Assembly (NCBI GenBank): GCA_963457665.1
Contig: OY735215.1
Location: 44,810,514 to 44,874,513 of the forward strand
Direction of reading: 5' to 3'
Source: Thysanoteuthis rhombus
Lineage: Eukaryota; Mollusca; Cephalopoda; Oegopsida; Thysanoteuthidae
DNA length: 64,000 nt
Within the stretch, counting starts at the first letter, position 1. Each line of letters opens with the position of its first letter. Shown one piece after another: positions 1-64,000 of the stretch. Under the pieces are notes generated by a model that worked only from the letters and a program-made list of their open reading frames with translations, searched no databases and was not told the DNA's origin. The position numbers were made by a program, and so were the translations under genes.

Positions 1-1600
1 GTTCTAAATCATTATTATTCTTAATCATATGGAACGTGACTTTTCACTGCCAAAACAACGACGATATTTCAGAACAACAATCATATCAGTCCTCTTTCAA
101 ACTGCCAATAAAACTAAATCAACAGCACAAATCCATTTCAATATACAGATGTTTTAGGAACTCTCACGTACATTCTAAAGCCCCCCCTTTCAATTTTAAC
201 TTCCCCCCCCCCCCCACATTTTTGCATCCCTTCTCCGTAAAAAACTATTTCAGAAAGGTTTCATTTCTTAGCTATACATTTTATTTGTTTCACAAGGGTA
301 TAAGAAGTTTTGAAGATGATAAATCCTATTTTACTGAGTGAGTCATGGGCTAAGGAAGAAGTGATTAAATTTTGACCATACGCCAGGCGAAATTATATGA
401 ATAGAAGAGAATGAGTGATAGATATCAGGTGCGTAAAAAGTTTCCAGCGAAAAACCTGATTTCAATTCCGTATTCGGCTTTTAATTGAGATTAACGTGGC
501 TTTTTTTTTGCGTGAATATGCTATGAAACTGAACATTCAAACAACAAACCCGCCTGTTCGAATTAAACAGTGACATCAGGTCAAACTTCTTTTTTTTTTC
601 ATAACAACGCTATAAATCGAACATTTATAGTACTATAGCTGGGTAGACTGGACCCTTTAGCCTGATAAGGCAATTATAGTGTTACTAGCTCAAGTAAATT
701 AAAGTGATATGAAGCGATGTCATTTTTTTACTCTTTAAATATTTAACCTGACGTAGACGGGAACTTCAGCTAGTTTATTATAAAGCCTTCTCCTCGAGTG
801 AATGTAATTACCCCGTTGTTTCCGCTCATAAATACCAGTCATTGAGAGAAAAGATTGCACTTTGAGCAAAAACAGGCGTCCTTAAATTCACCAACGCATT
901 GCCAACTGCTGAATGGAGATAATAAGCTCATAATCCTTGCACTCGAGCTTTGCAGGTGAAACAGAATCTCCACCTACGTCGTCGATTGCAGCTTCGTAAA
1001 TAGAAATCTCCGACAGAAACATCAATTGTTACATTCCTTGATAGGAGTGCCACGTGTTCTGTGAAAGACGGAAACTTGATTACGAATTAGATTGGTTGAT
1101 ATCCTCACCAAGTGGTCTGCCTCGTGACGGAGATAGTTATGTATTTGTCGGCATATACGACTATTCAAATACAATACTGCATTTAATGCGTTGGAAATGA
1201 ATTGAAAATTTAAGCGATGAAGAGAAGCAGTGCATACGATGCACACTTACTTCACTGATATTTCCTTCTTTGGAGAACATACAATAACACTGGCTACGAC
1301 GAGTAAATGGCTATGGGGGAAAAGAATAGCGCATAGATAGATAGATAAATACATAAATAGATAGATAGATATATAAATAGAGAAAAGTTATATTATCATT
1401 ATCAGAAATATTTTTTGTGTCTAGTTGTATTCATTGCACACCGAGTTTCAGCCAGAAACTTAGGGCTGGCAAAGATGATATGACTTAGTAGGCACTGACT
1501 GACAATTTTTTGGGAGGCTGGGGGGACAAAGGGAGTATCAATATAGGATGAGGCTACACAACAGAAACAGTACATTGTTTAAAGAGATAATGGTGCTTTT
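1..1600. other. Unresolved non-coding DNA with repeat fragments
   Basis: No supportable gene. About 290-400 holds a fragment of the ~170-bp-unit repeat family ('gggctaaggaagaagtgatt' type text, also near 29,620 and 35,440). About 721-790 resembles the flank of the minisatellite family near 45,860 ('actctttaaatatttaacc' against 'actccttaaatatctaatcc'). An imperfect GATA run lies at about 1,333-1,380. If the SLC6 gene continues leftward, all of this is intronic. Confidence 0.5.
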
Positions 1601-1604
1601 CGAA

Positions 1605-1606
<2 letters not shown>

Positions 1607-1654
<48 letters not shown>
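1607..1654. repeat. (TA)n microsatellite
   Basis: Uninterrupted AT dinucleotide run of about 48 bp, read directly. Confidence 0.97.
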
Positions 1655-1657
<3 letters not shown>

Positions 1658-1738
1658 TGTGAGAAAATTTTTCTGCATTTAAAAGATACATGGGTCTCCT
1701 GGTATTCTATAAAGATATTTGTCGACACCCAAGGGCTT

Positions 1739-1759
1739 ATATTATTATTATTATTATTA

Positions 1760-1818
<59 letters not shown>

Positions 1819-1836
1819 GTCGTTGTTGTTGTTGTT
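1739..1836. repeat. (ATT)n then (GTT)n microsatellite
   Basis: A run of about 80 bp of ATT with one C interruption changes into a short GTT run. It translates as poly-Ile on one strand and poly-Asn on the other, so reading frames across it are artefacts. Confidence 0.96.
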
Positions 1837-2269
1837 ATCTATGATATGGAGTATTTGAACGGCGCGTGTGAATACTGTACGGCTACTTTTTGTTAGCCAG
1901 TGCACAAACCATCGGCAATATACTATCTTACGACGGAAAGTACGTGTTAGAGTCAGAATTTCTTTTTTCATAGTGAAATTTCCGAGTAAGTTTAGGTATC
2001 CCTTTGTATATATGTATGATGTATGATATTTTCAATGCATACAGGTGACAGAAATGTATGCACATTTTATTTATTAGCAGAAGTTCTGATAATTGTGAGA
2101 GATAACTAAACACTTTCATTCCTGAGAATGAATGTTATGATAATTATCAGCGAAAGAAACGAAACTATTAGTGTTTTACTAAATGACTGTTGCAAATCAA
2201 CTCGAAAATGCAGAAATGGACACGATTGAGTGGGAACAACCATTCATCAGGAAAAATGCACACGTCATG

Positions 2270-2540
2270 GATTTGTCGATGAAGAAAAATTGTATAAACA
2301 GCTAAAAACTAGCCTGCAGCATGATTCTTTGGAATTAAGGAACGATCCTATCCAGGCAAGGAGACCAAATTTAGTCCTTGTAATGAAAGAAGAAAAATCT
2401 TTTGGCTAGGGATGTTGCTGTTTTATCAGACTACCAATTGAAATCGAAAGAGAGTGAGAAGTCAGATTTCTATCAAAAACTTGCTTAAGAACTAAAAACA
2501 TGTGTATGGAACTTGGAGCTTCTCAAAGATTTTCCCATCA
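2270..2540 (+). pseudogene. Non-LTR retrotransposon C-terminal tail, decayed
   Basis: Translated in two frames, this stretch gives QARRPNLVLVMKEEK followed, after a frameshift, by DVAVLSDYQLKSKESEK and then a segment ending in TCVWNLELL. This is the order of the conserved tail behind the reverse transcriptase in many LINEs: an 'ARRPD(I/L)VLVDK' segment, then 'DVAVPSDYN', then a 'KY.DL..E...MW' segment. In-frame stops (for example after KEEKSFG) and the frameshift show it is dead. It differs from the LINE family seen elsewhere in the window. Family assignment is by remembered motif only. Confidence 0.55.
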
Positions 2541-2559
2541 TGAAAAACAATTACTTTAG

Positions 2560-5180
2560 CTTTTGTTTAGCTAACTTTGTCCAGAACAATGACCTTCAAC
2601 TTTGCTGTAGACTCGTTATGGGTTGTTGTCGTTGCTTCTGAGGTATTAGGGCTTTTTTGGTGACTTTGGGGTTTAAATTCGAAACCAAAGTGTACGGTTC
2701 CATCGGCAGGTTGAAGGGACATTGTGCACTCATGTCTATTGCAGTGGTGCTCTTCACGGGTGCAGGTGCATTTGGCTTCCAAGTTGCGAGGTTGGGTTTC
2801 GGCCTATGTCATATATATACCGACACCCAATTTTAGGGTTGAAAATTTGAATCAATTTGATAAAAAGATAGACTCCGACACGAGTATATCCCCTGATTGA
2901 TATCATAGACGTAGTCTTTAAGATATGAAAGTATTCAAATATAATTATCATTATGTATGTAGTATCACTTGATATTTGGGATGTGGAAATTAGCAAGGGT
3001 TCTTTTTACTACGGATAAAGCGTTGTCTTGAGTTTCAAATTTCTCGCTGTTCCCCATGTGAAAGCCAGAGTTTTCCAAGGCTCATTGAATGGCCTGGTAA
3101 TTTCGTATTTTTTTACTGGTGCCAGTGGTTTATGTTCAAGCCCCTGTGGCAACCAAGATTCAGAACACTGAATGTAAGCATTTAATGTTATTGAAATACA
3201 TAGTTATACTATAACTAAAAAAATGAACAAAGCATGCAAATACGACATTTTTATAATACATTGCAAGTTACTGGAGAAAACAAAAGCTGCTTAGCCACTA
3301 TTTACAAGCGGTTTCACGAAAACAAGATGTGGCACTGGGTCGGTCTAACACAGGGAACCTCACAAGCGAACGTGTTCAGCAGGAATTTCACAAAAATTCC
3401 TTATTGTTGCGCGGACATAATTGCATTTGACTTGGCTGCAAAAGCAGCTTAGCTACACATCAGTTTGGCATAAAAGACCCGGTTGAAATTTTTCTAGGCA
3501 TTTTGGGAGTAAGAAAGAAAGTCTTATATGCCATCAAATACGGTATTTCTTAGAATAGGTTTCCTGAAGTTATCAAATTCTTTATCTGCAAAATACAGAG
3601 GGTTCCATAAAGGACACAGTCTTAAGGATACAAGGGTAGAATTTACGTGCAAGTAAAGTTAATGTTACAATGTTAGTTACGTTGCAACACTGTGCTCAGA
3701 GACAACAGCATTTTGCTACTGAAATGATTGCATCGTCGCTTGCCTCAATCGAGCATACATTCGTTTGTGCTACGTCAGCAATAAGGTTTTCCAGTATAAT
3801 GAAATGTTTATTTAATGAATCGGGTATGAATATGCATCTAGATTACAGGGAATCACTTTCAATATCTATTGTAAAGTTGAAATGTATGTGTAATTAGCAT
3901 ATTTTGTAATCTTTTTGCGATTCGTGTCTTTAAAAAAGTTTTTGATTTGGGTGCAAGTTGCCAAAAAGTCGGTTGTATCCTTTTTGAAAAATCCTGTAGA
4001 AGTTAAAACATTGCTTATCTTGAGATTTTTTAAAAGTTACATAAGAATCTTTATGCGAGAAATTACTACTTTTTTGTATTCTTCGTGTTTGGATATAAAA
4101 GGCTAAAAGTACTTCCAACGTAATTGTGTCTGTTTTACGGCTTACGAAAGGTTTTTGTAGGAATGCTCTATTCTCAAATAGCGAGGGAAACCTGTACTCG
4201 ATATCCTCTAACCTCTAACACTCGACAAATAATCAGCCTTCACAATACTAGTCACTAACTTCATAATTGTCCGTATTTTACAAGTATCCAAAAAGACATG
4301 TTAGCAAACTTGAACGTTCAACCATTTTAATTGATGAAATTATTTTTCATAAAATTTTGAATATCGAATTATAGGGATATTTCTCGAGGAAGTTGCTTTT
4401 CAGTATTAGGAAAAAAACAATTAAGGGACCTTGAGAGAATAAAGGTTGAGTAACGCCAACTTTTAAAGTGGTGATCGCCAACCTGATAATCAAATTAGCA
4501 TTAGAAACTCTTGTGAGGGAAACGCTGCGCTATTTTAACTATAAGGCAAACCCTTAGATGTTTAGAAAGCTTAGCTTAAGTACAAGGCCATATCTAGGAA
4601 ATTGAGGGCAAGTAGATCGTACTACGCTTATCTTCCAAATGTAGAGCATAGCAAATGAACATTCGAAACCATGCTTTCTAATCCAATATATCATCCCATA
4701 CAAGGCATAGTTGGCAAAGTTTGATTCCATTCTTATTAAAGACACGTTATTTGTGTATTGAATATCTATTCGCAGTTGCAATTTCAGGCTTTATAGAACC
4801 AGAGCACTTGACCAGAAACCGAACTTCCCTCATTTCTCACCGGGCTTGGGACCAAACTTGGCGACTGCCAAGCTGTAGTTTTTATTCTGACTGAGCAACT
4901 TTCTCAACCTTACAATCGCCCTGTTAATTACCCATAACTGGAGGCTGGGAAGATTAGTGGGTTCATGCCTTTCCTGAGAGCATTAGTGTGAAGTAAACTT
5001 GGTTCGCACATTCTGTTTTCCGTACCACAAAGATAAGTGTTATTGAAATCATCAGAACAATTATTCCTTCACAGTAGATGATTCTATACTCGGAGAATAT
5101 GTAGCATTATAAGTAAAGACAGGAAAACACATAACGAGGTTTCGCTAAGATCTCACGTCTCAATGACTAAGTGACAGGAG
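2560..5180. other. Gene-free stretch, nothing recognised
   Basis: Ordinary AT-rich sequence. Only short reading frames with no recognisable motif and no convincing splice context were seen on either strand. It is probably part of the first SLC6 intron or its flanks. Confidence 0.5.
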
Positions 5181-5184
5181 AAAA

Positions 5185-5650
5185 CAAGTCTGGTTAGTCG
5201 CTTAACAAAAACCGTCACGTGACCAATGTCTTTGATAGCATGAAGTATTGGGGCAGTTTATTGAAAAAGTTGAAAAAAGAGGTGATCAATGAATATGTTA
5301 CTTCTCTCACTTTTCGTTTGGGAAGTTATTGCAAGAGAAAAAAGTCCGAAATTCAAAATGATAATCGTGAATGCCGCTGAGCATAAACTGAGGGACTAAT
5401 TCAGCATAAACTTACACTGCAAATTGATACCACACGCTCAAAAATTCTATTCAGGTAGAGAATTCTTCCAGTTTTTTTTTTAATTTTTGTCTAGACACGA
5501 TAAATTAATGTTGAAATTCTCAGCCCTCTAACTTTCATTAATGCAGCCTGTAACCGCCGTACATACATTGTCAGCCATCTAGACCGACTTGAAAACTGGA
5601 GAAACGTATGTTGACAGTTTTGATGACAGTTTAGATTGATGGTTTTTGTA
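5185..5650 (+). repeat. Dispersed repeat family 'CTGGTTAGTC', copy A
   Basis: Begins with 'aagtctggttagtcgctt', then 'accgtcacgtgaccaatgt', a 'ggggcagtttattgaaaaag' part, 'agccctctaactttcatt' in the middle, and ends with a 'gttttgatgacagttt' segment. The same ordered blocks recur at eight other places in this window in both orientations. No protein-coding capacity and no clear terminal inverted repeat. Class unknown: a SINE or a non-autonomous DNA element are both possible. Confidence 0.75.
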
Positions 5651-6119
5651 TTAAATGAAAAGTTCTGTTTTTATTTCTTTGTCATCAGTCACAAGAAATA
5701 ACTCTCTCTGTCAATGTTGAATGCAGAGCTCGAGAATGAAATCTGTCCAGGTTTGTAGTATGTGTCTGTAGTATGTTGTGTCATGTTGCAGTTAGCTGTG
5801 CTGTGAGGCAGCTTTGATGTACATTTATTTTGTACGAAAAAACGTTCAACGAAAACACTTGTCAAATATTATAATTGACATTCAGTTGAAATACAGAACC
5901 AGATAGATAGATAAATAGATAGATACATGTGGAAAAAATAGATTTATCGGGACACCATGATTTAAACGAACTAAGAAAGAGAGAAAGAAGGAATAATATC
6001 AAGATAGATGAAAAGGTGGATGTTTCAGATTTTACAAGTTTGATAATTTGCTCACAGGTGGAGAGCAGGACGTTTAAGTTAACTATCTGCTAAGAGTCAG
6101 TTTTGAAATACAGCATTCA

Positions 6120-6195
6120 GAATCCTGATTTCTAGCTGGAATCGAACACTGACTGCCAGATGTGACTTGTGACCATGCTAGCCGTTAAGCAGACC
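6120..6195 (-). pseudogene. tRNA-like sequence, weak
   Basis: The reverse complement ends with a B-box-like 'gtgttcgattccagc' and has a T-arm-like context, with a poor A-box-like part about 50 nt upstream ('cttaacggctagc'). It may be the head of an old tRNA-derived SINE. A covariance-model scan would decide; I cannot see a complete cloverleaf. Confidence 0.25.
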
Positions 6196-6403
6196 CTAGA
6201 CAACCATAGACAATAAACTTATATATATACGTATATATCTTTTTGTGTGTATGTATGCTTATAACTAGAGTAGATTTGCTTATAATAATATTGAGTATTT
6301 CAATCTATCGATAGACGCGTATTTGATTGTTCATATACAGTTCTAACGGCACTCATTGAAACGTCAATTATTCTAACGGCATTTGTTTTGAAAGTACTAT
6401 TCC

Positions 6404-7380
6404 ATGGTACGTGCATTTTAACGGCATGTTTGTTTCTATATTCTTGCAAGAGTATTGTCGGAAATCATACATCTTCCCGACCAAACTGAAGTCAATAATT
6501 TGCCTGTTGCTTTTTTTATATCAACCCCTTATAACGCCTCTCCGTAGGAATAACAAAGTCTACTGTATTAGAAACAGACTTGTAAATAACTATATGACTC
6601 CAGCAGAGAATTTGGAAGAAATGCAGACAATGTTTTTTTTTTCTACTGAGGTATGTCAACATATGAAAATCAAAAAAAAAAAAATGCCTTTCGAAACACC
6701 TGAGCGTCCACGCACCTGAAGAGACATTGCTTTCACTGCTTATGAAATGTTATTTATACGCAACAGGTATTCCTAATAAAGGTGAATCTCTCTTTATGTA
6801 CACTCAAAGATACGCATAAGCCTATCATGATAATATTCCACGTTAATTTTTTGTCTGTAACATACCCAACTCAATTAAATGATCGCAGTACTATTCGTGC
6901 GCGACAGTAGCTCTCAAACTTTATTGCATGACGGCACACCATCTGTAAAAATGAAATTAATCGGACCAAAAAAATTTAAAATGTCAATAAAGGAAACTAA
7001 TCTATCAGCATACTGATACACATGATCATCCCCTTTTCTTTTTCATCTAACGTTAAAAGGATTTTATAGCGCCAATTTGCAGCATAGGTACACTAGCAGG
7101 GTGAATAATAATTACACTCACGCATGTATTCATCACAAGTTTATGAGTGTATTTTTTCAGGCTACCTTACGATGTTTATATAACAAACTTTGGTAGGCAT
7201 TAGTCAGATCATATGATGACAAAAATATAAAAGTGTCGATATTGATACTCTCGGCTGATCTAGTAGAATACACTCTTGAAACACCTCTCGTAGTAACGGT
7301 ACTATTTAATGACACGCGTGTAACGGTTCGTTTGTTTTTACATTCTCGTAAGACTGTTGACGGGGATGATTTTGCAGCAA
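6404..7380 (+). repeat. Pair of diverged direct repeats about 900 bp apart
   Basis: A segment at about 6,404-6,480 ('aacggcatgtttgtttctat', 'attcttgcaagagtattgtc') recurs at about 7,301-7,380 ('aacggttcgtttgttttta', 'attctcgtaagactgttga'). The sequence between is AT-rich and has no recognised gene. The two copies could be ends of an unknown element or two independent insertions. Confidence 0.5.
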
Positions 7381-7962
7381 CAGCAAGACGAATTTAGTCT
7401 ATTGTTTTAAAGATTAAAATAAATGAACCTTAAAAATGATGCAACCAAAAGTAACATAGGACTTTAAATACGAAAAGATTTCTTTTTGTCTGCGCTTTTT
7501 TTGTTTCTTAGTATTTATAAACCTTGTATAAAATCCACCCGTTATAACTAAATTCATGATAATGGCATTTCCCGGGAGTCTATAGTATTGAGTACGCTTG
7601 CTTGTGTTCGGGTTCACAAACACCTGTAGAAATAATACCGATCCATAGACAGTCGCACCTTTTGCAACTTTTCACCGATTCTACGAAGAGAATGAAGCGT
7701 TTTGACAGCCTCTCTGTTCATCAGTTGTTATTTACAAGTGCACGAAGTGTGAAATCACGCTCATCGCTGCTTACAAAGGATCAAGAGAGGAGACAGAATG
7801 CGAACGGGTAAACAGGTAGTTTATTCTGAAGCTGTTTGATGATAAATCGGAGATAGATAGAGAGAGAGGGGGGGATGGGACTCGAATTGAGAGATAGATA
7901 AAAACAGCCAGAGAGGAATAGCTAGATATAAATCGAAGTATAGACCCACAGGTGATCAACTG

Positions 7963-8006
<44 letters not shown>

Positions 8007-8146
8007 GCGAACTGTGATAGATATATAGAGAGATGAGACCAGAATGAGTTTAAAAGAAACGTATGAACATATTTACACAGATAGAAAAAAACAGAGAGAG
8101 AGAGAAATAGCCTGGAATAAACTCACTGGCGACGAACCAAGACAGG

Positions 8147-8181
<35 letters not shown>

Positions 8182-8264
8182 AATAGAGCGAGATTTATTC
8201 AGAGGTAAAACTTAATGGGCAGATAAAAACTTGAACTAACAGATACATATATATGTTGTTTTGG

Positions 8265-8359
<95 letters not shown>
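7963..8359. repeat. GATA and TA microsatellite cluster
   Basis: (GATA)n at 7,963-8,006 and 8,147-8,181, and a pure (TA)n run of about 94 bp at 8,266-8,359, one of the longest in the window. The cluster starts about 190 bp past the SLC6 exon donor site, inside its first intron. Confidence 0.96.
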
Positions 8360-8362
<3 letters not shown>

Positions 8363-8550
8363 AATGTGATTCAAATACATAAACTCACAGACAATTATAT
8401 GAAAAACGAAGCCTCAAGATAGACGTATGCATAGACATACTTGAATAATCTCTTACAATCAAATATCCCGCAAAATTTGATATTACAACAAGTGAAATAA
8501 CTCAAAGTTTTCCCGACCGACTGATCGCCCAGTCGGTAGGGTATCTACTT

Positions 8551-8552
8551 AC
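8551..8552 (-). other. Splice donor of SLC6 first coding exon
   Basis: On the minus strand the exon runs into GGAG|GTAAGTAG, a near-perfect donor. The intron starts in phase 1 inside the third Gly codon of NGGG, at the end of helix 1. Confidence 0.9.
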
Positions 8553-8799
8553 CTCCTCCATTTTTATAACACAAGTAAGGGAACCGCCAGACATTTCCAA
8601 GTCCAATACAGTAGCCGACGCATGATAAAACAAAGTTGATTTTCCCTGCCCATTGGTCCCTAACATACTCCTCTTTTTGTTCCTCAGTTTTAATTTCCAC
8701 TGTCCGTGGTGCGCCAGCGTCCAGCTGTACCTGAGACCCATTGGTGTACATGGGACTCAGGGATGCTGGCTTCATCTCTAATGTTTCCCCTTTATCCAT
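8553..8799 (-). CDS. SLC6 Na+/Cl- dependent transporter, first coding exon (partial gene)
   Basis: This exon encodes the first 82 residues plus one base of an SLC6 (neurotransmitter:sodium symporter) protein, a plasma-membrane carrier that couples uptake of a small amine or amino acid to Na+ and Cl-. Residues 1-46 are a hydrophilic cytoplasmic tail rich in E and K. Residues 47-50 (RDQW) match the conserved RxxW motif at the membrane face. Transmembrane helix 1 follows, with [16 protein letters not shown] at about 61-76 and then CYKNGGG. The Asp that monoamine carriers place in helix 1 is a glycine here (G66), which points to an amino-acid type carrier such as GABA, glycine, proline or taurine, not a monoamine one. 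C64 stands where Ala is usual. The start is chosen because an in-frame TAG lies upstream with no ATG between, and the context is GAGATGG. The exon ends GGAG|GTAAGT (phase 1). Exon 2 ('AF(L/I)IPY') is not in the remaining 8.5 kb. The exact substrate cannot be told. Confidence 0.93.
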
Positions 8800-8963
8800 C
8801 TCCCCGGTCTGGTGCCGACTGCCGTACCAATCGTCGATTTGCTGTCCACAGCAGGGATTTTTCCTCTTCTTCCTCTTCCTCGACTACTTCTTTTTCTTGT
8901 TCTTTTTTTCGGAAGTCGCGATTTCAACTCTGAGAGCCGTCGAGGCGTCGCTTGCTGTCTCAC
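8778..8963 (-). other. Upstream ORF overlapping the SLC6 start
   Basis: A 61-codon frame starts 164 bases before the SLC6 ATG and ends 21 bases after its first base, in a different frame. It is very basic ([17 protein letters not shown]), as expected from a purine-rich leader, and has no known domain. If the transcript starts upstream of 8,963, scanning ribosomes would meet this ATG first, which would lower transporter translation. The transcription start is not visible, so this is an inference. Confidence 0.35.
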
Positions 8964-9130
8964 GGGTTTGCTTCCTTGCTCTCCCTCCCTTCTTCTTTTC
9001 TTTCTTTCGTTTTTTTTATCCCTCCATTCTCACTCTTTTCATCCCTTTCCTTCTCTCGTACCTCCCTTTTCTTTTTCTTCCACTATCTTCTTCTTTTCTC
9101 TCTCTTTTTTCTCTTACCCACTTTTTGCCA
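8856..9130 (+). repeat. Pyrimidine-rich tract (purine-rich on the SLC6 sense strand)
   Basis: Mostly C and T on the plus strand ('ttcctcttcttcctcttcct', 'ctttctttcg'). It covers the 5' leader and probable upstream region of the SLC6 exon. Reading frames in it are Ser/Phe/Leu low-complexity artefacts. Confidence 0.8.
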
Positions 9131-9179
9131 CCAACAGCTATGATTGGTATTTTGAATTATAATGTTTGTTGTTGTGGTT

Positions 9180-10760
<1,581 letters not shown>

Positions 10761-11161
10761 AATCCGTCAATCAAAACTGTCAATTTACGATTCCTCAATT
10801 TTTAAGTTGGTCAGGCTGACTGACAGGCTATCTGTATATGTGTGTGTCGCGCGTATAGGCAGTGCCAATGTAGCTAGAAGGCTGAAAGTGTAAATGCTTT
10901 TTTGTTCTTTTTTTTTCAACCCAGGCCCCTAGGTAGGTTTTTACGAGAGGGTTCAATTTATTATATAAGTTTGTGCTTAATTGGCTCCATAGTCAGTATC
11001 CACACTTGTTTTTGAAAATTTGAACGTTTTAGTTATCATCGATGGAAGGCGTGTGAAGTAACTAATTCATAGATCAATACTTTTTCCAATCGTTTAAATG
11101 ATCACCCCAACACAGCATGCTATCAAAAGTTGTTGGTCACTATAGAGTGACTAACCAGGCC
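10761..11161 (-). repeat. Dispersed repeat family 'CTGGTTAGTC', copy B
   Basis: Reverse orientation. Runs from 'cgtcaatcaaaactgtcaat' to 'gagtgactaaccaggcc', with 'gatcaccccaacacagcatg' near its head. Part of the middle is diverged. Confidence 0.7.
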
Positions 11162-11780
11162 TTTTATTTTATTAATTATTTGTTTCGTTACATGAATTAT
11201 TTATTGTAACCAGTATAATCAATTTTTGACTAATATTTACCATCATCTTAATGTTTTAGTTGTTATTGTCTTGTTTTTTTTTCTTCACAGCACAACTTGA
11301 GCCGTCACTCTGCAGCAGTGAGTATATAGTGTGGAAAGCAGTTATATTAAGAATCATACACATAGAAATAAACATATGTATGGTATTGCAAGTACTTGAA
11401 TGATATTGTTAGTACTTGATGGAGTTTTAGTAGTTTATACTATGTCAATTCCCGCGTACTAGAAAACGTTGACATGATAGTAGTTAGTGTTCCTTCATGA
11501 TCTTAGCAGTAGTAATGGTGGTAGTGATTGGAAGCGCAGGAGGGGAAGTCATTGTACTGTTAGCAATAGTAACAGGGGGAGAAGGGGGAGACGGTGAAGA
11601 AGGAGAGGCAGTAGAAAGGGGAGTAGATGGAGAGAGTGATACATTCATAGTGGTGATGGTGACGGGGAATTCATAAAAAGAACTCACAGAGAGATACTGT
11701 GAGCAGGAAAAGATGAAAGGAATGGCAAGACAAAAAATGGCGATTTAAAACTGAGAAAAGTTACGCATGCGTAGAAAAAA
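11162..11780. other. Gene-free stretch
   Basis: AT-rich with no gene recognised. About 11,500-11,660 is G-rich and purine-rich ('gggggagaagggggagacgg'), a simple-sequence-like stretch that reads as Ser/Pro/Thr on the other strand. Confidence 0.5.
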
Positions 11781-12280
11781 ATTCGGAAGAGAGAGAAGGC
11801 AATAAAAGACAGCAGAAAAGTCTGCGAGGGGAAAAAATGACATTAAAAAAAGAGAAGAACGAGAAAAAGAAGGAAAGAAGAAAGGAAATAAAGGAATGAA
11901 AAGAATCAAATGAAAGGAAGGAAGAGAGAAAGAAAGGACTATAATTGAAATAAAGAAAGAAAGAGAGAGAGAAAAGGCCTAGATTGAAAGAAGGAAAGAA
12001 AAAAAATGAACCATAATTAAAAGAAAGAGAGAAAGAAAGAACCTGAACAATAAAAGAAGAAAAAGTGATTAAATGAAACAAAGGAAGGAAAGTGATTGAA
12101 TGAAATGAAAAACGAATGAATGGAAAAGCAGTTTTAGTAAGAGAAAGGAAACCTGAATATGTATGAGGAAGAAAATCTTTATGAGTATATAAAAAGGAAG
12201 TAAATAATTGATATTTAATAACCAAGAAAAAAAGGAAAAGATATAAAAGCGAGCAGTACAATAACAAATAAAAGTATGAA
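11780..12280 (+). repeat. Purine-rich (GAAA/GGAA) tract
   Basis: Nearly 500 bp dominated by A and G with irregular 'gaaaggaag' and 'agaaagaaag' words. The long Phe/Leu/Ser frame on the opposite strand is a by-product of this composition. Confidence 0.85.
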
Positions 12281-12639
12281 AGAAACAAACGAATAAGTAA
12301 AAGCAATACAATTCCATCAAATATGGTACCGAGCGATCCGGAAATAAAAGAATGAGTTTATGTGGTTAAGTTCGGTTTTCTTCAAGCGTTGGCTCTAGTA
12401 GCTCAAACAGTAAAGCAGTTTTCTTATATAGGCAAACACATCTGTGCACACGGAAGGTTTTTTTAATGTTAAAACTATTCAACTGACCCTCGGGCGCGTT
12501 CCAGAACAAAAACTAAAGGCATCATACTTTGAGAACAAGTCGTGATGTGATTTCAAATTCCTTAAACGATACTTTTCTCAAATCTGGATTACTTTTTGAA
12601 AGACAAAAAAGGCTTTTCGAAAACAATTTTATTTGGTAC

Positions 12640-12697
<58 letters not shown>
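12640..12697. repeat. (TA)n(TG)n microsatellite
   Basis: TA run to about 12,661, then TG run to about 12,697, continuing as imperfect TG to about 12,723. Confidence 0.95.
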
Positions 12698-12699
<2 letters not shown>

Positions 12700-12949
12700 T
12701 ATGTGTGTACGTATGTGTGTGTTTCTTTTCCATATGTATCCGCTAATCATGGGAATTAAAGACAGACTTCTTGATCTGAAGAGATGCATCACTAATTACT
12801 CTTACTTTATTTGTGGTTAGTGTCCAAATCCAAGTACCAGGATTTCGAATGCGTTTTTTTCCAAGGCATACATACCCTACCAATTTAGAAAACTGGTGCT
12901 AATTTCTCCCATTTGGCTCGGTACTGTACACTGGTAAGTTTTTGTAAAT

Positions 12950-13530
12950 ACCAATTGGTGTTGGGGCATAGAGTTGACTGACTCAATGCTCAATGATTTA
13001 ACCTGAAAAAATGTAATTTTAACCCCCGGATAGTCCATAGCTCTACTCCCCCCTACTCACACACAACGTAGACATGGTAGCAGTGGGACCAGGCTAGAAG
13101 AAAGGAAATAAAGACTTAGAGATCTCACTTGGACGGTACCAATCTGCCATAACATTCAACAAAAAGTTTGTCTAAAAAAACTACACTTATTTGAAAAGTC
13201 GCTTTCTACAACTGGAAAAAATATTTAAGATTCATTCGAATTCATTCCAGATAGATGCCAAAGTTTAGCAACAAACCGTCCCTTACCCATAAGTATGTTT
13301 TTTCTTCTTTTTATTTTTTGGTATTTTTGTACAAGAAATTAGGAAGTACTTCTATATTTTCTTCTGTATGCAGGTATAATTCACATAGTGGCTGACTAAC
13401 TAAATGCTCATTGATGTTTATAAAATTAAACTAACGAAAAATGCAATTTTAACCCCCAGGACAATTTGTAGCTGTAAATGACCCCCTTCCCCAACGTAGA
13501 CTTGGTAGCAGTGGGACCTGGCCCCCCAAA
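12950..13530 (+). repeat. Duplicated ~150-bp segment, about 420 bp apart
   Basis: The segment at about 12,960-13,105 recurs at about 13,380-13,525. Shared blocks are 'tgactgactcaatgctcaatg' type text, 'gcaattttaacccccagg' against 'gtaattttaacccccgg', and 'acttggtagcagtgggacctgg' against 'acatggtagcagtgggacc'. No coding signal. Confidence 0.7.
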
Positions 13531-13566
13531 AAGGGACCTTAACAATTTCCAAATAATGTTAGACGA

Positions 13567-14150
13567 ACTAAACGGGGCTCCTCTTTCGATCGGCTTTCTT
13601 TTCAAAGAAAGTGTTCATGATTTTGAGCCGGTTTGCAGTTGAAAATTTCACAAGATCTTCACTCCTCTCGTTGTAGAATTTGCATCCGTATTTGCCGACG
13701 CATTTTTCAGTACCTTGTCCTTCTTGGGCGTTGAAGTCTCCCATAATGAAGAAATTTTTTTTGATTTCGTTCAGTAAGGAATTCAAGTCGTCGTAGAAGT
13801 TGTTTATCTCTTCATCGGTTGATTATAAAGTTGGTGCCTAAACTTAAATGATATCAGTTTGGACCTCTTTGAGAGATATACGGTGACACAGGCTATGTGG
13901 CCCGAGATGGTTTTAAATCCAACATCATTGTTCTTGACTTTTTAGAAAGCCAACTTCGCTGTTTTCCTTTTTTCCTTCCATAGTTGTATGAAAAGTGTTT
14001 GCAGTTTAGTTCGATTGGTTCCTCCCCCGGTCTTCTCGTTTCATTATTACCGATAATGTCCCATTTGATGTTCTTTATTTCATTTTCCAAAGTTGTTAGA
14101 TGTATGTCTGTGGAGAGTGGCTTGACGTTGTAGTTTCCTACGTATTGTGT
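13567..14150 (-). pseudogene. LINE endonuclease (APE domain) relic
   Basis: The minus strand reads, across several frames, GNYNVKPLSTDIH, NEIKNIKWDIIGNNETRR (N-terminal APE endonuclease with the ETR motif), and later NFFIMGDFNAQEGQGTEK, then NERSEDLVKF and NTFF. These are the ordered blocks of the AP-endonuclease-like domain of a LINE, which nicks target DNA before reverse transcription. Stops and frameshifts interrupt it and no reverse transcriptase follows, so this copy is broken and lacks its 3' part. It resembles the fuller copy at 21,270-23,243 and is probably the same family (RTE-like by overall look; clade uncertain). Confidence 0.8.
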
Positions 14151-14390
14151 TGTTTTCTTGGTGATGTTCTTGGAATTGTGGGTAGTCGCATTTGGGACAC
14201 ATCATCTCCGCCCAAAGTAAGTGATGTGACTCAGGCTTTTGAGACCGTTGGCCCAGCTTGAAAGGTTGTTTTTTTTCTGGTGACGGTCTAGGTGTTGTGT
14301 TTCGGTAGTCACTCTTGGAGCACATCAACCCTACCCAAAGCAAGTGATGTGGCTGGGCCCTTTGGGACTGATGATCCAGCAGGAACAGCC
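14148..14390 (-). repeat. Two tandem ~120-bp repeats upstream of the LINE endonuclease
   Basis: Blocks at about 14,148-14,262 and 14,272-14,390 align: 'cgcatttgggacacatcatc', 'cgcccaaagtaagtgatgtg' against 'cactcttggagcacatcaa', 'acccaaagcaagtgatgtgg'. They lie just 5' of the endonuclease on the minus strand, so they are probably the tandem 5' leader of the LINE. Confidence 0.6.
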
Positions 14391-14639
14391 GGTATATTCG
14401 TGATCTTGCAAATTATGGGGATTTTCTGGTCATGCTATGCCACGCTGGCCCATGACGTGTTGGTGGGAGAGCTCTGGGTAGTTGGTACTATTGGTGGTGC
14501 CCATCATCATTCCAAGTATCATGTGGTAGGATGCACTTGGTTACATGGTTCTAGTAACAGGAATTTTATCCCCCGACCTGACCTTACGCCTTATTTGTGG
14601 AAGTCTATGTTGGAAATTTGATTACATCTTAGGGATGGG

Positions 14640-16330
14640 TAAATTGAAGAGTTAAACTTGCATGTATTATTTGTACCTGGAGATTTAAGTATTCTACTGT
14701 CCGATTTTTCTTCTTCACTTCTGGATTTTGATCGATATTACCAGAGCTCTATAAGTGAGAATCTGAGTATGATTCAAGTGACACCTGCATAAAAAGCCAG
14801 TCATAGTTCTGGGTAGGTTTCCTCGCCCTGAGTATTGCAGCAGTGACTCCTCCGCGCCCACGATGTGATTTTTTCCTTTACGTGGTTTACATGAATGAAT
14901 GTCCTCATAAGTCGTTGATCTGCATATAGGTACTTGACAGCTACAGATCAGTCTAGAGTCTGATCTACGAATACTTGATGAATGGATCATACCTCTCCCT
15001 TATTCCCACCAAGTTTCAACTCAGAAAGAGTTCTGATATTTCAGAGTTTTGATATATGAGACCATTTGATTGTTTAACAAGATATTTACAAGGGAATAAC
15101 TTGAAGGAAGAATTTGTTACCTAACTTTAGCATAAATCTGAAATATTTTTTACACCAGACAGTCGTAGGAATCAAGTTTTCAAATAAGCGTAGTTTGACA
15201 ACTTTTTTGTTGAATGTTTAGGTTGGTTGATTTCAGACAACTGAAGTCCATAGTTTTGGGGTTCCCATGTGTGTATGTCAATTTCGTTTTATTAATATGT
15301 CCATGTAAGGGGTGTGGCTACGGACTCTCCTGGGTTTAAGAATTTAAAGATTTTAGTTTAATTTTGTAAAAATCAATGGGCGTGGAGTTTGCCAGCCATT
15401 ATATGAATGATACCTATAATACAGAATTGAAAACTGCAAGAACTTCCAAATTCTTAGAATAAAAAAAAAATAAGAAAAAGTGAAGATATTTGTGAATAAG
15501 GAACAATTTTTTACCTAACTTCGAATTTTTTTTTCTGAAATGTCTTCTATTTGCAATATTTCGTAAGAAGAAATACATCAAAAAGAACACATTTCCCCTG
15601 TCTTGTTTTATTTCAGGTTATTCTTCCTACGGGCAACGCTGGGTATCCCTGCTTGTAGATGATGAATTAGTTTAACAAAATTGCATACTTTGATTGTAGA
15701 AATGTGTATGCGGAAGTAATGATGAAAGCTTACATTTTTCTTAAATTTCTATTAGATGAAGTATAATGAAATATCATTATTATATATTGTTTCGTGACTT
15801 GAAACCCTGACACTATCAAAATGCAAACAAACATGACTGTTAATCGGGAATGAAGGATGGGTTAAAGGGTAATACTTGAACTTCTGTTTCCAGTTGAGTC
15901 TCGGTAGCTTAATAGAGTGGCAAAGTTTGGCTAATGCTTTTTTTCTCTTTTTTGCCGATTTTTTTTTTTCCACTTTTCCGACTGTGATTTTGCACCGTTT
16001 GTTAGTACATGACTGCTAGTTCATATTATGAATTTTAATACATTTTAGTCATTTTCTCGATTTTTCGTTCGTTTTTTTCCTTGGAATCTTCGAACAGATG
16101 CCAATAAACTTTTGAAAACAAAGCAACCTTTCGTTGATAAAATGCCCGAGTGTGGTAAACCGTGTTCATTTTATTGTAATAATCCTAGTGATATAAATAA
16201 AAAGATAGACTGCAAAAAATTTTCATCAAAAATTATTTACCTAATCAATGTAAACTCATTTAGATTTTTTAACGGTGTAATGTGATAGTCAAGTTAGTAT
16301 ACAGACTTCCAAATCTTTACTGTAAATTTT
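14640..16330. other. Gene-free stretch, nothing recognised
   Basis: AT-rich sequence without coding or structural signals I can support. 14,738-14,990 is more GC-balanced than its surroundings but matches nothing I recognise. Confidence 0.45.
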
Positions 16331-16369
16331 AAAAATTGACCAATTTCAAAGAAAAAAATTTCCAGTATT

Positions 16370-16870
16370 CATTTTGCTCTGTTAACACTCTATCTCCAAA
16401 AGTTCTCAATGAATTTCAATGATATTTCTTGAGGCGTAAAGCAGGGGTAGGAAAAAGTAAGTAAATTGTAGAATTGACCAAGGGAATTCGTTTTTGATTG
16501 AAAGATATTTTTCCGTTTATTTTCTTACATTTCTGTATTCGCTTCGGTCTATCAACATGCTCTCTTCAAAAGTTGTCAATGAATTTCAATGAAATTCAGT
16601 GGAAGAATAACCCACATGATGAGGAAGAAGAGATTAAATTTGGGGTGGATCAGGTAATTTGGCTTTGATTGAGAGGTATATTTTCATTTTTCTCTTCTTT
16701 TTCTCTTCACACATTCTGTACTCAATTATGTTTGTTCGCACACTATCTTCAAAAAAATTCCCCATATATTTGAATGAAAGTTTGTGAAAAGGTGGACAGG
16801 TGGCAACAATCTTTTTCTTAGTCTGGATGATTTTTAGATACAATTCAACCTGGTTGTTAAGATTCTATCC
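16370..16870 (-). repeat. ~170-bp-unit composite repeat, three units plus terminal module
   Basis: Three successive units each have 'aaaagttctcaatgaatttc' type text followed by 'tgattgaaagatatttttcc'. After the last unit comes 'ggcaacaatctttttctta', then 'gatgatttttagatacaattc' and 'aacctggttgttaagattct'. That module also ends the larger element at 33,717-35,594, so this is a partial copy of the same family. Confidence 0.75.
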
Positions 16871-16879
16871 CGCCCCATG

Positions 16880-18400
16880 AAAATTCCACTTCATCTCTAT
16901 CAAATAAATATCTTTCCAGTTCATATAGTTTAAGTATTCTTTTGACCTTGACTAACCTAGTTAAATACAGGACAAATGTGATGAGAAGGTAAATTGATTA
17001 ATCAAATTAATTTACCTTATTTTAAGGTGTAACGTATTGTTTGAGAGTAAATATTACGTAAGATATGATCCTTTATTATTCCCCTCCCTCACTATCTTGT
17101 CTGATCTCTCCATATATATTCAATGAAAAGTTGCAAAATTTCACACAGAATGCACAGACTAACACTTGTAAGACATGATTGGACTTTTCGTACTTTAACC
17201 TATTGAGGCCGATAATGAAACATTGTTCCCCTAAAACATAAACATAAATAAAGTGGTCACAGCTCCTGAACTATATGGAAATCATCTCCCGGTTTGTATT
17301 AGTATTGATGGATTTGTTGAACAAGACGCTGCATTCATAACGAAAGCTTAATCATTTTCTCCTTTCTTTTGAGAAGATATTTTTCTTTAAAGGGAAGATC
17401 CTTCCACCTAAATAACCGGAAGAGAGAGGTTTTTCTTTTCCTCTTTAAAAACACAATATAGTCAATGAAATCTACCACGCAAAAATAACTATACGTCCAC
17501 ATCTTTGAATAATAGATTTATTTCTAAAAAGAAAATAGATGTGGATAGCATAGTACCCACAGTTAAATGGAAGATATCTAAAAAAAGATAACGAAAAAAA
17601 ACACACGTATGCTAGATCATTGAAGCCCCATCTTACCTATGCCTAAATGAAAAATTTCAAATCCTCACTTTTGCCAATAGAACAAAAAAAAAAAGCAGAG
17701 TTATGAAAAAGAAAAAAATTGAAGTCCAAGCACGACTCAAAATTTCCATTCAAAAACATAATTTAACACCCGACGTATAGGTTTACTAAAAATCAACCAC
17801 TATAGCTACCTTATTACCCTTTCGTATCACTTTAAGAACAGCCCAATCACCTTTCTATAATTATCATAGATATTTAAAAACATACCAAACCTACAATAAT
17901 TAAACTAACAACTAATGTCAGGTAGAAATGAACACCTACACCGGGAAATTGGTTTAAATTACAATAAAAATACTCTCAGTGAGGAAATATATGACAAGGA
18001 GGTGATGTATTAACAACGTACTGATAAGGAAAATGCGTACAGTACCTCTTGCTAATTCATAATTCATAAGTACCAGTCAGTAAAGTATTTCCATAATGTA
18101 AGACAGGAAAACAAAGCAAACAATGGCCTACAACTAAACAAGAAAGAGAAAAAATGAAAAAAAAAACGTTTGTCAACCCTAAAAAAATAGACCCCCACCT
18201 CCTAATTAGGAGTTTACAATAAATCAAATTATTCACCCGTAGGAAACCAAACGTGGCTGAGTGGCAAATCCTTTATTTCATCATTCTTTAAGATCTACTC
18301 CAACTCAACCTGATGTGGAATGTTGAATGTATCGAGCACTTTATGAGATAAACCCATCACACATCGGGTATTGCACTATATCATATCATATTCTGATTTG
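16880..18400. other. Gene-free, A-rich stretch
   Basis: AT-rich with many A runs and few G between about 17,450 and 18,230. No reading frame, splice pattern or repeat recognised. Confidence 0.45.
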
Positions 18401-18402
18401 CA

Positions 18403-18403
18403 T

Positions 18404-18442
<39 letters not shown>

Positions 18443-18664
18443 TTGCTTGCTAGTATCATTACGTTGACTACGGTATCAGCATTCCCTGTCTGGGCTTACG
18501 ATGTATGAAATCGCACCAGAAGCGGTGTCACTCACATCCCCATCCTCGCAAAAGAATCTGGAATTCACAAGTGGTCACCCATCTATGTAATGACACGGTT
18601 CAAAGCTGCTTAACTTCGTTGATAGCATACAAAATTGTGCATCCGAAGTAATCTGGCTGTAGGC
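18403..18664 (-). mobile_element. 5S-rRNA-derived SINE
   Basis: On the minus strand, 18,664 to 18,572 aligns almost end to end with 5S rRNA. The reverse complement has the diagnostic 'gtggtcacccatc', 'ctgcttaacttcgttgat' and 'ctgtaggc' blocks in the right order and spacing over about 93 nt. A non-5S body runs to about 18,444, followed by a (CA/TG)n(TA)n tail at 18,403-18,442. A 5S head, unrelated body and simple-repeat tail are the layout of SINE3-type elements, which use the internal 5S pol III promoter and are moved by a LINE. Substitutions throughout mean it is not a functional 5S gene. Confidence 0.7.
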
Positions 18665-18899
18665 ATAGGTTCTATCACACTTGTGTTGTGAGAATCTTTG
18701 GAAGAGAGAGTTGAATGGTTTCTCGATATTTAGCGTTTGTGCGTCCTTCGAATGCAGCTTCTCGAGCATCAGACGCCACCCCCCTGTCTTTCAAGCGAAA
18801 GTAATAATGAGGGTAGAGACGTTCTTGCGATCTAACAATATCAGACACATCCATAACAATTATAAAGACGTCGACGACGACAACGGCAGCTATAATAGT

Positions 18900-20060
18900 A
18901 AATGAAACATCGATGAAATGATGACGATTGTTTAAGGGGGAAAAACGGTTAGTAAAAGAATCTGCTCCTCTGGAATAGCAGACAGCTGGAAAATGGTAAC
19001 GTGGAATATTAGAGAGAAGAAAAAATCAGTGGGAAAATGAATCATATGAATGAGAGGGAGGAAGAAAAGGAAAGGGGAAGGAAGGGAGAAGAAGGGAAGG
19101 ATGCAAGCGGAGGTTGATGGAGACAAAGAAAGAAGGGAAGGAAAGAAAGAAGGAAGTAAGGAAGGGAATAGTATTAGAAATATCGTGGTAATAGATAGAT
19201 TGACCGATATATAGGAAAAGTCTGAGATAGAGAGATAAATATGAATTGTCTGAGATAGATAGATAGATCGATAGATTGATTGATAGATTGATAGATAGAT
19301 AGATAGATATGGAAAACTGCTAGAAATAAATTGTTGGAAAACTTAATGAAAGAAACAAGCGTACGACGTCTGAGCAATTCTGCAACAATGCCGAAATGTC
19401 CACAAAAATACTATCTAATATGGCAGACGTTAATTTGGGTGTTGTCTTGTGGCAGGCGTCGTTGATTGGTTGATTCAATTGGAGACATCGAGTGTTGAAT
19501 GGATTAAGAGCAGAACACAGCGAAGAAAAATGTGCAAAGAATGGTACATCTAAATGGGAAGAGGGACGAGGAGAGGAAGCGCATCAGACTAATTACCTTA
19601 AGGTGGAATAAAAGAGGGTGAAAAAGAGATTCTGTGGCAGATATAGAGGGAATGAAAAGGTTGAAAGATGTGGAGGAGGGAGGAGAGCAGAGAAAAATTC
19701 GTGAGAGTAAGGGGAATAGATGGAAAGAATAAGAATCACATAGAGGGTGGCGAGGGAGAAAGTAAGGAAAGAGAAAGAGAGTGATGGATAGAGCAGGATT
19801 GGAAGGCTGGGAGATGGCAATGCAGAGGGAGGGAAGCAAAAAAAATTGTATGAGTTTGGTGAAAGCGATAGAGAGGATAAGAGTTATATGAGAGGGTGGT
19901 TAGGAACAAGTAAGACGAGGGAAAAGGTTGCCAAAGAAAAAGAGAAGAGAATAGCCGAGGACAAAATATAAACCGGACAAGGTTGGAGAAAATCGGAGAC
20001 AAAGGAAAAATAGAGGGGAGAAGAAGGAGATTGAAGGCCAGCAGAGTCGAATGAAAAGAT
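18900..20060 (+). repeat. Purine-rich tract with GATA run and ~148-bp imperfect duplication
   Basis: GA-rich from about 19,030 to 19,170 and from 19,550 to 20,050. GATA/GATT run at 19,253-19,310. Within the second tract a block near 19,680-19,775 ('cacatagagggtggcgaggg') recurs about 148 bp on ('tatatgagagggtggttagg'). No gene. Confidence 0.75.
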
Positions 20061-20187
20061 TAAAGACAGAAAATGTGTCTGTTTCCAGCTGTCTGTTCCC
20101 TCCAACCGTTGCTGATGACCCGAAAACACTGACTTTTTCTGAACTTGCAAGTTACTATTGCAATTTTGTCGACGTTGGAATACTTAC

Positions 20188-20274
20188 CTCCCAGCCAGGA
20201 TCAGGATTAACGCCGTTTGATACCCTGTGAACAACCCCAAAATGATGCCCTCAACTCGGCCCCCCATTGCTAAA
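20188..20274 (-). CDS. Exon-like sequence with hydrophobic frame, possible signal-peptide exon
   Basis: On the minus strand a good acceptor (T-rich run, then 'atcttatcag|') lies 87 bases before an excellent donor (GGGAG|GTAAGTATT). Only one frame between them is open. It contains an ATG at 20,265-20,267 (context GCAATGG) starting MGGRVEGIILGLF and ending TALILILAG, that is, a basic start followed by a hydrophobic run like a signal peptide or membrane anchor. The block is GC-richer than its flanks. It can be read as the first coding exon (26 codons plus 2 bases) or as an internal 29-codon exon. The protein is not recognised. No partner exon was found, so a chance match is possible. Confidence 0.42.
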
Positions 20275-21265
20275 CTGATAAGATTTTCAAAAAAGAAAGA
20301 GACCCGAAAAGATGCAAGTCATATCTTTTTTGAAACACATCAAAATACATTTTCCCACATAAATATAATACTTTGCTAAACTAAAACTTTACTAATGAAA
20401 AAATGAAACTTGTGCTAGCATAATGGTCGGTTTTATACGATAGTGTTTGAGTGGACGGCTGGATCTTTTGAACATTTGAATAAAATCCATTTATAAGAGA
20501 AAAAATAAAATTTTGAATTAAAACTTCCATGTTAAATAACCTGAACAACTTTGAATAATTCAACACAGGAAACTTAGAGAGATGTGGTGCTCCCTCGTCT
20601 TTTGATGCCCTAAGCACGTGCTTATTTCTCTTAATGGTCAAGTTACCTACTAGACAAGGGTAGCATATGTAAGTGTATATAACGTATATGTGCTTTGTGT
20701 GGATTCAGTGAGTGTAAATAGTGTCCAAACGTTTGTGACATTGCCTTGGTCTTTTATATCTAACTAGATTTAGAATCCCCTGTATAAAAAAGTCTAAATT
20801 CCGGTAAAATTTTGGAGTTGACAAACCTTCATTTGCTGAACTGCAACAGCTGAAGGTACTACACAGCTTTCAATATTAATTACTACATATTTTATACCTC
20901 CCTTCTTCATTCATCGTAATTGGTAGATATTTTTATATCTCAATCGAAGTAATGTTCATCGGTCTTACCCTCTTTTCAACAGAAAGAAACCATCACCCAT
21001 GTGTAGACTGAATCCTGAGTTGGAAATTTTTTCCTTCAAAAAAAAATCCCCTCATTGAATTTTCATTCCCTTTGCCGAATGTTATCATCCAGTTATTGTT
21101 ATCTGAAAGACCTTATGACAAAGTAATCACAATACGTTGCTTCCTCCATATTTGCTGTAAACTGTGGTATTAAAGTAGTATTAGCAAGTGAAACGCTCCG
21201 GGGAAGAATTAATCCAACAAACATCTTTTCAGCAAAAAGAAAAAGTAAAACAAAGGGTAGGCTTC
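20275..21265. other. Gene-free stretch
   Basis: AT-rich sequence with only short frames and no recognised motif. If the exon at 20,188-20,274 is real, this is its upstream intron or flank. Confidence 0.45.
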
Positions 21266-21269
21266 ATTC

Positions 21270-23243
21270 TGAATAGAAAGCTCAAAGACAACGTTATGGG
21301 TTTTAAAGTTATCTCAGATCGCGTGGCCAGCATCACCGTGCAACCATCTAAGAGGTAGAAATTGAACATCATTCAAGTCTACGCTCCCACGATACTATCA
21401 ACGAAGTAGGAGACAACTTCTACGACAACTTAAATTCCACACTAAAAAAAAAATACTTTATTGTTGGAGACTTCAACGCCTAGACAGGACAAGGAATTCG
21501 AACTTGCGTCGAAAAGTTTGGATACAAGATACCGATCAGAAGAGAACTTATAGATTTCCCAACAGCAAATGGGTTCAGAATCATGAACACTTTCTTTAAG
21601 GTGAAAGCCAATAGAAATTGGAATTGAGGGAGCCCCAAACATGAAACCAAAAACAAAATCGACTGCATCCGAGCAAACAAAAGCGAGACCATCAAAGATA
21701 CCCATGTCCCAAAGCAAGTCAACGTAGGGAGCGACCACAAAATGGTAAGATGTGAAATTCAAATTAACATCAACAAAGAATGGAGGAGAATGTTCCACAC
21801 CTAACGGTGACCACTATCAGCAGACCTTTCAACGAAAAAATAGATATGAACTTCTCACCAAACGAGAAGAAAGCAACGCCAACATCATCAACAAGTTAAA
21901 CAACAAAAATAACAACCTCTTTAATAGGTTGCCGATATGTTTAAACCAAAGAGCAAACACACAACCAGCAAATTCTCAGAAGAAACCAAAAACCCAAAAT
22001 CTCAAGCCACCAACTACCACAAAAGAAAAGATCGAAGCAACCAAAAGAGAATTTTAAAAAAAAGATACACTACATCAGCTATCGGGACAATTCTCGAGAA
22101 AGATAGAAGTTTCCAAGCTATTAATAAAACTCTCAATACAGGAAGAAAACAAATAAGTAGTGTGCACAATGAAGCTACTTTCAGAAAAAAAAAACTACCC
22201 ACCCATTGACCATCTTCATCCGGTAAATCAACTATGAATATGAAATGCTATAGTATTTGTGAACTTCAGTGGAAATCCCCAAGGTTATTCATCATCATTC
22301 AACAAGGTATAGATCCCCGATAAGTCAATGTATTACAACATATCAACTGACAGTAGCTCCTTCATCAGGTTTCATGAAGGCTCTGAGCCCTTCCAGCTCG
22401 AAAAAAAAAGAGTTAGACAAGGCGAAACCAGCTCACTCAAACTCTTCACAGCCTGTCTCGAGATGATCTTCCGAAACCTAGACTGGGAAAATAAAGGAAT
22501 CAAAATATACAACGAATACCTAAGTAACCTAAGATTTGAAGACAACATCGACCTTTTTGCTAAGAACCTTCATGACCCCCACATAATGATAGACAAACAA
22601 TGAAGAAAGAAGAAAGAAAATCGGTCTCTGCATGAACTTCAGAAGAATAGATGTCATGCACAACAAAAATGTTGAAGAAAAAGACAAAACAATCAAAATC
22701 GAAAACGTTGAACTGAAAAAGTAGACCACTACACCTGCTTAGTACAACGAATCTCCAAGAAATCCTCAAAAGGAGAAGAAATCGAGTGAAGAATCACACT
22801 AGCCTGGCAAGCTTCCAGCGGGGCAAGCTCAACCTTCGAGGACAAAAAAATCCTATAAAAAAGTGTATACAACCAATACAGTCTCCCGATAGTCACGCAA
22901 GGGGCTGAAACATGAAATCTAAGCAAAAGATTGTCTCCTTAACTGAGAACTGTGCAACATGCACAAGAGAGAATCATGCTCAACCTAACATTAAAGAGAT
23001 CACAAGGAAAAACAGGAATCAGAGATATCATAGAATCCTCTACATAATTCAAATGGCAATGGGCTGGACATCGGGACCCACTAGAGATCACATGCGAAAC
23101 CGTGAGTTACAAAATATCAGATGGCCTGATGAACTAGATAAGTTCAGAGAGGATTGTATTCATGATGCACACGACAGAGAGGTCAGGCAAATCTCTGAGA
23201 AGGTTTGTGTCCAACAACAGACGCTAAAAGTATGCTGCTGCTG
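21270..23243 (+). mobile_element. LINE (APE endonuclease + reverse transcriptase), longest copy, inactive
   Basis: Read across frames, the order is: 'FKVISDRVASITVQPSKR' (endonuclease), 'IIQVYAPT', 'YFIVGDFNA', 'FPTANGFRIMNTFF', 'KNKIDCIRANKSETIKD' and 'GSDHKMVRCEI' up to about 21,770. Then a diverged RT N-terminal part. Then the RT palm at about 22,330-22,600 with 'LKLFTACLEMIFRNLDWE' and 'LSNLRFEDNIDLF'. Then the C-terminal part to 23,243 with 'HMRNRELQNIRWPDELDKF'. LINE proteins of this kind nick the target and copy their RNA in place. The catalytic F/Y-A-D-D is FEDN here, and there are many stops and frameshifts, so it is dead. It ends in a (CTG)n(ATC)n-type simple tail to about 23,312. 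RTE-like by layout; clade not certain. Confidence 0.88.
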
Positions 23244-23390
23244 ATGACACCGATGTGATCTTGAAGATATATTTCATCATAATCATCATCATCAGCAGCA
23301 GCAGTAGCAGCAGATACTAAATAGACGGGTAGAGAGAAAAAGAGAAACAGGGTGAAGTTAAAGAAAAATAAAGGGAGATTGGATTGATCA

Positions 23391-23393
<3 letters not shown>

Positions 23394-23452
<59 letters not shown>
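23394..23452. repeat. (TA)n microsatellite
   Basis: Uninterrupted TA run of about 58 bp, followed by a purine-rich (GAGA/GGAA) tract to about 23,710. Confidence 0.96.
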
Positions 23453-23455
<3 letters not shown>

Positions 23456-23867
23456 AGAGGGTGGAAGGGAAAGAGAGAGAGGGGGAGAGAAGATAGCAAT
23501 AAATAGATAGAAAGAGACAAAATTTAATAGAGAGATAAAGAGATAGAAGAAAACAAAAAATAAGTGGTTGAGAACATGAAGAGTTAAAACAATAGAAGAG
23601 AGAAAACAAAAGGAAATAGATAAAGGAAAAGAGGGGGAGAGAGAGAAAGAAACTGAAAAGAAAGGAAGAGAGGAAAGAGATGAGAAAAAGAGGAAGGAGA
23701 AAAGAGGAAGGGTTGCCGAAGTCTTTGGCCAAATTGCATCCTGCCGAATTTAAACGGAGTTATTTTTGACAAATTGTTTCCGCCATTGGCCGTCTGTAGA
23801 GAGAGGTAGTGGAAGTTGGCTCAACGGCCGAGTAGCAAAGGCGGGGGCGGCAACATAAAACGAGTGG

Positions 23868-24212
23868 TGAGGGTGAGGGTCGGAATAATGTCCCCATAGG
23901 CAAGCAAATACTATTCGGATATCACCATATCCCGAGGTCAGAGATGATGTCAGTGAAAAAAAATACAAGTTGGTTAAGCACTGAGATTTAATGGGTTTCG
24001 GTGTGTTGAAGTTTAATGGGTCAACTTTACAATACTGATTTGAAGATCATGAAATGAAGGCCCCATACCCATCAGACTTGAAATCTCAACACACCGAAAT
24101 CCATTAAATCTCAGTGCTTGATCAACATCTGTAACTATCTGTATATGGTGATATCCAAAAAGAATTGGTTTGCCAATGGGGACATTGTTTTGACCCTCAA
24201 ATTGAAAACTAG
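23868..24212. repeat. Long inverted repeat (hairpin-forming)
   Basis: Left arm about 23,868-24,020 and right arm about 24,080-24,212 are reverse complements. The inner 40 bp are nearly perfect: 'aagcactgagatttaatggg' and 'ttcggtgtgttgaag' on the left against 'cttgaaatctcaacacaccg' and 'attaaatctcagtgcttgat' on the right. Outer blocks 'aatgtccccataggcaa' and 'ggatatcaccata' also match across. The loop is about 60 bp. Both arms can encode NNVPIGK(Q/P)ILFGYHH in the same sense, but I recognise no protein family. Confidence 0.85.
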
Positions 24213-24486
24213 AAACCACTGAAAGAGTGCATACCTCGGCTAACGTCATTGTCACTGAAACCTAAATGGAAAGTTTATGTATAACTACAATGCAGAAAAG
24301 GCTACCTTAGAAATTACTGATCCATTCCCCGAATCCAATCAAATGTCCTTTGGCCCATGATTCATTCTTTCACAACAGGTTATGGAATTTCATGGAAAAT
24401 TTAGAAGATTTGGTATGGAAAATGTGAGGGGGTATACAAACGTATGAAATGAATGAAAAAAATGGAAAAACTTCCGGTATCAAATC

Positions 24487-24490
<4 letters not shown>

Positions 24491-24532
<42 letters not shown>
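24491..24532. repeat. (TG)n microsatellite
   Basis: Pure TG run of about 42 bp. Confidence 0.96.
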
Positions 24533-24533
<1 letters not shown>

Positions 24534-24738
24534 TGCGTAAACAACAGATGATCTTTTCAAGTTTTTTCAAGTCCCAGCTCGACATGAGCTGTTTCTAAGT
24601 ATAATCGGTCATAACATCACAAGAGTTTCTACGACTCAATCTTCAATCTATGCCATAACAGGAGGAGAAATTGACCACTGAGATCAATGTGAGAATGAAT
24701 TAGTACATATGCTTATTCTCTCTCTCTCTCTCTCTCTC

Positions 24739-25045
24739 CAATTTGACTCCTTGAAGGAGAAAAAGTCTACTTTCACTTCTGACCACAAAGAGAGGTAAAA
24801 TTCCGCTGCACCTTTGATCCCCAGAGGGGGAAAAGCTTTTCTTCACTTTTAACCCCTGAATGAGGAAAAATGTTCCCTTTACTTCTGTATCCTTGACGGG
24901 AGAAAAATTTCCATTCAATTTCTACCTTAGGTAAAGGTATATGTATATATGTATATTGGACGGAAAGTAAAGGTCAAGTTTAGCATCATAGTTATATAGT
25001 AAATAGGATCTCCCTATAAAACCTTTAAAAACATTTTACTCGAAA
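24739..25045 (+). repeat. ~36-bp minisatellite plus conserved flank, array 1
   Basis: About five units of 35-36 bp to 24,925, each with a 'gacc-cctt-gaggaaaaagtttcctttcactttt' theme and much divergence. The array follows a (TC)n run. It is followed at about 24,958-25,045 by a non-repeat flank ('ggacggaaagtaaaggtcaa', 'catagttatatagtaaatag') that also follows the array at 48,475-48,735. Confidence 0.7.
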
Positions 25046-25319
25046 CTTTTTACTTTAAAAGCTCTTTCTTGGTCCACTGACTATTGTGATTGATTGTAAA
25101 TTGATCACCATCACCATAAGCCGTTATAAATCCAGTGCTGGACCAAAGCCTTTCCCATCTCCTTCCAGGATGAGCGTGATTGCGTTAATCTCTGTCATGT
25201 CCTACCGGCAAACTCTTCTATCTCATCCCCTCATCTTGTGGTGGGTCTTTTCCAACTGCGTTTTCGGTCTCAGAGGCACCGATAGATTAGTCTTTTGTTG
25301 AAATTTTCCACGTTTACAT

Positions 25320-25568
25320 CTTGTTATGTCTAAAAAAAAAGTTTCGTTTTGTTTTTTGAAGATTAAAATAGGTTTCTTTGGGGAAATCAATTTGCAATGT
25401 GTGTTTATGCTAAATTGCTCCCTTATTTTTAGTGATCTAGGCTTTTGAGAAGTAACTTATTCATTGATCAGCCCTTTTTCCAATTTTTCAATTAATCACC
25501 CTCAATTCGGCCTGCCACAAAAAGACGTTGCTCGCATGACGGTTTGTATTGAGTAAATAACCAGACTT
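25320..25568 (-). repeat. Dispersed repeat family 'CTGGTTAGTC', copy C (partial)
   Basis: Reverse orientation, head part only. 'gtaacttattcattgatca', 'caattaatcaccctc' and 'tattgagtaaataaccagact' match the other copies; the tail end is missing. Confidence 0.6.
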
Positions 25569-25569
25569 G

Positions 25570-26234
25570 GGTTCTCTTTATTTTGCTTTATCAATTTATC
25601 ATAATCGATTTTCGGCTTGTTAAGTCACTCAAAGCTCAATCAGGACCCGTGTATTCAGGGAATACGTACCCCACTCCGTCTGTTTCCAGCCCCTCGCGAC
25701 GATGGACATGGCTGGACTTTCTCGGTTTGGAGACCGATACAAAACAAGGCTGAAGAGCATAGTCTGCCGTACTATTCACTCATAGCTAGGGAAAGGGGGG
25801 GGGGCATCATATCTTTCCTAAGGGCATCACTGTGAAATTAATGTAAACTGCCTCATCCAGAGTAAGCTGATTCAATTTTCCTTGCTGCTAACCGTTAGGT
25901 TAGTAAATTATTTTTTTTCCACTGCGCCGCATGTGGTTTTCTTTCAAGTTTTTTTTTTCTTACCTCTTTAAACTCTTTTTAAGTTTGCGACGATGTTGAT
26001 GTAATGAAATGTTTTTGTATTTTTTTAAATCTTTGTTCCAAGATGTTTCAGTGTTTTTGTTGTTTTTGTTTTGTTTTTTTGTTGTTGTTTTTTATTCCCT
26101 ACCCGACGCACTATTTTTTAGGTTGATGGAATGAATTGGGTTAATGGAGTCTTTGACATTTTGTACTGTAACTTGAATTCCATCTCTCTCTTTCTCTTTC
26201 TCTCTCTCTCTCTCTTGATTCTAAATTATCTCCA

Positions 26235-26268
<34 letters not shown>

Positions 26269-27830
26269 TTAGCCTCCTCCTCTCTTATGCTCAGTATTCA
26301 ATTTTCATCATACCCCATCCCCTAATATTATTTCATTCTCGCTTTCATTACCTCCTCTCCATTGTTCTTTTCTCTACAACCTTTTTCTCTTTCGCTCTCT
26401 CTCTCTCTCTCTCTCTCTCTTCAGCTCACTCCTTTCTCTCTCCCTCTCCTCCCTCTCTCTCTCTCTCTCTCTCTCTGGCTCGTATACCCTCTTCTCCTTC
26501 TGCATATCGAGATTTGTGCACCAAGCTCAGCTTAGTCTGACAATTATGAAGTAAAAGGAGGGGTAGGAAGACTCTGTTGTGCCAAGCGAGGATGCCTTGC
26601 ATGCCTTGAAAATCGGTGTTCGAATCTTGGTGGTTACCTGGGTTTGAATGCCGACTACGGATGCTAATAGATAGATTTGCAATTACACAAACCACGAAGC
26701 TGGCCCGAGGTATTTACCAGAAATAGTTCAGAATCGTACAAAGCCATTGTTGAAATTAATTTCACATTGCATACACATACGTCAATTTGTAGTAAATAAT
26801 ACACGTGTAGTATATTACAGGTGGGGGCAAATTGCTGCTCGCGAGCTACATGTGGCTATTTGACATTTACTGTACGACTCATAGGGATACGTTGGCTTAG
26901 CTCCTTTTGAAAACATTCAATCTTTATAATTATTTACCGGGAACGAACTATGACCCCCACCGAATTGAAGTTTAATGTTCACGGTTAGTAAAATATTAGA
27001 TTATATAAAATCCTAATATGTGATTTGATATACCGTTGTTAAAACAATGATCATTTAAGATTGTGAAAAAATATTGCACATATATACATATATACTTTAG
27101 GATTACTGAAATCAACACAAATTAACAATTTAAAAACGTATAAAAATGTATTAGTTAACATTCATATATCTTTTATAATAAAATGAGTTGTCCTATGTAA
27201 CATTAAAAACATGCATGAAAATTTTGTTTAATATCTTGTGGCTTTCAGGCATCAGAAGTTAATTGTGTGTCTCTTACAATAAGCAAGTTTAGTCACCCGT
27301 GCAACAAAGCATCAACTGCAAGAGAGGCTTCAGATCCCAGACGCCCTTATCATGAAAGAAATGAAAACCTTCTTTCTGTCTGAGAACTAAGGGTCCTATA
27401 CGTATTTAATAGAGGTTGATTTCAAAATCAACACAGACAAACGGTAAAGGCTGAGTTTGAAAACGGAAAAACATACCATCCATAGTTTCATCTTTGATTT
27501 TGATAAAAGACAAAAGTGTGATTGGAAGTGTGCAATCAGAAATGTATGGATAACATTTATATTCATTTGATCTAACATACGCTCATTTGTACAGAAGTAA
27601 GAAAAATTTTTAAAAATTAGAAAAAAATCCTCAAATCTCAATACATGACAGTACATGTATATGCATGTATATCATAATAGTCATCTATCATATAATATAG
27701 ATATATAGTATATATAGATCAATATATATATATATATATATATCATTATTATCATTATTATGTAATATATCTATAGTATTTTCAGATGAGTAAACTATTC
27801 CAGCAATTAGAATTGGTAGAATAGTCGCAA
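25570..27830. other. Gene-free stretch with CT tracts
   Basis: Pyrimidine-rich simple sequence at about 26,180-26,280 and 26,390-26,478, mostly (TC)n. AT-rich sequence before and after, with a short (TA)n at about 27,720-27,742. 26,560-26,690 has a B-box-like 'ggtgttcgaatcttgg' without a matching A box. No gene. Confidence 0.5.
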
Positions 27831-28440
27831 TGGAAGGATGTAAAAGGCATGGAAGAAAATGGGAAGGACATGGAAACGAGGTAGAATGAATAGCTGGAAG
27901 GGAGGGAGGAGTGAAAGAAGGGGGAAGATGGGACACGGAAATAATAGAGGACGGTAGGGAGGGATAGGGGATGAAAGAGAGGAATGAAGGCAGGTGGGAG
28001 GAAGAAGGAATGCAGAAAAAAAAAGGATGGAGGGAAAGGAAGGAAGGAAGGAATGGAGGGATCTAGGAAAAAAGAAAGTAAGAAAGAAGTAAGAGAGGAA
28101 GAAAGGGAGGAAAGAAAGGAGAAACGATGGAAAGGAAGGGGAAGGGAAAAAGGGAAGAAAAGAAAGAAAGGAGGGAAAAGGAAAGAGGGAGAGGAAGTAA
28201 ACTGTGATGGAATGAAGTAAGAAACGACAAAAGGAATGGAGGAAAGGTGGAATGAAAAAAAAGGCGGGGGGAAAATAAGAAGAAGCAAAGGAAGGAGGGT
28301 GAGATGAAGGGAGAAAGGTTGAAATGGAAAAAAAAAGAAGGAGGGAAGAAAGAAGCATGTATAATAGAAAGGAAGAAAACCCTGGGAATCACCAGAAGAA
28401 AATTAAAAGAAAGACGGAAGAGGTTGAAAAAAAAGCACCT
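27830..28440 (+). repeat. Long purine-rich tract (~600 bp)
   Basis: Almost only A and G with 'ggaagg', 'gaaagaag' words. It can be read as Lys/Glu/Arg on one strand and Phe/Ser/Pro on the other over 180 codons; both come from composition. Such polypurine tracts can form triplex or other non-B DNA. Confidence 0.88.
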
Positions 28441-28955
28441 CAGCAATTAATTGATCGAGTATAATTAGATAATGGGGGAAAGAAAAACATAAGAGGACGA
28501 ATGAAGAAAATGGGGAGAAAAAGGATTTGATTTTTTAAAAAGAAAAAAAACGGAAGTATGAAAGAAAAAGTTTGTAAATGAAAAGATAATTGAACAATTT
28601 TTCGAATTGGTAAATTGAAAAGAATCCTGAAATTTTCCATGCACTTGTCTTATAAAAGAATCGTCATAAAAATAAAAGTCTGCGTGGAACCTTTTATCCT
28701 TTCTGGAAAGGCAGAAGGAGGCTCATATTTCACGGTGTGACTAGGAATTTCGAATAAAACATTGTTCTTTTTATTTTTATCTTATTCGAATCAAATGCAT
28801 CTGATGCAAATTTTACTTAAAATAGACCAGATAATTTTGATATAAATAATACAAGTAGAACGCTGAAATTCTAAAATGATAAAACCCAAATATGGAAAAA
28901 TTATAACACAGATTAAAAATTAAAATACACTATTTAGAATGGCATAAACATCGAT
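28441..28955. other. Gene-free AT-rich stretch
   Basis: Tapering purine-rich sequence followed by AT-rich DNA; nothing recognised. Confidence 0.45.
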
Positions 28956-28959
28956 AGAT

Positions 28960-29025
28960 ACATACATACATACATACATACATACATACATACATACATA
29001 CATACATACATACATACATACATAC
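28960..29025. repeat. (CATA)n tetranucleotide microsatellite
   Basis: About 16 perfect 'cata' units ending at 29,025. Confidence 0.96.
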
Positions 29026-29479
29026 GAGAAATGGGTAACTATATGAAAAAAATTCAGAATTAGAACGGAAGGTTTCGCTGTATTTCGATTTTAATTTTCA
29101 ACTTCAATCTATTTTCATTTCCAGTTGGCGTGGCCCGGATGACTAATGGCCGCTGATCATGTGACTAATCACCGAAATGTCTTACTAATCGACGTTCATC
29201 CTCAGATTGCTAAGATGTTCGAACTGATGAAAGAAAGATTATCAAGTTAATTGACAGACAAAATTTGACATCCGGCACCAAATCATTTACAACAGAACTG
29301 TTTTTTTTTTCAATCAAATCCAGGAAGAATTCTCCAGATGAGACTCCGTATTTTTGACATTTTTATTCCCAGATTCTGTTAAGGTTCAATGATGTTACCT
29401 GGACTAAGCATTTTGAACAAACAATAACTTTTGCTTGATATTCTTGAGGGGAAAACATTTTTGAAAAAAAAAAAATTTT

Positions 29480-29670
29480 CCCTGTGACCCACACAAATTC
29501 ACCCCTTCCAACTAAGTTAGAAGAGGTACATTTATTTACTCTTATCTCTCTGTTTGTTCACGGATATTTTCAAAAGTTCTCCATGAATTTCAATGATATT
29601 TTGTGCAAGGGTAGGCTATGAGCTAAGGAAGAATCGATTAAATTTTGGAGCAAAGCCAAATGATTTTTGA
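29480..29670 (-). repeat. ~170-bp-unit composite repeat, single-unit fragment
   Basis: 'aaaagttctccatgaatttc' and 'gagctaaggaagaatcgatt' match the units at 16,370-16,870 and 35,385-35,594 in the same sense. Surrounding DNA (29,026-30,400) otherwise holds nothing recognised. Confidence 0.6.
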
Positions 29671-30409
29671 TGGTGTTCTCAAAGGTATGTGCATGCGGAA
29701 TGCTTCCTAGTTTTGCTCCGTGACGATTGCATAAAGATACGCTACTTAGATACACTACTTACAGGCAGTTGTTTAATGTGTTGTTCCTAATCACAGAAGA
29801 ATTTTAGCAGACTGAAAATGATAATAATAATTACATTAATCATTCAAAAGAATCCACATATACGATAATCAGAAATATGTGTTTGTGTCCTGATTACGTA
29901 AGTTAGTAGAAATAAAAGTTCATGCTGCGTTGAACTTGACGGATTTCAAACGATTTATTAGGGTGTTCAGGAAATAAACAATGAAAACAGAAAATGTATA
30001 TAAAGCAGTGCACGGAGTTTAGAGATGATATAGGAAGAAAAATGTCTGAATGATTTTTTTCAGTTCTGATATTTCATCATCCGGAAATTTATGACTGCTT
30101 TTTGACTGCATGTGAAGAAAAGCAGGAACTAAGTCAGTTTTAAAATGTCATTTTCCTCTTCTTAACGGGCAACTCTGTCGGTTCCTGCAATCATTATTGA
30201 GAACGTGTCGCCACGGACGACTGTCATAGACACACACCAGAAGGGCCAGGCGGTCTCATGCGGTCCCTCATGCAGTTGAACGGCTTTGGAACCTATTTGG
30301 CAAATGAAGAACTTCTTTTCCCAAGTAAATTCTGTTTAGGTTGAAGTGTTGGAAACTGTCAACAAGAGAAATAAGTATGTTTGTAAGCAGACTGACTCTC
30401 GAACTGATA

Positions 30410-30745
30410 ATAATGCACAGAAGAGAATCATGTGCAAAATCATATGGAGAGATCACAAGACAACACAGTAGAATAGAGAAAAAGCAGAGTTAGAGATATA
30501 AAATCTACTAGAAAAAATCTAATGACAAAAAGCTGACCTTGTTGCAAGAATGTCAGATAACAACTACAAATCGCGACACACAATTTCCAGAGATCATATG
30601 AGAAACTATGGATGGAAAAATACACGATGGCATGACAAACTAGACAAGTTCAGAAAATATTGGTTCCGCGACGCCAATGATAACGAATTCTGGAATAACT
30701 TGAGGAAGGTGTATGTCCAATGACCGACTCTGCTGTTGCTAATGA
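30410..30745 (+). mobile_element. LINE 3' end, 5'-truncated copy
   Basis: Reads KRIMCKIIWRDHKTTQ, then RDHMRNYGWKNTRWHDKLDK and FWNNLRKVYVQ before a stop, then 'gctaatgatgatgatcc'. This matches the C-terminal part and 3' tail of the LINE at 21,270-23,243. Stops in the middle show it is dead. Confidence 0.75.
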
Positions 30746-30980
30746 TGATGATCCTTCGGTTGCTTCATGTGTAACCTATTTTCTACTTCCTGAATTTCCT
30801 CTTAGGCTTTGTAATCAACGGGTGACAGTTGGTTTCCAACACAGTTGAGGCCTTTTAAACCTTGATGAACATTCTGAGATTTTCCTTACATTGTACAAAA
30901 GATGGCAGTGGGAACCGCTCCAACCAATAGAATAATTTCTTCATCCATAGCTACAGCAGAATGCTACGAAAGTCATATTA

Positions 30981-31310
30981 AAAACTGTCAACCAGAGCGG
31001 TCACCAAAACCATCAACTCAAGTTTCTTCAATTTTAGAGTTGAGGCCGCACAAAGGCTGAAATAGGGCTAAATAGGTTTTATGTACGGGGTTCAATATGC
31101 AAATTAAGTCTATGCCAAACTTTTCCTTTAGTTTTTTTTTCCAGCAGCGCTCACGCTAGCCTTTCGAAAATCCTGACTTTTCAGTGACCACCGTCCAACA
31201 AAACACGAGTGTACTAACATTTTTTCAATTTTTAAATATATTTTCCAGACATATCATGGTGCCAAGAGACGTTCGTCATTGGACAGTTTCTATTGAGTGA
31301 TTAACCAGAC
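30981..31310 (-). repeat. Dispersed repeat family 'CTGGTTAGTC', copy D
   Basis: Reverse orientation. Tail block 'aaaactgtcaaccagagcgg' and head block 'tattgagtgattaaccagac' are present with a diverged middle. Confidence 0.6.
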
Positions 31311-31491
31311 CATTTTCTTTTCTTTAGACTGTGGTGTCTTTTCTTGTGTTGACTCTATCCAGTTGTTGTTTTAAATTAGATTTTTTAAAAGTTTTCTGTT
31401 GAAGTTTTGATTACATTTTCCCTAAACACGTTGGCATGGTTTCCCATCAGGATATCAACTTATTAAAAAACGAGGGAAAGGGGACTTTGCA

Positions 31492-32322
<831 letters not shown>

Positions 32323-32704
32323 AGAGAGAGATTAAAGGTCGCAGACAAGAAAAATTACTTAACTATTCTTATTTCACCACAAGTGAACGTGAGTTAGTAG
32401 TTACTGCACATAAGAAGTGCATTTCCGGCAATCTCGTTTAGCTATTATTAACATTCACGGCGTTGATGTTTAGGGACACAAATTGAGATTATAGAAGTTA
32501 ACCATCACAATTGTTGGAACAATGGCGTCTGTGTATTTTTTAGCTTACAATTCCGAAAAGATGTACAATTAGTGGCTATTTTGATTGCCCCAATCCTGGA
32601 TATGAACCCAAATGATTGTGGCTCAAAATTAAAAATACCCCCTCCCCCTTTCATTATATACGTGTGATAATTGTAGTGATATTCTACTAGGAAACATATT
32701 TTGA

Positions 32705-32822
32705 CCAGCACTGGAAATATTCGAGTTGCAAATCGAACAGCCGACCTAGTGAATCTAGAAATGAGCATCATGCGTAATTCTTGATGCTTCTCTGCTCTAA
32801 CGACTGAGCTAACAACACTCTT
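32705..32822 (-). pseudogene. tRNA-like sequence, probable SINE head
   Basis: The minus strand has an A-box-like 'ttagctcagtcgttagagc' and, after a longer than normal spacing, a B-box-like 'ggctgttcgatttgc'. The insertion between the boxes argues against a working tRNA and for a tRNA-derived SINE remnant. Confidence 0.4.
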
Positions 32823-32896
32823 GGTAAGCAGGAGTTCGAAATATCGCGCTCAATTCACCCAACCCACATCTCTGTGGTCATAGGTATGGATATCTA

Positions 32897-32920
32897 TCAA
32901 TCTATCTATCTATCTATCTA

Positions 32921-32977
<57 letters not shown>

Positions 32978-33115
32978 GTGTGTTCCTATTTCGCCGATAT
33001 TATGTACGTCATTAGATTAGACAGTTTATGTCTGACAGTTCCCGAATAAAATGTATCTACAAGTATCACATTCTGTCGGACATTGATTAACTTCTTTTTC
33101 TCTCTCTCTATTTCC

Positions 33116-33169
<54 letters not shown>
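32897..33169. repeat. (TATC)n(TA)n and (TC)n microsatellites
   Basis: TATC units from about 32,897 pass into (TA)n to 32,976; a (TC)n run covers about 33,119-33,168. Confidence 0.95.
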
Positions 33170-33175
<6 letters not shown>

Positions 33176-33445
33176 CGTATATACTACAAAACTTACTAAT
33201 GTTTGCTTACATGTATATGTCTTGCAGACTTAGAGACGGCTGCACCGTGGGTTCTAAGAATTCGATTATTGCGGTAACGGCGCCAGAGATTTACATAAGA
33301 TAGGTGGTACTGACCACTGAGGCTCTTTTTGGGTCAAAATTTCTATGTCCGTACAAAGTGCAATACGGCATAAACCATAATTTGTAAGCTTGTATTCAAA
33401 AATGCATTATTCCTGAAAAAAAAAAAACGAAAAAAAAAATAGTGG

Positions 33446-33520
33446 AAGTGCTAGTAGCTCAGTAGTTAGAATCCCTGAAAATGGAATCGGTGGACAGAGT
33501 TGAAGCTCCAACAGAGAAAA
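33446..33520 (+). pseudogene. tRNA-like sequence, probable SINE head
   Basis: 'gtagctcagtagttagaat' is a good A box. 'agttgaagctccaac' about 45 nt on is a poor B box. No cloverleaf that I can complete, so most likely an old tRNA-derived SINE. Confidence 0.35.
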
Positions 33521-33716
33521 CAAATATTGCCTCTAGAGTACTCTAACTCAATCAGTATGTAATATAAGAGGATTACAATCAATATTCCATATTGAACAAC
33601 TCTTGATAATCCAGGGTCAAGTAAAACCAAATTGACAAATTTCGAAAACTATGTCCATCAGAATATCGAAGTCAACATTTTTTGGCGTAAAATCTGGCCA
33701 ACGAAGCAAAATTATA

Positions 33717-35594
33717 GCTAAAAACCATACAAATTAGCGAAATAATTGTTGCCGGTTTTCCTATGAACTTTTAGGGTAACCATTTTGAAACTCGAAAGGG
33801 ACAACTGTGAATGTACATCTCTTCCAGTTATGACTGAGGCATTTTGGATGGATCTACCCCCAAATTGAATCACTTCTTCCGTGGTCTATTGCCCACTTTC
33901 CCATTAAATTGTATTGAAAATTATCAGGAATCTTTTGAGATATCGTGTGGATAGACAGGGTGGAGTGTAGAAATTTCGGAAAAACAATGCAGATATATAT
34001 ATTTCAATCAAAAACAAATTTCCAAGATTAGCCCTCAAATTTGATCACTTCTTCCTTCTCTTGTAATTCATCTTTCCATGAAATTTCGTTAACATTCAGT
34101 GAGAATTTTGGAAGATATCGTTTGGACAGACAGCAGTTTATCACAAATGTAGAAAGGAAAAAAGCGGAACAATCCCTCTCAATCAAAAATAAATACCTGG
34201 ATCTATCCCAAAATCCTCTTCGCCTACGAAATTTCGTATATAGAAGATATCGTATGGACGGTTGGCGTCTGTCTGTCCATACGATATCTATCAATTTATG
34301 AAGAAAAAATGCAAAAATATCTTTCGAAAAACAAATAGCTGAATTTGCCCCAAAATTTAATCAAATCCTACTTAATACTTGTCGTTCCATAGAATTTCAT
34401 CGGAACTTTTGGAAATATTTTGTAGACAGAAAGGAGCGAAGACAGATGTGAATAGAATATTTAAACGGAAAAATATCTATCAATCAAAAAATGAATTCTT
34501 ATATCTATTCTAATATTCAGTGATTTTTTCGGCGCCCATTACTCTGCTGTTCAAAAAAAATCATCCCAAATTATTTGGAACTTTTAGAAATATGGTATGG
34601 ACGGACAGGGGCAAATGCGAAAACGTATTTTAAAAAAAACAAAAAAAAACGCAAAATTATCCCCCAATCACAAACCAATGTCTGGATTCGTCTTTGAATA
34701 TATTCAATTCTTTCTTGCAAAGTAGCACAACCTTCCGCGAAAATCCATGGAAATTTGTTGGGAGCTTTCGGTAATACCGTGTGGACAGAAAGGAGCAAAA
34801 ACAGACCTGTATGAAATATTTCAACGGAAAAATATTTTTCAATTCAAAAAGATCAGCTACAATATTCAGTGACTTTTTTTCCAAAGTGCCTTACCGTTTC
34901 TAAAATATTCATTTAGATTTATTCAGAAAATTTGGAGATATCAAGTGAACAGATAGGTGCGAATACAGAAATATACATTTTTTCTTAAAACGGAAAAATA
35001 TCTTCCAATCAAGAGCAAATTCCTGAATCAGACCCAAATATCAATTAATTCTTTCTTGCAATGTTGTGTATAGTCTTACACAACTCTATTACAATTTGTA
35101 GAGAACTTCCGGAGACACCTTTTGGATAGAAGACGCGAATACAAAAATGAATATAACATCAAAACGGGAAAATGATTCACAATCAAAAGCAAATTCATGG
35201 ATCCACCTCAAAATCTGATTACTTCTCAATTATCGCGTAACGTGATGTTTTTACGAAATTTCTTTGAAATCCATTGTGAAATTTTAGAAGTTTTATGTTG
35301 GCTGAAAGGAACAGATATGCTATATATGCGCGGGTTTTTTGTTTATTTGTCTTTTTTGTACATTTCTGTATTTGTTTTTGTCTGTTCCCACGATATCTCC
35401 GAAGGTTCTCTCTGAAGTTTTGAGAAAGGGTGATTCATAGGCTACGGGAGAAATGATTGAATTTTGGCATAGATCCAGTCATAACAGGAAGAGATGTACA
35501 TTCACAGTCGTCCATTTTGAATTTCAAAGTGGCTACCCTCAAAGCTCATTGAAAAGCTGGCAACAATTTTTTTTCTCAATGTTGATGGTTTTTA
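33717..35594. mobile_element. Composite element: ~9 tandem ~170-bp units between inverted arms
   Basis: The left arm (about 33,717-33,960) and right arm (about 35,385-35,594) are diverged reverse complements. Left blocks are 'taaaaaccat', 'aattgttgccggtttt', 'gtgaatgtacatctcttcc' and 'agatatcgtgtgga'. The right has 'cacgatatctccgaagg', 'gagatgtacattcacag', 'gctggcaacaatttt' and 'gatggtttttag'. Between the arms, units repeat about every 165-185 bp, anchored by 'gatatcgtgtggacagac' variants near 33,940, 34,115, 34,248, 34,415, 34,590, 34,772, 34,936, 35,112 and 35,290. Each unit also carries 'ggaaaaatatctttcaatc' and 'caaatttgatcacttctt' themes. No protein is encoded. Inverted arms around internal tandem repeats recall fold-back transposons, but the class is not established. 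Confidence 0.75.
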
Positions 35595-35639
35595 GATATG
35601 ATTCAACCTAGTTGCCAAGATTCTACCCTCTAAAAGTTA

Positions 35640-37700
<2,061 letters not shown>

Positions 37701-37710
37701 ATGCTCTTAC

Positions 37711-38040
37711 ATACATCATCATCAGTCTTTTAACGTCCGTCGTTGGACATTGACCTTCCCCAGAATCCACCACATTTCTCTATCATGGGCGTCGTGGAGC
37801 CAATATTTTCTGAATTTGTGTAGTTCATTTTCGCTACATGACCAGCCCATTGCCATTTGAGTTTTCTAATAGATTCTATGATGTCTCTGACGCCTGCGTT
37901 ATTTCTGATGTATTGTGCTATTTTGTGTTCTCTCCATGTGAGTTTGAGCATAATTCTCCCATGCACTCGTTGCATGCTTCTCAGTTTGCAGGTTTGTCTC
38001 TTGGTTAGGTTCCAAGTTTCACAAAAATGTTCACCTCCTT
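37711..38040 (-). mobile_element. LINE 3' end, 5'-truncated copy
   Basis: The minus strand reads WNLTKRQTCKLRSMQRVH, then RIMLKLTWREHKIAQYIR, then RDIIESIRKLKWQWAGHVA, the C-terminal part of the same LINE as at 21,270-23,243. Its 3' end is an ATG/GAT simple tail at about 37,711-37,725. The open frame is well kept here (about 90 codons), so this may be one of the younger copies. Confidence 0.8.
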
Positions 38041-38482
38041 GACCTTGACACAAGCTGGCCTTCCTACACCATCACACAGATGAAAAATCCCAATCCCCTA
38101 CCCTCTGTTTCTCTAGGGTTTGATTCTTCATTTTACCATTCTCGTTCTGACGAAGCCATCCGGCCAAATTATCCCCACAAATGTGAATAAATAATAGATA
38201 TTCGTATTTACATTCGATTTCCAGATTGTCTTTTCTCAACATCATGTCGGATACACAACATCCTTTCACACACCGTATGGGTTTTAGTTGTTGTTACAGT
38301 TTAATATGTATCCGTAATCACGTAAGTATAAAACTTAGTTATTTTCCTACCTCTTTCCTACCACCTATTTCTTTTTCCTCCTTCTTCTCCTCCCATTTTC
38401 TACGTTCTCATATCCTTTCCGGCTTTTGTCTCTCATTTTGTGACGACCCGACAATTGGATCAGGTGGTTATGATAAAACCTG

Positions 38483-38558
38483 TGACGTCATCGCTGCATA
38501 TCGGCAGTGAATGAGATTTCGTTGTTGCAGTGGATGCGAATTAAAACCCGTGACGTCA
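38483..38558 (+). promoter_or_regulatory. Two perfect CRE-like palindromes (TGACGTCA)
   Basis: TGACGTCA occurs at 38,483-38,490 and 38,551-38,558. Both sit in a duplicated context ('aaaacctgtgacgtcatcgc' and 'aaaacccgtgacgtcaccgc'). This octamer is the consensus site for CREB/ATF proteins. No promoter or first exon is recognised beside them, so function is only a possibility; they may simply belong to a duplicated repeat. Confidence 0.4.
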
Positions 38559-38829
38559 CCGCCGCACTTAATTTTTTTTTTTTTTTAAACTTAGAGAAAA
38601 TCTATGAATGATTGTAAGTGCATGTTTTCTCCACGTTTTTTGTTGCACGTTTTTCTTTCTACCTGCTGCCTTCTCTCCCTGTTTGTGAGTGCGTCTGCTG
38701 CAGGATTTTGATTGAGAAAAAACACGTACGGAAATCGTGGGCGGGGGAAACTCTTTTTAAAAAAAATAAAGTGTCCGGGAAAAAGAAAAAAAATGAAATT
38801 TGTGAGATAAGAGAGAAATAATAAAGAAA

Positions 38830-39255
38830 CAGGTTTGGTTAGTCACCCAGTGGAGACCGTTACGTGACCAATGTTCCTTGGCAGTATGCAGTGTTTAGGT
38901 GATCAAATAAAATATTGGAAGAAGGGATGATCAGTGAATAAGTTACTCCTCTCGCCTTTCATTAGGTAAAAATCACTAAACAGGGCTGATTTTCTTTTAA
39001 TTAACAGCGAGCACAAACTAAGGACCAATTTAGCAAACTAACCCTCAAACATACAAAAAAATATCTAGTGTTTTAAAAAAAAACAAAAAACAAGAAAACC
39101 GATATATTTTTTTTTTGTTGACATAATAAGGAGTAACTGTTGACATTTCAGCCCTCTATCTCCATTGCTGCAGCTTTTATGCACGATATGCATACATAAC
39201 CAGCCAGCTTGAAACCTGAGAGAGTCCTGTAATGACAGTTTTGGTTGACGATTTC
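38830..39255 (+). repeat. Dispersed repeat family 'CTGGTTAGTC', copy E
   Basis: 'aggtttggttagtcaccc', 'gttacgtgaccaatgttcc', 'gaataagttactcctctcgc', 'cagccctctatctccattg' and 'gacagttttggttgacgatt' appear in order. One of the most complete copies. Confidence 0.8.
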
Positions 39256-39259
39256 TAAC

Positions 39260-39885
39260 AAAGTGAAGAATAATAAAGTGAAAATGAGTAAATCAAGAAA
39301 ATAAGGAGAGGAAAAAAATTAAAGCAAGAAAAAACGAAAAAGAGAAAGATTGAGAAGTGATCATGGTTCGACTAATAACATTTTTATTTAATGGAGAATG
39401 AAAAGTACGATTCTGAACAGGCGTTAGTTATTTCTCGCATTCATTAACCTTATTTCATTTATACATGTATACTTGCCATCAAAGTCAATAATTGAACAGC
39501 TGTAGAGTCGAAATTTGAAGCCATGTAAAAGGATTCCATTGAAGAATAAATATGGTTAGAATAAACTCTATTTATGATATCACTGGCGTTTTCTGCTTGT
39601 AAAAAAGGATCTTGAGACATCTAGTTTCTGGAGAATCTAGATGTTATTTCCACTGGAAAACATTTATAATGGAGAGTAGAAAACATGTAGATTCTGGAGA
39701 ATTCTCGATATCGATGAACCTGCCAAAAGAAAGACCTTAGAGTTAAAAAAATAAAATAAAAAATAAACATTTTTAAAAGGAGTCTATTGGGATACTGATG
39801 TCAATTCCCAAGTAGGCAGATAAAATGTTAGAACCAGTAGTGCTACAATAGATCCTTTTGCTTCTATTAGTGGCTACAGTTCTTC
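39260..39885. other. Gene-free AT-rich stretch
   Basis: Nothing recognised. A short direct repeat, 'tctggagaatctagatg' at about 39,630 and 'tctggagaattctcgat' at about 39,693, is visible. Confidence 0.4.
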
Positions 39886-39886
39886 G

Positions 39887-39889
<3 letters not shown>

Positions 39890-39931
<42 letters not shown>

Positions 39932-40113
39932 ATGATCTTCCGAAATGAAATGGAGCACTCAGGTGGATGGGGAATCTATGCGTTAATAAATATATCACTT
40001 AAATTCAACCTTAGTGACTGTCCAGTTCCGTGGAGCAGAGGGATGATACCAGCCTCTGGGTCTGAAGCTAAGGTTTTGATCCTATCTCGTGGTACTGGAC
40101 GGTATAATGGATA

Positions 40114-40171
<58 letters not shown>
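39890..40171. repeat. Segment bounded by (TA)n microsatellites
   Basis: (TA)n at about 39,890-39,928 and at 40,118-40,149 joined to (TG)n to 40,171 enclose about 190 bp of more GC-balanced sequence ('ccagttccgtggagcagagg'). Simple repeats on both sides suggest an inserted element that carried or seeded a TA tail, but I cannot name it. Confidence 0.5.
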
Positions 40172-40268
40172 CTGTTTGTTGATTTTAAGATTTGCGTTAT
40201 GAAGGGTGAGTACTCGATATCAGGGACAGAGCACATGTAAATATAGTGTAGACTGAGGAAACAACACT

Positions 40269-40365
40269 CCGTGGTGACTCCAAATTTTATGCTGCTGCGA
40301 TCTTCAGCATCTGAAAATCTGGTCAGAATATCGCAGCAGTATGGAACTCGGAGTCGCTCAGGATA
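40269..40365. repeat. Short imperfect hairpin
   Basis: 'gtgactccaaattttatgct' then 'gctgcgat' on the left pairs with 'atcgcagcagtatggaact' then 'cggagtcgc' on the right, across a loop of about 28 bases. Arms are about 30 bp with a few mismatches. It could be a small MITE relic or a miRNA-like foldback. Confidence 0.55.
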
Positions 40366-40379
40366 AAAATAGTCAGGAA

Positions 40380-41140
40380 AAGTTTGTTTGGTTATGGGTT
40401 TTTTAGAATGGAGAGGTGGTGTCTTTCTTTAGATATAAAACTGCTTTTTTCTTAATTTTATTCTCTTCACCTTCCTGCTGTCACTTCCTACTGTCACTTT
40501 CATCAACATTGTGTCAGATCACCTCGCATTCACACAACAAACATGCCTTGTACATACGTGAGTATGTATGTGTGTTTGCACGGGCCTGACAGCATGTGTG
40601 AGCGTGTATTTATCATGGACTGACTAAATATGTTATTTCGATTTATAACTTGTTAACAAGTTGTTCAACGTGAAATTCCTGATTCATTTATGGAAAAAAA
40701 TAATTGGAGATTATTTATTTAATCTAAATATTTTCTTAGGTTTCTACACATTAATTTTCTCCTGCAATTTGATTATGATTTAAGGAGTTCTTGCATGTAA
40801 AAAACTGTTCCAAAGAGAGCTTGAAAAAAGTGACCGGCTGAGAAAAGGTCGTGTGAATTGATTTAAAAAAATATCCAATCTTTTGTACGGATTCAACTTG
40901 TGTGATGTCGATTTCTAGCATAAGAACATGCATTATCATACGGCGAAATGGCTATCCACCCTATTTGTTTTTTACATATGAAATATCTTTTTTAGAATAG
41001 TAAGATGGAAGGTGATATAAATAATCAAAAACGGTAAATATTTAATTAAATAATCCTCAAATGATAAAATGCTATTCTTTAGGTTTAGTGGTCACAAATT
41101 TGGTAAAGTACGAATAATCACTTCCCTGGTATTGAACCTT
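40380..41140. other. Gene-free AT-rich stretch
   Basis: No coding or repeat signal recognised. Confidence 0.4.
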
Positions 41141-41146
41141 TCATCA

Positions 41147-41356
41147 TGGCTGGTGAATATAGAGGATGCTGCAAGACTTCTTATCCGAATCCTCCGTAAG
41201 TTTGCACCATAGTAGTGTTCGCTCCAAATGCTTTTTGACGTTATCGGCAGCATTCTGCCCGAATTTGAAATCGCTCTTAGAGATCAGGCTAACTTCTTTG
41301 AAGGACAACTTTTCTGTTGAGGGCTCAAAAATTTCAAATGATAATGAATTGTATGT
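41147..41356 (-). pseudogene. Unidentified 70-codon open frame, coding-like
   Basis: A frame open between two stops on the minus strand has no ATG. It includes LSFKEVSLISKSDFKFG and NAADNVKKHLERTLLWCKL and ends YIHQP before TGA. Amino-acid composition looks protein-like, not low-complexity. Upstream bases include acceptor-like text ('gcatttattttag' and 'aatttttgag'). It may be a last exon, a pseudogene or part of a transposon protein. I do not recognise it. Confidence 0.25.
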
Positions 41357-41359
41357 CTA

Positions 41360-42340
41360 TTGGATCTAAAATAAATGCAATTACATTAGTAAATCTTCAA
41401 CTTTTAGCTCTGCTCTCCACAATGTGAAAAACGACATTTTGTGTGTAACAATGTAACACTATTTGTACAGGTGGAACGAGGTTACATGGTACCAGCAGTA
41501 AAAAAAGAAAAAAAATAGGACTCAACCCTACTGAGCACGGTTAACCAACTATTTCATATGTGTATGATGAGAATTTCGTCCATATATCTGTTGATAATGA
41601 GAAAAAAGAAAAGAAAAAGAAAAACCAGCCGAAATCCGATCTCGTTTCGCCGATGTCCATTTTCTGAGTTCATAACAATTTGCTACTTTTTTCTACTTTT
41701 CGTGGTTCCAGTATAATAACCGTTATTTTCTGATCGATTATGTCTAAAAATCACAGAAAATGTCAATTATTCCTTTCAACTTTTGTTTTAGATACCAGGA
41801 CAGTTGTCACTCGGAATATATTTATCCTCAACAGGCAAATTTGCTCATCTTTAATTACGCAAAGTAAGAAAAACAACTAGATATTAATATCACTGCCCTT
41901 GTCACAAAATCAAAGTCTAAAGAATATTATAGACATTTTCTGTACTTTTTACACAAAAGCAATCACAAAAAATAACACGCACTACCCAGAAACGAAAATC
42001 ATGTTGCGTGGTGTAATCGCTTCGCACCTCCGGATTGTGTTTTTTCCCAAGGTCTCACGGTGCCACTGCAATATCTCCCACAGACAAAATATACCCTGCA
42101 TAAAATCAACATAATGAACTGCTCTATTTCTACAACGCATCCTCCATATTCACTTTCTCATCGGCCATATTGTTTTCTTTGGTCGTTCATTTCTGCAATT
42201 GGCACCGAATGCATCGCTTTCAGGAAATGACCTATTATTCTTGACTGATTTTCCTTTGCAAAACTTATCTTCTTCTCTTAGTTTTCCCCAGATAGATAGA
42301 TATGATCAAAGACTTGCTCATACAAATAGATAGATTGACT
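41360..42340. other. Gene-free stretch
   Basis: AT-rich sequence with only short frames and no recognised feature. Confidence 0.4.
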
Positions 42341-42349
42341 GGTGGATTT

Positions 42350-42660
42350 ATCCTCCTCCTTTGCTCTTTCTGTCTCTTTCTCTCCTTTTCATTCTCTCCT
42401 CTTTCTCTCCTTCTCACCCTTTCCCCTTTTCTCTATTTCATTTCTCTATTTCTCTTTCTGCTTTTCCTTCTTCTCTTATTCTATTACCCTTTCTCACTTT
42501 CTTCCCTTCAACCCCATCAATTTCTCACCTTTTTCTCCACTTTCACTCTTCCCCCTATCTCTGTTCCTTTCTTTTTTCTCTTTCTCTCCTCTTCTTGTTT
42601 TTTTTTACCCCCCCCCCCTTTGTCCTCTCCCTCTTCTCTCCTCCTCCTCCTCCTTCGCAG
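42350..42660 (+). repeat. Pyrimidine-rich tract
   Basis: About 310 bp of mostly C and T ('tctctttctctccttttc', 'ccccccccttt'). Overlapping Ser/Phe/Leu frames in all three phases are artefacts of this composition. Confidence 0.88.
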
Positions 42661-42936
42661 ATCATCAACTCTTGATTGACAAACAAATCCAATCAATTTT
42701 TTTTGTTCTGTTGACGAATTTCCGGCATCGAATCCGGAATGTGTCGATTTAAACGATCTGCTGTTTATTAGAAAAGGATTCTGGGTAAATTTTCACAAAA
42801 AAAGGGAATGTGAAAAAAGAAAAGATAATGATTTCTATTGCGCATGCGTGTAAACGTGCACCTGCTTTCAATGTATGAACCCTAGGAAAGCACGTGCCCG
42901 TGAAAAACTCTGAGTAAACCCAGAGAAGATATTTCC

Positions 42937-42940
<4 letters not shown>

Positions 42941-42971
<31 letters not shown>
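42941..42971. repeat. (TA)n microsatellite
   Basis: Pure TA run of about 30 bp just upstream of the MITE candidate. Confidence 0.95.
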
Positions 42972-42974
<3 letters not shown>

Positions 42975-42985
42975 GAATGTATACA

Positions 42986-43194
42986 TATACCGTATTTTCC
43001 CATGTATAATGCGCGTTTTTTCCAGATATATGAGCTAAGGAATCCAGGTGCGTGTTATCTACACAAACAATTGTTATACACGTTTGAATGTATAATTGCA
43101 TACTCTGAATAACAGATTTTTATTTGAAATCTGTGCTCAATCGGCAATGCAGATTATTTATGGTACCAGTTTATATATGCTGAAATACGGTATA
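42986..43194. mobile_element. MITE candidate with ACCGTATTT terminal inverted repeats
   Basis: The left end 'tataccgtatttt' and right end 'gaaatacggtata' are inverted copies over 12 bases, 209 bp apart. Inside the left end is 'tgtataatgcgcg', echoed by 'ggtgcgtgttatctac' further in. No coding capacity. A short non-coding element with TIRs and flanking TA fits a miniature DNA transposon. TA-rich flanks prevent an unambiguous target-site duplication. Confidence 0.6.
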
Positions 43195-43559
43195 TATATA
43201 TATATACGTGTGTGTGTGTGTACTTAGAGAAACTAAGAAATGTATACTTTTTGCTTGTATTTTTCGTTCCTGATATTCGTGTTTGTAAGAAGCATCATTT
43301 AATAGACGCGTTCTTTTAAACCATTTCTTTTCTTATATCAAGTTAATCAATTGCCAAGATAACGCTCATCAATTCTTGGCTCTTTGTTCTTGTAATCCTT
43401 TGAAAATTTCAAGTTGCAATGACAGCAGCGACAACCGTAGTAGCACTACTACAACTACTACCACTAGTTGCAGTTGTTATTAATTTTGTTTGTTGCGGTG
43501 AGGTGGTGGCAATTAATGATTATGTGCCTGCTATTTTCATACGGTTTTAAAGTTTGGAA

Positions 43560-44010
43560 AAACGAGTTTTGCGAACCTCCACGATCTCCAACTAATGCAA
43601 AAGAAACTGAATGAAGAAAGCAAGAAAGTAGGTCTTCACATGAACGTCGGTAAAACAAATGTTAAGTGCAGCAAACTTGTTAAGGACAAAGATACAATGA
43701 TCAAAATCGAAAAAGTACACCACTACATCAACCTATGATAAGAGGTCAAGTGAATAACTACCATAGGTTGACAAACTTTCAACCTTTAAAAATAAGAAAA
43801 TTATATTAGATCTAAAAAGAAGGGTCCGCGACCAAGGTACCTACCCTCACATATGGAGCTGAAACATGGAATCTAACCAAATTGACCACAAAACTGAGAA
43901 CTCTACAGAAGAGAGAATGCCCAACATCACATTAAGAGATCACAAGACAGCACATTATACTATAGAACAGATTGGAGTCAGATACATCATAAAAAGTACA
44001 TTTTTAAACT
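43560..44010 (+). mobile_element. LINE RT-to-C-terminal fragment
   Basis: Reads LMQKKLNEESKKVGLHMN, then VGKTNVKCSKLVKDKD, IKIEKVHHYINL, and further on MPNITLRDHKTAHYT. This is the segment just after the RT catalytic loop and into the C-terminal part of the same LINE family. Several stops and frameshifts are present. The 3' end is missing after about 44,010. Confidence 0.78.
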
Positions 44011-44360
44011 CAAATACCAAAAATGATAAAAAAAACTTTTTTTTGTGTATTCATATGTACAGATGAAAATTATGCGAAAACCTATAATTCAAAGGTAAAA
44101 AAATAAGATCGATAGAGATCATTTGAAATAATCAAAATGCCTTTTTCAATGTATATCTATGAATAGAATTAGAAATCAGAGAAAGAATTAAAACCATTCA
44201 GTTGACAGTTCCAGTCAAATCAGGTAGAATATTGAGGAGAGTCCTGGAACACTAGGTCTCACTTTATCTTCGGTGAAATTCACCGGTTACCAGAGGCGTG
44301 AAAACTAAACGAATACAATAATAGCAATTTTATCCTCTTTATGATCAACTGGAATTGATG

Positions 44361-45035
44361 ACAGGTCTGATTAGTCATTGAATAGAAACCGTCCTTTGAT
44401 CTACATACTTTAGCAGCATGCCATGCTGGGGGTGGTCAATTAAAAAAACAATGGAAAAAGGTGATTAAGTTACTCCTCTTGCCTTTTGTTGGATTTCTAA
44501 AAAGTCCTAACTTAAAAAAAAAACAAGAGTAAACGGCAAATTTTCAAAAAAACAAAAGAGCATTTTTGCTAGATTTTGTTAGGAATGAATTTTTACATTT
44601 TCAGCCCTCTAGCTCTATTATTAGGCACGACAAATACATGATCGCTGCTACTCAAATACAAGTATGGCAGCTCCGAGAGAGCACACTATCATAAGTGTCC
44701 CATGAAGCAGGAGGTCCTGAGAAATGTACAGAGTACTCAGGCGGTTCGTGCTTGGAAAGATATAATAATCGGCGGCAAAGCACAGTCTGAGACGACCACA
44801 AAACATTCTTGGTGCTACATACGCTAACTGGTTTTTACAACCAGTCACCCATCTAGAAGATGATCAGGCTCCACCTTGCTCAACTCCCATGATCTTACAA
44901 GAACTGATGAATCCACTGGAATTTGTTTGTATTTGTGCGTGTGTATGTTTGTGTGTGTGCATACAAACATAGAAGCACTGGAAAACTAAAGAAATTCGTT
45001 GACAATTTTGGTTGACAGTTTTTGATAACAATGTA
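44361..45035 (+). repeat. Dispersed repeat family 'CTGGTTAGTC', copy F, interrupted
   Basis: Head part 'caggtctgattagtcatt' to 'cagccctctagctctattat' covers 44,363-44,638. The tail 'actggaaaactaaagaaatt' and 'gacaattttggttgacagtt' resumes at about 44,977. The 340 bp between are a separate insertion (5S-derived SINE). Confidence 0.75.
44640..44976 (-). mobile_element. 5S-rRNA-derived SINE nested in repeat copy F
   Basis: The reverse complement of 44,842-44,911 aligns with 5S rRNA without gaps: 'cagtcacccatct', 'caggctccaccttgctcaac' and 'catgatcttacaagaact' sit at the spacing of 'ggtcacccatcc', 'cgggcccaacgttgcttaac' and 'ggtgatcggacgagaac'. The body lies at lower coordinates, as in the 18.4-18.7 kb copy. 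It splits the dispersed repeat, so it is the younger of the two. Confidence 0.62.
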
Positions 45036-45576
45036 AGTGACCATTTTAATAAATCATCGGGATTTTTTACGAAGGCTGAAAAGCCAACTTCCCTTTATTT
45101 GATCCCCAGCACCATAGTTCCCTTTGGGCACGAACACACTTTTTGCAACTAAAGCTCAAAGGAAATTAATGTTCGCACACATGGTTTGTTCTCTGGAATA
45201 ATGTAGTAATTGATATCAATACATAATATCATGAGTACTTATATATACAACCGTTTGTCTGCCATTCTTTTACGCTATAGAAACCGCCTAAATATGAACG
45301 CAGCCCAAAGAAATGTTGCATGCATCCTCAGTGAACCTTGGGGGAGATTTTCTGGTAGAGATTTCAAAGTAATAAACTTGGGAGTGGTACAATGAAAATT
45401 ATCGAAAATCAAGTACGGAATTCTTTGAGGCAATTTTATGATATGAAGGTTTTAAAAGGAGGTTCGATATAATCCAAAGCTAAATCAGACTCCTACCTTC
45501 CGTTCAAACAACGTATTTGCGTATGAATATCTTCTTATTTTATATGTTTAAAGATAATTCTTCAAGGGGTCAAAGT

Positions 45577-45835
45577 GAGAGGAAACCTGCCCCCTCTATG
45601 GCTAAAAGTAGAGGGAAACTCTTTTTTCCTCTTTAGGGAGACAAAAATGAAGGGAAACTGTTTCCCTTTTAAAGGATCAAATTTGAAAGGGAATTTTTAC
45701 TCTCAGAAGGTGAAAAATGAAGGAAACTCCTCCCCTTAAAGAGGTCAAAAGTGAAGGGAATTCTTTTAACCTTTGAGAAGTACAAAATCAAGAAAAACTT
45801 TGTCCCATATTTTAGAGGTCGAAGGTGTATGAATA
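45577..45835 (-). repeat. ~36-bp minisatellite, array 2 (inverted)
   Basis: About seven units of 33-38 bp with the theme 'aaaagtgaagggaaactctttcccctttaaaggtc', the reverse complement of arrays 1 and 3. Units are diverged by substitutions and small indels. Confidence 0.75.
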
Positions 45836-46530
45836 ATTTGTTTTACAAATCTGGAGGCTTCAGTCTTTTTTTTACTCCTTAAATATCTAATCCAGCATCG
45901 ACGGGTCTTTTATCGAGTAATGATTTCAAGTTTACATTTGCACGAGCATTTAGTCAGTACATACTTTTATTGGAGAGCAAAATGCTGAACATGAGCTTTT
46001 TGCACCTCCTGACCACTGAAAAGTACGGGAAACTTTCCAGCGTAATGCTCTATGGTCGGCTATGCGACTGACTCATGTACGGGAGAGCCTAATTATGATC
46101 AAATTCTTTTCAAGCCAAAAAATAATAGCAAATGATTCAACCTTATTTTCTTAGAATTTTAAGGGCAGCGTATTTGTCGAATATCAATTTCATCAAAATT
46201 TCCCTAAACATCAGTGTCAATAAGAATAAAAGCTTTAATTGTCCTTTTCTTCATTTATGACATGATTACTAGTTGATCACTAAACAAACGTAATCAGCTA
46301 AATTGATTCAATTCAGAACCGTATTATTTCTCTTGACATTTTAGATTCATGTTCAATTTATTATGTCTCAAAGCGTATATTGCAATGTGATGATGATGAT
46401 GATACCACCACTACTGCTGCTACTACTACTACTAATGATAATAATGATAATAATAATAATAGCAGCAGCAGCAGCAGCAACTTGTCCTTTTATTAAATGA
46501 GAATTTCATTTGAATATGATCAAACTCCAG
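45836..46530. other. Gene-free stretch with mixed trinucleotide repeats
   Basis: AT-rich, no gene. (GAT)n, (ACT)n, (AAT)n and (GCA)n runs follow each other at about 46,388-46,483. Confidence 0.5.
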
Positions 46531-46538
46531 ATCAAGTC

Positions 46539-46650
46539 TGGATCCCCACCTAGTTACCGAATTCTGGAGTTAACTTTGTGATTCTATTGTAACAAGAACA
46601 TCAATAACAATCCACACTTAGTTTTCCGAGTCTGCTGTTGACTTTGTCGA
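46539..46650 (+). repeat. Two direct repeats of about 38 bp
   Basis: 'gatccccacctagttaccga' plus 'gttaactttg' near 46,540-46,577 resembles 'aatccacacttagttttccg' plus 'gttgactttg' near 46,611-46,648. A donor-like 'gtcgaggtaagaata' ends the second copy; no exon can be supported. Confidence 0.4.
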
Positions 46651-46736
46651 GGTAAGAATAAAAAAAACTCCTCACTGAATTTTGGGGAGTACTCTCTTCG
46701 CATTAAACCAAACCGATATGTAAAATTACGAATCCT

Positions 46737-46803
46737 CTGCTCTGATTTGAAATTACAACAAACTGATCAGTAGACAGCTCTCTTACCGATTGAGCTAGAT
46801 TAA
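46737..46803 (-). pseudogene. tRNA-like sequence
   Basis: The minus strand has a good A box, 'tagctcaatcggtaagaga', and a B-box-like 'aatttcaaatca' at about the right distance. A second partial copy with 'gtaagagagccggctg' and 'tgatttcaaatca' lies at about 46,905-46,955. Both look like tRNA-derived SINE heads. Acceptor-stem pairing is not visible. Confidence 0.42.
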
Positions 46804-46959
46804 AAAAATCTTACATATCTCAGAAAATTGTTGTTAGAAATACGGAAGGGCGTATTCCATTGTAACAAATAAATGCATTCATGAAATCAAATTAACATTT
46901 CCCTGATGTGATTTGAAATCAGAGCCAAGTGATTGGCAGCCGGCTCTCTTACATTTTTT

Positions 46960-47600
46960 TCACACAAAATTCACTGGATTTGATAGCAGAACCATCAATC
47001 GCCCTGTATATATGTTGCCTTGTGCCACATTTTTAGAGCCATTGGAAAAAACAAAACAAAATGGAGCTTGTAAAGTAGTTGAGTATGTATCTGTGTGTAC
47101 TTCAAGAGGAGGAGGAGGCAGCAGCGGCGGTGGAGGAGGGGAGGAAGAGGAAAAAGGGGAAAATGAGTACGGTCCACATTTTGGGGTGGGCCAAGTTTCA
47201 GATTAATCCATCATGATATGACTGAGAAAAATGATATTCCACATATTAAGGACAAATAGTCAGACCGAAGACGTGTCTTAAAATGGATACGCCTAAAAAG
47301 AACGAAGACAAACATCGAAGAAATCACTCACAGGCAGAAGTTATTTACATTACTTACCAAATACGTTTCCAATTCACTCATACACACACACACAATTACA
47401 TTTCAAAAAATAGATTTAAAAAAGAACGATTAGTATTTTGTTTGGGTTTTTTCTTGGGGATTGGGGATGGACTCCATTTTTACGGAAAGACTGCGTTGTT
47501 TTTAAACAAAGGCAGCAATATATCATAGTTGATCAATGTTGATGGATCAATTGTTCGATTTTCAACAAATATCAACCGACATTGCTCACTGCAGTTTCAA
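46960..47600. other. Gene-free stretch
   Basis: A purine-rich (GGA)n patch at about 47,106-47,165 reads as poly-Gly/Glu. Otherwise nothing recognised. A donor-like site ('gtatttg|gtaagtaatg', minus, near 47,357) follows a CA run but no exon is supported. Confidence 0.4.
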
Positions 47601-47626
47601 TAGGACCAAAAACAGATATGTCCATG

Positions 47627-47815
47627 TTACCACTCATAAAGGGAAGTCGTGGATAAGGGAAGACCACAGAAATGGAAGCCGCTGATAGAAGGCCACTGAA
47701 AGGGAAACTGTGGATAAGGATGGACCTTTGAAATATAAACTGCAGATAAATTAGAACCACCAAAATGTAAACCAAAATGATAGAACCACTAAAAGAGGAA
47801 CGCTGGATGCCTGTG
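47627..47815 (+). repeat. ~32-bp minisatellite
   Basis: About six diverged units with the theme 'accactgaaagggaaactgtggataagga'. A partial unit, 'accactgaaagggggtgggg', recurs at about 47,907. Confidence 0.65.
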
Positions 47816-47837
47816 AATGCTGAGATCGTAATGTTAT

Positions 47838-48380
47838 ATCTATCACGGGAATAGACTTTTAAAAATCAATAAATGATTGTTCTTAGACGATAAAAAAAGT
47901 GCAGACCACTGAAAGGGGGTGGGGTCGTGGTTATTTCTTTTTTTTTCTATCACAAGAATTGATTAAAGAATTTTTTTTTAAATGAATGATGTCAGTTAAC
48001 TGGCGACAATTGATTTAAAACACGTATATATTACGTCAGCTAACTGGTTGACAGACAAAGTGAGTCAGGGAGACGTTAGACACATCTAAAAACTTCTTCA
48101 TGAATTATTTGTGGCTTGTTATCCTTTTCTCTTTTTGTAACATATATAATTATGTGTGTGTATATGTATATATATTTTTTTCTATCACGAGAATTGACTT
48201 TAAAAAAAGGTAAATGACGTTTGTTAATTTGAGACAATTGATATATATATATATATATATATATATGACATAATCTAATTGGGGTCAGACAGAATAAATT
48301 ATAGAGACGCTGGACACATCTAAAAACTCCTTCATCAATTATTTGTAGCTTCTCACCCTTTTCACTTTTTATAACATGGT
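47838..48380 (+). repeat. Tandem duplication with ~235-bp period
   Basis: 'ctatcacaagaattga' at 47,947 and 'ctatcacgagaattga' at 48,181 start two copies. Both run through 'agacaattgat' type text and 'cacatctaaaaacttcttca' to 'ttttctctttttgtaacat'. A third partial start, 'ctatcacgggaatagac', is at about 47,840. (TA)n has expanded inside the second copy (48,240-48,266). Confidence 0.75.
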
Positions 48381-48474
48381 GAGTCTCAGTGTCGGTGACG
48401 TTTTAGCCCCCTCCCTCAGATACGCTTCTGCCTTCATTTTTGATTGTTTAATTGGGGAAAAGTTTCCTTTTTCT

Positions 48475-49115
48475 TACCCCTTGAAGTGGGGAGGGGCTAC
48501 CTTCGGGTTTAACCTCCTTAAGGCAGGTGGACTCTGCAATTACTACTAACCCCTTAAGGATCGAAAGAACGCCTATCATTGATCCTTTGAAGAGAGAAAC
48601 GTTTTCTTATAGTTTTCACTCCTAAAAGATAGGAAAAGTCAATCTTGACTTTTGAGCACTATTGATAAGAAAAAAGTCAAGAATAAGACCTTTGAAGGGA
48701 GGGCATTTTCCGATTACTTTAGACCCCTCGATATGTTATATATAAACATATAAAATAAGACGGTATTGATGGTAGACGGAAAGTAAGATTCCACTTCGGC
48801 ATTATAGCTACATTGTAAGTAGAAACCCCCATCTAAGACCTATAAAAAAAACTTATATCCTGATAACCGAAGTATCTCTTTATGCCGGGTAAAATATTTC
48901 TGAGGGAACAAAAAAATATCAAATGTAAGAAAAGATTTTCCTTCTACTTTTTTGAGGAAAAAGCTTCCTTTCGCCTCTGACCACTCAAAGGGTAACATAA
49001 AGGTTACCTTCACTTCTAACCCCCAATAGGTGGAAAAAGTTCCCTTTTAGTTTTGATCCCTAAGAGATAGGGAAAAGATTCCTTTCACTTTTAAGCCTTT
49101 GATGGGAAAGTTTCA
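48475..49115 (+). repeat. ~36-bp minisatellite, arrays 3 and 4 with conserved flank
   Basis: Diverged 'cccttgaagggaggaaaaag' type units fill about 48,475-48,735 and again 48,925-49,115. Between them 'gacggaaagtaagattccac', 'cattatagctacattgtaag' matches the flank of array 1 near 24,960. A third flank-like piece follows at about 49,330-49,440. The array-plus-flank block has thus been copied as one unit. Confidence 0.7.
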
Positions 49116-50543
49116 TATCTACTGGATATTTTATATACACCAGAAAGTTACTTTATCCGGCATATGGCAGTGTTTCAATATTGAGAATCTACTTATATAT
49201 TTTGTATAATATCAAGTTTTGTTTTTTTGGTCTTCCATATTTAGCTGTCCCATGAAAGCTTGTAAATTTTAGCATCATGAAAAGTCATGTAAATAGATCT
49301 TGCAAAGAATAAGTGTGAACGGAATGAGTTTTTCTGAATATAACATCACGGTGTCTCCCAATAGAAGCTCAAACTGGGAGTATTGATCAGCCTTATAACC
49401 ATGTAGTAAATCGAAACCCCTATCAAAATATTACAAATCGTCCCGGATTTTTTACACGCTCTAATCCTGAACATTTTAAGGGTGCTTTGAATTACTATCT
49501 CCGGTTAAGATGTACCGTGCGGGGGGAGAATGCAAGCATAATAACAAATTTACGCGAAAGTTAAATATAAACAATGAAACTCTGCGAACAGAATCTGATC
49601 CATTGCTGAGATCGTTTATTGGATTTTGAGTCCAACGCTTTAATCAATCGTCCATCACAGCCAGCAAAATTATTTGTTTCTTATCTCAATATGTAGTTAA
49701 TCTTTCCTTTGAAAATGACAATATGAACAAATCCAAGGCCTCACGAAGAAAGCCATCACAGTAAAGGGAAATACCAATTACGCGTCGGAACTTATCCCGA
49801 TAATTTTTCCGTCACTAAAAATTACACGCCACAAATTATAATCGAGGCTGTGAGGGCATTTCAAGTCCAACACCCTAACCACTCATCATCACACTACTGA
49901 CAGTTAATTCGCTGATTTCTTGATCAGTAATATATTTTTCATTTAGTAAAGATTACTCGCTTCAAATATGTATTACTCCTTGGATTTCGAGTCCAATACC
50001 TTAAACACTAACCATTACTGCACAAGGAGGAAACTTATCGTTTTTTTTGTTTTGGTTTTTTTTTTATTGTTTTTTAAATTTTTTTGACCTGACGTACATT
50101 TTACGTTTACGAAGAATTACATGCAGCGAGCTAGATTACAAACTAATGCGGGTAATACCTTTCGGTTTTCAAGTACAACGCCAATCGGCCATCAAAACAC
50201 AAACATTTAACATATTTTTTTCTGATTTTTACCAGCAGTATATTTCTCCTTTATAAAACGTGGGGAATAAGATTTAAACCAAGTTGCCTAGTTGATTTCG
50301 AGTCAAACAAATTGACCGTGTGGCCATCAAGGCGCTACTAATCAAGCTATTGTGTTCCTACATTGACCACCAGAATATCTCCACTATCACTAGAAATTAC
50401 AAGCTGCAAACAGGATCAGAATCTGAGTGCGAGTGGCCCATTGAATTGCAAGCCTAACGCCTTAACGCCTCGGTGATCAAATTTGATTAACCTATCCATC
50501 TTTCACGTGTACCTGCAGTATATGTTCCTTTACTGAAATTTAC

Positions 50544-50623
50544 ACGCAGCGAACAGGTTTCTAACCTCTGCAGGTATTGCCCATTGGATTCAAAGATGAA
50601 TGACTTAACTGCTTGGCCATCAC
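50544..50623 (-). pseudogene. tRNA-Ser-like unit
   Basis: One of the clearer units. 'cttggccatcacag' (A-box side), and 'cacgcagcgaacagg' (acceptor side) frame a B-box-like 'aggtttctaacctc' that has lost the invariant TTCGA. The anticodon arm is damaged ('ggattcaaagatgaatg'). Confidence 0.6.
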
Positions 50624-50989
50624 AGCACCGACAACCAAGCTATACTTTTTTTTTATCTTAACCACCAGTATATTTTTCTTTACGAAAAAAATCGAACTTG
50701 TGCAGACATTGCCCATCGGATTTCAGGAAGTGCCCCTGTAAGTCCAAAGCTTTAACAATTTAGGCATAAAACCACTGACAATTAGCACATTCATTTATTA
50801 TCTTGGTTATCAGTATTTTTTTTTGTTTACTAAAAACTGCCAGCTGCTAACATGATTCAAACATGAGCGGGGTTCGCCCATTGGATTTCAATTCCAATGA
50901 CGTGACAACCCAGCCATCACAGGGTTGACAATTAAACCATACGTATTTCATCTTGATCACCAGTATATTTTCCTTTTTTTTAAAATGTC

Positions 50990-51064
50990 ATGCTACAAAC
51001 AAGATTCGAAACTGTGTATATATATTGGATTTCGAATCCAACGCCTTTACTACTCACGCATCAC
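50990..51064 (-). pseudogene. tRNA-Ser-like unit with CGA anticodon position
   Basis: The anticodon arm is well kept ('ttggattcgaaatccaat' on the minus strand, CGA in the loop), as is part of the T loop ('tttcgaatc'). The variable arm has been overwritten by a short TA run. Confidence 0.62.
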
Positions 51065-51130
51065 AGCTATGCAATTCAAACTCGACGTTTCCTGTCTTGA
51101 GCGTACGTATATATTTCTTCTAAAACGGAC

Positions 51131-51210
51131 ACGCAGCAAACAGGATTTTAATCTGTGCAGGTGTTACCCACTGGATTACAAATCCAACCTCTTAACCGGT
51201 CAGCCATTAC
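51131..51210 (-). pseudogene. tRNA-Ser-like unit
   Basis: About 80 nt, close to the length of a tRNA-Ser. The anticodon loop reads TGT between 'ggatt' and 'aatcc'. The B box is changed ('agattaaaatcctg'). Confidence 0.6.
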
Positions 51211-51275
51211 AGTGTTGGCAGCTAAACCATAAATGTCTTATTTTGGCCATCAGAATTTTTTTAATTGAAAGTATC

Positions 51276-51354
51276 AAGCGACGAACGGGATTCTAACCAG
51301 TGCAGTCTTGACACATTGAATTTTGAGTCAGACACATTAACCACTTGGCTGCCA
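51276..51354 (-). pseudogene. tRNA-Ser-like unit
   Basis: Keeps 'caagtggttaatgtg' (A-box side) and 'ctggttagaatcccg' (T-arm side) on the minus strand. The anticodon position reads CAA. Confidence 0.58.
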
Positions 51355-51559
51355 ATCAGATTTTGGGCAGTTGTTATGTGATTTCAAGTACAAAACATCG
51401 GCTACTCAGACATCACAGAATTGGAATTTAACCCCTGCATGTCTTGACTTGACCATCAGTACATGTTTCCTTTATCTAAAAAATGCCCGCTGCGACCAGG
51501 AGACGAGCTTGGATTTTAAGGGCAATGCTTTAACCACTCGGCCATCGCAACACGCAATT

Positions 51560-52140
51560 GTATTTTTTTCTCCCCCCACACTACTGACACTTATATCATC
51601 ATCGGATTTAATCATCACCTTTTCTCTTTCACTCTCACTGTTCATACTTTGCTTTTGTCCTCTTTTTTTACCCTTTGATTTTTTATTGCACATTACACTT
51701 GGAACTATAGATGCACTGGTGTAAGTACTTTCTGTGATACTTATTTCCTTAGTTTTATGTCTTGTTTATTTGCGAATTTGTTTTCTCGTTGTTCAACCTT
51801 TCGTTGGTCCCAATTGCATGTAAATGTTAAATATTATAAGGAACATCAGATATCGCCCCTATTTAGATTACCCTGCATCTCAGTCGTAAACCACTATTCG
51901 AATTACCTATGCTGCATGCACTGAATCGGTTTAGAATTTGAGGTTAACTATCTATTTTCTTCGGCGCTATATTTACAGATTCTACGTGGTAGGAAGGCGA
52001 AAAGGTTAAACTAATTCTAAAACCGAAAGCAAATACTTAAACTATGTAGTTTTTAAATAAAATAGTGATAATATGTTCAAGTGTTTGTTGGGGTAAAATA
52101 TATGTCATTTAAACCGGCGAGGATTAAATTGTTAATGGAG
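51560..52140. other. Gene-free stretch
   Basis: A short CT-rich piece to about 51,690, then AT-rich DNA. A donor-like 'gtgtaagtactttct' occurs near 51,720 without a supportable exon. Confidence 0.4.
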
Positions 52141-52735
52141 GAAGAATAAAATAAGATCAAGAGAGAAATCGGATATTTTTCAAAAAGTTATCGAAAGAGA
52201 TCATGGGTCAAGCAGAAACGTGAAAAGGAAAATTGATGGAAAGAAGAGTGGGGGGAGGGCTAATTGAAGAATCTTGAAAGATGTGAACAATTGAAATCTA
52301 CTGAAAAAGAATTGTTTGATTGTGAGAGGGAGGGTGGAAGAAAAAAGAATGACTGAATGAATGAATAAAAAAGAATTTACGAAAGTGACGAAGAATCCCA
52401 AAGAAACCGTTAATTGGAATTGAGAGAGAGAAAGAAAAGGAAGAACAGGAGGATGTATGAAAGAAAGGAAGTAGGGGAGTTTAGCTAACGAAAAACATAA
52501 AAAGTTCAATGATATCTAGAGAAAGCATATGAAGAGGAGATAGGAAGAAAAAGGAAGAAATAAAGTGAGATAAATAATGAACGGATATAAGAAAGAAAGG
52601 AAGGAAGAAAGAGATATTTGGTGTGATGTAGAATGTGGCAGAGAGAAAAGGAGATGGTCAAGAAAAAAGAAATAAAAGAGGGACATCTGAATTCTTGGTA
52701 AAAGATAGAAGAAAATAAGAAAATAAAACTATGAA
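52140..52735 (+). repeat. Purine-rich tract
   Basis: About 600 bp rich in 'gaaag' and 'ggaagaa' words. Opposite-strand Phe/Leu/Ser frames are artefacts. Confidence 0.85.
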
Positions 52736-52839
52736 GCACTCGGAGGGCGCATACGACTGACAACGCCTTTACCAGGGGAAGCAATCATGCATCGATCTGA
52801 CCCAAACTAACTTCTTGATCACACCTCTAGAAAATTCCA

Positions 52840-53075
52840 TTGAAATTTATTGACGACCTTTGAAGATATGTCAACTGACATAAACATTTGGCGATACTAT
52901 TTGATGTAGACATAAAACTACGACGTAGAAGAAGTAATTGGACATGGATCCGCCCCAATTTCAACCAATCATCCCTTTGCCCATTGTCCACATTTCCACG
53001 ATATTTCATCGAAATTCAATGAATCATTTTGAATATATTGTGTGGACAGACAGACAGACAGGCTGAAAACGGACA
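52840..53075 (+). repeat. ~170-bp-unit composite repeat, one to two units
   Basis: 'ttccacgatatttcatcgaa' and 'atattgtgtggacagacag' match the units at 33.8-35.4 kb; a weaker unit precedes at about 52,840-52,890. Confidence 0.65.
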
Positions 53076-53439
53076 CACGGATGGACACAACTGAACACAT
53101 ATACCTCCCCAAGTTTGTTGGTGGAGTTAACAAGCAAATATAATCGATGGAAACTCAGTTCTATCTGTGAACAATCGCGTTTATCTTGCTTGAAATGGAT
53201 TATTTCGCTATGGACGAGAGCTTTCTACCTTGCAATTGATAACTATCACTCTTCCTCGCCTTCCATAGCGAATGGGTTAATTAAGTTTAGCACAAGAACA
53301 AATTATGGGAAATAAGAAGAGAAATTCAGTAAACCCTTTCTATAACAAACTGATCGGGGTTTGTTGTCATTAAAGCCTAAATTTCGTAATACCCGGTCGT
53401 TTTCCCTCTTTAGGTAGATAAGTAAATTCGATATTTTGC

Positions 53440-53865
53440 TGCATGCGTTGGACATAGACCTTCTCCAAGGGCTACTAAATCACTCAATCGTAGATTTCAT
53501 GGAACTAATATCCTCTGAACGTGTCTGATTCGTCGTAGACTTTGCCGGTTCAAGTTTCTTGTATGATCCCTAGATATCAACGCTGTGAGATGTAATGTCC
53601 AGGAGTTGTCTGGTTTTCTTGCATGACCAGCCCATTGCCAACTTCGAATAGATTCTATATCTCTGCTTCCTGTTTTTCTCTAATATACTGTGCTGTCTTG
53701 TGATCTCTCCATCTGATATTGAGCATGATCTTCTCGCGTGCATGTTGCATAGCTCTCAGTTCGAGATTCAACCTTTTGGTCAGGTTTTGTGCTTCAGTCC
53801 CTTTTATGACTCTCAGGATGATGCATTGGTTGTGGACCCTTCCATAGCGAGGGTTAATTGTACGC
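53440..53865 (-). mobile_element. LINE 3' end, 5'-truncated copy
   Basis: Minus strand reads LTKRLNLELRAMQHAREK, then IMLNIRWRDHKTAQYIREK, and after frameshifts 'IESIRSWQWAGHARKP', the C-terminal part of the LINE family. The 3' end is at about 53,440. Confidence 0.75.
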
Positions 53866-53869
53866 TGAT

Positions 53870-54660
53870 TTTCCAAGTGGGAGTCGCTTACCTTCAGCAT
53901 TCAAAATCCTGGCATTTACCCCGGCTCGAACACTGATCATTGGCGACTATTGTAAATACGCAACCACTTCAACCACTGCACAGACGCAAGAACTAATTGA
54001 TTGTCGTCCTCTTTCACGTTTTCCAAGCGAAAAAGATCACAGCTGTTACCCTGTTCACTGGATCATCCGCTTAACGCTAAACGTACGTCCAGCATAAAAT
54101 TACATTATATCTTCATTACCATTCATCTTCCAGATATGCAAAACATCCCTTTACGACCGAATATCTGCAGCTGGTTCACTGGCCTCGCTGCCGTCCTTCC
54201 TTCCTTTCCGTCTATGTCAGTATCTTTGTCTCTACCGGAGTTATCAACACAGGCCAGCTTTGACAGTATCAATAGATTTAGGAAAAATAATTAAAATCTT
54301 CTCGATATTTCTACATGAGAATGTAAAAATCTATATCAACCTGATATTACAATTCGCAAGAATTCTTTCAGTCTCCCCGTCCATAAGGCGCATCTAAGCA
54401 GTTGTCTAGGACCCATAAATACTAGGGGCTTACAACAAAAAAAATATTCATAAGAATACAACCGAGGACGCAAATTTTTAGTCTTGCCAAGGGCTCATGA
54501 AACCCTTTCGCAAATTTTATCTCGGTTAGGACGCAGGAAACCCCCTGCAATGACTGCTGCTGGGCGTTGACAATTTTTACCAATGTTGACCCCCCCCCCG
54601 GACTCCTTCACTAAGACTGATTCGTTGAAATCCTAATACATCCGTGATTTTTTTTACACG
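53870..54660. other. Gene-free stretch
   Basis: A 97-codon open frame at 54,001-54,294 (plus) shows no recognisable domain. Poly-C at about 54,589-54,600. Nothing else supported. Confidence 0.4.
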
Positions 54661-54663
54661 GAT

Positions 54664-54895
54664 TCATCATCATCATCAATCTTTTATCGTCTGTCATTGA
54701 ACATAGACTCTCCCCTGGATTTGCTCCGCCTCCCTATCGTGGGCGTTGCAGAGCCAATATTTTTTTAAAATCTGTCCAGTTCGTCTATCGATCTCATATT
54801 CTGCCGGTCTTGATTCAGCATTTGATCTCTTGGGATCCATGTTGTGAGTTCTGATGTCCATTGGTTGTCTGTCATTCTTGCAATACTACCAGCCC
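54664..54895 (-). mobile_element. LINE 3' end, short 5'-truncated copy
   Basis: The plus strand begins 'tcatcatcatcaatctttta' then 'cgtctgtcattgaacataga', the complement of the LINE 3' tail and final codons seen at 37,711. Blocks for 'WQTTNGHQNSQHGSQE' type text follow in broken frames. Confidence 0.65.
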
Positions 54896-55251
54896 AAAAA
54901 GTGATTTATCTCCGTACGTAGTAATGGGCTATTCCACTTGAAGCTAACAAATATTGATAGCGGGGATTTCTCCTACCAAACTTGTAGAACAATGGACTCT
55001 TCCACTTGAACAAGTTCATTAATTTCTCTGCTGAAAATTAATCTCAGAAATTCAAATACATATCCGTGTTTTCTCATAGGTATTGAATAGTTACATTTGT
55101 TAGGGAGTGACAAATACGAAGAATGCAGATGAAAAAGTGTCATATTGAAAGAGTTTTATACATTTTTCTTTCCATAACTGTATTCCCTATCTATTGACCG
55201 TTCCACTTTATTCTTCATTTATTGTTTTTTCCAGTCGATAACTGATCTTAG

Positions 55252-55590
55252 AAATCGTCAAACTGTCAACATAGGTTTCTTCAGTTTTTAAAAGAGTCTG
55301 ATTTGCTGCCTGTCCATCTGTACTAAAGAGCTGGAAATTTAATCATTTACTCTTTATTATGTCTAAAAATAATGTTTTTCATTTGAAAATTCACCCCCTG
55401 TATAGGTTTTGAGGGGTGGGTTCAATTTGCCATGTAAATGTATGCCAACTTGATCCCTTAGTTTGCGTCCGGTATTAATACTTGTTTTTGTTTTTTGTTT
55501 TTTTTAATTCGGACTTTCTTAGTGTCACCGTCCAAAAAAAATTTAGAGAAGAGATTTATACATTGATCATCACCTTTTTCCATTTTCATT
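55252..55590 (-). repeat. Dispersed repeat family 'CTGGTTAGTC', copy G (partial)
   Basis: Reverse orientation: 'cgtcaaactgtcaacatagg', 'gtttcttcagtttttaaaag', and the head-side 'cattgatcatcacctttttcc'. The terminal 'gactaaccagac' is missing. Confidence 0.6.
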
Positions 55591-55599
55591 GAGACATGT

Positions 55600-56040
55600 T
55601 TTCTCCGTTTTTTCTTTTATTTTTGTTGTTTTCTTCATAAATTCTGTTGTCTCTTTCTTCTTTCTGACAGTTTGTCTATTTTTTTCTTTTTCGGCTATAC
55701 TTTTTAATTTGTTTTTTTCTTCCTTGACTATTCTTTGCTTCGCTTTTCTCGTTAATTTTTTTCCCTTTTCTTTTACCCCTTTTTCCTCTCTTTCTTGTCT
55801 CCTTTCTTTCGATTCTTTATCCTATCTATCTTTCCTTTCTTCCCTTCTTCCTATTTCATTCTAACCTTTCTTAGCTTTCTTTTTCTTTCTTTCTTCCTTT
55901 CTTCCTTTCTTTATATTTCATTTTTACTTTTCTTTGTCTTTTCTCTCTTCTTTCCTCCTCTTCTTTCCTTTCTTCGTTTCTTTCATTTCCTCTTCCTTTT
56001 TTTTCTCTCTTTTCCAGTCTTTTTCTTTCTTCCTGGCAAT
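55600..56040 (+). repeat. Pyrimidine-rich tract
   Basis: About 440 bp of mostly T and C ('tttcttcctttcttcctttc'). No gene. Confidence 0.88.
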
Positions 56041-56055
56041 GAATCATGCATATAG

Positions 56056-56390
56056 GTTGCACCGACAGAACTAGAGAGCCGAAAATCTCGACATTTACTC
56101 CTTATCTCTGGAAAAAAAAACGTTTTCTTTTCTGTTCTTTTTCTAATTCCTTCACTAAGAAGTTTTTTTAGGAGAGGGCAAATCTAAGTTTATAGTGAAT
56201 TGATTGCTTTGTTTTTGTCATGCTTGTTTTGGGGAAAATTCATGCTTCTTTCAATGATCACTAGCCGAGAGTAGTAACTTATTAATTGATCACTACTTTT
56301 TCAAATCTTTTAATTGACCATCCCTAACACAACATGTTGCCAAAAGATGAGGTGGTCACATGACAGTTTATATTGAGGGACTAACCAGAC
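56056..56390 (-). repeat. Dispersed repeat family 'CTGGTTAGTC', copy H
   Basis: Reverse orientation: 'gagccgaaaatctcgacatt', 'gaccatccctaacacaacat', 'gtcacatgacagtttatatt' and 'gagggactaaccagactcg'. Confidence 0.7.
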
Positions 56391-56399
56391 TCGTTTTCT

Positions 56400-56662
56400 T
56401 CTATCTTAACCTATTTTCTTTCTCTCTGTCAGTTTCTTTATTTGATATTTCTCTCTTTTTTTTTAACCTTCTCTCCTTTTAAAGTTCTTCGTTAGTTTTT
56501 TTGTTTTGTTTTTTTTTTTGTTTTCTTCCTCTTTTTCGTTTGGGTTTCTCCATTTTGTTTTTGTCTATCCTTTTCTTTTTCTTTTGACCTTTTTTTTTAC
56601 CTTCTGCATTCTTTCCTGTTTTCCTTTCTTCTCCTTTTCTTCTCCTTTTTTTTCTCTCCTTC
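56400..56662 (+). repeat. Pyrimidine-rich tract
   Basis: T/C-rich with poly-T runs ('tttttttttgttttcttcc'). No gene. Confidence 0.8.
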
Positions 56663-56816
56663 CTAAAAACTAATAATTTCTCCGCTTTGTGCAAGAAGCT
56701 CAACCATTTCATAGATTGTGAATCTCTTGAAAAAGACGGTTCCATCTCTGAAATAGGAATTGACGCAGATGGCAATTCCAAAAATGAACGCCTGTTTCAC
56801 TGACTCTTCCATTCCG
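56663..56816 (-). CDS. Exon-like open frame, unidentified
   Basis: On the minus strand a good acceptor ('tctttcttcatgttcag|') opens a 50-codon frame that ends at TAG. It includes MEESVKQAFIFGIAICV, YFRDGTVFFKRFTIYEM and ELLAQSGEI. Composition looks protein-like and the GC content is above the flanks. It could be a last exon, but no upstream exon is visible and no family is recognised. It sits between copies H and I of the dispersed repeat. Confidence 0.28.
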
Positions 56817-56937
56817 CTGAACATGAAGAAAGAAAGAAACACGGGTTGGATCAATGAAAACAAATAAATAAACAAGAAAGCACCCAGAGAGAGCATGCTT
56901 CAGACATAGCAACAAATGAATAAATAAAAACAGTTTA

Positions 56938-57365
56938 TACAGGTCTGGTTAGTCTTTCAAGTAGAACTGTCATGTAACCAACGTTTTTCGACAGTATGCT
57001 GTGTTGGGGTTGATCAATTGAAATATTGGAAGGAGTGATTGATTTTGTAAACACTAAAGAGTCTGAATTTTCAAGAAATAAACGGGCGCAAATTAGGGAT
57101 CTGTTTAGTGTAAACTTACATTGCAAACTGAACCCTGCTCGAAAAACCCATTATGGGGATATTTTTAAAAAATGAAAAAAATGTTTTTGGTAAACATAGT
57201 ATGGAAAAATATTTAAATTTCCAGCCTCTTAGCTCTATTGGTGCAGCCTGTATCCGTAAAACATGCATGCATACATACATATATACATATATAACCAGCT
57301 GAACCGACTTGGAAACTGAAGAAACCTTTTTTGAAAGTTTTGGTGGCAGTTTTTGATTTACGGTT
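56938..57365 (+). repeat. Dispersed repeat family 'CTGGTTAGTC', copy I
   Basis: 'aggtctggttagtctttcaa', 'gtgttggggttgatcaattg', 'cagcctcttagctctattgg' and 'gttttggtggcagtttttga' in order; about 430 bp. Confidence 0.8.
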
Positions 57366-57399
57366 TCTAATATAAAAATGGTGCAGAGGAGATAACTGT

Positions 57400-57655
57400 A
57401 AAAATGTCTGGATCCAGCTTAGAATTCAACCAAATCTCCCTCAACCAATAGCCCTCCCTTCCTAAAGATATCATTGATATCGATAAAAAAAATTGAGATG
57501 TCATGTGGACAAACGTGTCTGAATATATAAAAAAATCTCAAGAAATATAACTTTCCTGCATCCAGCCCTAAATCCAATTTATCTTTCCTTTCACCAAGGT
57601 TTGAACTTCCACAAAATGTCTTTGAAAATTATTGAGAACCTGTACAGATATGTGA
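57400..57655 (+). repeat. ~170-bp-unit composite repeat, left piece
   Basis: 'aaaattgagatgtcatgtgg' and 'cacaaaatgtctttgaaaat' match the unit. A possible continuation is at 58,785-59,130 beyond the fold-back element, ending with 'acacgatatctccaaaagt' in the inverted sense. Confidence 0.6.
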
Positions 57656-58775
57656 ACCGTAGAACGACTTTTTATTGAACGACGTTTCAACGAACGGCAT
57701 TTCATCGAAACAACTTTTCATACGAACGACTTTTTCATTACGACGACATTTAATCGAAACAGCTCTTTATCGAAGCGACTTTATCGAAACGTTTGTTGAT
57801 ATTTCGTTTATACTTATTTTTTTTTTTATAACAAAATTATCAAATGATTATTTATCTGCTATATATTGCACATAATTCATAAAACTGGCAGATACAGGTA
57901 CGTGCTTTCTCACAACCGGAAATCAACACCTAATTATGGAAACGGAAGTTGTCTTAGTTTTTGCTAGAAAGAGAAAATCCTAAATATTCATTAAAAAAAG
58001 AAAAACAAATTTTGATTAATCATAACGTAGGATTGGATAGTTATAATGTCAATGTTTATTTTATTTTTACAACTCTTAAAAATATTTCTTGGATTTACCG
58101 ATATATCATTTTGTTTATACTTTTTATGTTCTAGTTCTTGAGAATATACTCAGAGAAAGTTTGTATCAGAATTTTCCAATCTTTTTTTTTTCTTTTTTTT
58201 TTTCAGGTGTTGATTTCCCAGAGAAAATATCACTGGTTTTAAAATGTTTAATTTTAAATGGAAATTTTATATTTGTATTATTAAAATCATTTTTGATTTT
58301 GATTTTATTTCCCGGTAAAAATATCACTGGTTTTGAAATTCAAAATTTCAAATGGAAATCTTATATCTAAATCATTGAAATTCAATTTTTATTAGAATTA
58401 CAAATTTAAAAATCATTTTGATAAATAGTCGCTTCGATGAAAAATAGTTTCGATGAAGTCGTTTCGCTAAAGAAACTCTCGAGGAAATGTTGTTTCGATG
58501 AAGATATAAACGACACTCCATCGAAACGATGAAGTGTCGTTTCGATAAAAAGTCATTTCTATAAAAAAAAAAAAAAAGTTGTTTTGCTGAATTGTTGTTT
58601 CAATAAAAAAAAGTTTTATTGAAAGTTGTTTCGATTAAATTTCAATTCGGTAAAAAGTCATTTTGGTAAATAGTTCTTTCGATGAAATGATTCTTCAATG
58701 AAAAGTCTCCTGTTGAAAAGTCGTTTCGATGAGATGTCGTTCCGCCTTTCGATGAGGAGAAAATTGTTCAGTTAG
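57656..58775. mobile_element. Fold-back element with TTCGATGAA-type tandem ends
   Basis: The left end (57,656-57,800) has repeats such as 'gaacgacgtttcaacgaacg' and 'catcgaaac'. The right end (about 58,417-58,775) has the complement, 'gtcgtttcgatgaa' repeated about every 18-25 bp with drift. The ~620-bp interior holds a direct duplication ('aaatatcactggttttaaaa' at about 58,228 and 'aaatatcactggttttgaaa' at about 58,318). No protein is encoded. Inverted ends made of short tandem repeats are the mark of fold-back type DNA elements. It seems to have landed in a copy of the ~170-bp-unit repeat. Confidence 0.68.
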
Positions 58776-58784
58776 GTCGTAGTA

Positions 58785-59130
58785 GACAGACAAATATGAC
58801 TTGATACATAGATGTATGGATTTTTTTTTTACATCTCTCAATCAAGGAAAAAATCTCGGATCCATCCTAGAATTTCACCAATTTTTCCTCACACATTCCA
58901 GAAAACTTAAATCAGAAATTTCAGTTAATTGTATTCACTCAAGTATGTTTATCTGTTTACTCACACGATATCTCCAAAAGTGTTCAATGAATTTCGATGA
59001 CACTTTGAGGAACGATTGGGGTAGCTAAGAAGGGGAATTAGCAAATTTGCATTTACCTTCTCCGCACCGCAGTTATATGCCCATACAATATATCCAAAAG
59101 TTATCGTCTCGATAAAGAACGAATTTTCAC
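58785..59130. repeat. ~170-bp-unit composite repeat, right piece
   Basis: 'atctctcaatcaaggaaaaa' and 'gaatttcaccaatttttcct' match units in the plus sense. 'acacgatatctccaaaagtg' and 'caatgaatttcgatgaca' match in the inverted sense, so the unit pair points inward as in the 33.7-35.6 kb element. Confidence 0.6.
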
Positions 59131-59149
59131 AAGGGTGTGACATTAAGAT

Positions 59150-59730
59150 AATAATCTAAATTATGGAAAATTGGTGTAGTTACCCACCCATCTCCCTAAA
59201 TCGTAGCTATATAGGAAGTCTTTACTTAGCGAATAGCGCAGGCATAGATGTGCGCTCTCGGAGTGGTTTTGTTTTGAAAATTAACTTTCCAAGAAACATT
59301 GGTTGCCCTTATGCTGGCCACAGCAACAACAGTCCCTGCTTGGGCTTCATGGAGTTCTTCAAGTTTTTTGTGACATGTAAAAATAAACTTCGATGCGACA
59401 AGCACCCAAAGTGGCGTGTCTCATTTCACCATACGAAATATCAGGTTCGGTAAAATTCAGAATCCTACAAAGAAAGAAAAGAAAAAGGAAATGGCGTCAA
59501 ATTGACTCTTTATTTAGTTTTTCAATAGATTTTTTTATTCAAAAAAGGACCATAGAGACTCCAACCCGACCCTCACTCGCAATTTCACCTATTAATTTAT
59601 GGTCACAGTACTGGGCCTGGGAAGGAATTGGTTTGGGGATGTCACTGACTAAACAGGAGGAAAAAAAAAACGAAATGATTGCCAGGACCGGATAAGGAGG
59701 ATTAAAAGATACAATGGCTATTTCTTGATG
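59150..59730. other. Gene-free stretch
   Basis: Overlapping open frames of about 96 and 100 codons (59,163-59,695, plus) have no recognisable domain or coding look. Nothing else supported. Confidence 0.4.
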
Positions 59731-59731
59731 T

Positions 59732-59736
<5 letters not shown>

Positions 59737-59783
<47 letters not shown>

Positions 59784-60104
59784 TGTGTCTATTTCGATTG
59801 CTTTTAGGAATTCTGTCATTTTTGTCTTTTTGTGGAAAGGGGCTTTATGCTTGATCAAGACAATTTTTGCGCTTCCCTCATTCGGTTTCAATCAATATTT
59901 GTCAATCGATCTGTTTGTCCTTATTCCGGTTCGATACGAATTACTTCTCTCTCTCATCTTCCTGATAACTGGCTTCATTTGTCCAAGGAATTCAATAAAG
60001 ACATCGCCATATTACCAGCAGATGTCTGTGAGAAAAAATAATTTATTTCAGAGTACATCTGTCGATCCCAATAGCCCCATCTCTCCCTTGCTCTTAATCA
60101 AATC

Positions 60105-60166
<62 letters not shown>

Positions 60167-60181
60167 GTGTGTGTGTGTGTA
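59737..60181. repeat. (TG)n and (TA)n(TG)n microsatellites
   Basis: (TG)n at about 59,737-59,787; (TA)n at about 60,108-60,164 followed by (TG)n to 60,181. The ~320 bp between hold no recognised gene. Confidence 0.93.
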
Positions 60182-60189
60182 TCTCACAA

Positions 60190-62280
60190 AAAATGAATCA
60201 CCATAGCTTGTGCACGCACCAGGACTGATTATTTAAAAAATTATCTTTAACAAAATAGAATTCTTGTCTAAAATAATACCAACACGAGATTTAGGCATTG
60301 TTTGTTCAAAATTATGCATAAAAGGCACCTTTCGAAAAATAAAGGAAGACGTTCTTGTATAGTGCTTAGTGGTGAACTCATGGAAATGCTCAAGGTTGCA
60401 GCCAAAAATATGTGGCAAGGAGCACCCAGAAAGACGAACACACAGACGAACAAAGAGAGGAGAATCTGTAGTCCCCTTGGCTGGTTGGTCTGGAGCGCCA
60501 TTTAGGGGAGTGGGACTACGCTGATTCAATACATATATGTCTATTTATATCCATTTATTCATATATATAGTTACTGCAAGAAAGAACACAAAGTAAGAAC
60601 TTCGTACCTGGACAACCGATTCCTTTTCCGTGCCGATAACGACTACGTCTGCTAAATCTATCTAGTTATCTATCTGTTATCATTTATCAAACTTTATGCA
60701 GTACAGAGGAATACATAATGTGCCAATAAGTGTTTGAAATTTTTTTTAACCATTCTGTCGGGCATTAAAAATCAAGGGGTGCCTGGAAATTATATTTTTT
60801 TAATCACAACTTCGGAAATTTTGGTCATTTTGAGTTTGATTCTTGCTTATTCTACAAACATTCACTTGGCATTAGTGCATTTGAGAAAAGCTCAAACCCA
60901 CTTCTCCCTTCAATCTCTCCCATCGCCAAATACCTTTACAAAGTGTTTCGTCACTGGTATGCTACGATGGTTGACAGAGAGGGCACTCAAGGGAACCACT
61001 TTTTCCGGTATGCTTTGGTTGTAGTAACAATAAAAGGCGGCTAAACCCATTGTCAACCTCGAATAAGAACAGGCGAATTATTGGAAACATGCAATATCTA
61101 ACTACCAATTATAACCTTTTTAAAGAGAATAAAACTATTCAAATATTGCAATGCGTTGGTATAATGACGAGGCGACCGTCCACAGATTCTCAATTCGTAC
61201 ACTTATGGGATTTGGGATGAGTTGTAGTGAGCAGCAGTCTTCCAGATATACTTGTAAACCATTTATCTTATAATCAGAAATTATTGCAATTTGAAATTTC
61301 CATAGCATCCCGTGTCTCGTTGTTCTCAGGAAGAATCCTTCGGTTCGATTCGAAGAATCAGGTTGATTTGGAAAAAAAACCGAATGAATCATGAGGAGAT
61401 CGCCCGTGGGTGAGAATTTTGGAAAGACAATATCTGATTGTCAGGAAAGCAAGCGAGCAAGCCCTGGGTGTCGATTGATTTTATTTAATTGGGAAAAGAC
61501 TTAAGGATCTTGTTGATCTTTACGTGTTCTGAAATTCCACGAATCAGAGAATTCGTTTTAGGAGCGAATTCCTACCTCTGATTGACACCCGAAATCAACA
61601 CCTACCGATGCCCCAAAGAGCAGATTTTGCACACGACCCCTCGACAATTGATTCAATAGAAGTCAAGTGTCTTTCTGGTGATTATTGGAAAATATAGACT
61701 TTCTGCAATATATGCTGGACTGGCTAATATCAAGATTGACAATAGGTGTAACAGCTATTTACTTTTACTACTGACTTGGTTGTAAGGTAGTTCATGGGTG
61801 AGTGATTTGCCTAAATGTACTCACATAGTTAGGATGAGACATTTTATAAAGATATCAGGGGATGGGCAAAATCTAAAATCTCAAAGGTATTACAGCTACG
61901 TGAGCACTAGTTACTAAATTTCAAATTTTGTCTATTGATTCTATTTCCTGTGTTGATAACCTTTGTATTACCTGTTCTTAATAATTACTAAACTTGACCC
62001 GACACAAAGCCAAATTGTGTAAAATTAAGCAGAAAAATTATGTTGCGCCAATATATAGCGTGTAGCTTTATGGGTAATAGGGCATGAGCCTTATTTTCCT
62101 CTTTGTGGATGTGTCTGAATTTCTGTACATCACAAAGAAAAATGAAAGTGAATTATTCATTAATTCAATTGTTTTTTTTTTTTAGATTCACTTTAAACAG
62201 AGATATATTTCGTCATTATTGGAGGCTTTTGAGCATTTAGCGTGAACACTACGACAGTGTAAACTGAACACTGTTGGCTC
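60190..62280. other. Gene-free stretch with one weak exon-like frame
   Basis: AT-rich. On the minus strand near 60,555-60,660 a frame reading LADVVVIGTEKESVVQV crosses a donor-like 'gttgtccag|gtacgaag' and stays open to SSYFVFFLAV. It looks protein-like but cannot be assigned. No other signal. Confidence 0.35.
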
Positions 62281-62301
62281 AATAGGATTAGGTTTAGAAA
62301 T

Positions 62302-62562
62302 ATGGATACTAATAATAACCCTCAAGGGAGGCCCAAGCCTGTTCTTAATGACGAAGAATCTTCGACAACAATGACCAAAGACCTACCTGACATTTCTCCT
62401 TCTGATGATCATCTTTTCAAGCATTTTGAACTTTATATCCATGAGAAAAAGTTCAATTTCGGGAACGACATAATTTGTGTATTTATTGAATTAGAGACCA
62501 ACAAACCAAAAGAATTGTATATGATACCATTTGGCCTAGACAACGTAAATAAAATGAAATAA
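62302..62562 (+). pseudogene. Mariner-type transposase C-terminal relic
   Basis: The 86-codon frame contains DLPDISPSDDHLFKHF, then HEKKFNFGNDI and KPKELYM. This matches the end of mariner transposases, which move DNA by cut and paste: PDLSP(S/T)DYHLF with the third catalytic Asp, then a KKF/KRF segment, then '..FY..GI'. The N-terminal domain and the first two catalytic Asp residues are absent. The last ~13 codons come from the left arm of an inverted repeat. No intact transposase remains. Confidence 0.55.
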
Positions 62563-62700
62563 TCGACTGCTTTTTAACTCATTATTGAGTGCAACGCTAC
62601 TTCGGAGCTGCTATCCTATCGGTCGCAGGTATGATTCCTGCAGCAGATCCATTTTCTTTAATTATTTATTCTATTTACGTTGTCTAGACCAAATGATACA
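62522..62700. mobile_element. Inverted-repeat element (MITE-like) with tRNA-like core
   Basis: 'catttggcctagacaacgta' at about 62,528 and 'tacgttgtctagaccaaatg' ending at 62,695 are near-perfect inverted copies; arms are about 42 bp. The ~92-bp loop has a B-box-like 'ggtcgcaggtatgattcctg'. The whole could be a small non-autonomous DNA element or a hairpin derived from a tRNA-like insertion. Confidence 0.6.
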
Positions 62701-62889
62701 TTTACTGTGGATTAACAGGAGATCGTTTCAAATATAGCTTTCAATATAATATAACACAATTTATAATCGTTCTGTCGGATCATATATCTATTTCTTGATA
62801 ACATAATTGTGGCGTTGGAAGAAACATGTAGAGCAGACCGTGAATAATCAAAATGAGAATTAGGAGTTGAAACATTCAGCCCTAAAAAC

Positions 62890-62926
<37 letters not shown>

Positions 62927-64000
62927 TTATTTTTTGCAGGTTGAGTTACCTATGAATAAAATGGGGCTGAGATTCGTAAAACGTTCCGAGTAAAAATCTT
63001 TGATTTCTGTTAATTGATTGTTATATTTTTTGCGTTTTTTTTTTTCTTTAGTTTAGAAAGTTGGGTTAAAAAAATTTTTTTTAATTTCATTCTAAAAAGA
63101 ATATTCAGATTTTTTACGTATCCCTGAATAGTAAAAGATTCAACAATTGCATCACTGGTGTAAAACTCTGAGTCATTGCGAAGAACTGAATCGTCTAATT
63201 ACTTATATATATGATGGGACAGATAGAGAGAGAAAGATAGTGGAGGGTGGACAGACTGATAATGATGGATAGTATCTACGTATTCTGTAAAGAATGAATT
63301 CATCAATTACTTTTTCAACGAATCGATCATTCTTTAACTTTTCACATATGAATATGGTAGAAATAGATGATAGGAAAAGGAACAAGGATCCATAACTAAG
63401 AAAGACGTGCCAAACAAGGTAGAATCCAGAGCAAAGATGTGACACAAGGTCGTTTTCAATGTGGGATAGGGATAGAGCACCCATAAAAAATTGCTCAAGT
63501 CCCTGCAACTAGTGTCTCGGAGGCGTCAGGACAAGCCTGACCCATCCCTCTCCGTGCAATGGGACAACACCGCCACGAGGCGAATTGTTTCCCGAAGACT
63601 GGGCCAAATGAATATTTGAGATCCTAGGACGAATCTCCAGTCATGCAGAGCCTCAGTACCCCTCATTGGACTTCAACATTAAATCGATGCATCCAGCCAG
63701 AGAAACCCTGCCAACCCTTTGGGTCCAATGGCTGTGAAAGTGCAGATTGATTATAGCCAGGATGCATTTATACTACACTTTGATCCGAGCCAAAAGGCCA
63801 AAAGTGGGTGCTGGGAACAGGATATGCAAAAATGGAGACGTTGGAAAGAAAGGAAAAGAAGAGGAATTCTTAAGAAAGTAAGAGAATATACTGGGAAGGG
63901 GAGAAAAGAAAAGGTGTAAATAAAACAAAGGGAGAGAAATATGTTGGGAAGAGGAGAATTGCAAGAAAGGATCGAAAAGAAAATAGTGCTGAAGAAAATG
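62700..64000. other. Gene-free stretch to the window edge
   Basis: (TA)n at about 62,893-62,923. 63,490-63,830 is more GC-balanced ('gtcaggacaagcctgaccca', 'gccaaaaggccaaaagtggg') and may be part of an unrecognised repeat. From about 63,830 the DNA is purine-rich. Confidence 0.45.

Follow-up and report, generated by a model that had tools for sequence, protein, structure and literature searches.

A decayed tandem array of tRNA-Ser-like units in the genome of Thysanoteuthis rhombus

How did a row of tRNA-like units come to stand head to tail in the genome of the cephalopod Thysanoteuthis rhombus, and does any part of it still work? The question is raised by a stretch of 64,000 nucleotides (C18:44810514-44874513 within a 2.73-Gb assembly of 514 contigs), hereafter the window, in which the initial annotation had described about 14 degenerate copies of a type II tRNA-Ser with a spacer of about 65 bp on the minus strand, leaving open whether these represent a satellite, a failed tRNA cluster or a source of small RNAs. 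The analysis described below indicates that the array is very probably the decayed relic of about 15 tandem copies of one tRNA-Ser(TGA/CGA) gene, in which homogenisation has ended.

Layout and identity of the array

An nhmmer search seeded with one unit recovered, in its fourth and last round, 14 minus-strand units between 49570 and 51548 (E 6.1e-8 to 1.6e-26; Table 1), the best matches in the rest of the 64-kb window having E values of 1.7 or more. A fifteenth, shortened unit (49661-49759) was assigned from alignment and spacing alone. With unit starts set by hand, 11 of the 14 start-to-start distances amount to 128-155 bp, the remaining three being 63, 176 and 99 bp, and the proposed tandem array of about 14 units is hence upheld with one unit more. 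The consensus unit is composed of a tRNA part of 82 nt and a spacer of 68 nt, spacers across the units being about 60-70 nt long. Among the 12 fuller units pairwise identity averages 59%, with means of 62% for the tRNA part and 56% for the spacer.

The locus is silent in routine scans. Tandem Repeats Finder misses the array and reports only a 15-bp A-rich repeat within unit 11, Rfam yields no match over the array at gathering threshold, and ARAGORN makes no tRNA call in the window. The window holds copies of one tRNA gene and its spacer, head to tail on one strand, as a relic, and not the intact tRNA gene units of a working array, as seen from the ARAGORN and Rfam results and from a strict B box being present in none of the 15 units. 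Default tandem-repeat, tRNA and RNA-family scans overlook relics of this type. Several Rfam matches over or beside the array were dismissed as chance, namely RUF2 on the plus strand (E 0.02; 32.4 bits, with a cut-off of 90) and snoZ152, DdR7 and sR52, all far under their cut-offs.

Elsewhere in the window, an open frame looks like the N-terminal exon of a sodium:neurotransmitter symporter, with GABA transporter 1 and B(0)AT1 as the nearest solved structures, and a second segment is a probable fragment of a non-LTR retrotransposon endonuclease. Three paired direct repeats are also present (Table 1).

Table 1. Units of the array, further features of the window, and related loci of the assembly (CM R1, serine-specific covariance model)
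Feature	Coordinates	Strand	Anticodon place	Support or remark
Unit 1	51419..51551 (tRNA part 51488-51551)	-	TAA	nhmmer 59.2 bits; CM R1 34.2 bits
Unit 2, truncated	51356..51418	-	TGA	nhmmer 28.1 bits; no CM R1 match
Unit 3	51214..51355	-	CAA	nhmmer 63.5 bits; CM R1 27.2 bits
Unit 4	51068..51213	-	TGT	nhmmer 76.0 bits; CM R1 56.5 bits
Unit 5	50924..51067	-	CGA	nhmmer 67.5 bits; CM R1 48.4 bits
Unit 6	50769..50923	-	TGA	nhmmer 80.3 bits; CM R1 55.5 bits
Unit 7	50627..50768	-	TGA	nhmmer 46.5 bits; CM R1 31.5 bits; in the alignment, 15-nt insertion in anticodon arm and 3'-end deletion in tRNA part
Unit 8	50482..50626	-	TTG	nhmmer 88.0 bits; CM R1 51.8 bits
Unit 9	50333..50481	-	TGC	nhmmer 73.3 bits; CM R1 27.5 bits
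Unit 10	50198..50332	-	CGA	nhmmer 47.6 bits; CM R1 only 8.2 bits, E 4.3
Unit 11, A-rich insertion in spacer	50022..50197	-	TGA	nhmmer 58.1 bits; CM R1 28.4 bits
Unit 12	49894..50021	-	CGA	nhmmer 37.8 bits; CM R1 28.9 bits
Unit 13	49760..49893	-	TGA	nhmmer 49.5 bits; no CM R1 match
Unit 14, heavily deleted	49661..49759	-		spacing and alignment only; missed by nhmmer profile and CM
Unit 15, last, most of spacer gone	49570..49660	-	CAA	nhmmer 57.9 bits; CM R1 41.5 bits
Open frame, symporter-like	8545-8883	-		Pfam SNF, E 3.9e-18
Probable endonuclease fragment	13568-13822	-		Exo_endo_phos_2, E 7e-5, below curated cut-off
Paired direct repeats	58210-58381; 48052-48377; 16360-16596			67-92 bp, 79-82% identity
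tRNA-Ser array	C32:13.010 Mb			unit ~148 bp
tRNA-Ser array	C32:28.76 Mb			unit ~207 bp
tRNA-Ser array	C7:7.25-7.28 Mb			unit ~208 bp
tRNA-Ser array	C25:15.92-16.0 Mb			unit ~238 bp
tRNA-Ser array	C45:25.40 Mb			unit ~430 bp
tRNA-Ser array	C18:56.84 Mb			unit ~436 bp
Foreign-anticodon genes	L014: 1238, 2066, 4137, 4758, 6621, 7449, 9520
Foreign-anticodon genes	L011: 891; L009: 393, 5737; L028: 7855, 9520; L015: 2396, 7143

The identity of the founder was assessed from the majority consensus of the 15 units, which ARAGORN recognises as tRNA-Ser(TGA) and which carries a TTTTT run 5 nt behind its 3' end, that is, a complete ancestral tRNA gene with a Pol III terminator. The 82-nt consensus alone gives one call, and each of three forms of doubled consensus gives two. 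The live gene closest to the consensus, L010:1761 at C25:15949760, shares 95.1% identity with it, and the per-locus median identity to live genes is 88-93%. A profile of intact genes, constructed from 177 distinct ARAGORN-called 82-nt sequences of the fetched loci of this genome with the window excluded, matches 14 of the 15 units (E 0.009 to 2e-15); the weakest, unit 2, reaches 11.9 bits, near the maximum of 10.9 bits over 20 dinucleotide-shuffled windows. Congruent with this, a serine-specific covariance model built from 18 live genes (CM R1) detects 11 of the 15 units at E<1e-5, leaves unit 10 at E=4.3, and misses units 2, 13 and 14. The general Rfam tRNA model, with its cut-off lifted, finds five units at E<=10, with scores of 19.0-27.7 bits led by unit 5. 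The initial annotation had considered that covariance scores at background level for all units would speak against it: with the general model every score does fall below the cut-off of 29, but the serine model places most units far from background. Aggregated, the nhmmer search, the consensus, the intact-gene profile and the covariance model support the view that a type II tRNA-Ser and its spacer were amplified in tandem and have since decayed.

The low pairwise identity, and the failure of both Tandem Repeats Finder and Rfam (at gathering threshold) to report the array, are what a chance similarity of scattered short words would give. Most units, however, have profile and covariance scores far above those of shuffled controls and of the rest of the window, and on the nhmmer, intact-gene profile and serine covariance-model scores we rejected this explanation, its probability being next to nil.

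The anticodon place reads TGA in five units, CGA in three, CAA in two, and TAA, TGT, TTG and TGC in one each, and is lost in one unit. This is congruent with the proposal that anticodons differ between units; mutation would have scattered them. The anticodon arm was also correctly singled out as the best-kept part. It diverges by 16.3%, the tRNA part as a whole by 24.4%, and its value is the lowest among 82 circular 17-nt blocks (permutation P=0.007), although anchoring of the alignment at this arm may add to its better preservation. A better-kept arm is not what plain neutral decay predicts.

Decay of the units

Divergence from the consensus is 25.4% in the tRNA part and 29.9% in the spacer, the tRNA part being slightly less diverged; bootstrapping puts this difference between -0.098 and +0.007, an interval that just takes in zero. 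The decay of both parts looks unconstrained. Expressed as a Jukes-Cantor distance, the raw tRNA divergence amounts to about 0.31 changes per site accumulated after the units last shared a common state. Substitutions are biased from G/C to A/T and are accompanied by indels; the highest per-site change rates are those of C>T (17.7%) and G>A (16.6%), as is expected within a window of 36% G+C. Among the 12 fuller units, adjacent units are 60.2% identical as compared to 59.0% for random pairs (P=0.04), and with so slight an excess among neighbours the units have decayed mostly independently of each other.

We then consider whether an RNA structure is maintained. Of 218 stem cells 74.8% are paired, against 72.8% with partners shuffled among units, a level equalled in 213 of 2000 shuffles, so that covariation in the stems is not significant in this partner-shuffle test. 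Changed stem cells comprise seven altered on both sides yet pairing, 27 altered on one side, and 55 broken; the seven, like the better-kept arm and the slightly lower divergence of the tRNA part, speak somewhat against a wholly free decay. RNA folding of four units gave z-scores of -0.7 to +1.0, and two live genes gave -3.0 (L011:4330) and -0.6 (L010:1761); as the latter is likewise unremarkable, fold energy is weak evidence here. On the lack of significant covariation and the ordinary folding energies of the four units, a maintained RNA structure was rejected.

These observations bear on the possibility of a retained functional array, yielding tRNA-like small RNAs or serving as Pol III/TFIIIC chromatin boundary sites. 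The better-kept anticodon arm agrees with such a role, as do a strict A-box pattern at the expected place in about four of the 15 units (units 1, 4, 8 and 11) and T-runs persisting behind several units. However, the strict B box is gone throughout, significant covariation is lacking, tRNA and spacer have decayed almost alike and no tRNA is called, rendering retained function highly improbable. For the suggested source of small RNAs in particular the sequence offers little positive sign, given the missing B boxes, the non-significant stem covariation and the ordinary folding of the four units. The units look dead. With promoters and structure broken, no unit would be expected to make a serine tRNA today.

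Serine tRNA loci elsewhere in the genome

Searching the whole assembly with the array returned at least 179 matches at E<=0.001, mostly in a few tight clusters among the matches listed; there, alignments centre on the tRNA part and their ends reach up to roughly 35 nt into the flanks. We took 20 stretches from the assembly and scanned 17 loci with ARAGORN, obtaining 327 tRNA calls (one of them, L011:9922, cut by the end of its stretch), 313 of which are Ser. Besides single genes, the fetched stretches contain tandem arrays of intact-looking tRNA-Ser genes (Table 1). These live arrays (C25, C45, C32, C7 and C18; L009-L012, L014-L017, L025 and L028) share with the window the gene, the head-to-tail layout and a unit of gene plus conserved spacer, and 238 of the 248 units examined carry a T-run no more than 20 nt past the gene. 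They differ in a pairwise tRNA diversity of 0.6-7%, as compared to about 38% in the window array, and in units of 148-436 bp, with fetched spacers that did not match those of the window as a whole. Conservation of spacers along with the units, which the initial annotation regarded as unusual, is also seen in the intact-looking arrays, and is what tandem duplication of a gene with its spacer yields.

The spacer was next compared across loci. Run over the array, a profile built on the window spacer picks up 13 spacers at E<1e-5, a positive control that uses the very sequences from which the profile was built. Outside the array, in two flanking stretches and 13 further tRNA loci, its best match has E=4.9; the idea of a satellite spread over the genome thus finds no backing in these loci. 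No fetched spacer matched that of the window over its whole length. When the consensus spacer was aligned to both flanks of up to three genes per locus in the 17 loci (80 comparisons, 200 shuffles each), one flank was unreached by shuffles (L014:617, 5' flank) and four more had values of 0.025-0.045, none of which we counted as a match. A test anchored at the gene edges, on both sides of the genes of the 17 loci, did not repeat the L014 5' result (median P=0.45). In this test the first 15-25 nt 3' of the genes at C32:28.76 Mb (L014) resemble those of the window, with none of 3096 background 40-mers scoring as high, a likeness that is overstated because live genes share a T-run which these 40-mers do not have. 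The next lowest values were those of the L017 5' flank (P=0.01) and of the L020 and L009 3' flanks (P=0.02). A shared founder gene may lie behind the 3' flank likeness at C32:28.76 Mb. When the whole assembly was searched with the consensus spacer, no candidate came up, but the window array itself was missed as well, so that this search carries no weight. L024 (C18:23.1 Mb) has two decayed units spaced by 136 bp with a window-like spacer, which were set aside after an alignment shuffle P of 0.04. Most simply, the different arrays would have been founded by different tRNA-Ser genes, or by a single gene with differing flanks.

The same comparisons address a tRNA-derived SINE, or a satellite originating from one, in which the spacer would be the SINE body and the tandem copies would have arisen from it. 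SINE-derived satellites reported for scaled reptiles provide a precedent for tandem repeats of such descent (PMC10702118). Against this, the unit holds an entire tRNA with its 3' acceptor half and a T-run rather than a tRNA head joined to a body. The genome matches to the array, among those listed, have their centre in the tRNA part, and the profile that picks up 13 array spacers scores nothing better than chance at 13 tRNA loci outside the array. We consider a SINE origin very unlikely.

Some fetched stretches combine called and decayed units, with ARAGORN calls to profile units standing at 8/17 in L013, 10/14 in L025 and 12/17 in L012; these plausibly represent intermediate stages. The window array occupies the far end of this series, none of its 14 profile units being called by ARAGORN. 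At L017 (C18:56.84 Mb), 6 of 23 profile units are without an ARAGORN call, and six units of this stretch align only from profile position 8 on, a recurrent variant with an altered 5' end.

To relate gene and spacer change in the live arrays, diversity was measured on 248 units from nine stretches, restricted to units with an ARAGORN call that follow the array period, and with the caveat that units lying close together may have been copied from one another. The gene/spacer diversity ratio is 0.31 in the 430-bp array (L011) and 0.12 in the 436-bp array (L017), as expected of genes under selection, and these two arrays look selected. In seven stretches (L009, L010, L028, L014, L015, L016 and L025; the 148-, 207-208- and 238-bp arrays) it is 0.68-1.14, these seven representing four arrays, with three stretches from one C25 array and two from one C7 array. 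As the selection of units lowers the tRNA diversity, ratios near 1 are conservative. The data suggest that most live tRNA-Ser arrays drift much like satellites, though their genes look intact.

Fourteen of the 327 ARAGORN calls in the 17 loci are tRNA-Ser bodies with a foreign anticodon: TGG (Pro) in six, CAA (Leu) in three, TTA (stop) in three and TCA (labelled SeC) in two. Both strict promoter boxes are kept in 13 of the 14, and in L011:891 the anticodon is the sole difference from the commonest CGA gene. As seryl-tRNA synthetase charges its tRNAs without reading the anticodon, such genes would, if expressed, put serine at the wrong codons.

Origin and significance of the array

The array appears to be a relic of a known kind. 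Its state fits the fate described for surplus tRNA genes, which starts with duplication in tandem and leads, once concerted evolution is escaped, to pseudogenisation and remoulding of the anticodon (PMC4981973), and tRNA pseudogene number has been found to rise faster than linearly with genome size (PMC2888827); the portions of these two accounts used here describe no row of about 15 decayed units belonging to a single family and standing at regular spacing. The giant squid genome paper reports about 17,000 tRNA-derived loci (PMC6962438). Among arrayed tRNA genes, the Arabidopsis SYY cluster is a tandem row including serine tRNAs, silent in most tissues, whose core is reported to have grown by tandem duplication; it is of Ser/Tyr composition and expressed in root cap cells, whereas the window array is of one specificity and broken (PMC12308677). 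In Entamoeba, tRNA genes form tandem array units as in the window, yet these arrays hold nearly all of its tRNA genes, with up to five genes per unit, and make up more than 10% of the genome (PMC2652664, PMC2888827). Literature searches for tRNA arrays in octopus, squid and cephalopods yielded mainly mitochondrial papers, which does not show such arrays to be undescribed.

For the window array we propose that a nuclear tRNA-Ser(TGA/CGA) gene and about 65 bp of its flank were amplified head to tail to about 15 copies, probably through unequal crossing over or a similar process. The copies must once have been nearly identical, as the unit consensus is still an almost perfect tRNA-Ser gene. Homogenisation and selection would then have ceased, with the units decaying largely independently. 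Of the three fates offered by the initial annotation, the failed cluster, a dead tRNA gene cluster, is accordingly the one that fits best. The array would represent a dead end of the process that maintains several large tRNA-Ser arrays elsewhere in the genome, and as long rows of intact-looking relatives are still carried there, it is a gene fossil and not a new genetic system.

In itself, the window array illustrates clearly the death of a redundant array of tRNA genes, and together with the mixed and the intact-looking arrays it provides a stage series for timing the escape from homogenisation. The genome-wide picture, with its satellite-like arrays and foreign anticodons, is of more interest than the window alone. 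It is conceivable, though we hold it for rather doubtful, that tRNA-Ser genes repeatedly seed satellite-like drifting arrays, which pass through a stage with foreign anticodons (leucine, proline, stop) and end as fossils like the one in the window. If so, one genome would display every stage of the life cycle of a tRNA array, and near-intact serine tRNAs with foreign anticodons might misread codons.
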